A DNA stretch of 32,652 nucleotides. Source: Flavobacteriales bacterium. GTDB lineage: Bacteria; Bacteroidota; Bacteroidia; Flavobacteriales_F; PHOS-HE28. Position numbers and translations under genes: made by a program. The stretch is from NCBI GenBank assembly GCA_019912395.1, contig JAIOIH010000079.1:1-32652 (forward strand). The letters run 5' to 3'. Shown one piece after another: positions 1-32,652 of the stretch (the stretch's first letter is position 1; each line of letters begins with the position of its first letter). Under the pieces are notes generated by a model. That model was not told where the DNA came from. It worked only from the letters and a program-made list of their open reading frames with translations, and did not search any database.

Positions 1-315
1 TCATACCTGGATCAACCGTGGGGATCGTGTGACCTGACGAATCGAAATGGGCCTGAAACACGGCCTGAAAACCACAAAATGACCCATGGACAACTCAACC
101 CCAATGCCCAGAACCGTCAACAGTGGTTCTTCGGACTACCCCTATGCCTGATAGGCTTGTTCTTGATCATTGAGTGGAACAACCGAAGGCAGGACAATAC
201 GCTTTCCGCCAGAGTACCCTGGAGCCTTCAGCGAACAGTACAGATAGTGGTGCTGTTGATCATTCTCTTCTACGGGAAATTCGGGGAAACCGAGTTCATT
301 TACTTCCAGTTCTGA
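1..315 (+). CDS. MBOAT family O-acyltransferase, C-terminal fragment (5' end outside window)
   Basis: The frame is open from base 1 to the stop at 313-315. It encodes two hydrophobic helices (around FFGLPLCLIGLFLIIEW and TVQIVVLLIILFYG) and ends in FIYFQF. That ending, with a preceding W-x-x-R segment, is typical of the C-terminus of AlgI/DltB-like membrane-bound O-acyltransferases in Bacteroidota, which move acyl groups across the inner membrane onto surface glycans. The catalytic histidine region would lie upstream, off the window. The stop overlaps the start of the next gene (TGATG), which encodes an SGNH-type partner, the usual pairing for this system. The first 26 or so codons are hydrophilic and not recognisable, so a frame disruption just upstream cannot be excluded. 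An internal ATG at 79 exists but is unlikely to be a true start. Confidence 0.68.
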   Translation, partial: SYLDQPWGSCDLTNRNGPETRPENHKMTHGQLNPNAQNRQQWFFGLPLCLIGLFLIIEWNNRRQDNTLSARVPWSLQRTVQIVVLLIILFYGKFGETEFIYFQF

Positions 316-1187
316 TGGACAGACAAATGGTGCTTTTTCTTCGATGGGTCCTGGTCGCTGGATCGATCGCTATGCTTTGCTTCTGCTGCGTTGCATGGGC
401 GGCCTTCCGCTTTCCGGAGGCCGCCAGTGATCTGGGGTATCCCAAAGCGTGGATGAGCGTACTCCGATGCGCCAACGCGGCCAAAAGAAACATTGGCAGC
501 GATACGCTGTACATCGGTGACAGCGTGGCCGGCCAGATCATGCCGTACAACGGGAAGAACGTCCTTACTTCCAACGGCTCGGTGTACGCGGTCGGGAATT
601 ATCTCTTGGTCGATGATGCACTAAGCAACAACCCTGACATCACCACGGTGATCTATATGAGCATTCCGCAGGTCATCGGGCATAAATTCGAAAGGAGAAG
701 GACATGGAACAACTTCGTAAAGCCGTTCTGGCTCCCGGAGAATGTGGAACGGCTGGACAGCACGGTGACGGACAAGTTGGACAAGTACCCGGCCAGCTGG
801 GCACAGTTGTTCATCCCCGTGAAGTTCCTGCCGATCTCCGAAGTGGATATGGAAAACGGGGTTAAGAAGCCTCTCGATGTCCTTTCACCCTTCGCCATAC
901 ACTGGTTGCAGCGATTGAATGAACTGTGCGAAGAAAGGAATGTGGCGTTCAGGATCGCCTCACCCCCGGTTGCAAGGAATGCGGTAGCGGAAAGCAATGA
1001 TTGGAGCGCCATGAGACAGCAGGTACCTGGTACTGGATTGGAGGAGCTGTTCGAGATGTACTTCCGTTCGATCGCGTCCTACCCGGACAGCATGCTGAAG
1101 GACCGGATGCACTGGAAACGTGAGTTCGTGGAGGCTGATCGCGAGGAGATGATCGCCCGGATGATGGCAGGCATCAGCACGAAGTGA
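315..1187 (+). CDS. SGNH/GDSL-type putative O-acetyltransferase partner protein
   Basis: This 290-residue protein has one N-terminal membrane segment (about residues 6-31) followed by an extracytoplasmic domain. A GDSL-like block I, YIGDSVAGQ, puts the candidate nucleophile at Ser70. A C-terminal D-x-x-H (Asp263, His266 in DRMHW) fits SGNH block V. Such proteins act with an MBOAT acyltransferase to acetylate exported polysaccharides. The ATG at 315 overlaps the MBOAT stop, indicating translational coupling. The frame stays open further upstream to 174, but that part lies inside the MBOAT gene and is not credible as coding. The acceptor glycan is unknown; the glycan genes next door suggest a surface polysaccharide (inference). 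Confidence 0.72.
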   Translation: MDRQMVLFLRWVLVAGSIAMLCFCCVAWAAFRFPEAASDLGYPKAWMSVLRCANAAKRNIGSDTLYIGDSVAGQIMPYNGKNVLTSNGSVYAVGNYLLVDDALSNNPDITTVIYMSIPQVIGHKFERRRTWNNFVKPFWLPENVERLDSTVTDKLDKYPASWAQLFIPVKFLPISEVDMENGVKKPLDVLSPFAIHWLQRLNELCEERNVAFRIASPPVARNAVAESNDWSAMRQQVPGTGLEELFEMYFRSIASYPDSMLKDRMHWKREFVEADREEMIARMMAGISTK

Positions 1188-1202
1188 GCGAAGGCTCAAT
1201 GT

Positions 1203-1275
1203 GGGGCACGAACGGCTGAACGCCCCGCGTATCCGCAAGGCAGGCAATTGTCCAGTTCTTGTCAGTGCGGATACG
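1203..1275. terminator. Inverted repeats between convergent genes, possible terminator
   Basis: The 94-bp gap between two convergent genes holds two inverted repeats. One is GGGGC (1203-1207) with GCCCC (1222-1226). The other has perfect 10-bp arms, CGTATCCGCA (1228-1237) and TGCGGATACG (1266-1275), around a 28-nt loop. Neither is followed by a clear U-tract, so a transcript-end function is inferred from position only. Confidence 0.4.
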
Positions 1276-1281
1276 AGTTCC

Positions 1282-2979
1282 CTAACGCGTGTCCGCCATC
1301 CGGAAACCATCCTCCACCGAGCTTCCCCGGAGTTGAAGGCTGCGTTGATAATCGGCGGGCAGGCAGGGCGGTTGCTCCCCCCAGCATTGCCGGTCACTGG
1401 CGATCCGCACCTTTACCGGGCCCAAGGTGGCCTCCCGCACACTGGCTCTGGGCTGGGATGCGGGCACTACGAGGTGCCGGGCCAGCACCTCACGGCCCTC
1501 CATGCCGGTCTTCACCGTGTTGGAGGACAGGCTGAGCACGAACAGGGCCACGGTGCCCGCCCGCAACCACGCGCGTCTCCGCCCCGAAGCCATTGCTGCA
1601 TGCAGGACGAAGGCCAACAGGATGATACCCCACGACCATCCGAAGCGGAAGGCCGGGTTCCTTACGAACCAGAAACCAATGCCGACCGCCAGGATCACGC
1701 CCAGCGCCAGCAGATCGCCATGCTGCCGCGCCAAGCGCCGCAGGTGCAAGGCCCCGTAGCCCACCATCGCCGCAAGGGCGGCGAGCATGGCCAGCGCCAT
1801 GGCCCGGTTCATCAGGTTCTCCCGTGCGAACCAACGCGGCACCCAGTCCAGCAACGTCCGGTGCTCGGCCAGCTGCTTGCTCTCCTCGGGCAGGGCATTG
1901 GTCTTGGCGAATTCCGCCACATAGTGGTACTCCCGTTCGGTCAGGGCCAGGGGCACTTTCCAATCCACATCGAAGAGGTCCACCTGGAAGACCGGATAAA
2001 CGAGGTAGCCCGAAAGGATGGTGTAGCGGCCCAGCCAGGGCAGCACCACCACGGCGGCCAACGCCATCAGTTTGGCCCAAGGGAGCCGTTGGTCGGCCAA
2101 GCCGATGCGCACGGTGAGGTAGGCGGGCACCAGACAGAGCAGAATGGAATTGAGCTTGATGGTGACCGTGAGCAGGGCGATCAGCAGGATGAGAAAGTAG
2201 TGGCCGTCCGGGCGGGCCACGGTACCCTTCTCGATCTTTTGGACGAAGAGGATCAGCACGGCCTCCGTGAAGAGCATGTTGGAGAGGTCGGCCGCGCTGG
2301 AGGTGAGCATGTTGCGCATCAGGAAGAACAGGCAGAACAGCTTCATCACATCCGACATCAGGATGGTGCCCGGCTTCAGCAAGCGCTCCAATGCACCGAG
2401 GCACCACGCGCCGAAGAGCAGCAGCAGCAAGCCGTTCAGCTCGTAGCTGCCGCCGGGCACCAGCCACGATAGGCCGAAGAAGGCGCTTGCGATGTGGAAG
2501 GAGGAATTGAAGCCAAAGCGCCCTTCGATGTTCGCCAGGCCGGGGATGATCCGGTAGTTCTCCATCCAGCGGATGTAGGGCAGGTAGTAGTCGCCTTCGT
2601 CCAGCAGCTCCATGGGCGAGGCGGACTTTACCAACGCGATGAGGAACAGGGCGGCCAAGGCCAGCTTCACCGGCCAGCCTGCGCTGCGCCATCGGCCGAT
2701 CCAATGGCGGAGATGATCCGAAACGGCATTCCGGTCCAGCAGCAGGGTGAGGAGCGCAAGGCCCGGCACCACCCCGTTCAGCACCATGCCGATGGGAGCG
2801 AAGTAGGCCCAGCAATTGCCGAGGGCGATCACTGCGGCCAAGCCCACAACGGCGATCAGAAAAGGATGCCGGGCGTGGTGCTCGATAGCGAATAGCGGCG
2901 CGGCTACACGCATACAGGCCCATCCGAGGCCGAACAAGCAGATGAAGGTGAATGCCCAGATAAATAGGACTAGAGCCAT
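1282..2979 (-). CDS. Large multi-pass membrane protein, LIC_10190-like, putative glycan assembly protein
   Basis: This 565-residue, highly hydrophobic protein has roughly ten or more predicted membrane segments, starting with MALVLFIWAFTFICLFGLGW. The region LLDEGDYYLPYIRWMENY...IPGLANIEGRFGFNSS resembles the family annotated LIC_10190: an acidic Asp-Tyr-Leu-Pro loop, then PGL-N-R-F-NSS. Those proteins are thought to be GT-C-like or polymerase-like membrane enzymes of surface-polysaccharide loci; this is a recalled resemblance, not a database hit. The ATG at 2979 is preferred over 3021 because a Bacteroidota-type -7 box (3006-3013) lies between them. It stands alone on the minus strand between + strand glycan genes. 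Exact reaction unknown. Confidence 0.62.
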   Translation of the reverse strand: MALVLFIWAFTFICLFGLGWACMRVAAPLFAIEHHARHPFLIAVVGLAAVIALGNCWAYFAPIGMVLNGVVPGLALLTLLLDRNAVSDHLRHWIGRWRSAGWPVKLALAALFLIALVKSASPMELLDEGDYYLPYIRWMENYRIIPGLANIEGRFGFNSSFHIASAFFGLSWLVPGGSYELNGLLLLLFGAWCLGALERLLKPGTILMSDVMKLFCLFFLMRNMLTSSAADLSNMLFTEAVLILFVQKIEKGTVARPDGHYFLILLIALLTVTIKLNSILLCLVPAYLTVRIGLADQRLPWAKLMALAAVVVLPWLGRYTILSGYLVYPVFQVDLFDVDWKVPLALTEREYHYVAEFAKTNALPEESKQLAEHRTLLDWVPRWFARENLMNRAMALAMLAALAAMVGYGALHLRRLARQHGDLLALGVILAVGIGFWFVRNPAFRFGWSWGIILLAFVLHAAMASGRRRAWLRAGTVALFVLSLSSNTVKTGMEGREVLARHLVVPASQPRASVREATLGPVKVRIASDRQCWGEQPPCLPADYQRSLQLRGSSVEDGFRMADTR

Positions 2980-3005
2980 GCGGGATCGGGGAAGGGGGCG
3001 GGCTG

Positions 3006-3013
3006 GAAATATA
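3006..3013 (-). promoter_or_regulatory. Putative -7 promoter box (TATATTTC)
   Basis: Read on the minus strand this is TATATTTC, one mismatch from the Bacteroidota -7 consensus TAnnTTTG. It ends 27 nt before the ATG at 2979. No clear -33 element was seen. The rest of the 334-bp divergent gap (2980-3313) shows no open frame or RNA structure that I recognise. Confidence 0.4.
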
Positions 3014-3275
3014 GGCCGCACAGGGTATCAGCCGAGCAGCCGATCAGCGGAACCTCGGCCTTAGCCGCGATATTGACGGGGATGGATCACCGAGCATGCC
3101 GATGACCACCAATGCCCGTGCGGGAAAAGCTGTATCCATCCGTGCCGATCCGTGGTTCCTCCCCAAGAACCTGTTCAGGATCTCTTGGCGATGGACCACG
3201 AGTCCATTTTCGTTCAGGCGGAGCCGAAAGACCCGATGGTCCTGTTGTTCCATGCCTGATCGGAACGAAGGGTTC

Positions 3276-3283
3276 TACATTCG
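3276..3283 (+). promoter_or_regulatory. Putative -7 promoter box (TACATTCG)
   Basis: TACATTCG has one mismatch to TAnnTTTG and ends about 30 nt before the epimerase ATG at 3314. A purine-rich GGAAAGG lies directly before that ATG and may serve as a ribosome binding site. The -33 element is not evident. Confidence 0.33.
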
Positions 3284-3313
3284 CGCCGAACTGAGTTGGA
3301 CCCCGTGGAAAGG

Positions 3314-4399
3314 ATGAAGAAGTTGATGGTAGTGGTGGGCACGCGCCCGAATTTCATCAAGGTGACCCGCTTCAAGGCGGTGGCCGCCGAACGCGGCATG
3401 CACGTGGACCTGGTGCATACCGGCCAGCACTACGATGAGCAGATGAGCACCGTGTTCTTTGATCAGTTCGGCCTGCTGCCGGACCGCTTTCTGAACACCC
3501 CACAGGCCAGCCCTGCCGCACAGATGGGCCATATCATGATCGCCTTGGAGGCCACTGCCAAGGAACTCGCGCCGGACCTGATGATCGTGCCCGGGGATGT
3601 GAACAGCACCTTGGCCGGGGCCTTGGTGGCCAACAAGATGGGCATCCCCCTCGGGCATTTGGAGAGCGGCCTGCGCAGCGGCGATATGGGCATGCCGGAG
3701 GAGATCAATCGCATCCTGACCGACCGGATCACGGACCACTTCTTCGTCACCGAGCAAAGTGGCCTGGACCACCTGAAGGCCGAGGGCCGGGCCGCTGAGG
3801 ACATTCATTTCGTGGGCAACACCATGATCGATACGCTGGTAGCCTACGATGCCCAAGTGCAGGCCGCAACGGTTCTGGAGGACCTTGGCCTGAAGCCCGG
3901 AAGCCATGTGCTGATGACGATACACCGCCCGGCCACGGTCGATTCCCCGGAGGAACTGGCCAAGTTGGTGGAGCTGATCGCCTTTGTGGCGCAGGACCGG
4001 AAGGTGGTGTTCCCGGTACACCCGCGTACCACCGCCAAATTGGAGACCACCGGCCTGATGAGGCGCCTGAAAGCCTTGGGCAATGTGCTGTTGACGGGGC
4101 CGATGGACTACTTCAACTTCCAGAAGCTGATCGCCACCTGCGCCTTCGTGATCACCGACAGCGGCGGCATCCAGGAGGAGTCCACCTACCGCCGCGTACC
4201 CTGCCTCACCCTGCGGCCGAACACGGAACGGCCCATCACCATCACCCTCGGCTCCAACCGCCTGATCACCTTCGACCTGCCGCTGCTGCAAGCGGCCATC
4301 GCGGACATCACCGAGGGGCGCGCGAAAAGGGGTGAGGTACCGCCGCTTTGGGACGGCCATGCCACCGAACGTGTATTCGATGTGATCGCCAAGCTGTGA
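3314..4399 (+). CDS. wecB: UDP-N-acetylglucosamine 2-epimerase (non-hydrolysing)
   Basis: This 361-residue cytosolic enzyme should interconvert UDP-GlcNAc and UDP-ManNAc, supplying ManNAc-type sugars for surface glycan. Family motifs are intact: GTRPNFIK near the N-terminus, HTGQHYDEQMS, PGDVNSTLAGA, HLESGLRSGDMGMPEEINR (substrate and catalytic loop with the conserved Glu and Arg) and DSGGIQEES near the C-terminus. The length is normal. ATG 3314 is chosen over an in-frame ATG at 3296 because homology starts at MKKLMVVVGTRPN and a GGAAAGG precedes it. The next glycosyltransferase gene overlaps its stop by four bases. No UDP-ManNAc dehydrogenase partner is in the window. Confidence 0.93.
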   Translation: MKKLMVVVGTRPNFIKVTRFKAVAAERGMHVDLVHTGQHYDEQMSTVFFDQFGLLPDRFLNTPQASPAAQMGHIMIALEATAKELAPDLMIVPGDVNSTLAGALVANKMGIPLGHLESGLRSGDMGMPEEINRILTDRITDHFFVTEQSGLDHLKAEGRAAEDIHFVGNTMIDTLVAYDAQVQAATVLEDLGLKPGSHVLMTIHRPATVDSPEELAKLVELIAFVAQDRKVVFPVHPRTTAKLETTGLMRRLKALGNVLLTGPMDYFNFQKLIATCAFVITDSGGIQEESTYRRVPCLTLRPNTERPITITLGSNRLITFDLPLLQAAIADITEGRAKRGEVPPLWDGHATERVFDVIAKL

Positions 4400-5529
4400 T
4401 CCTCTACCTCACCTATAACGACCAGCCCTCGGGCGTGTACTGGAGCCAGGTGACCGATGTGGTGGCACACCTGAACACCTTGGGCGGTCCGCAAGTTCGG
4501 TTGGTTGCGCTGGTAAGTGCCCGCGACTACTTCGGCATCCGCCGGAAGATCCGCGCACACAGCCCGGATGCCTTGGTGCTGCCCATGGTGCCGCAGATGA
4601 AGCGCTGGCGCAGCAATGCGGTGCTGGTGAAGATCGCCTGCCGTTGGCTGCGGCCCAGCGGCATGATCGCGCGAGGTGCCTTGGCCACGTGGATGGCGTT
4701 GCGGGTCCGGGACAAGGGGTTGGTGAAGAAGGTCTGCCTTGATGCGCGCGGTGCCTATGCTGCCGAGTGGGAGGAGTACCGCATCATTGACGATGACGCA
4801 TTGATCGCCCAGTTCCGCGAGGTGGAGCAGGAGGTGGTGGCCCGGAGCGATCTCCGCCTTGCGGTGAGCAACGCACTGGTGGAGCATTGGCGCGAACGAT
4901 ACGGCTATGCGCAACAAGGGCATGTGGTGATCCCCTGCACCTTGGGCCGCGCCCATGTGGGGCAGCCTGTGGAGGTGGAAGCCGAGCGGGAAGCACTGGG
5001 CTTCGGACCGGAGGATGTGGTGATGGTGTACTCCGGCTCCACGGCGGGTTGGCAATCCTTTGCGCTGCTGGAGGGGCTTTTGCGCCCGGTGCTGGAGGTC
5101 CAGCCGAGGACGAAGGTGCTCTTCCTGTGCCCGCCGGACCCCGCCATCGATAGCATGGCAAGGGATCATCTCGGCCGCGTGCTTTCCACTTGGGTGCCTT
5201 CGGCCGAGGTGCCCGCAGTGCTGCAGGCCTGCGATGTGGCCTTGCTGGTGCGCGAGGATTCCATCACCAATCGCGTGGCCTCGCCCACCAAGTTCGCCGA
5301 ATACCTCGCTTGCGGCCTGCCGGTGATCATCAGCGAACGCATCGGTGATTTCTCCGAAGTGGTGCAACAGCACCGGCTGGGTATCGTGCATGCCGAGGGG
5401 GCCACGCTGCCCGTTCTGGAAAGGCCGAGGGCGGATGAGCGCAAGCGTTGCCACGACCATGCACGCGAGCACTTCACCAAGGAGGCGCACAATGCCTCGT
5501 ACCGGAAGGTGATGGAGGCGTTGGCTTGA
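4396..5529 (+). CDS. Glycosyltransferase, GT4-like
   Basis: This 377-residue putative sugar transferase begins at GTG 4396, overlapping the epimerase stop (GTGA), so the two are probably translationally coupled. The N-terminal half starts MILYLTYNDQPSGVYWSQV, with the substrate-facing Gly-rich loop expected of a GT-B fold. The C-terminal half has YSGSTAGWQSFALLEGLL, then ACDVALLVREDS...SPTKFAEYLACGLPVI, the usual nucleotide-sugar-binding end of GT4 enzymes, with Glu in K-F-A-E-Y. An upstream ATG at 4348 lies inside the epimerase and is rejected. Donor and acceptor are unknown. Confidence 0.8.
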   Translation: MILYLTYNDQPSGVYWSQVTDVVAHLNTLGGPQVRLVALVSARDYFGIRRKIRAHSPDALVLPMVPQMKRWRSNAVLVKIACRWLRPSGMIARGALATWMALRVRDKGLVKKVCLDARGAYAAEWEEYRIIDDDALIAQFREVEQEVVARSDLRLAVSNALVEHWRERYGYAQQGHVVIPCTLGRAHVGQPVEVEAEREALGFGPEDVVMVYSGSTAGWQSFALLEGLLRPVLEVQPRTKVLFLCPPDPAIDSMARDHLGRVLSTWVPSAEVPAVLQACDVALLVREDSITNRVASPTKFAEYLACGLPVIISERIGDFSEVVQQHRLGIVHAEGATLPVLERPRADERKRCHDHAREHFTKEAHNASYRKVMEALA

Positions 5530-5555
5530 ACGGGACGTTGTGCTGCTTGACCAGC

Positions 5556-6845
5556 TCACGCAAGCACCTCCGCGATCAGGCGGTCGGTAATGTTGGCAAG
5601 CAGGAATGCGCTGTGATCCGCCGTCCGGTCCAACTCGACCTTCCGGTCCCCACTGATGATGCGCGGCAACTCGGCGACGAGTTCCTCCACGCGCAGGGAG
5701 TCGCCCAGTTTCCGATCCACGATGGTGCGGCTGACCAGCCCCGGATCGCCGATGTGGAGCACGGGTACCCGGAGGTGGAAGATCTCATTGAACTTGGTGC
5801 CAAGCACATCCTTGTTCCGGCTGGGAATGAAGGTGAGCACCAGGTCCGATTGGGCTACGCGCTTGAAGATCTCGTTCGGTGGCAGGGGTGCATGGAAGCG
5901 GATGCGGTCCTGCATGCCGCGGGCCTTCACCTGCAGCTCGTATGCCGCCGTGCCGTGGCCCGTGACGTACAGGTCCAATCGGCTGGCGGTGTACGCATCC
6001 GGCGTATGGCGATGCAGCGCATCAAAGGCATCGAGCAATGCGCCGAAATAGCGTTCAGCCTCTCCAGCGCCGTACAGGCTGCCGGCATAGATCATCCGGA
6101 ATACGCCGTCCTCACGGGGTGCGGCATCGGGGTCGAAGTCATCCGGATCGATGGCGTGCGGCAAGGTCACATAGCGCTCCGGCGCACCGCCATAGGTATT
6201 GCGGAGGTGCTCCACCACCGTGGCATGCGGGGATATGAGCTTGTCGCTGCTGCGGGCCACCAAGGCTTCCATTTTCTTCTCGTGTGCCAAGCGCCGGGGT
6301 GACATGGAGCCCAGGCCGTAGTCACTGCCCCAGGTCCATACATCCCGGAAGTCGGATACCAGGTTGATCCCGGGAAATGGCTTTTTCAGTTCGCTGGCAA
6401 AGGCCAGCAGGCTGAACGGGGCACCGGTAACGATCACATTGCGAATGCCGTGCTTGCGGATCAACCGGCTGCTTTTGCCCAACATGGAGCGCCTGGTCAG
6501 GGAGGCGGAGTCGTAGATGTTGCCGCGTACCAGCAGTGGGAGCAGCTTGGACCACACCCGGTACATCACCTTGTCCCTGAAGGAAGTGAGCGGTCGCTTG
6601 GTCAACACGGCCGGATAACGCTGTGGCAGCGGGTGATGGATGATCCGGGGATGTGTGGCATCCGCGCTCCAGAGGGAGTCCGTTCGGCCGGGGGTACCCG
6701 CACTTCGGATCACATGGACGGGATATCCGCGTGAAGCCAGCTCCTTGGCGAACTTGGCCCAGCGTCTTCCGCCGATGCCGCGCACCGGGGGAAAGCCATG
6801 GCAGATGAGCAGGATCGGCTCAAGCGAGGAGATGCGTGGATCCAT
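5556..6845 (-). CDS. Glycosyltransferase family 4-like protein (tandem paralog A)
   Basis: This 429-residue protein has a GT-B layout. The N-terminal domain has LLICHGFPPVRGIGGRRWAK (Pro-Pro and Gly-Gly loop that closes over the sugar donor) and VSDFRDVWTWGS. The C-terminal domain begins near FRMIYAGSLYGAGEAERYF and ends with the region around KFNEIFHLRVPVLHIGDPG. It is clearly paralogous to the gene immediately upstream at 6861-8138; the two align almost without gaps and look about half identical by eye. It follows that gene after 15 nt, so they likely share a transcript. The 3' end lies 26 bp from the convergent + strand glycosyltransferase. Substrate unknown. Confidence 0.8.
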   Translation of the reverse strand: MDPRISSLEPILLICHGFPPVRGIGGRRWAKFAKELASRGYPVHVIRSAGTPGRTDSLWSADATHPRIIHHPLPQRYPAVLTKRPLTSFRDKVMYRVWSKLLPLLVRGNIYDSASLTRRSMLGKSSRLIRKHGIRNVIVTGAPFSLLAFASELKKPFPGINLVSDFRDVWTWGSDYGLGSMSPRRLAHEKKMEALVARSSDKLISPHATVVEHLRNTYGGAPERYVTLPHAIDPDDFDPDAAPREDGVFRMIYAGSLYGAGEAERYFGALLDAFDALHRHTPDAYTASRLDLYVTGHGTAAYELQVKARGMQDRIRFHAPLPPNEIFKRVAQSDLVLTFIPSRNKDVLGTKFNEIFHLRVPVLHIGDPGLVSRTIVDRKLGDSLRVEELVAELPRIISGDRKVELDRTADHSAFLLANITDRLIAEVLA

Positions 6846-6860
6846 TGTACTTGAAACCGG

Positions 6861-8138
6861 CTATACCAACACTTCCTTCACGAGGATGTCGGTTACATGG
6901 CCAAGAAGGGGCGCTTGCCGATCGGCCTGGCTGTCACTGCTGACCTTGCGTTCCCCTTGGATGATCCGGGGCAATTCCGTGACCAGTTCCTCCAAGCGGA
7001 TCGAATCACCCATGCGCTGTTCCAGGATCGTCCGGCTCGCCGATCCCGGGTCGCCAATGTGCAGGATCGGACGGCCCAGGTATGCCACCTCGGTGAATTT
7101 CGTGACCATCACGTCCTTTTTATCCTGCGGGTGGTAGGCGAGCACAAGGTCAGCTTGGGCGATCTGTTCCAGGACTTCGCGCGGTGGCAAGGGGTCGTGA
7201 AAGCGGATCACGTCCTGGAAGCCTCGTTCCTTCACGCGGTCCGCGAAGGCCTTGGTTCCGTGGTCGGTGATGTACAGGTCGAACCGGCAGTTGGCCAAGT
7301 GCTCCGGCCGGGTGTGGCGGACATGCTCGAATGCCTGTAGCAACAGTTCGAAATAGCGTTGCGCTTCCCGCGCATCGTAAAGGCTGCCGGCATAGATCAT
7401 CCGGAACACATCGTTGTCGGCTTTTTTCACAGGCTCGCCCAGATCTTCCGGATCAATGGCATGGGGCAGTACCTTCATGTGCTCGGCTGGTACGCCGTAT
7501 GCCCGGCCCAAATAGTCCAGCACAACGGAATGCGGCGAGACAAGCATGTCACTGACCTTCGCGACCCTGGCCTCCAGTTGTTGCTCATACCGCAGGCGCT
7601 TCTCACCAATGGCCTGGTAGCCGTAGGAACTGCCCCCGGTCCACATGTCGCGGAGATCGGAGACCAAATGAATGTCCGGGAATTGCTGTTTCAGTTCAGC
7701 CGCATAGGCCAGGAGGCTGAAGGGTGCTCCCGTGGCGATCACATTGCGGATGCGGTGCTCGCGGATCAGTTTTCCGGCTGTGTGGAGCAGCGGCTTACGC
7801 CAGAATATCCCGCGGTCGAACCAATTGCCGCGCGTGAACAGGGGAAGAACCTTGACCCAGAACGCATAGAGCAGCTTGTCCTTCACAGTTGTGACGGGCC
7901 AGCGTGTAAGTACATACGGGTAGCGGTTGGGCAGGGGATGGGCAATGATGTTTGGGTGAAGGACATCATCGGACCAGAGTGAGGTATGATCACGCGGAGT
8001 GCCTGCACTGTGGATCACATGCACCGGATGTCCCCTTCGGGCAAGCTCCTTCGCGAATTTCGCCCAGCGGCGGCCACCGATCCCGTAGTTGGGAGGAAAG
8101 GAATGGCAGATCAGGAGTATGGGCTCCTCGGGGCGCAT
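6861..8138 (-). CDS. Glycosyltransferase family 4-like protein (tandem paralog B)
   Basis: This 425-residue paralog of the next gene shares ICHSFPPNYGIGGRRWAKFA, SAGTP, VSDLRDMWTGGSSYG, LPHAIDPEDL and FRMIYAGSLYDAREAQRYF. The C-terminal segment KFTEVAYLGRPILHIGDPG replaces the classic E-x7-E motif of GT4 enzymes; the same variant appears in paralog A. It is the first gene of a two-gene minus-strand unit and starts divergently from the epimerase at 8216. A TACCTTCG box on the minus strand (8146-8153) lies too close to the ATG for a normal leader, so the promoter is uncertain. It likely adds a sugar to the locus glycan. Confidence 0.8.
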   Translation of the reverse strand: MRPEEPILLICHSFPPNYGIGGRRWAKFAKELARRGHPVHVIHSAGTPRDHTSLWSDDVLHPNIIAHPLPNRYPYVLTRWPVTTVKDKLLYAFWVKVLPLFTRGNWFDRGIFWRKPLLHTAGKLIREHRIRNVIATGAPFSLLAYAAELKQQFPDIHLVSDLRDMWTGGSSYGYQAIGEKRLRYEQQLEARVAKVSDMLVSPHSVVLDYLGRAYGVPAEHMKVLPHAIDPEDLGEPVKKADNDVFRMIYAGSLYDAREAQRYFELLLQAFEHVRHTRPEHLANCRFDLYITDHGTKAFADRVKERGFQDVIRFHDPLPPREVLEQIAQADLVLAYHPQDKKDVMVTKFTEVAYLGRPILHIGDPGSASRTILEQRMGDSIRLEELVTELPRIIQGERKVSSDSQADRQAPLLGHVTDILVKEVLV

Positions 8139-8190
8139 GTGCGGGCGAAGGTAGCCGGGACCCCTGAAAATATGCCCTGCATGTTTTCGT

Positions 8191-8198
8191 TAGCTTGG
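8191..8198 (+). promoter_or_regulatory. Weak -7 promoter-like box (TAGCTTGG)
   Basis: One mismatch to TAnnTTTG, ending 17 nt before the ATG at 8216 in the 77-bp divergent gap. No -33 element is seen. It is the best candidate for driving the + strand sugar-nucleotide and glycosyltransferase run. Confidence 0.28.
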
Positions 8199-8215
8199 CA
8201 CCCCGTTTTAAGAGC

Positions 8216-9226
8216 ATGGCAAGGCACGCGATCATTACCGGAGGGGCAGGATTCATCGGCAGCCATTTGCTGGACAAGCTGCTCGATGAGGGGGAATGGC
8301 AGGTCACGGTGATCGATAATTTCCATCCGTTCTATCCCCGGGCCATCAAGGAGGCGAACATCCGGCAGCACCGCCGCAACCCCGCTTTCACCCTGATCGA
8401 GGGGGACATTCTGGACGATCGGACCCTTGAGACCGCCTTCGGGCGGGCCGTTGGCGGGGATACCACGGTGATACACCTGGCCGCGTTGGCCGGGGTGCGC
8501 CCCAGCATCGCCGACCCCGTGGCCTATCACAAGGTGAACGTTAAGGGCACCTTGAAGCTGCTGGAGAAGGCACGTGCGCATGGGGTCGCCCATTTCGTAC
8601 TGGCCAGTAGCAGCAGCGTGTACGGGGAAAACCCCCGGGTGCCGTGGAAGGAGAGCTTGCCGGACCTGTACCCGATCAGTCCCTACGCCGCCACGAAACT
8701 GGCAGCGGAACAGTTCACGCGCGTCTATGCCCGATTGCATGGCCTGAATACCACCGTGCTACGCTTCTTTACCGTTTACGGCCCCAGGCAGCGGCCCGAT
8801 CTGGCCATCCATTCCTTCTTCCGGAAGATCTCCGAAGGCACACCGATCCAGCAGTTCGGCGATGGAGGCACCCGCAGGGACTACACCTTCGTGGATGATA
8901 TCATCAGCGGGGTGCGTGGGGCGATGGACCGGACCATGGCACATGAGGTGGGCCAAGGTGCATTCGATGTTTTTAACCTGGGCAATTCCGCAACGGTCGC
9001 ACTGCGGGAGCTGATCGCCGCGATCGAAAAGGAAGTCGGGCGGAAGGCCATCATTCAGGTGCGACCGGAACAACCCGGTGATGTGCCGCAGACCTTCGCC
9101 AATGTGGAGAAGGCACGGGACCGCTTCGACTACGTGCCCTCCACGGACATCGCCGATGGACTTGGGCATTTCCATCGGTGGTATGCTGAAATGGAGAATG
9201 CCCGGCGCTCCGTTCCCAATGCCTGA
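8216..9226 (+). CDS. UDP-glucuronate 4-epimerase type SDR (NAD-dependent)
   Basis: This 336-residue extended short-chain dehydrogenase starts with the NAD-binding motif ITGGAGFIGSH. The active site shows SSSSVYGENPRVPWKES and the catalytic Tyr-x-x-x-Lys in YAATKLAAEQ. The stretch LRFFTVYGPRQRPDLAIHSF followed by FGDGGTRRDYTFVDDI is characteristic of UDP-glucuronate 4-epimerases, which make UDP-galacturonate from UDP-glucuronate. A related UDP-glucose or GlcNAc 4-epimerase role is possible. ATG 8216 directly precedes the Rossmann strand; the frame upstream to 8195 adds only unconserved residues. It heads an operon-like series running to 15859. Confidence 0.85.
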   Translation: MARHAIITGGAGFIGSHLLDKLLDEGEWQVTVIDNFHPFYPRAIKEANIRQHRRNPAFTLIEGDILDDRTLETAFGRAVGGDTTVIHLAALAGVRPSIADPVAYHKVNVKGTLKLLEKARAHGVAHFVLASSSSVYGENPRVPWKESLPDLYPISPYAATKLAAEQFTRVYARLHGLNTTVLRFFTVYGPRQRPDLAIHSFFRKISEGTPIQQFGDGGTRRDYTFVDDIISGVRGAMDRTMAHEVGQGAFDVFNLGNSATVALRELIAAIEKEVGRKAIIQVRPEQPGDVPQTFANVEKARDRFDYVPSTDIADGLGHFHRWYAEMENARRSVPNA

Positions 9227-10280
9227 ACGCAAGGCCGGCTCCGTGATGCGAACGATCGGGATCAGTCATAAGACCCGTTACTGGCAGCACTACTGCTTCA
9301 GTAATCCTCCCGAGGGTTTCCGCTATGAACGCATGGTGGACATCCCTTGGCACATCGCCCGTATCCGCGTGGAGTTCCTGGCGAACACCAAGTTCTTTCT
9401 TCCCTTTGCGAAGGCCGACCTCTACCATACGTATAATGGAGTGGTGGCCAATGCACATCCATGGGTGATCGAGGTGGAAAGCTACATGCCGCGCTATGAG
9501 ACCATGAGCCCGGGCAACCCCCTGTACAAATGGGCGCTCCGTCGGCTGGCGGGCCCCCATTGCAAGGCCTTGATCTTTACCAGCCAAAGCGCCTTGCACC
9601 GCAATCGGGAACATCTGCTGGCCGCCGGTGTGGACCCGGCAAAGATGTCGGTGATCTACCGCGCAGTGGAACAGTACGAGCCACGGGGACGCGATGCCGA
9701 CCACTTCACCATCATCTTTGCCGGCAATGGTTTTTTCCGCAAAGGAGGTGTGGAGCTTCTCAAGGCCTTCAAGCGCTTGGGCAGGCCGGAAGCACGTCTC
9801 CTCATCATCAGCACGCTGGAGGTGGACTGGGGGGTCTTCCCCGAACCCGAGGTGATCGCCTGGGCGGAAAAGACCATCGCCGAGGACCCCTGCATCACCT
9901 TGTACCGGAGGTTGCCGCACGAGGAACTGATCCGGCACATGCGCGCCGCCGACCTCTTCGTGAGCACCACCTTCCAGGACCCGTTCAACAATACCGTGCT
10001 GGAAGCCATGGGCACCGGACTGCCGGTGATCTGCTCCGATGTGGGCGCCCTCCCCGAAGTGGCCCGGGACGGGCGCAATGGTTGGGTGTTGCCGGTGGCC
10101 AACAGGACCAGCGAGGAGATCGCCGAAGAGATCACCGCCCGCATGGTACAGCTAATGGACGATGCCGAGCTGCGCGTGAAGATGGGGGCAGCCAATGCGC
10201 AGATCATCGCCGATCGCTTCACCTTGGCCAAGCGGAATGCGGCGCTGACCAAAGTGTACGATGCGGCACTCGGCGGATAG
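9219..10280 (+). CDS. Glycosyltransferase family 4 (group 1)
   Basis: About 353 residues with a GT-B fold. The C-terminal donor domain opens with FTIIFAGNGFFRKGGVELLKAF, has a helix with RMPHEE-like RLPHEELIRHMRAADLFV, and carries DPFNNTVLEAMGTGLPVICSDVGALPE, an E-x7-E-type motif whose first acid is Asp. A C-terminal helix region follows. The ATG at 9219 overlaps the stop of the epimerase; an alternative ATG at 9246 starts exactly where family similarity begins (MRTIGISHKTRYW), so the first nine residues are uncertain. Probably cytosolic or membrane-associated, adding a hexose or uronic acid to the repeat unit. Confidence 0.85.
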   Translation: MPERKAGSVMRTIGISHKTRYWQHYCFSNPPEGFRYERMVDIPWHIARIRVEFLANTKFFLPFAKADLYHTYNGVVANAHPWVIEVESYMPRYETMSPGNPLYKWALRRLAGPHCKALIFTSQSALHRNREHLLAAGVDPAKMSVIYRAVEQYEPRGRDADHFTIIFAGNGFFRKGGVELLKAFKRLGRPEARLLIISTLEVDWGVFPEPEVIAWAEKTIAEDPCITLYRRLPHEELIRHMRAADLFVSTTFQDPFNNTVLEAMGTGLPVICSDVGALPEVARDGRNGWVLPVANRTSEEIAEEITARMVQLMDDAELRVKMGAANAQIIADRFTLAKRNAALTKVYDAALGG

Positions 10281-10294
10281 CCGGACGTTTGTCC

Positions 10295-10302
10295 TTCCTT
10301 TG
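10295..10302 (+). promoter_or_regulatory. Possible internal -7 promoter box (TTCCTTTG)
   Basis: One mismatch to TAnnTTTG, in the 49-bp gap before the next glycosyltransferase and 27 nt before its ATG, the same distance as other boxes in this window. No convincing -33 element. Could be chance. Confidence 0.25.
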
Positions 10303-10329
10303 CCCTTCTGGTTCCCCCGAATATCAAGC

Positions 10330-11490
10330 ATGCGCATACTCCTGGTCACCGATGGGATCCATCCGTTCGTGATGGGTGGAATGCAGAAGCATTCCTTTTA
10401 TTTGGCCAAGTTCCTGGCCCGCAAGGGGGTGCGGGTACATCTGGTCCACTGTGTCCCGGATGAAGTGGCCGGGCGCGAGCAGGAACGGACCGAGTTCAAG
10501 GACTTCGACGCGGGTAACATCACCTTCGAAAGCCTGCCCTTTCCGGTCTCAGCGAAGCTTCCGGGGCATTACCTCCGGGCGAACAAGCGCTATTCAGCGC
10601 AGGTACTGCAGCGGGTGAGGGAGCGGTTGGGGGACTTCGACCTGGTGTATGCCCAAGGCTTCACGGGCTTGGCCTTCATCGAGGCCCGGCGGCGAGGCGA
10701 GCTTCGGATACCGGTGCTGAGCAACCTCCACGGATACGAGATGTTCCAGGCCCCGCCCTCGTTCAGGGCCCGGTTGACCCGTGGGCCGATGCGCGCAATG
10801 GCCAAGCGGATATCGCTGGGCTCGGATGCGGTGTTCTCATTCGGGGGGCGCATCACCGGGATCTTGCTGAACATGGGCGTGCGCAAGGAGCATATCCTGG
10901 AGTGCCCCATCGGGATCGAGGAGCAGTGGCTGGTGGAGAAGGTCGCCGCGCCGGACCGGAAGGATCGCGTATTCATCTTCGTGGGTCGCGACGAGCGACG
11001 CAAGGGCGTGAAGGAGCTCTCCGAGGCGGTGAGCGGGCTGATCCGGGAAAGGGTCACGGGCTTCCGCATGCATGTCGTCGGTCCGATCCGGGAGGAGAAC
11101 AAGGTGATGGATGAGCGGATCACCTACCACGGCGCCGTCCATGATGAGGAGCGGGTTCAGGCGCTGCTCCGGGCCTCGGACGTGTTGATCTGTGCCAGCT
11201 ACTCGGAAGGCATGCCCACGGTGATCATGGAGGCGATGGCCTCCGGTCTGGCCGTGATCGGTACGGATGTTGGAGCCATCAGCCAACAGGTCAGCGATAA
11301 CGGATGGCTGTTGACCAAGCCGGACCCCGCTGCCATCCAAGCGGCCATGCTGGAGGCGATCCGTCTGCCAGCGGAAGTGCTCACCGCGATGAAACGGTGT
11401 TCCTTGAAGAGGGTCAAGGATCAGTTCACTTGGGAACGGGTGATCGAACGCAAACTGCAACTCTTGGCCGCCTGGACCGGCCGGGGCTAG
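10330..11490 (+). CDS. Glycosyltransferase family 4 (group 1)
   Basis: This 386-residue GT4 enzyme begins MRILLVTDGIHPFVMGGMQKHS, the Gly-Gly-Met/x-x-H loop usual at the N-terminus of the family. The donor domain starts at VFIFVGRDERRKGVKELSEAV, where Arg and Lys should contact the nucleotide phosphates. It carries SYSEGMPTVIMEAMASGLAVIGTDVGA, an intact E-x7-E motif. ATG 10330 is chosen since upstream codons of the open frame lie in the preceding gene and lack similarity. It sits third in the + strand glycan run, 49 bp after the preceding glycosyltransferase. Confidence 0.87.
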   Translation: MRILLVTDGIHPFVMGGMQKHSFYLAKFLARKGVRVHLVHCVPDEVAGREQERTEFKDFDAGNITFESLPFPVSAKLPGHYLRANKRYSAQVLQRVRERLGDFDLVYAQGFTGLAFIEARRRGELRIPVLSNLHGYEMFQAPPSFRARLTRGPMRAMAKRISLGSDAVFSFGGRITGILLNMGVRKEHILECPIGIEEQWLVEKVAAPDRKDRVFIFVGRDERRKGVKELSEAVSGLIRERVTGFRMHVVGPIREENKVMDERITYHGAVHDEERVQALLRASDVLICASYSEGMPTVIMEAMASGLAVIGTDVGAISQQVSDNGWLLTKPDPAAIQAAMLEAIRLPAEVLTAMKRCSLKRVKDQFTWERVIERKLQLLAAWTGRG

Positions 11491-11586
11491 TGCATGTGCA
11501 GATCCCCGTTCATGGTACGCGCTGCCGTCGGGATGCGGTCCCATTGACTTGCGCCCCGGCGCCGCCCGCCTCCAGGGGTGACCCGT

Positions 11587-11594
11587 TACATTTG
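11587..11594 (+). promoter_or_regulatory. Putative -7 promoter box, perfect TAnnTTTG (TACATTTG)
   Basis: A perfect match to the Bacteroidota -7 consensus in the 136-bp gap before the O-antigen ligase-like gene, 33 nt before its ATG. The -33 element is unclear. It suggests that the ligase and the genes after it can be transcribed separately from the upstream glycosyltransferases. Confidence 0.42.
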
Positions 11595-11626
11595 CCGCCC
11601 CCCGGCCCTCCCGCCGTAGTTTGTCC

Positions 11627-12997
11627 ATGAAGCAATTCATTCGAGAGCACTACCAGCTTCTGGCCTTCATCATCATCTGGGTGTTGGTGGCGGCCCACGT
11701 TGGCTTGTTGCTCTATGCGCTCCTGCCCCTCAGCGTTTTCCTAATGCGGCGGGTCGAAAGGTGGCAGGATATGTTTTTCGGATTCATCATCTGCTTGATC
11801 CTTTCGGACATGAGCCAGGACATCCTGGCCATGCGCGTGATGAAAACGGCCAAGTACACGTACATCATAGCCTTGGGCCTGATCCTCCTGATGGACCAGG
11901 CCCGCATGCAGCCCATGGCCCGCCTGTTCAGCATCTTCCTGCCCTTCTTCATCTATGCTTTCTTTCCCATCCTCAATTCCGCTGTCCCGATCGTCGCCAT
12001 CCAGAAAACGGTTTCCTATGCCCTCCTTTTTCTGGTGGTGCCCAACTACGTGCTGTTCAATTTCAGGCGGGACGGATGGAACTTCTTCAGGAACCTCATC
12101 TGGTTCCTGGTGCTGATCCTGCTCACGCAGAAGCTCATGCCGTATTACACGCCCGTATGGTGGTCCGATGTAGGTCGTTTCCGGGGCTATTTCGGCAACC
12201 CCAATGGCTTGGCCATTTTCGTCTATCTGGTCTTCGTGCTCTTCACGGTGATAAACCATCTGCGCACCGACCTTTTTTCGCGCACTGCGAAGGTCTTCAT
12301 CTATGCGGTGCTGATCTATTACGTGATCACCTGTGGTGCGCGCACGTCGTTGATGTCCACCCTGATGTTCGTGCTCTTCATCCAGTTCTTCCGCATTTCC
12401 ACCTTTCTCGGGGTCATCTCCTTCATTGCCTTCCTGGGCATCGGTGAACTTATGGCAAGCAATCTTCCCTACATCATCACCACTCTGGGCCTGGAGGAGT
12501 ACATGCGGGTGGAAACCCTGGAGGATGGTTCCGGACGGTACGTAGCCTGGGAATACGCATGGCAGCAGATCAATGAGCAGGGCTTGTTCCTTTTCGGTGC
12601 TGGATTCCAGGCAGAGGACCAAGTGATGAAGTCAGGGCGTGAATATCTGTCCTTGATGGGCCATCAGGGCGGAGTGCATAATTCCTACCTCGCCTTGTGG
12701 TGCAATGTGGGTATTGTGGGCTTGATCATCTACCTGCGCAGCTTCGCACTGATCTTCATCAAGGCCGGTAAGAACACACCCCTCGCCATGGCCGTCATGT
12801 TCTCCGTGCTCTTCTCCATCCTCTACGAAAGCTGGCTCGCGGGATCCCTGAATCCGTACACCATCATGCTCCTGGTGATCCTCACCGTGATGTCCGAGGA
12901 TGAGATCATCGGTTCCTCGCTCGTGGAGGAGGAAATCGATGCCTCGGAGGCAGAGACCTCACCGGCGCCCGAGCCATTGATCCTGCCTGCGCGCTAA
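11627..12997 (+). CDS. O-antigen ligase / polymerase family membrane protein (Wzy_C type)
   Basis: This 456-residue integral membrane protein has roughly ten or more hydrophobic helices. Its large periplasmic loop holds FGAGFQAEDQVMKSGREYL...MGHQGGVHNSYLALWCNVGIVGLIIY. The H-N-S-Y/x-L pattern with a following Gly-rich helix is the hallmark of the Wzy_C family, which polymerises glycan repeat units or ligates them to lipid A-core or to protein. Ligase and polymerase cannot be told apart from sequence alone. The C-terminus is acidic and hydrophilic. ATG 11627 gives a start just before the first helix. No flippase (Wzx) or chain-length regulator is in the window. Confidence 0.82.
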   Translation: MKQFIREHYQLLAFIIIWVLVAAHVGLLLYALLPLSVFLMRRVERWQDMFFGFIICLILSDMSQDILAMRVMKTAKYTYIIALGLILLMDQARMQPMARLFSIFLPFFIYAFFPILNSAVPIVAIQKTVSYALLFLVVPNYVLFNFRRDGWNFFRNLIWFLVLILLTQKLMPYYTPVWWSDVGRFRGYFGNPNGLAIFVYLVFVLFTVINHLRTDLFSRTAKVFIYAVLIYYVITCGARTSLMSTLMFVLFIQFFRISTFLGVISFIAFLGIGELMASNLPYIITTLGLEEYMRVETLEDGSGRYVAWEYAWQQINEQGLFLFGAGFQAEDQVMKSGREYLSLMGHQGGVHNSYLALWCNVGIVGLIIYLRSFALIFIKAGKNTPLAMAVMFSVLFSILYESWLAGSLNPYTIMLLVILTVMSEDEIIGSSLVEEEIDASEAETSPAPEPLILPAR

Positions 12998-13027
12998 CCC
13001 TTAGTTTCACCGCCCAGAACATTGGAC

Positions 13028-13966
13028 ATGCCCCGAATTCTTGTTACCGGTGCCGCGGGTTTTATCCCCAGTGCACTCGCCATCCGACTAGCTGAACAGC
13101 CCGATACCGAAGTGATCGCGGTGGACAACCTCTCCACCGGGGACCTGCGGAAGCTCGAGCTCGAGAAGTATCCTCGCATCCACTTCATCAAGTGCGACGT
13201 CAATCGATTCGAGGACATCAGCAGCGTGTTCTACGCCTACCGCCCGGACCAGGTCTTTCACTATGCCGCCGTGGTCGGGGTGAAGCGCACCACGGACAAC
13301 CCGGTGAGCGTATTGCACGACATTGACGGGATCCGCAACGTGCTGGACCTGTGCAAGAACACCGGCGTGAAGCGTGTCTTTTTCAGCAGCAGCAGCGAGG
13401 TGTACGGTGAACCGGTGGAATTCCCCCAGAACGAGTACACCACGCCATTGAACAGCAAGTTGCCGTACGCCATTGTGAAGAACATCGGCGAGGCCTTCCT
13501 GCGCAGCTACCAGAAGGAGTACGACCTGGACTACACCGTGTTCCGCTTCTTCAACACCTACGGCCCCAAGCAGAGCAAGGACTTTGTGGTGAGCAAGTTC
13601 ATCCGTGCCGCCTTGAAGGGAGAGGACATCACCATCTATGGCGACGGCAGCCAGACCCGTACCTTCTGCTACATCGATGACAACATCGATGCCACCACGG
13701 CGGCATTCCGCAAAGGGGAGGTGCTGAACGACGTTGCCAACATCGGCAACGACAAGGAGATATCCATCCTCGAACTGGCCCACTTGGTGGTGGACATTAC
13801 GGGAAGCGCATCGCAGATCATCCATCTGCCCCCGTTGGAGGAAGGGGACATGACGCGGCGGATGCCCGACATCGCACGGATGCGCTCGCTCCTGGGCCGC
13901 GACCTGATCCCGCTGCGCCAGGGATTGGAGCGTGTGCTCGCCGATACCTCGTTCATCCTGGGGTGA
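13028..13966 (+). CDS. NAD-dependent epimerase/dehydratase (UDP-glucuronate decarboxylase-like SDR)
   Basis: This 312-residue extended SDR begins MPRILVTGAAGFIPSALAIRL. The third glycine of the usual G-x-x-G-x-x-G motif is proline here (Pro14). The active site is otherwise standard: FFSSSSEVYGEP and catalytic YAIVK, then FRFFNTYGPKQSKDFVVSKF and YGDGSQTRTFCYIDDNI. The latter blocks resemble UDP-glucuronate decarboxylases and dTDP-glucose dehydratases. Thus it may make UDP-xylose or another modified sugar nucleotide; the specific product is uncertain. ATG 13028 follows the ligase stop by 30 nt and the AsnB gene starts 9 nt after its stop, so these form one unit. Confidence 0.8.
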   Translation: MPRILVTGAAGFIPSALAIRLAEQPDTEVIAVDNLSTGDLRKLELEKYPRIHFIKCDVNRFEDISSVFYAYRPDQVFHYAAVVGVKRTTDNPVSVLHDIDGIRNVLDLCKNTGVKRVFFSSSSEVYGEPVEFPQNEYTTPLNSKLPYAIVKNIGEAFLRSYQKEYDLDYTVFRFFNTYGPKQSKDFVVSKFIRAALKGEDITIYGDGSQTRTFCYIDDNIDATTAAFRKGEVLNDVANIGNDKEISILELAHLVVDITGSASQIIHLPPLEEGDMTRRMPDIARMRSLLGRDLIPLRQGLERVLADTSFILG

Positions 13967-13975
13967 TCCCCGACC

Positions 13976-15859
13976 ATGTGCGGTATTGCGGGCATCGCCT
14001 CATCGGACCTCGACGGCACAGGCCAAGGGGGTGCTGAGCCGGTGGTGGCACGCATGACGGCCGCACTGGCCCACCGCGGCCCGGATGCCGAGGGCCTGTG
14101 GCGTGGGAGCAAGGTGGTGCTTGGGCACCGGCGCCTCAGCATCATCGACCTTGATCCGGCCAGCAACCAGCCCTTCCACAGTGCGGACCGCCGCTACGTC
14201 ATCAGCTACAACGGTGAGATCTACAACTTCCGCCAGCTGCGCGAGAGTCTTTCACAGCATCGCTTCAGGACCAAGAGCGACACGGAGGTGCTGCTGGCAG
14301 CTTGGACGGAATGGGGGGAGGAATGCCTGCACCGGCTGGAAGGCATGTTCGCGTTCGCCGTGTGGGACGTGCAGCGACAGGAGCTCAGCATCGCACGCGA
14401 CCGCTTCGGCATCAAGCCACTGTACTATCATGTGGAAGACGGGCGGATTCTGTTCTCCAGCGAGGTCCGTTCCCTGCTCGCCTCAGGCCTGGTCCCCCGG
14501 AAATTGGACGAGGCCGCGCTGTGCGATCACCTGCGCCACGGGGCCGTGCATGCCCCGGCCACCATCGTGCAGGGCGTGCGCATGCTGCTGCCCGGCCATT
14601 TATTGCGATGGTCCGCCGATGAGGTGAGGACCGAACGCTGGTGGAACCCGGTGAGCACGGCCAATGCGGCAGCCTCCGACCTGGATGCCGGGCAGGTTCG
14701 GCGCGAGGTCCGTGATCGCTTCTCGCGTGCGGTGGAAAAGCGCATGGTGGCCGATGTGCCCTTCGGTGCGTTCCTCAGCGGGGGCATTGATAGCAGTGCC
14801 GTGGTTGGCGCCATGGCCCAAGCCACACGGGCCCGCGTGCATACGTTCACCGTCACCTTCGATGAAGCGGCATTCAGCGAGGCCCGCTTTGCGCAGCTTA
14901 TCGCCAAGAAGTTCGGCACCAAGCACACCGAGGTGCGCTTGCGTCCGGAGGACATGCTCCGGATGCTCCCAGAGGCACTGGCGGACATGGACCACCCCAG
15001 TGCGGATGGCCCCAATACCTGGGTGGTGAGCAAGATGACCAAGGAGGCCGGCATCTCCATGGCCTTGAGCGGCTTGGGCGGTGATGAGGTCTTCGCCGGG
15101 TACGAGGTCTTCAAGCGCTCGGTCGCCTTGCTGCGGAAGAAGGGGATCACCGCGATCCCGCGGCCCTTGCGTGCATTGATCGGCCTGGCGGTGAAGAGCC
15201 GAAGGTCCGGGGCGGCGGGATGGAAGGCGGCCGAACTGCTCAAGCTCCCCGCCTGGGAAGTGGCGGATACTTATCCCTTGGCACGCTTGGCCTTCAGCGA
15301 CCCGGAGCTGCGCACCTTGTTGGCCGTTCCGCTCCGGCCGGATGCCGTGGCAGCGGACGTGCGGGCCTGGATGGGACCCATGGGCGGCTCCCGGCTGGAA
15401 CCCCTGAGCCAGGTGAGCGTGGCTGAGCTGACCACCTATCTGCCGGACGTGCTGCTGCGCGATACCGATCAGATGGCCATGGCCCACGCGTTGGAGGTGC
15501 GCACCCCGTTCCTGGACCATGATCTCACGAGCTTCGTGCTCGGGGTACCCGACGCGATCAAGTACCCGCACACCCCCAAGAAATTGCTCACCGATGCCTT
15601 GGACGACCTGTTGCCACGCGAGGTCACCCACCGCCCTAAGATGGGTTTCACCTTGCCGTGGGACCACTGGATGCGGGAGCAGCTCCGTTCGTTCTGCGAA
15701 TCGCGCATGACCACATTGGCGCTTCGGCCCCAGTTCCATGCATCAGGCGTGAACGCACTCTGGCAGCGGTTCCTCACAGGGGACCCGGCAGTGACCTGGA
15801 GCCGGGTGTGGATGTTGGTGGTGCTGGAGGAATGGATGCACGCCAACGCGATCGATTAG
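13976..15859 (+). CDS. asnB: Asparagine synthase (glutamine-hydrolysing) family amidotransferase
   Basis: This 627-residue protein has the two AsnB domains. The N-terminal glutaminase keeps Cys2 (MCGIAGI), HRGPDAEG, SYNGEIYNF and SDTEVLL, so it should release ammonia from glutamine. The synthetase domain has the ATP pyrophosphatase loop FLSGGIDSSAVVG (Ser268) and SGLGGDEVFAGY, and a conserved C-terminal segment RDTDQMAMAHALEVRTPFLD. Members found in glycan loci, as here, often amidate uronic-acid sugars rather than make free asparagine; with a uronate epimerase in the same operon that role is attractive (inference). A strong terminator follows 31 bp downstream. Confidence 0.9.
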   Translation: MCGIAGIASSDLDGTGQGGAEPVVARMTAALAHRGPDAEGLWRGSKVVLGHRRLSIIDLDPASNQPFHSADRRYVISYNGEIYNFRQLRESLSQHRFRTKSDTEVLLAAWTEWGEECLHRLEGMFAFAVWDVQRQELSIARDRFGIKPLYYHVEDGRILFSSEVRSLLASGLVPRKLDEAALCDHLRHGAVHAPATIVQGVRMLLPGHLLRWSADEVRTERWWNPVSTANAAASDLDAGQVRREVRDRFSRAVEKRMVADVPFGAFLSGGIDSSAVVGAMAQATRARVHTFTVTFDEAAFSEARFAQLIAKKFGTKHTEVRLRPEDMLRMLPEALADMDHPSADGPNTWVVSKMTKEAGISMALSGLGGDEVFAGYEVFKRSVALLRKKGITAIPRPLRALIGLAVKSRRSGAAGWKAAELLKLPAWEVADTYPLARLAFSDPELRTLLAVPLRPDAVAADVRAWMGPMGGSRLEPLSQVSVAELTTYLPDVLLRDTDQMAMAHALEVRTPFLDHDLTSFVLGVPDAIKYPHTPKKLLTDALDDLLPREVTHRPKMGFTLPWDHWMREQLRSFCESRMTTLALRPQFHASGVNALWQRFLTGDPAVTWSRVWMLVVLEEWMHANAID

Positions 15860-15890
15860 GGGAGGCGATTCCCCTTATCAAAGCACAAAA

Positions 15891-15914
15891 AAAAAGGGGC
15901 CGAAGCCCCTTTTT
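15891..15914. terminator. Bidirectional rho-independent terminator
   Basis: Perfect 10-bp arms AAAAAGGGGC (15891-15900) and GCCCCTTTTT (15905-15914) around the loop CGAA. The A-run on one side and T-run on the other make it work for both the AsnB gene (+) and the outer-membrane protein gene (-) that converge here. A smaller hairpin GGGGA/TCCCC sits at 15859-15874. Confidence 0.9.
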
Positions 15915-15933
15915 CAATGGAACCGTTCCGCAC

Positions 15934-16872
15934 TTAGAATTTCGCGCGGCTCTTGCGACCGATCCGCTTCTTGCCGCGCATCCAGTTGTAGCGCTGGCGG
16001 TAGAAGTTGGATTGTCCCCTCAGCACGTAGCTGTACGTCAGGGTCATGGTGAGGTAGCTGTCGTTGTGCGTGGGATCGCCGCGCTTCAGGCCCTTGGTGT
16101 ACTGGATCGGGTCGGGAATGGGGCCATCGCCGTCATCCACGAACGTGGACTGGCTGGCCAACTGGGCGGCAAGACCCTCCGCACCGCCGGGCAGCAGTTC
16201 GGGATCGGCATACACGCTGCTCGCATCATCGATGTAGTCGCTGAAGGTGGTGCGCCAGCCGAAGTCCCAACCGATGCGGTGGCGACGCTTGAAGGTGAAG
16301 TGGAAGCCCATGCCCGCCGGAACGGCAAAGCCAAGGCTGGAGTAGTTCTCCATTTCCGTGGTGAGCTCGCGTAGCTTGTAGTACTCCCCGCTGTGGTTGA
16401 TCTGCCCCTTGGGATTGCTGTAGTACACGGCGGCGCCTACATAGGCGAACAGGCGGAAGTCCGTGCGGTACCGGCCACGACCGCCCAGGTCATTGTCCTG
16501 GAATATGGTGAATTCGGGACGGGCGTATAGCTCGAACATATCGTTGCGGAAGCTCAGGTTCCGGCCCACCCGTTCGGGGTTGGTGCTCAGGTAGTCGCCG
16601 CCTTGGATCCGATAGAACATAATGCCGGCGTTCACCGAGAAGCTGCGGTTGAGCTTGCGGCGCGCAAAGGCACCAACGGCCCATCGGGTCTGGTCCAACT
16701 TCATGTCCCAGATGAAATCCTGACGTGTTTTTTCCTTGCCGCCGAATTCACCCAGGTAGTTCGCTCCGCCCAAGTGGACCCCAATGTCCCAATCGTACTG
16801 GGCACGGGCCTCACCCACCAAGGTGATCGTCATAAGCACCACCAGTGCCATGTGTATTCTTCCTGCCTTCAT
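15934..16872 (-). CDS. DUF6089-like outer-membrane protein (PorG-type beta-barrel)
   Basis: This 312-residue protein begins with a signal peptide, MKAGRIHMALVVLMTITLVGEARAQ, cut after Ala-Gln-type residues, then YDWDIGVHLGGANYLGEFGG. That opening and the basic C-terminus KKRIGRKSRAKF match the Bacteroidota DUF6089 family, related to PorG of the type IX secretion system. Alternating aromatic/hydrophobic strands suggest an 8 or more stranded barrel in the outer membrane. ATG 16872 is chosen because it begins the signal peptide and a perfect -7 box lies 25 nt upstream; the frame upstream to 16926 runs through that promoter. It stands alone, ending at the shared terminator. Confidence 0.83.
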   Translation of the reverse strand: MKAGRIHMALVVLMTITLVGEARAQYDWDIGVHLGGANYLGEFGGKEKTRQDFIWDMKLDQTRWAVGAFARRKLNRSFSVNAGIMFYRIQGGDYLSTNPERVGRNLSFRNDMFELYARPEFTIFQDNDLGGRGRYRTDFRLFAYVGAAVYYSNPKGQINHSGEYYKLRELTTEMENYSSLGFAVPAGMGFHFTFKRRHRIGWDFGWRTTFSDYIDDASSVYADPELLPGGAEGLAAQLASQSTFVDDGDGPIPDPIQYTKGLKRGDPTHNDSYLTMTLTYSYVLRGQSNFYRQRYNWMRGKKRIGRKSRAKF

Positions 16873-16896
16873 GCGATGAGTTCTCCAATTGACTGG

Positions 16897-16904
16897 CAAA
16901 CTTA
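16897..16904 (-). promoter_or_regulatory. Putative -7 promoter box, perfect TAnnTTTG (TAAGTTTG)
   Basis: On the minus strand the sequence reads TAAGTTTG, a perfect match, ending 25 nt before the ATG at 16872. An AT-rich ATTTTTAGG lies about 24 nt further upstream, in the region of the expected -33 element. Confidence 0.6.
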
Positions 16905-16976
16905 ACGAAAACAAGCTGCCTTCCACCTAAAAATGAATTGAGGGAATATCAACACGCCCTGTGCGGCCCCCAAGGT

Positions 16977-16984
16977 TACCTTCG
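16977..16984 (+). promoter_or_regulatory. Putative -7 promoter box (TACCTTCG)
   Basis: One mismatch to TAnnTTTG. It ends 15 nt before the TTG at 17000 and lies downstream of the GTG at 16961, so it argues for the TTG start of the nitronate monooxygenase gene. Confidence 0.35.
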
Positions 16985-16999
16985 CGGCACCTGCCAACC

Positions 17000-17965
17000 T
17001 TGAACTTCCGCGCCTTGCCCAACCGCGTCACATCCCTCTTTGGTATCCGCTATCCCTTGGTGCAAGCGGGAATGATCTGGAATTCCGGCTGGCGGTTGGC
17101 CTCGGCCGTGAGCCGTGCGGGCGGTTTGGGGATCATCGGTTCGGGGTCCATGTACCCGGAAGTGTTGCGAGAGCATGTTCGTAAGTGCAAGGCAGCCACC
17201 GCCCTCCCTTTCGCCGTGAACATCCCCATGCTCTATCCCGATGTGGACAAGCACATCGCCACGGTGATCGACGAGGGGGTCCCCATCGTTTTTACCAGCG
17301 CGGGCAACCCGGCCACCTGGACCGGCAAGCTCAAGGATGCCGGGATCACGGTGGTACATGTGACCGCGAGCGTGAAATTTGCCCGAAAGGCGGAGGATGC
17401 CGGCGTGGATGCCGTGGTGGCTGAAGGCTTCGAGGCGGGCGGGCACAATGGCCGCGAGGAGACCACCACCATGGTGCTGGTGCCGATGGTGTGCGATGCG
17501 GTACAGGTGCCCGTGATCGCGGCCGGCGGTATCGCGGACGGCCGGGCCATGCTGGCGGCCATGGCCTTGGGTGCCGAGGCCGTGCAGATGGGAAGCCGCT
17601 TCGTGTGTTCGGAGGAATCCAGCGGACATCCTGATTTCAAGCAACACGTGATCAATAGCAAGGAAGGCGATACCATCCTGACCTTGAAGGAACTGGCACC
17701 GGTGCGCCTGATGCGGAACAGGTTCTACGAGGAAGTGCAGCAGGCTTATGCTACCTGCGCCGGTCCCGAGGAACTGCGACGCGTGCTCGGCAGGGCGCGG
17801 GCCAAGCGCGGCATGTTCGAGGGGGACCTCGAACAAGGCGAACTGGAGATCGGGCAGGTCGGCGCGGCCTTGAACGATATCCTTCCCGCCGGGACCATCG
17901 TGACCAATGTAATGGAGGAATTTGTTGAAGCGCGAAGGAAGCTGGCCACCCTCGATATCGCCTGA
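17000..17965 (+). CDS. Nitronate monooxygenase family FMN-dependent flavoprotein
   Basis: About 321 residues forming a TIM barrel that binds FMN. Conserved blocks are RYPLVQAGMIWNSGWRLASAVSRAGGLGIIG near the N-terminus, FTSAGNP in the middle, the AEGFEAGGHNG loop that holds the catalytic region, and VIAAGGIADGRAMLAAMALGAEAVQMGSRF near the phosphate site. The family oxidises alkyl nitronates or acts as 2-nitropropane dioxygenase; some members are enoyl reductases (FabK-like), so the substrate is unproven. There is no ATG before residue 24. TTG 17000 is preferred for its spacing from the -7 box; TTG 17015 and GTG 16961 are alternatives. Confidence 0.85.
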   Translation: MNFRALPNRVTSLFGIRYPLVQAGMIWNSGWRLASAVSRAGGLGIIGSGSMYPEVLREHVRKCKAATALPFAVNIPMLYPDVDKHIATVIDEGVPIVFTSAGNPATWTGKLKDAGITVVHVTASVKFARKAEDAGVDAVVAEGFEAGGHNGREETTTMVLVPMVCDAVQVPVIAAGGIADGRAMLAAMALGAEAVQMGSRFVCSEESSGHPDFKQHVINSKEGDTILTLKELAPVRLMRNRFYEEVQQAYATCAGPEELRRVLGRARAKRGMFEGDLEQGELEIGQVGAALNDILPAGTIVTNVMEEFVEARRKLATLDIA

Positions 17966-17988
17966 CGATCGGGCTCGTCGCTCCCAGA

Positions 17989-20118
17989 ATGAACCGGAAT
18001 GCGCTTTCGAACGTCATCATGCCGATACCGATCCCCATGATGTTGCGTTGGAGCTGTGTGCGTGTGATGGTCCCTTTGCTTTTGATGGCGCTTCCTCTCT
18101 TGGGGAAGGCCACCGTACTGGACCCGCCATCCCTGCGCTGCGTTTCCGTGGGCCTGGGCGGGGAGGCCGTGCTCACCTGGGTGATCCCGCCGGACCCCAC
18201 GGCGGAATTCCTGAAGTACGAAGTTTTCCACTCCACGACATTGGCGGGACCGTACACCTTGGTGGCACCCGTTGCCATCCATGCCCAAACCACCTTCACG
18301 CATGCGGGAGCCGGGGCGGATGCCGCACCACAGTTCTACTACCTCACCACGGTGTCCACCTCGGCACCGCCCAACACCTCCACCACCAGCGATACCCTGG
18401 CCTCGATCCATGTGCAGGTATCGCAAAGCGTGCCCTTGGGCAGTTCGGTGGTGGATTGGAACCTGCAGCATACGCCCCCGATCGGGACCTCCGGCCCCAC
18501 CGCGTACTTGGACATGGAATATCCCATCGGCACGTGGGCGCTTACGGATAGCGTGGCGAACAGCATTCACCATTGGTCGCGTACGGTCTCGGTGTGCGAG
18601 GATTCACTGAACTTTCGCGTACGCCTGCCCGATGCGAGCGGATGTGTCTCCTCCAGTAATGTTGCCGGTGCCATGTTCCAGGACATTACACCGCCATCGG
18701 TCCCGGTAATCGTGGACGTAACGGTGGATACCACCACCAACCAGACCGTTGTACACTGGGAGCCGAGCCCGGAGACCGACACGGACGGCTATATCATCGT
18801 GCTGGCCACACCGGGGGGCAACGTGATCCTCGATACACTCTACGGCCCAATGAGCACCACCTTCACTTGGCCCCTGAGTGATGCCGGTGCCGGAGCGGAG
18901 TCGTACACCATCGCCGCGATCGACACCTGTTGGAAGGGGAGCCCGCCCAGCCCCAACACCAGCGCAGCCTCGGATCCGCACTCCACCATCCATCTTACTA
19001 CCCGCTATGACCGGTGCGAGGGTACCATACTGGTGGAGCGGACCGACTATGGCGGCTGGCCAGTGGACCATTACGAGCTCTACTTGCAGATGGACCATGC
19101 AGGACCGGTGAACTATGTGGCCACATTGGGTCCTTCCACCACCCAATACCTGCAGACCAACGCCATCCCCGGCCATGACTATTGTTACGTGCTCAAGGCC
19201 ATCGGGACGGAACCCGGGCGGAGCTCGCTATCCAACTTGGTTTGCCGGACCACCGCTTACCCATCGGTGCCTCAGTGGAATTACATCCGCACGGCAACGG
19301 TGCTCGGCCCCGAGGTGGTGCAAGTGGTGGATAGCATGGACATCAATGCCTTTACCCGCCGCTTGGTGCTGGAGCGCACCTACAATGGCAGGCCGTGGGA
19401 ACAGGTCGCGAGCGTGGCGGGTGGAACGGGGCCGATAGTGGTGTTCACCGACGAGGATGTGCTCACGGCGGAACGCAGTTACACGTACCGCGTGCTGGTG
19501 GAGGACAGCTGCGGGAACACCGTGGTCACCAGCAACAAGGGAACCTCCATCCTGCTCAATGCATCGGCGGACCTGGACGGCTACAACCGGTTGCACTGGG
19601 CCGGCTATGTGCAATGGGCCGGATCGGTGGCAGGCTACTCGGTCTATCGCAGCGTGGCGGATGGGCCGTTCGAGCTGGTCGGCATCACCGCCATGGGCGA
19701 ATGGATATTCGAGGACAACGTGCAGGGCCTGGCCTCCACGCCGGGCAAGTTCTGCTACTACGTGGTGGCCAGCGAATCGGGCAACCCCGCCGGCATCGAT
19801 GCCATGTCCACCAGCAACATTGCGTGCGCCGTCAAACAGGAGGAGGTCTGGATCCCGAACGCCTTCATCCAAGGCGGCTACAACAGCACCTTTCAACCCG
19901 TGCTCTCCTACGCCGACGTGGACCGCTACGAGTTCTCCATCTTCAACCGCTGGGGCCAACAGATCTGGACCACCACCGACAGGGACGAGGCCTGGGACGG
20001 ACGCGTGGACGGCCAAACCGTGCCCCAAGGGGTGTACGCCTACTACTGCTCGTTCCTGAACGGTGCGGGCAAGACCGTGGAAAGGCGAGGGACGGTGACC
20101 TTCATTGCCGGGTTGTGA
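17989..20118 (+). CDS. Secreted fibronectin III-like protein with T9SS type B C-terminal sorting domain
   Basis: This 709-residue protein has a hydrophobic N-terminal signal (VPLLLMALPLLGKA) and a large extracellular region of repeated beta-sandwich modules of fibronectin III character; phrases such as DTDGYIIVLATPGG and SVAGYSVYRSVADGPFELVG recur in this type. The last ~85 residues, from VWIPNAFIQGGYNSTFQPV to the end, match the gliding-motility-associated (CHU_C, type B) sorting domain: F-N-R-W-G-Q-Q-I-W, then AWDGRVDGQTVPQGVYAYY. Such proteins pass the outer membrane by the type IX secretion system and stay at the surface or are released. The start may be 17989 or an in-frame ATG at 18037, which gives a more usual signal peptide. 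Confidence 0.82.
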   Translation: MNRNALSNVIMPIPIPMMLRWSCVRVMVPLLLMALPLLGKATVLDPPSLRCVSVGLGGEAVLTWVIPPDPTAEFLKYEVFHSTTLAGPYTLVAPVAIHAQTTFTHAGAGADAAPQFYYLTTVSTSAPPNTSTTSDTLASIHVQVSQSVPLGSSVVDWNLQHTPPIGTSGPTAYLDMEYPIGTWALTDSVANSIHHWSRTVSVCEDSLNFRVRLPDASGCVSSSNVAGAMFQDITPPSVPVIVDVTVDTTTNQTVVHWEPSPETDTDGYIIVLATPGGNVILDTLYGPMSTTFTWPLSDAGAGAESYTIAAIDTCWKGSPPSPNTSAASDPHSTIHLTTRYDRCEGTILVERTDYGGWPVDHYELYLQMDHAGPVNYVATLGPSTTQYLQTNAIPGHDYCYVLKAIGTEPGRSSLSNLVCRTTAYPSVPQWNYIRTATVLGPEVVQVVDSMDINAFTRRLVLERTYNGRPWEQVASVAGGTGPIVVFTDEDVLTAERSYTYRVLVEDSCGNTVVTSNKGTSILLNASADLDGYNRLHWAGYVQWAGSVAGYSVYRSVADGPFELVGITAMGEWIFEDNVQGLASTPGKFCYYVVASESGNPAGIDAMSTSNIACAVKQEEVWIPNAFIQGGYNSTFQPVLSYADVDRYEFSIFNRWGQQIWTTTDRDEAWDGRVDGQTVPQGVYAYYCSFLNGAGKTVERRGTVTFIAGL

Positions 20119-20197
20119 GGGAGGCGAGCCTTCTGGCCCGAATCCCGCTTCGTCCTCCAAGGGAATTTCCGTTCCGAGCGTGGTGCAATGCGTGCGG

Positions 20198-20214
20198 GGA
20201 AGGTCGGACCTTCC
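20198..20214. terminator. Hairpin without U-tract, possible terminator
   Basis: Perfect 7-bp arms GGAAGGT and ACCTTCC around CGG, 80 bp after the stop of the T9SS protein. No T-run follows, so it is a weak terminator candidate. The rest of 20119-20279 shows no gene. Confidence 0.35.
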
Positions 20215-20279
20215 AATTGCTCGACGGCAGTCCGTTCATGCTCGGTCCCGGATCCGAAGGTGCGATCCGATCAGCATCC

Positions 20280-20325
20280 ATAAGTAGCTAAATGTGCCTT
20301 TCAAATGCTGGTTATGGCTACTTAT
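20280..20325. repeat. 46-bp palindromic direct repeat, left copy
   Basis: It starts ATAAGTAGC and ends GCTACTTAT and is 38/46 identical, without gaps, to the copy at 21754-21799 in the same orientation. Its own arms pair over 11 of 13 positions. The stop codon of the ATPase gene (20322-20324, minus strand) lies inside it. Read on the minus strand, the -7-like sequence of the other copy is degraded here (CACATTTA). Confidence 0.93.
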
Positions 20326-21737
20326 AGCGTGACGAACAGGTCGTCCATCGTCAGTTCGTTCTGCACGGTCTGCCGACTGTACATGTTCTCCAATATCCCG
20401 TAGGTAGTGATCATGGTGAGCATTACACTTTTTCTTGTGCCGGTGGACCGCCGGAACAGCTCCACCTTGTTGGCGAGTTCCGAGCTGTACTTTTTGTCGA
20501 TCTTGAAGGCCGCGTTCACGAACTTCATTTCGCACACGTTGATCACGTTGTCGTCTCGGTCGATGAGCAGGTCGATCTGGGCACCCTTGTCCCCGTTCTT
20601 CTCGATCCAGCTCGCATCCTCGGAATGCACACCGGAGATGCCCAGTGCGAACTTGATCTGGTCCACGTGCTTCATGCATACGGTCTCGAAGGTGAAACCG
20701 CTCCAAATGCGGTAGGATGCGCCCCCTTGCAGCTTCACCCAATATCCTCCGCGCCCCGGTACCGATTTCTCCATGAACTTGATGTAGAACATGGAATACT
20801 CGTCGATCAGGCGGAACAGGGGGTCCTTCACCCCGCGATAGGGCATGTACCGCTGCACGAAACCCGATTGCTCCAGCTCCGTCAGGGTCTTGGTCAGCGT
20901 GCCTCCCGATGCCAGGCCGCTCTTCCTTGCGATCGCGGTGCGGGTAAGCCCTTTGCGCACATGGCCCAGGACGCGCACGATCGCTTCATGATTCTCGGAA
21001 CGGTCGAACAAGGAAGCGAACACATTGTCGAACTCGGCACTCAGCGGCCCGTTGCGCTGAAAGCAGAGGCGGTCCAGGGCCTGGGCCACGCTTTCCCCTG
21101 GAGCGATCTTCTCCAGGTAGTGCGGTACGCCGCCCATTGCCATGTAAACCCGGAGGATGTCATACCTCGTGAACTTTACCCCCCTCCATTGGAGTAGCTG
21201 TTCGGTCTCCACAAGATCGAAGGGCATAAGCTGGATGCGCTGCGAAATGCGGTTATGCAGGCCACCCTTGTTCTTGATCACCTTGCTGATCATGTACGAG
21301 GCCGCCGATCCGCAGATCACCACCACGAGGTCCTTGCGCTTGCTGGCATAGCTGTTCCAGAAGTTGCTGAACGCGGGCAGGAAGCGCGAGCGGCGCGTAT
21401 CAAGCCACGGGAACTCATCGATGAAGATCACCTTCTTCCTCCGTGAGCGGTCCTTGGTGATGTGCTCCCCCAGCCGATGGAACGCTTCCAGCCAATCAGC
21501 GGGCGGGCCGGCATGCTTGCGATGTGCTGAAAGTGCCAAATGGAAGTTCTTCAATTGGTCGTTCAGCGTACCGCGATGCAGGCTCGAAAGCTCGAACCGG
21601 ATCGAATCCCGGTACATGTTGCGCACGAGGTAGGTCTTTCCGATACGCCTACGGCCGTACACCACGACGAGTTCCGAGCGATCGCTTTTCAAGGCATCAT
21701 CCAAGATCGCCTTCTCTTGTTTTCGACCGATGACCAT
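20322..21737 (-). CDS. AAA+ ATPase with winged helix and PD-(D/E)XK-like C-terminal domain
   Basis: This 471-residue protein has Walker A GRRRIGKT (28-35) and Walker B KKVIFIDEFPWLD (101-113), with a sensor-like ICGSAASYM (141-149). A predicted winged helix (about 250-300) includes TRTAIARKSGLASGGTLTKTL. The C-terminal domain shows Asp389 in QIDLLIDRDD, then Glu403 and Lys405 in VCEMKF, the D...E-x-K pattern of PD-(D/E)XK nucleases. The layout fits the COG1672-like/DUF234 ATPases, often multi-copy in archaea and some bacteria, with unsettled function. ATG 21737 is chosen because family similarity begins at MVIGRKQEKA; a start at 21776 would lie in the flanking repeat. It is the only gene between the two repeats. 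Confidence 0.83.
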   Translation of the reverse strand: MVIGRKQEKAILDDALKSDRSELVVVYGRRRIGKTYLVRNMYRDSIRFELSSLHRGTLNDQLKNFHLALSAHRKHAGPPADWLEAFHRLGEHITKDRSRRKKVIFIDEFPWLDTRRSRFLPAFSNFWNSYASKRKDLVVVICGSAASYMISKVIKNKGGLHNRISQRIQLMPFDLVETEQLLQWRGVKFTRYDILRVYMAMGGVPHYLEKIAPGESVAQALDRLCFQRNGPLSAEFDNVFASLFDRSENHEAIVRVLGHVRKGLTRTAIARKSGLASGGTLTKTLTELEQSGFVQRYMPYRGVKDPLFRLIDEYSMFYIKFMEKSVPGRGGYWVKLQGGASYRIWSGFTFETVCMKHVDQIKFALGISGVHSEDASWIEKNGDKGAQIDLLIDRDDNVINVCEMKFVNAAFKIDKKYSSELANKVELFRRSTGTRKSVMLTMITTYGILENMYSRQTVQNELTMDDLFVTL

Positions 21738-21753
21738 CCCTTTATGCAATTCT

Positions 21754-21799
21754 ATAAGTAGCCAAATGTACCTCAATAATGCCGGTTTTGGCTACTTAT
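21754..21799. repeat. 46-bp palindromic direct repeat, right copy (overlaps ATPase promoter)
   Basis: Arms ATAAGTAGCCAAA and TTTGGCTACTTAT are perfect 13-bp inverted repeats. It is 38/46 identical to 20280-20325. It lies just upstream of the ATPase start and includes a perfect -7 box on the minus strand, so protein binding to the palindrome could control the gene. Confidence 0.93.
21763..21770 (-). promoter_or_regulatory. Putative -7 promoter box inside the repeat, perfect TAnnTTTG (TACATTTG)
   Basis: On the minus strand TACATTTG is a perfect match, ending 26 nt before the ATG at 21737. It overlaps the promoter-proximal arm of the palindrome. The expected transcript start falls inside that arm, a layout typical of an operator. 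Confidence 0.5.
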
Positions 21800-21957
21800 G
21801 GGATTGGAACGATCGTTCAAGGATACCTCCGTTTCCCTGTCGAGCAGGGGTAATGCGCCTTGAGTATCCCGTGGGGTCTCCTACCGGACCATGCGATGGC
21901 ACGTGGGGGCATGTGTTGGTGAAAGCACGTGATCGCGCCCCATTCCCGGCCCGGTAT

Positions 21958-21965
21958 TACTTTTG
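21958..21965 (+). promoter_or_regulatory. Perfect TAnnTTTG box (TACTTTTG) abutting the guaB start
   Basis: A perfect -7 match ending only three bases before the guaB ATG. If used, the transcript would start at or just after the ATG, giving a leaderless message; otherwise it is coincidental. The remaining 21800-21957 shows no gene. Confidence 0.35.
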
Positions 21966-21968
21966 TGC

Positions 21969-23498
21969 ATGGAACGATCCACCACCGCCGTCGCCCCTCA
22001 GCGAGGCGATCGCACGGTCCCGGCGGCCGCACCGCTCGCAGACCGCTTTGCCGCCCAAGGTTTTACGTACGACGATGTCCTTCTGGTACCGGCCTATTCC
22101 GAGGTGCTGCCGCGTGCCGTGGACATTCGTTCGCGCTTTTCGCGCAACATCACGTTGAACCTGCCCATCGTTTCCGCCGCCATGGATACGGTGACCGGTG
22201 CGGACCTGGCCATCGCCATCGCGCAACAGGGCGGCATCGGTGTGGTCCATAAGAACCAATCCGTTGCGGACCAGGCTGATGAGGTGCGCCGGGTGAAGCG
22301 CAGCGAAAGCGGCATGATCACCGATCCGGTGAAATTGTTGGAGGGGGCCACCGTGGGTGATGCCCTCCGCCTGATGTCCGAGAACAAGATCGGCGGCATT
22401 CCCGTGGTGAACAAGGCCGATAGGCTGGTGGGCATCGTGACCAACCGCGATCTGCGCTTCGAGAAGAAGATGGCAAAACCCGTGGCCGAGGTGATGACGA
22501 AGGGGAACGTGATCACTGCCAAGCCGGAGGTGACCATGGCGCAGGCAGCGGATATTCTGCAGGAGTTCAAGATCGAGAAACTGCCCGTGGTGGACGCCAA
22601 GGGCAAGCTGGTGGGGCTGATCACCTACAAGGACATCATCAAGCTGAAGCAGAGCCCCAATGCCAGCAAGGACCACCTGGGCCGCTTGCGCGTGGCGGCG
22701 GCCATCGGCGTTGCTGGCGACAGCATGGAAAGAGCAAAGGCCCTGGTGGCCGCAGGTGTGGATGCGCTCGTGATCGATACCGCTCACGGGCACCACATTG
22801 GCGTGCAGGACATGCTGCGCACCATGCGCAAAGCTTTCCCCAAGGTGGACCTCGTGGTGGGCAACGTGGCCACCGGCGCGGCCGCGAAGGCGTTGGTGGA
22901 CGCGGGGGCGGATGCCGTGAAGGTGGGCATCGGTCCCGGCAGCATCTGCACCACGCGCGTGATCGCCGGTGTGGGCGTTCCCCAGCTCACCGCCGTGCAT
23001 GATTGTGCGCAGGCCATCGCCGGAAGCGGCGTACCCGTTATCGCCGACGGCGGCATCCGCTATACCGGTGACATGGTGAAGGCCATTGCCGCCGGGGCGG
23101 ACAGTGTGATGATCGGATCACTCTTCGCCGGTGTGGAGGAAAGCCCCGGCGAAACGGTGATCTACGAGGGCCGCCGGTTCAAGACCTATCGCGGCATGGG
23201 CAGTATCGAAGCCATGCAAAAAGGCAGCAAGGACCGCTACTTCCAGGACATGGAGGACGACATCAAGAAGCTGGTTCCCGAGGGTATCAGTGGCCGCGTG
23301 CCGTTCAAGGGTCCGTTGCACGAAGTGGTACACCAGATGGAAGGTGGATTGCGTGCGGGCATGGGCTATTGCGGGGCGGCGGACATCGCGGCGCTGCAGC
23401 AGGCCACCTTTATGCGCATCTCCACAGCGGGCATGAAGGAGAGCCATCCGCACGATGTCTTCATCACCCGGGAGGCGCCGAACTATAGCGTGGGTTGA
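21969..23498 (+). CDS. guaB: IMP dehydrogenase
   Basis: This 509-residue enzyme oxidises IMP to XMP with NAD, the first committed step of guanine nucleotide synthesis. The catalytic barrel begins [18 protein letters not shown]. Two CBS domains follow (about residues 115-235, with [23 protein letters not shown] and [19 protein letters not shown]), which sense adenine/guanine nucleotides. The catalytic loop [15 protein letters not shown] has Cys327, then [22 protein letters not shown] and [10 protein letters not shown] at the phosphate site and flap. ATG 21969 is the only usable start before the conserved barrel; it adds a short hydrophilic leader of about 30 residues. The 3' end overlaps that of the convergent TIGR02757 gene by 16 bp. 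Confidence 0.96.
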
Positions 23499-24346
23499 GG
23501 GCGATTGCCATCCACCCCCAACGCGAACAACGCGATATCATATTTCACGGGGTCCTCTGCGTCGAACTTGCGCAGCGCCCCAGTGAGTTCCTCCACACTT
23601 TTCCAGTCGTCCTGTTTCCTGTGAAGCAGGCCGAGCTCACGCGCCACGCGGCCCGTATGGACGTCCAACGGCACGTGCAGTGCGGAGGTCGGGATCCGTT
23701 TCCAGTACCCCATGTCGATGCCGCGGTCGTTCGGGCGCACCATCCACCGCAGGAACATGTTGATGCGCTTGGCATTGCTGCCGCGGGAGGGATCGGCAAC
23801 ATGCTTACGCGTCCGGGACTCGTGTTCGGGTTCGAGGAAGCGTTCGCGAAAGATGGAGATCATCTCCGCCATGGGCGGAAGGGGAGTGCCGGCATCCTTC
23901 GGTAGGAAGGCCGCTTCCACCCCCCCGTGCGTGTTGTTCACGTGCCTAAGGCCCCGAATGAAATGCCGCAGGTCGGTACTGTTGAACGTGCGGTGTACGA
24001 AGCGGTCCAGCCGATCGAGTTCCTTCGCGGAGGCGTGCATGACGAAATCAAAGGGCTGCCGATCCATCAGTTGGGCCAGCTTCCAGGCGTTCGCGATGAT
24101 GGTCTTGCGCTGGCCCCATGCAATGGTCGCCGTGATGAAGCCGATCGTTTCGGCATCCTCGCGTTTCAGGAACGATCGCGGTACCTGTATGGGATCGTCC
24201 GCGATAAAGGCCGGCCTGGCATACCTGTCGTACGCTTCGTCCAGCAATTCCCTCAATTCAGGACCGGTCCATTGATCCCCACGGTTCACGGGTATTCCCG
24301 GCCGAGGTGTACCTGAAGAAGGTGAAGTGGACTTCGGGAAGCTCAC
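23483..24346 (-). CDS. TIGR02757 / DUF2400 family protein
   Basis: This 287-residue protein of unproven function matches the family's pattern: DPIQVPRSFLKREDAETIGFITATIAWGQRKTII near the start, HIRGLRHVNNTHGG-like FIRGLRHVNNTHGGVEAAF in the middle and MFLRWMVRPNDRGIDMGYWKRIP...LPLDVHTGRVARELGL then DPVKYDIALFALGV. The helical C-terminal part recalls HhH-type DNA glycosylases, a fold-level resemblance only. The GTG at 24346 overlaps the stop of the upstream gene (GTGA), suggesting coupling; GTG 24289 is an alternative that would remove an unconserved Ser/Pro-rich leader. It ends 16 bp inside the convergent guaB. Confidence 0.82.
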   Translation of the reverse strand: MSFPKSTSPSSGTPRPGIPVNRGDQWTGPELRELLDEAYDRYARPAFIADDPIQVPRSFLKREDAETIGFITATIAWGQRKTIIANAWKLAQLMDRQPFDFVMHASAKELDRLDRFVHRTFNSTDLRHFIRGLRHVNNTHGGVEAAFLPKDAGTPLPPMAEMISIFRERFLEPEHESRTRKHVADPSRGSNAKRINMFLRWMVRPNDRGIDMGYWKRIPTSALHVPLDVHTGRVARELGLLHRKQDDWKSVEELTGALRKFDAEDPVKYDIALFALGVDGNRPQPTL

Positions 24347-25134
24347 AGGCTCTGGTTGGCCTTGGCCGGTGCCCGTTGCACTGGTGGCGGAAGCGGTCGA
24401 GGAGTATTGCCTGGACTGGAACTCCCGCCTCCCGAAGGCTGCTGTTGAAAGGCCGGTTGCCGATGACCCGAATTATCCGGCAGAGGCCTGGGTGCGGGAC
24501 TGGGAGGCGGTACGGGGCTTGGAGCGAAGCCTTTATTCCCCCTTCGTACCCGGGGGTTGGGACCTACGGGAGGGGGGGTATCCGGCAATGGGGTTTTCAC
24601 CGGAGGCCGGTAGCGGGCCCCGGGATCACTATCTGGCCGGTCTGGTGGCGGGGGGGCGGAAGTGGTTCTCTTGATCTCCGGAGGCTCGACCGGGGTCGGA
24701 GTATTGTCCTTCCAGCCCGTCCGTTGCATGTCCGTTGAATCGGAAGGCACCAGTCCGTAGGGGCCTTTGTCCAGGTCCCCCCCTTGGCAATCCACCGCTA
24801 CACGGGTCCGTTGTAGGCCGATCGTGCTACAGCCGGTCGCCATCTCTCCTTCAGCATCCATCACCGTGATGCAACCCTTGATGGTATTGTTTTCGTTGCG
24901 GACCACCCGGTACGGCGGAACACCGCCCACCACATGCCAGGAGATCCCTCCTGGGGACCTTACTTCCGTACGGAAGACCGTGGCATCGGCACCTGCGCCT
25001 TGGTTGTTGTTGCACACATAATCGACAACAACCCTGTCCGTGCTATGCACCACCACCAGCATTTTGGCTGGACCTGATGCGAACGCAAATGCCGGGAGAG
25101 CGACCATGAACAAGGGGAGTATCACGTTTCGCAT
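24343..25134 (-). CDS. Secreted proline-rich protein with SprB-like segment, unknown function
   Basis: This 263-residue protein starts with a clear signal peptide, MRNVILPLFMVALPAFAFASG. A small folded part of about 120 residues holds four or more cysteines and the phrase SWHVVGGVPPYRVV...GCITVMDAEGEMATGC, which resembles one SprB-type adhesin repeat (GG-x-PPY ... V-T-V-D-A-x-G). From about residue 145 the protein is disordered, dominated by Pro, Ser and Gly, with no sorting domain. Where it ends up is therefore unclear: periplasm, or surface by another route. A well-spaced promoter lies just upstream and the next gene overlaps its stop. No family recognised. Confidence 0.7.
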   Translation of the reverse strand: MRNVILPLFMVALPAFAFASGPAKMLVVVHSTDRVVVDYVCNNNQGAGADATVFRTEVRSPGGISWHVVGGVPPYRVVRNENNTIKGCITVMDAEGEMATGCSTIGLQRTRVAVDCQGGDLDKGPYGLVPSDSTDMQRTGWKDNTPTPVEPPEIKRTTSAPPPPDRPDSDPGARYRPPVKTPLPDTPPPVGPNPRVRRGNKGFAPSPVPPPSPAPRPLPDNSGHRQPAFQQQPSGGGSSSPGNTPRPLPPPVQRAPAKANQSL

Positions 25135-25154
25135 GGCGGGGAGTTTTGTTCGTA

Positions 25155-25186
25155 TAAAGTTAAAGTATTATTTACGGGATTTCCAA
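25155..25186 (-). promoter_or_regulatory. Bacteroidota-type promoter, TTGG - 20 nt - TAACTTTA
   Basis: On the minus strand, a -33 TTGG (25186-25183) is separated by exactly 20 nt from a -7 TAACTTTA (25162-25155, one mismatch). It ends 21 nt before the ATG at 25134. This is the only promoter in the window with both elements at the expected spacing. Confidence 0.6.
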
Positions 25187-25257
25187 TACCGGGCGCTTCC
25201 CCTGCGATCACCGGTGTTTTCCGGACGGAGTACCACGAAATTCCTCCAACCTCGGCA

Positions 25258-26055
25258 CTAATCCTGCCGCTGCCAGTTCCTTTCGATCACCTCCAGCAGC
25301 TCTTCATGGATGGCGCTGTTGCTGGCCACGATCTCCTCGTCGAACACGGGGTCCTTGGTAGGATGGAAGCCGCTGACCTTGCCGCCCGCCTCGCGGACCA
25401 GGAGCACGCCTGCAGCGACGTCCCAGCTATTGAGGCCGTATTCATAGAACGCCTCGAACCGTCCGCAGGCCACGTATGCCAGGTCCGCAGCGGCACTGCC
25501 CAAGCGCCTGATGCCGCGCGTGCGGTGCATCAGTTCGCGCAGCAGGTCCATGTACTCGCTCTCGAAACCGAAGTCATCATACGGGAAACCCGTTGCCAGC
25601 AGACTGTCCTGTAATTGGTTCCTGGTGGAAACGGCTATCGGCCCGCCGTTCATGGTGGCACCGCCTCCGCGCCAGGCCGCGAAGCATTCGTCGCGGTTCA
25701 CCTCCAGTACCACGCCGAGCTGGATCTCGCCGTCCTTGATCAGCGCCACACTGGTGCAATAGCATGGCACGCCATGCACGAAGTTGGTGGTGCCGTCCAG
25801 CGGGTCGATCACCCAGTTGAGGCCTTCCACCTGCTCGCCAGTGCCTTCCTCGGCGATGAAGCCGGCCTCGGGTACGATCGTCCTCAGGCCGTCCACGAAG
25901 CGTTGCTCCGCCACCTTGTCCACGTAGCTCACCAGGTTGTTCAGGCTCTTGCTTTCCACGCTGGCCTCGGTGAACTTCGGGCTTTCCGCGCGGATGAACG
26001 CTGCGACCTCCCTACTCAGCAGCGTGACCTGTTCCGTCAGTTGTTTCAATTCCAT
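25258..26055 (-). CDS. Inositol monophosphatase family protein (SuhB-like)
   Basis: This 265-residue Mg2+-dependent phosphatase has motif 1 residues FIAEEGTGE, the main metal-binding site WVIDPLDGTTNFVHG and the C-terminal WDVAAGVLLVREAGGKVSGF. The family hydrolyses inositol-1-phosphate, 3'-phosphoadenosine phosphate, fructose bisphosphate or histidinol phosphate, so the true substrate is open; SuhB-like inositol phosphatase is the default. ATG 26055 begins the conserved helix (MELKQLTEQV); the open frame upstream to 26094 adds unconserved residues. The start lies 44 bp inside the end of lgt in another frame, so the two are co-transcribed. Confidence 0.9.
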   Translation of the reverse strand: MELKQLTEQVTLLSREVAAFIRAESPKFTEASVESKSLNNLVSYVDKVAEQRFVDGLRTIVPEAGFIAEEGTGEQVEGLNWVIDPLDGTTNFVHGVPCYCTSVALIKDGEIQLGVVLEVNRDECFAAWRGGGATMNGGPIAVSTRNQLQDSLLATGFPYDDFGFESEYMDLLRELMHRTRGIRRLGSAAADLAYVACGRFEAFYEYGLNSWDVAAGVLLVREAGGKVSGFHPTKDPVFDEEIVASNSAIHEELLEVIERNWQRQD

Positions 26056-27226
26056 TGTTGTTGTGTTTGCGCAGCCACAGCATACTTCCAACACCCAAGA
26101 ATATGAGCAGCAGGCTGATCACTTCCGCTTGGGTCCACGAACCCAGAAAAAGCTCGTTCACACGGATCTTCTCGATCAGGAAGCGTTCCACGCCGTTCAT
26201 GATCAGGTAGACGGCGAAAAGCATTCCAGGGATCAGCAACCGTTTCCGCAGCCACCACAGTGCACCGAAGAGGGCCAGGCACATGATCACCTCGTACAAG
26301 GGTGTTGGGAAGACGCCCGGCACCAAGTGGGTGCAGTAGCCTTCGAAGCAGGTGCCATCCGTAATGGGCACGCCACTGTAGCCGCCCCGGTGCGGCCCGA
26401 GCACGGCGTTCACATTGTTCGGATAGTCGTAGCTCCAGAGCCACTGCGGGATCCAGCCCGGCTTGGGCGCGGTATTGGCGATGCCCCAATCGCCATCGCC
26501 GGCCACTTGGCAGCCGAGCCTGCCGATGCCGTACGCCAACATCAGGCCCGGTGCGGCAGCGTCCATGGAGGGCAGCACCGCCATGCCATGCTTCTTGAAG
26601 TAGCGCACCACCATGAAGCCCGCCACGATGAGGCCGCCGTACATGGTGAGCCCCGAGACGAGGTCGCGCACGTTGCCGGTGACCACGAGGTCCATGAAAT
26701 CGCGCGGGCTTTCAAGCCAGTGGAAGAGCTTGGCACCGATGAAGCCCCAGAGCGCGGCGGTGAGCGTAATGTTGCCGCCCTGTTGCGCCGGATGGATCGT
26801 TATCGTCTCCTCCTTCGGCTCCTTCAGGCGATGCTTCTCCTTTTCACGCCAAAGCAGCCAAACGAACAACGCCGCCACGGCGATGCCGCCGATGAGGTTG
26901 CCCTTGCCACTGAGCAGGAAGGCGGGCGGGTCACCGGTGACCTCGCTCGTGTGCAAAAGGATGTAGAGGCCCTTCCAGCCCACAATGAAGCCGACGATGC
27001 CCTGCATGATCAGTTCCGCAGGCTTGGCACCTGCACCAACGATCACCTTTTGCAGCGTGGGCTTGATCAGTCCGAGACCTTCCTTGCGCTTTAGTTCCCA
27101 CACCAGGGTGAGGTAGGCACCGATAAAGGCCAGCGCAACGAAGAAACCGAAACTGTTGAGGAATTTCAGCACGGGCCAGTCCAGTCCGGTGAGGTCGAGA
27201 AGGGCGTGGTAGAGGGTGGGGTACAT
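26012..27226 (-). CDS. lgt: Prolipoprotein diacylglyceryl transferase (enlarged form)
   Basis: This inner-membrane enzyme moves diacylglyceryl from phosphatidylglycerol to the lipobox cysteine of prolipoproteins. The signature GIGRLGCQVAGDGDWG is present with the conserved Arg, as is TPLYEVIMCLALF and the C-terminal GVERFLIEKIRVNE. At 404 residues it is clearly longer than the 260-300 of proteobacterial Lgt. The extra length is in the first half: a hydrophilic loop (about 125-150, KHRLKEPKEETITIHPAQQ) and added helices, as in some Bacteroidota. It lies between mtaB (17 nt upstream) and the inositol phosphatase (44-bp overlap). Confidence 0.88.
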   Translation of the reverse strand: MYPTLYHALLDLTGLDWPVLKFLNSFGFFVALAFIGAYLTLVWELKRKEGLGLIKPTLQKVIVGAGAKPAELIMQGIVGFIVGWKGLYILLHTSEVTGDPPAFLLSGKGNLIGGIAVAALFVWLLWREKEKHRLKEPKEETITIHPAQQGGNITLTAALWGFIGAKLFHWLESPRDFMDLVVTGNVRDLVSGLTMYGGLIVAGFMVVRYFKKHGMAVLPSMDAAAPGLMLAYGIGRLGCQVAGDGDWGIANTAPKPGWIPQWLWSYDYPNNVNAVLGPHRGGYSGVPITDGTCFEGYCTHLVPGVFPTPLYEVIMCLALFGALWWLRKRLLIPGMLFAVYLIMNGVERFLIEKIRVNELFLGSWTQAEVISLLLIFLGVGSMLWLRKHNNNGIETTDGTGHAAE

Positions 27227-27243
27227 GGCGGTCGATCAGAAGA

Positions 27244-28596
27244 TCAGACGAATTGATGATCAGAAAATTGCTTGGCCGCGACCGCCCCGCGAGCGAGACC
27301 TGCTCCGTCGATGGGACCCAGTGTTATCGGGGTGATCGTGTTGGCCAGGTCCCGGTCGAACGGTACGGACACACGGATGTAGTTGTCCGTGTAGCCGAAG
27401 AACTGCCCTGAGGCGGGGCCTTCCGAAGTATCGTCGCCATGCTCCAAGAGCACCGGACGTGTATCGCCGATGTGTCTTTCGTAGAACGCACGCTGTAGTT
27501 TGCTGCTGAGGATGCGCAATTGGTTGGTCCGTTCCCGGCGGACCTCCATCGGAATGGCATCCTCCATACGCACCGCCGTGGTGTTGGCGCGTTCGCTATA
27601 GGTGAAGACGTGCAGGTAGTCCACCGGTATGGACCGCAGGAAGACATGCGTCCTTTGAAACTCTTCTTGCGTTTCACCGGGTGTGCCGGTGATCACGTCC
27701 ACACCGATGCAGGCGTGCGGCATCACGCGGCGTATGTGCGCCACGCGATCGGCATACAGGGCGGTGTCGTAACGACGGCGCATGCGTTGCAGGATCACGT
27801 CGCTGCCACTTTGCAACGGAATGTGGAAGTGGGGTGCGAAGCGTTGGCTCGTGGCCACAAAGTCGATGACCTCATCGCTACAAAGGTTCGGTTCGATGCT
27901 GCTGATGCGGAAGCGCTCGATGTCTTCCACCTGGTCCAGTGCCTCGATCAACTGGAGAAAATCCTCGCCGTGCTGGCGACCGAAATCACCCGTGTTCACG
28001 CCGGTGAGCACGATCTCCTTCACGCCGCTGGCCGCCACGGCCCGTGCCTGCTCCACGGTCTCGGCAATGGTGGCACTGCGGCTTCTTCCGCGGGCCAAGG
28101 GGATGGTGCAGAAGGAGCAGAAGTAATCGCAACCGTCCTGCACCTTCAGGAAGGTGCGTGTGCGGTCGTTCGCGTTGTAGGAAGGGATGAAGCGCTTCAC
28201 CTCCTTGATGGGGCCTGCGAGGATCACACCATCACCTCCGGCATGTGCGGCCAAGCGTTCAATGTGCTCGGCCAAGTTGAATTTCTCGTTCGCGCCCAGC
28301 ACCAGGTCCACGCCGGGAATAGTGACGATCTCATCCGGCTTCAGTTGTGCATAGCAGCCCACCACGGCAATGAACGCATCCGGGTTGATCCCCCGGAAGC
28401 GGCGCACATGGCGGCGGCACTCCTTGTCCGCGTTTTCCGTTACGCTGCAGGTGTTGAGCACGAAGACGTCCGGTCGTTCCTCTACGTGCACGCGTGCGTA
28501 ACCAGCCTCTTCCAACGAACGCGCAAGCGTGCTGGTCTCGGCGAAGTTGAGCTTGCAGCCCAAGGTGTGGAATGCGGCTTTTAGCGGGGTGCTCAT
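27244..28596 (-). CDS. mtaB: tRNA t6A37 methylthiotransferase
   Basis: This 450-residue radical SAM enzyme adds a methylthio group to t6A37 of ANN-decoding tRNAs (ms2t6A). The N-terminal methylthiotransferase domain has its three cluster cysteines at 14, 50 and 81 (TLGCKLN, NTCSVT, VGCYAQ). The radical SAM domain binds a second cluster at Cys156, Cys160 and Cys163 (CDYFCSFC). A C-terminal TRAM-like domain ends the protein. TLGCKLNFAET and GANEKFNL favour MtaB over MiaB or RimO. ATG 28596 directly precedes the first domain. It begins an operon with lgt and the inositol phosphatase. Confidence 0.92.
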   Translation of the reverse strand: MSTPLKAAFHTLGCKLNFAETSTLARSLEEAGYARVHVEERPDVFVLNTCSVTENADKECRRHVRRFRGINPDAFIAVVGCYAQLKPDEIVTIPGVDLVLGANEKFNLAEHIERLAAHAGGDGVILAGPIKEVKRFIPSYNANDRTRTFLKVQDGCDYFCSFCTIPLARGRSRSATIAETVEQARAVAASGVKEIVLTGVNTGDFGRQHGEDFLQLIEALDQVEDIERFRISSIEPNLCSDEVIDFVATSQRFAPHFHIPLQSGSDVILQRMRRRYDTALYADRVAHIRRVMPHACIGVDVITGTPGETQEEFQRTHVFLRSIPVDYLHVFTYSERANTTAVRMEDAIPMEVRRERTNQLRILSSKLQRAFYERHIGDTRPVLLEHGDDTSEGPASGQFFGYTDNYIRVSVPFDRDLANTITPITLGPIDGAGLARGAVAAKQFSDHQFV

Positions 28597-28878
28597 TTTC
28601 CGGGGGGTGGGCGGCAGTCAGCAGGCGGGGTCGGCAGCATACCATGGGACCGGGTGCGCCTAACTACCGCCCCTTTTTCATGGAAGGTCGCGAAGGTATC
28701 AATCGCCCATCGAATGCAGGTTCCGTGGAAATACCCCGGGGCGAGAGGCAACGCATTCGGTGCCGGGCCGTCCTAGCAATAGCGTCAAGTTGCTATTACG
28801 GATTCAGTGGCGCTGGATCCCGGTTTTCCATTCCGCTTTTATCGACCAAGTAACCCGTTCCCGAAGAGCCGATCACAG

Positions 28879-31143
28879 ATGAATCGCATTCTGATCCCAC
28901 TCGCATTCTTGTTCTCGACTCAAGCGGTCCAGGCAGACCTTAGCGTATCGATCTCGTGGGGCATCCCGGCGATCTGCACCTACCCCACGGGCGAACTCTC
29001 AGCGTATACCTCCGGGGGTACGCCTCCCTATACCTACCTATGGAGCAACGGGGCTACGGATCCCTACATAACTGGGCTGGTAGCGGGAACGTACTCGGTC
29101 ACGGTGACCGACGACCTCGGTGACCAAGCCGTGGCAAGCACCACGCTGGACCCATTGGCCCCGGAAGCGAACGTATTCGCCTTCGAAGGTTGCCCGAACG
29201 GTCAGCTCGGCCCCCAGTTCCGGATGATGGGGCAAGGTGGCATTTACTATGTTGGCCAAGTGCCCATCACTTTTCAGGATGCCGGATACATGGGCGATGT
29301 GGTTACCGGCAATCAACCATACCAGGAAGCGCTGTACGTCTCCAATTGGAACGGTTGGCAGGGTACCCCTGGAACCACCTTGGACCTGCCCTTCACCGAT
29401 GCACAGGGCTGTGCGGGCATCGTCCACGCCACCATACCGGAGCCCTTCGCTTATCCGGTGCCGCAGGTGCTTACCGTGGATGGTGCCTGTTCCGGAGGGA
29501 GCAACGGTCGCGCCTTGGTGCATGTGCCCGTGGCACCGAACAACTGGCCGCATTATATCGACCTTATCCGCGACGGGCAACCGTACGGCCTCTTGCAGGA
29601 GCAGTACAACCAAGGCCAAATGTTCGGCGAAACACCGCTTACCGTTGAGCGCAATGATCTGCCTTCGGGTACATACGGCATGGTGGTTTATTCGCGGTTC
29701 CCGGACCCGTATGCGTGGTTGGAGGACTACTTCCCCACTGGTGGTTATTGCGCGGACACCACTTGGTTCACCATTCCGGACCTGGGCTATACCTGCGGAA
29801 CGGTTTCAGGCACTGTGTACATGGATGACAATTTGAACTGTGCGGCCGCGTACAACGAAGCCAGGGTATCGGGCCAAGTGATGCAGATAGAACCGGGAGG
29901 CTACTTCGCCATGACCAACGGGGCGGGGCGGTACCAGACCAACCTGCCTTTCGGGTCCTATACCATTGAGCAGCCCAGCGCCGTGGTGGACGAGCATTGC
30001 GAAGGTGCGCCGCAGCCGTTCGACCTTTCTTCCTCCATCCATACCGCCATTCGGAATTTCGGGGACACGGCCCTGCTGCCGCGCGACGTGTCCATCCACG
30101 GGAGTGCCGACTTCGCCCGCCCCGGGTTCCAAACGACCATCAATGTGGGGGTGAAGAACCTGACCCCCGGGGGCACCGGCACCCTGACCATCACGCTCGT
30201 GTTCGATCCGCTGCTGACCTATGTGAGCGGGCTGCCAACACCCTCGGATGTCACTGGGAACACCATCACCTGGGCCTTGTCACAGCTCGGTTCCTTCGGG
30301 CACCGGGATGTGCATGCCAGCTTCGACGTGCCGCCGGACGTGGGCCTTATCGGCACGGAACTGATGAACACGGCCACCGTGGGCATCGCGCAGGCCGAGA
30401 CCGACCTCACCAACAATACCATCGCGCTGGATCGCACCATTACCGGCAGCTTCGACCCCAACGCGAAAGAAGCGAGGACCAGTACCGGCCAAAGCGATGC
30501 ACTTTTCATCATCGATGAGGATGATTGGGTGGACTACACGCTCCACTTCCAGAATACCGGGAACGACACCGCCTTCTTCGTGGTGATCACCGATACGCTG
30601 CCGAGCACGCTGGACCCGGCCACCTTTGAATTCGGAACGGCATCACATTCAGTCATCAAGGAGATGACAGGGCAAGGCATCCTGCGGTTCATGTTCCCCA
30701 ACATCCTACTGCCGGACAGCAATGTGAACGAGCCGAAGAGCCACGGCTCCGTGACCTTCCGGATCAAGCCTGCGCTACCGCTACTTCCCGGAACATCGAT
30801 CGAGAACACTTCCAACATCTACTTCGACTACAACCCGCCGGTGATCACCGAGCCGAGCGTGCTGGTGGCGGAGTTCAGTACGGGGGTGTTAGAGGTGGTT
30901 GTGGACCAGATCCGCATATTCCCGAATCCTGCAACTGACCAACTCAGCCTGCTCCGGATCGGTTCCGGATCCACGAATGGCACATGGCAGATCCTGTCCG
31001 TCGATGGTCGCGTGGTACTTCAAGGTCGGTCAGAAGGCGCCTTGACAACGATCGCATTGACCGGTCTGACATCAGGCCACTACGTCCTGCGGGCACAAAC
31101 GAACGATGGCGTTCTCGTGCGAACGTTCAACAAACACAATTGA
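28879..31143 (+). CDS. SprB-repeat surface protein with DUF11-like repeats and T9SS type A sorting domain
   Basis: This 754-residue protein has a signal peptide (MNRILIPLAFLFSTQAVQA), one SprB-like repeat (GGTPPYTYLWSNGATDPYITGLVAGTYSVTVTD), a middle beta-rich region, a SdrD_B-like module (CGTVSGTVYMDDNLNC...GAGRYQTNLPFGSYTIEQ), then two DUF11/DUF7619-like modules (NLTPGGTGTLTITLVFDPLLTYVSG and YTLHFQNTGNDTAFFVVITDTLP...IYFDYNPPVITE). The last ~75 residues, from IFPNPATDQLSLL to VRTFNKHN, form the type A sorting domain (F-P-N-P, G-x-Y/H-x-x-x). ATG 28879 begins the signal peptide. The 282-bp gap before it holds no gene or clear promoter. The next gene starts 3 nt on. Confidence 0.85.
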   Translation: MNRILIPLAFLFSTQAVQADLSVSISWGIPAICTYPTGELSAYTSGGTPPYTYLWSNGATDPYITGLVAGTYSVTVTDDLGDQAVASTTLDPLAPEANVFAFEGCPNGQLGPQFRMMGQGGIYYVGQVPITFQDAGYMGDVVTGNQPYQEALYVSNWNGWQGTPGTTLDLPFTDAQGCAGIVHATIPEPFAYPVPQVLTVDGACSGGSNGRALVHVPVAPNNWPHYIDLIRDGQPYGLLQEQYNQGQMFGETPLTVERNDLPSGTYGMVVYSRFPDPYAWLEDYFPTGGYCADTTWFTIPDLGYTCGTVSGTVYMDDNLNCAAAYNEARVSGQVMQIEPGGYFAMTNGAGRYQTNLPFGSYTIEQPSAVVDEHCEGAPQPFDLSSSIHTAIRNFGDTALLPRDVSIHGSADFARPGFQTTINVGVKNLTPGGTGTLTITLVFDPLLTYVSGLPTPSDVTGNTITWALSQLGSFGHRDVHASFDVPPDVGLIGTELMNTATVGIAQAETDLTNNTIALDRTITGSFDPNAKEARTSTGQSDALFIIDEDDWVDYTLHFQNTGNDTAFFVVITDTLPSTLDPATFEFGTASHSVIKEMTGQGILRFMFPNILLPDSNVNEPKSHGSVTFRIKPALPLLPGTSIENTSNIYFDYNPPVITEPSVLVAEFSTGVLEVVVDQIRIFPNPATDQLSLLRIGSGSTNGTWQILSVDGRVVLQGRSEGALTTIALTGLTSGHYVLRAQTNDGVLVRTFNKHN

Positions 31144-31146
31144 ACA

Positions 31147-32535
31147 ATGAACTATTTACGACTACTACTCTTCGTATCTGCCTTGTTCTGTGTGAGCATC
31201 GGTCATGCCCTGGAGGCAGACATTCAGCAAATGAATCCCTCTTTCTGTGGTGCTTCCACTGGCAGGCTGGAGGTATGGGTTACGGGTGGGGTGTTCCCAT
31301 ACTCGTATTCTTGGAGCACTGGTGCGACCGGTACGAGCATTTCGGGACTTACAGCGGGCATTTATACAGTAACGGTCACTGATGCCGATCAGGAGGTCGT
31401 CATCGTTCAAGGGGAGGTGGAGGACCGGTCCTATGGGAGTTGGTATGGAGACAACATCGGTCCGCCTCAAGTGCAGGGTTGGTGCGCCGATGGAACGCCT
31501 TATGCGTATCCGTATGGAGCATTCACAGATAGCCAAGGCGATCATTGGACAGGTCCGGGCCCATGGAACTTCACTGTGAATGGCCAACCGACCCCTACCG
31601 TTCCCAATGCCTGTTACAACAGTTGGCTCGACCCCGAGTGGTACCTGCCATTGGATCATGCGGTGGACGAAGTTTTGACGATCAATTATTCCGATGGCAA
31701 TGGTTGTCCCGGTTATGCTACGGTCACGGTAAAGGCACCGATACCTGCGGTGCCGTTACAGGTACTGAGTGTTAGCGGGAGCTGCAATGGGCTTTCGCAA
31801 GGCAGCGTTGTAGTGGCAACAGGGGCGTGGGTGGAGCCACAGTTCGGCATCAGCTACTACTTGGGTGTTGCCATACGACATGCTGGGGGAATGTTCTTGT
31901 CGCCGGAATGCGGCGTGACAGGGATCCAGGATGCGCCCACGAATGGGAGTGTGCGCACATTCAGCGGTTTGGCGCCAGGAGACTACGAGATGGTCGTGCG
32001 ACCTTCCGACGGCTCGATGCAGGCTCAGCCGGAATTCACTTCCTGCCAGTTCGTTCCTTTTACAATTCCCGATCTGGGTGTGAATTGCGGCTTGGTCACC
32101 GGTCGGGCTTTCATGGACTACAACCTGAATTGCACTAGGCAAACGAGCGAGCCATACGTACCCGGTGGAATTGTAGAGATCCTTCCTGGCCCATACTACG
32201 CCTCAACGAGTTCTCAAGGGTTGTATTCGCTGGCACTTCCTACGGGGTCCTATACGATCGATCAGCAAAGTGAAGTCCTGGGTGAGCATTGCGGGAGTGG
32301 ACCACTGGCGTTCGTAATAACCGCAGGTGCTACAGCCACCGTCAATTTGGCCGATACCTCATCGGTGCCATTGGATGTGCAGCTCTCGCTTGGCAGTGGC
32401 GTGGCAAGACCCGGGTTCGCGTTCAGTAATGGGATGACCGTGCGCAACTTGACGCCTTCCGCGAGTGGAGCAATGACCGTCACATTCACCTTCGATCCGC
32501 TATTAGGCTATAGGGTGGTTCGAAGAACCTGTTGA
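31147..32535 (+). pseudogene. SprB-repeat surface protein, tandem paralog, cut by an insertion sequence
   Basis: The reading frame begins with a signal peptide (MNYLRLLLFVSALFCVSIGHA) and one SprB-like repeat (GGVFPYSYSWSTGATGTSISGLTAGIYTVTVTD). It then parallels the preceding gene: IPDLGVNCGLVTGRAFMDYNLNC, LPTGSYTIDQQSEVLGEHC, GVARPGFAFSNGMTVRNLTP. At VTFTFDPLLGY the match ends (about 32511) and the frame runs into foreign DNA, closing at 32535. Compared with its 754-residue paralog it lacks the second DUF11-like module and the T9SS sorting domain, so the 462-residue product would probably not be secreted correctly. The rest of the gene may lie beyond the insertion, outside the window. Confidence 0.78.
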
Positions 32536-32652
32536 CAACTTGATGCCTGATGATCTTGACAATGTGGGGTGTGATCGATCTCTTTGAGGCATGAACAAGA
32601 AGCGTCCCACTGCCGGTCTTTTCGATGTGCATCACAAGCAAGCCAAGCTGGC
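32512..32652 (+). mobile_element. Insertion sequence, left end (truncated by window)
   Basis: The boundary at about 32511-32514 is set by where the host gene stops matching its paralog. The end opens with a compact palindrome, GGTTC-GAA-GAACC (32517-32529), and has two TTGACAA direct repeats (32532-32538 and 32556-32562). A transposase-like frame starts at 32591. The right end and any target duplication are off the window, so the boundary is approximate. Confidence 0.65.
32591..32652 (+). CDS. Transposase N-terminus (IS5/IS1182-like), truncated by window edge
   Basis: ATG 32591 opens a frame reading MNKKRPTAGLFDVHHKQAKL before the window ends. The L-F-D ... K-L pattern is typical of the first residues of IS5/IS1182-like DDE transposases of Bacteroidota and others. 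Only 20 codons are visible, so the family call is tentative; the position just inside an IS end supports it. Confidence 0.5.
   Translation, partial: MNKKRPTAGLFDVHHKQAKL

What the first reader, a model, noticed from the sequence alone, without database searches (positions are those of the whole stretch)
20280..21799. Single ATPase/nuclease-like gene boxed by two 46-bp palindromic direct repeats
Seen: 20280-20325 and 21754-21799 are both 46 bp, align without gaps at 38/46, have the same orientation, and each is a palindrome (arms ATAAGTAGCY / RGCTACTTAT). One gene fills the space between them and its stop codon lies inside the left copy. Known: COG1672/DUF234-like ATPases are often multi-copy and of unsettled function. 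Inference: this is a compact mobile or excisable cassette whose ATPase/PD-(D/E)XK protein may act on the palindromes. Recombination between the direct repeats would remove the gene and leave one palindrome.
Basis: partly seen in the sequence, partly recalled or inferred. Interest (0 to 1): 0.78.

Follow-up and report, generated by a model that had tools for sequence, protein, structure and literature searches.

The report
Self-reading palindromes around an ATPase-nuclease gene
A lone gene for a suspected anti-phage ATPase-nuclease sits between two matching DNA palindromes, and comparison with over a hundred related genes suggests that the protein's own DNA-reading helix recognises these palindromes, so the gene most likely controls itself through them.

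Summary
In detail: two 46-bp palindromes (38/46 identical) box one minus-strand gene, a PDC-S27 defence candidate (AAA+ ATPase, winged helix, PD-(D/E)XK-like domain). I could not show that they are ends of an excisable cassette. They are best read as binding sites of the protein itself. In 82 of 96 loci, and 61 of 71 held-out loci, two 16-bp half-sites face each other upstream of the gene, nearly always 13-14 bp apart. Half-site bases co-vary with recognition-helix and wing residues: 277 with bases 10-11, 280 and 283 with base 7, 304 with base 12; these columns rank first or second in both sets. In the genus the proximal upstream copy holds a -7 promoter box in 8 of 8 cases, other copies in 0 of 13. 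A downstream copy occurs in 44 of 145 loci; 63 of the other 101 have two or more upstream copies. The window's site lacks the gene in 29 of 29 other loci fetched, 20 keeping the neighbouring gene close; the one near with/without pair does not break at the palindromes. Autorepression through paired operators is my main reading; nothing was tested at the bench.

The parts
21754..21799 (-). Upstream palindrome (proposed main operator), 16 nt before the ATG; two 16-bp half-sites with a 14-bp gap
21763..21770 (-). TACATTTG, a Bacteroidetes-type -7 promoter box (TAnnTTTG) inside the upstream palindrome; absent from the downstream copy
   Evidence: consensus as given in passages of PMC4747536
20322..21737 (-). 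ATPase_2 / wHTH / PD-(D/E)XK-like protein, PDC-S27 family, 471 aa (start codon inferred)
21633..21656 (-). Walker A GRRRIGKT (residues 28-35)
20808..20954 (-). Winged helix-turn-helix region, residues 262-310; recognition helix 279-290, wing strands 294-297 and 307-310
   Evidence: (weak MarR-type hits, below Pfam's cut-off)
20889..20909 (-). Codons 277-283 holding the proposed specificity residues S277, T280, K283
20826..20828 (-). Codon 304 (K) in the wing; co-varies with half-site base 12
20523..20573 (-). Nuclease-type motif D389 ... E403-x-K405
20280..20325 (-). Downstream palindrome (proposed second operator) overlapping the stop codon; no -7 box

Best explanation
The palindromes are the protein's own binding sites. 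A dimer of the ATPase-nuclease reads the two half-sites through its winged helix (residues 277, 280, 283 at the recognition helix; 304 in the wing). The upstream palindrome lies on the gene's promoter, so binding would block RNA polymerase and keep this potentially harmful nuclease low. The second palindrome, at the stop codon here or in tandem upstream elsewhere, would strengthen binding by cooperation or by DNA looping (about 1.47 kb here). Shown by sequence: the paired half-sites, their narrow spacing, the co-variation, the promoter box, the second site. Inferred: dimer binding, repression, looping, and release when an attack is sensed. The gene spreads horizontally as a single-gene defence candidate and takes its operators along (inferred from patchiness and empty sites).
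For: Palindromes: score >=10 in the 150 bp upstream of 56 of 79 named loci, versus 15 of 146 other ORFs and 22 of 790 dinucleotide shuffles. Half-site pairs in 82 of 96 loci, gap 13-14 in 80 of 82 although 12-18 was allowed; base-shuffled control 7 of 288. Co-variation, 81 loci: residue 277 is the top column for bases 10 and 11 (0.72, 0.67; next 0.37, 0.34), 280 for bases 6 and 7, 283 second for base 7, 304 top for base 12. Held-out, 71 loci under 90% identical to training or each other: 61 with a pair (shuffles 17 of 355), gap 13-14 in 60; again 280 ranks 1 for bases 6 and 7, 277 for 10 and 11, 304 for 12 and 283 ranks 2 for base 7, of 376-384 columns; the rule residue 277 -> base 10 is right in 51 of 59, always-C in 32 of 59. 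All 152 loci, training and near-duplicates included: S or T277 with C 89 of 89; N277 with T 22 of 26; D or E277 with G 22 of 29; R304 with T 29 of 30; R283 with G 37 of 42; T280 with A 27 of 30. Promoter: TAnnTTTG at the same place in 8 of 8 proximal upstream copies and 0 of 13 others in the genus; TAnnTTT at the right half-site of proximal palindromes elsewhere 35 of 55 in sense versus 3 of 55 antisense. Outer arms change at both ends of a locus, apart from single-base differences, and follow the protein clade, not the site. Second site: downstream copy 44 of 145 (shuffles 0 of 725); >=2 upstream copies in 63 of 101 without versus 9 of 44 with it, Fisher p 4e-6. Structure: pLDDT 89; best solved matches 2qen (Z 19.6, 302 residues, rmsd 3.4) and 2fna (Z 19.0, 292 residues, rmsd 3.2) over residues 1-321.
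Against: No experiment. 14 of 96 and 10 of 71 loci gave no pair. Loci are related. In contrasts between closest pairs support is good for 277 (base 10 rank 1, base 11 rank 3; ranks 3 and 6) and 304 (base 12 rank 3, rank 2, 11 of 11 versus 10 of 54), but weaker for 280 and 283 (base 7: ranks 5 and 64, 17 and 13; base 6: 280 ranks 60 and 96). The wHTH as a block is not enriched among top-ten columns except marginally for base 7 (p 0.049; 11 bases tested). 20 of 55 proximal palindromes lack the -7 box at that place, and distal palindromes have it 13 of 27 in sense versus 8 of 27 antisense. A -33/-7 pair was seen in only 9 of 79 upstream regions (4 of 149 other ORFs). A palindrome on a promoter could also serve activation. 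Other loci's half-sites match these downstream regions in 111 of 1450 trials, so half-sites are partly alike. The arrays and box counts were not thinned for relatedness.
Confidence: 0.8

Rival explanations
1. The box is a minimal transposable or excisable element: the palindromes are its ends and the ATPase-nuclease is its recombinase.
For: Boxed copies or remnants in five neighbourhoods of one genus; window site without the gene in 29 of 29 other loci; a truncated copy and a solo palindrome at site B; some genomes carry 2-3 copies; VchTnsC is the only PDB sequence match of the profile at E <= 0.01 (E 2e-5, AAA+ part only); homologues, 44% identical at best, on plasmids and in phage records.
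Against: No downstream copy found in 101 of 145 loci. The near empty site G037 does not break at the palindromes; G024 has about 257 bp extra on the left and 48 bp on the right. Seven more site-A loci with both flanks, none with the gene, have gaps of 48, 52, 146, 602, 828, 1110 and 1358 bp, too diverged to place junctions. No exact test of a target duplication at site C because the intergenic sequence is too diverged. The upstream palindrome carries the promoter box.
Confidence: 0.1
2. Ordinary operator upstream plus an unrelated terminator-like hairpin downstream.
For: Downstream palindromes as such are not enriched over other genes (13 of 77 versus 21 of 146).
Against: The downstream copy repeats the locus's own half-sites (44 of 145 versus 0 of 725 shuffles; an earlier, stricter test 10 of 68 versus 15 of 816 cross pairs); both ends differ together between clades; loci without it more often have a second copy upstream.
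Confidence: 0.07
3. The palindromes are the nuclease's cleavage targets or a self-marker, and regulation is secondary.
For: The same protein carries a nuclease motif and appears to read the palindromes.
Against: In 45 genomes of the genus 17 of 18 full-length core matches lie within about 510 bp of the gene or a piece of it, so they are not frequent targets; cutting one's own promoter would be self-harming (inference).
Confidence: 0.06

Closest known systems
PDC-S27 (PADLOC candidate defence gene; ATPase + PD-(D/E)XK)
   Same: Profile PDLC04984 matches residues 15-481 of the 484-aa ORF at E 8e-192
   Different: The two papers found that name PDC-S27 (PMC12988326, PMC13356809) do not use the word promoter in their main text; the box, the two-site rule and the residue-base code are additions here
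Archaeal ATPases PABY2304 (2qen) and SSO1545 (2fna)
   Same: AAA+ plus following winged-helix region, aligned over residues 1-321
   Different: The alignment stops before the C-terminal nuclease-like part; sequence identity 16-17%
Autorepressors with palindromic operators on the core promoter, some with a second operator for looping (recalled, general knowledge)
   Same: Works like: operator over own promoter, paired sites, specificity at the recognition helix
REP palindromes with RAYT genes (recalled)
   Same: Palindromes on both sides of one gene
   Different: Pfam shows no transposase domain in the protein; the palindromes are not scattered in the genome or the genus

Membership tests
PDC-S27 / ATPase_2-PD-(D/E)XK | Profile match over the whole protein | tested here: met
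   E 8e-192, profile positions 4-473 of 474; Pfam ATPase_2 54.7 bits, cut-off 33.2
PDC-S27 / ATPase_2-PD-(D/E)XK | Intact Walker A and B | tested here: met
   G28 R29 R30 R31, G33 K34 T35 and D107 E108 invariant in the 18 aligned proteins; position 32 is V or I
PDC-S27 / ATPase_2-PD-(D/E)XK | PD-(D/E)XK core and motif | tested here: met
   D389 (>=90%), E403 (all), K405 (>=90%) of 18; predicted order helix-strand-strand-strand-helix-strand at 340-444. By motif and order only (motif recalled): the domain alone folded poorly (pLDDT 57), and the list barely tests it
PDC-S27 / ATPase_2-PD-(D/E)XK | Protects against phage | not testable with these tools
Autoregulated gene (self-operator) | Operator overlaps own promoter | tested here: met
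   By promoter consensus only: 8 of 8 versus 0 of 13 in the genus; 35 of 55 versus 3 of 55 elsewhere; transcription start not mapped
Autoregulated gene (self-operator) | Encoded protein has a DNA-reading domain that fits the operator | tested here: met
   Co-variation in training and held-out sets; weaker for 280/283 in closest-pair contrasts
Autoregulated gene (self-operator) | Expression changes with the protein | not testable with these tools
   needs a reporter assay
Transposable element | Insertion/empty-site junctions at the element's ends | tested here: inconclusive
   G024 versus G037: junctions about 257 and 48 bp outside the palindromes, but one near pair only and later deletion in G037 is possible; site C too diverged
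Transposable element | Gene absent from the site in relatives | tested here: met
   29 of 29 other loci lack it; 20 of them keep the T9SS-type gene 22-207 bp from guaB

The most novel reading that the evidence does not exclude
An immune ATPase-nuclease that uses its own two operators as the sensor: bridged across the paired palindromes it is both silent and self-repressing, and anything that frees it (phage takeover of transcription, DNA damage, a phage protein) both arms the nuclease and opens its promoter. The helix-and-wing code would then let one predict the operator of any family member from its sequence.
Probability: 0.15. Interest if true: 0.85.

Novelty: new variant of a known kind. 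Interest (0 to 1): 0.66.

Why it matters
[quoted passage not shown] The palindromes give a concrete first lead to function: which DNA the protein probably reads, and where. The residue-to-base code makes direct predictions (which mutant binds which operator), and the two-site rule suggests how the nuclease is held in check. It also warns that a gene boxed by repeats need not be a transposon.

Tried and rejected
Excisable cassette as the main reading: set behind after the phylum survey and the G037 empty site; it stays as a rival. Exact insertion boundary at site C: alignment of the joined window flanks with G023 was too diverged. Downstream palindromes as a general feature: not enriched by palindrome score alone; only the match to the locus's own half-sites shows them. 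A regular -33 box: 9 of 79 only. C-terminal domain alone: poor model, not used. wHTH 262-300 as a block among the top ten columns: p 0.049 for base 7, not significant for the other ten bases tested; the signal lies in single residues. The second PDC-S27 model (PDLC04985) as a comparison family: 17 of 148 genomes matched, one of them strongly and several at the same genes as PDLC04984, so it was not used. A viral contigs pattern scan for the Wolbachia palindrome did not run. The search for ATPase remnants in Wolbachia records failed through a script error and was not repeated. The Wolbachia palindromes were read by eye: their arms are about 7 bp and my script's threshold did not report them. 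Malaciobacter (L212) gave no half-site pair.

Papers: PMC12988326, found passages and section 20 read; PMC13356809, found passages; PMC4747536, found passages; all others only in search listings. Searches whose listings showed no report of palindromes at this family: in a library without most subscription papers and without preprints; the preprint that named the PDCs (cited in PMC12988326) was not read.

Full report
What is there. The window holds one minus-strand gene between two 46-bp palindromes in direct orientation (38/46 identical). The stop codon lies in the left copy; the likely ATG is at 21737, 16 nt from the right copy. The assembly has this gene once and the palindrome at these two places only.

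The protein. Pfam finds ATPase_2 (E 1.7e-14) and weak MarR-type helix-turn-helix hits below cut-off; PADLOC's PDC-S27 model matches nearly end to end (E 8e-192); NCBIfam finds nothing. The predicted structure (pLDDT 89) aligns over residues 1-321 with archaeal ATPases 2qen and 2fna (Z 19.6 and 19.0), ahead of CED-4 and plant NLR ATPases (Z about 15). The C-terminal part has the element order and motif (D389, E403-x-K405) of PD-(D/E)XK nucleases; this rests on motif and order, since that domain alone gave a poor model. PMC12988326 describes PDC-S27 as an ATPase fused to the PD-(D/E)XK superfamily (section read).

The genus. A close homologue or a piece of one is in 8 of 45 genomes, counting the window's (11 of 45 have any match, three of them only 27-28% identical relatives). 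All seven copies with both ends visible, the window's included, are boxed. The core GCCAAAT-N18-ATTTGGC was sought with a variable gap: 20 places in 9 of 45 genomes, 18 of them with the 32-bp length; 17 of these 18 lie within about 510 bp of the gene or a piece of it, one (G033) is alone; reversed control 0. The window's own copies deviate from this strict pattern and are not among the 18.

Sites. Five neighbourhoods occur: A (G024, G022 copy b, G010, G043), B (G018, the G034 fragment, the G033 solo palindrome), C (window), D (G022 copy a), E (G036). The outer arms differ: ATAAGTAGCC in window and G018, ATAAGTGGCC in G010 and G022b, AACC(G/T)CAGCC in G024, G022a, G043 and G036. Both ends of a locus agree apart from single-base differences, and the arms follow the protein clade rather than the site: site A copies fall in two clades (SH-aLRT support 99 and 95; G043 placed by its N-terminal piece). 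At site B, G034 has lost the 5' part of the gene and the upstream palindrome, and G033 keeps one palindrome with no gene.

Promoter. In gene orientation the proximal upstream palindrome holds TAnnTTTG at the same position in 8 of 8 genus copies; 0 of 13 downstream, distal or solo copies do, mostly by having CA for TA. TAnnTTTG is the Bacteroides -7 consensus according to PMC4747536 (passages). In the named set, 53 of 79 upstream regions hold it in sense and 13 of 79 antisense; 30 of 149 other ORFs do in sense. At the right half-site itself the box TAnnTTT is in 35 of 55 proximal palindromes in sense and 3 of 55 antisense; in distal palindromes 13 of 27 and 8 of 27.

Wider survey. Matches to the PDC-S27 model at E <= 0.001, weak and partial ones included, occur in 61 of 395 genomes of the phylum and 71 of 395 of the class.

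The code. Among protein columns, residue 277 is the best partner of half-site bases 10 and 11, 280 of bases 6 and 7 with 283 second for base 7, and 304 of base 12 (81 loci; L105 dropped because its reading frame has a stop; only loci where both halves agree at the base were counted). 277, 280 and 283 lie at and along the start of the recognition helix (279-290), and 304 in the wing between strands 294-297 and 307-310. I then took loci not used before: 83 listed, 81 with an ORF, 71 after removing those at least 90% identical to training or each other, 61 with a pair (shuffles 17 of 355). The same columns came first or second of 376-384. Over all 152 loci, training and near-duplicates included: S or T277 with C 89 of 89, N with T 22 of 26, D or E with G 22 of 29, R304 with T 29 of 30, other residues at 304 with A 106 of 111, R283 with G 37 of 42, T280 with A 27 of 30. 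Relatedness inflates such counts, and the held-out loci come from the same clades. In closest-pair contrasts 277 and 304 stay near the top (ranks 1-6), while 280 and 283 are weaker (ranks 5-96). Half-site bases 1-5 have no clear partner in the wHTH. The window fits the code: S277, T280, K283, K304 with A7, C10, A11, A12.

Two sites. A downstream copy of the locus's own palindrome is in 44 of 145 loci (shuffled 0 of 725; other loci's half-sites 111 of 1450), 38 of 44 within -6 to +21 of the stop codon. Two or more upstream copies occur in 63 of 101 loci without it and 9 of 44 with it (p 4e-6, related loci not thinned). Thus 107 of 145 have two or more palindromes in the 260 bp upstream or one at each end, and 9 of the 44 have both. 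This fits cooperative or looped binding, which is inference.

Beyond Bacteroidota. A Wolbachia phage WO copy (38% identical) has two upstream palindromes with 7-bp arms and TATAAT in the loop, read by eye; two WO records without the gene annotated at that site keep similar palindromes there, also by eye. Of the plasmid records fetched, Emticicia (Bacteroidota), Butyrivibrio and Segatella have an upstream palindrome; Malaciobacter gave none of this type.

Mobility. Of 40 other genomes with a guaB match, 29 guaB loci were fetched. None has the gene there; 20 have the T9SS-type gene 22-207 bp upstream of guaB, two have it about 1.06 kb away, and seven show no such gene, three of these with under 450 bp of upstream sequence. 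So the gene was probably gained here. At site A the near relative G037 has about 46 bp where G024 has 2053 bp (left flank 93%, right flank 77% identical), but the difference extends about 257 bp and 48 bp beyond the palindromes. I therefore read the palindromes as operators that travel with the gene, not as recombination ends; one near pair is thin evidence, and a later deletion in G037 is possible.

Noticed in passing
L070 (G033) 6825-6856: Solo palindrome with no ATPase gene at the spot where G034 keeps a gene fragment with its downstream palindrome; ORFs that look like an ABC transporter follow it
   Followed up: partly
L211 (MN180249.1) upstream of CDS 2989-4452; L214; L215: Wolbachia phage WO: tandem short palindromes with TATAAT before an ATPase/DUF234 gene; records without the gene there keep a similar palindrome between the same head genes (by eye)
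   Followed up: partly
L063 (G022) 5928-7457 and 17161-18708: Two copies about 10 kb apart in one genome with different arm sequences; possibly two non-crossing specificities
   Followed up: partly
L006 1101-1173 and 3188-3260: 73-nt direct repeat (88%) outside the box of G022 copy a
   Followed up: no
L011, L012, L013 upstream of the gene: By eye, distant ATPase_2 relatives (27-28% identical) seem to have short palindromes near their start too, with other sequences
   Followed up: no
G439, G688, G736, G533, G627, G649, G528: Genomes with three PDC-S27 copies each; whether their operators differ within a genome was not compared
   Followed up: no
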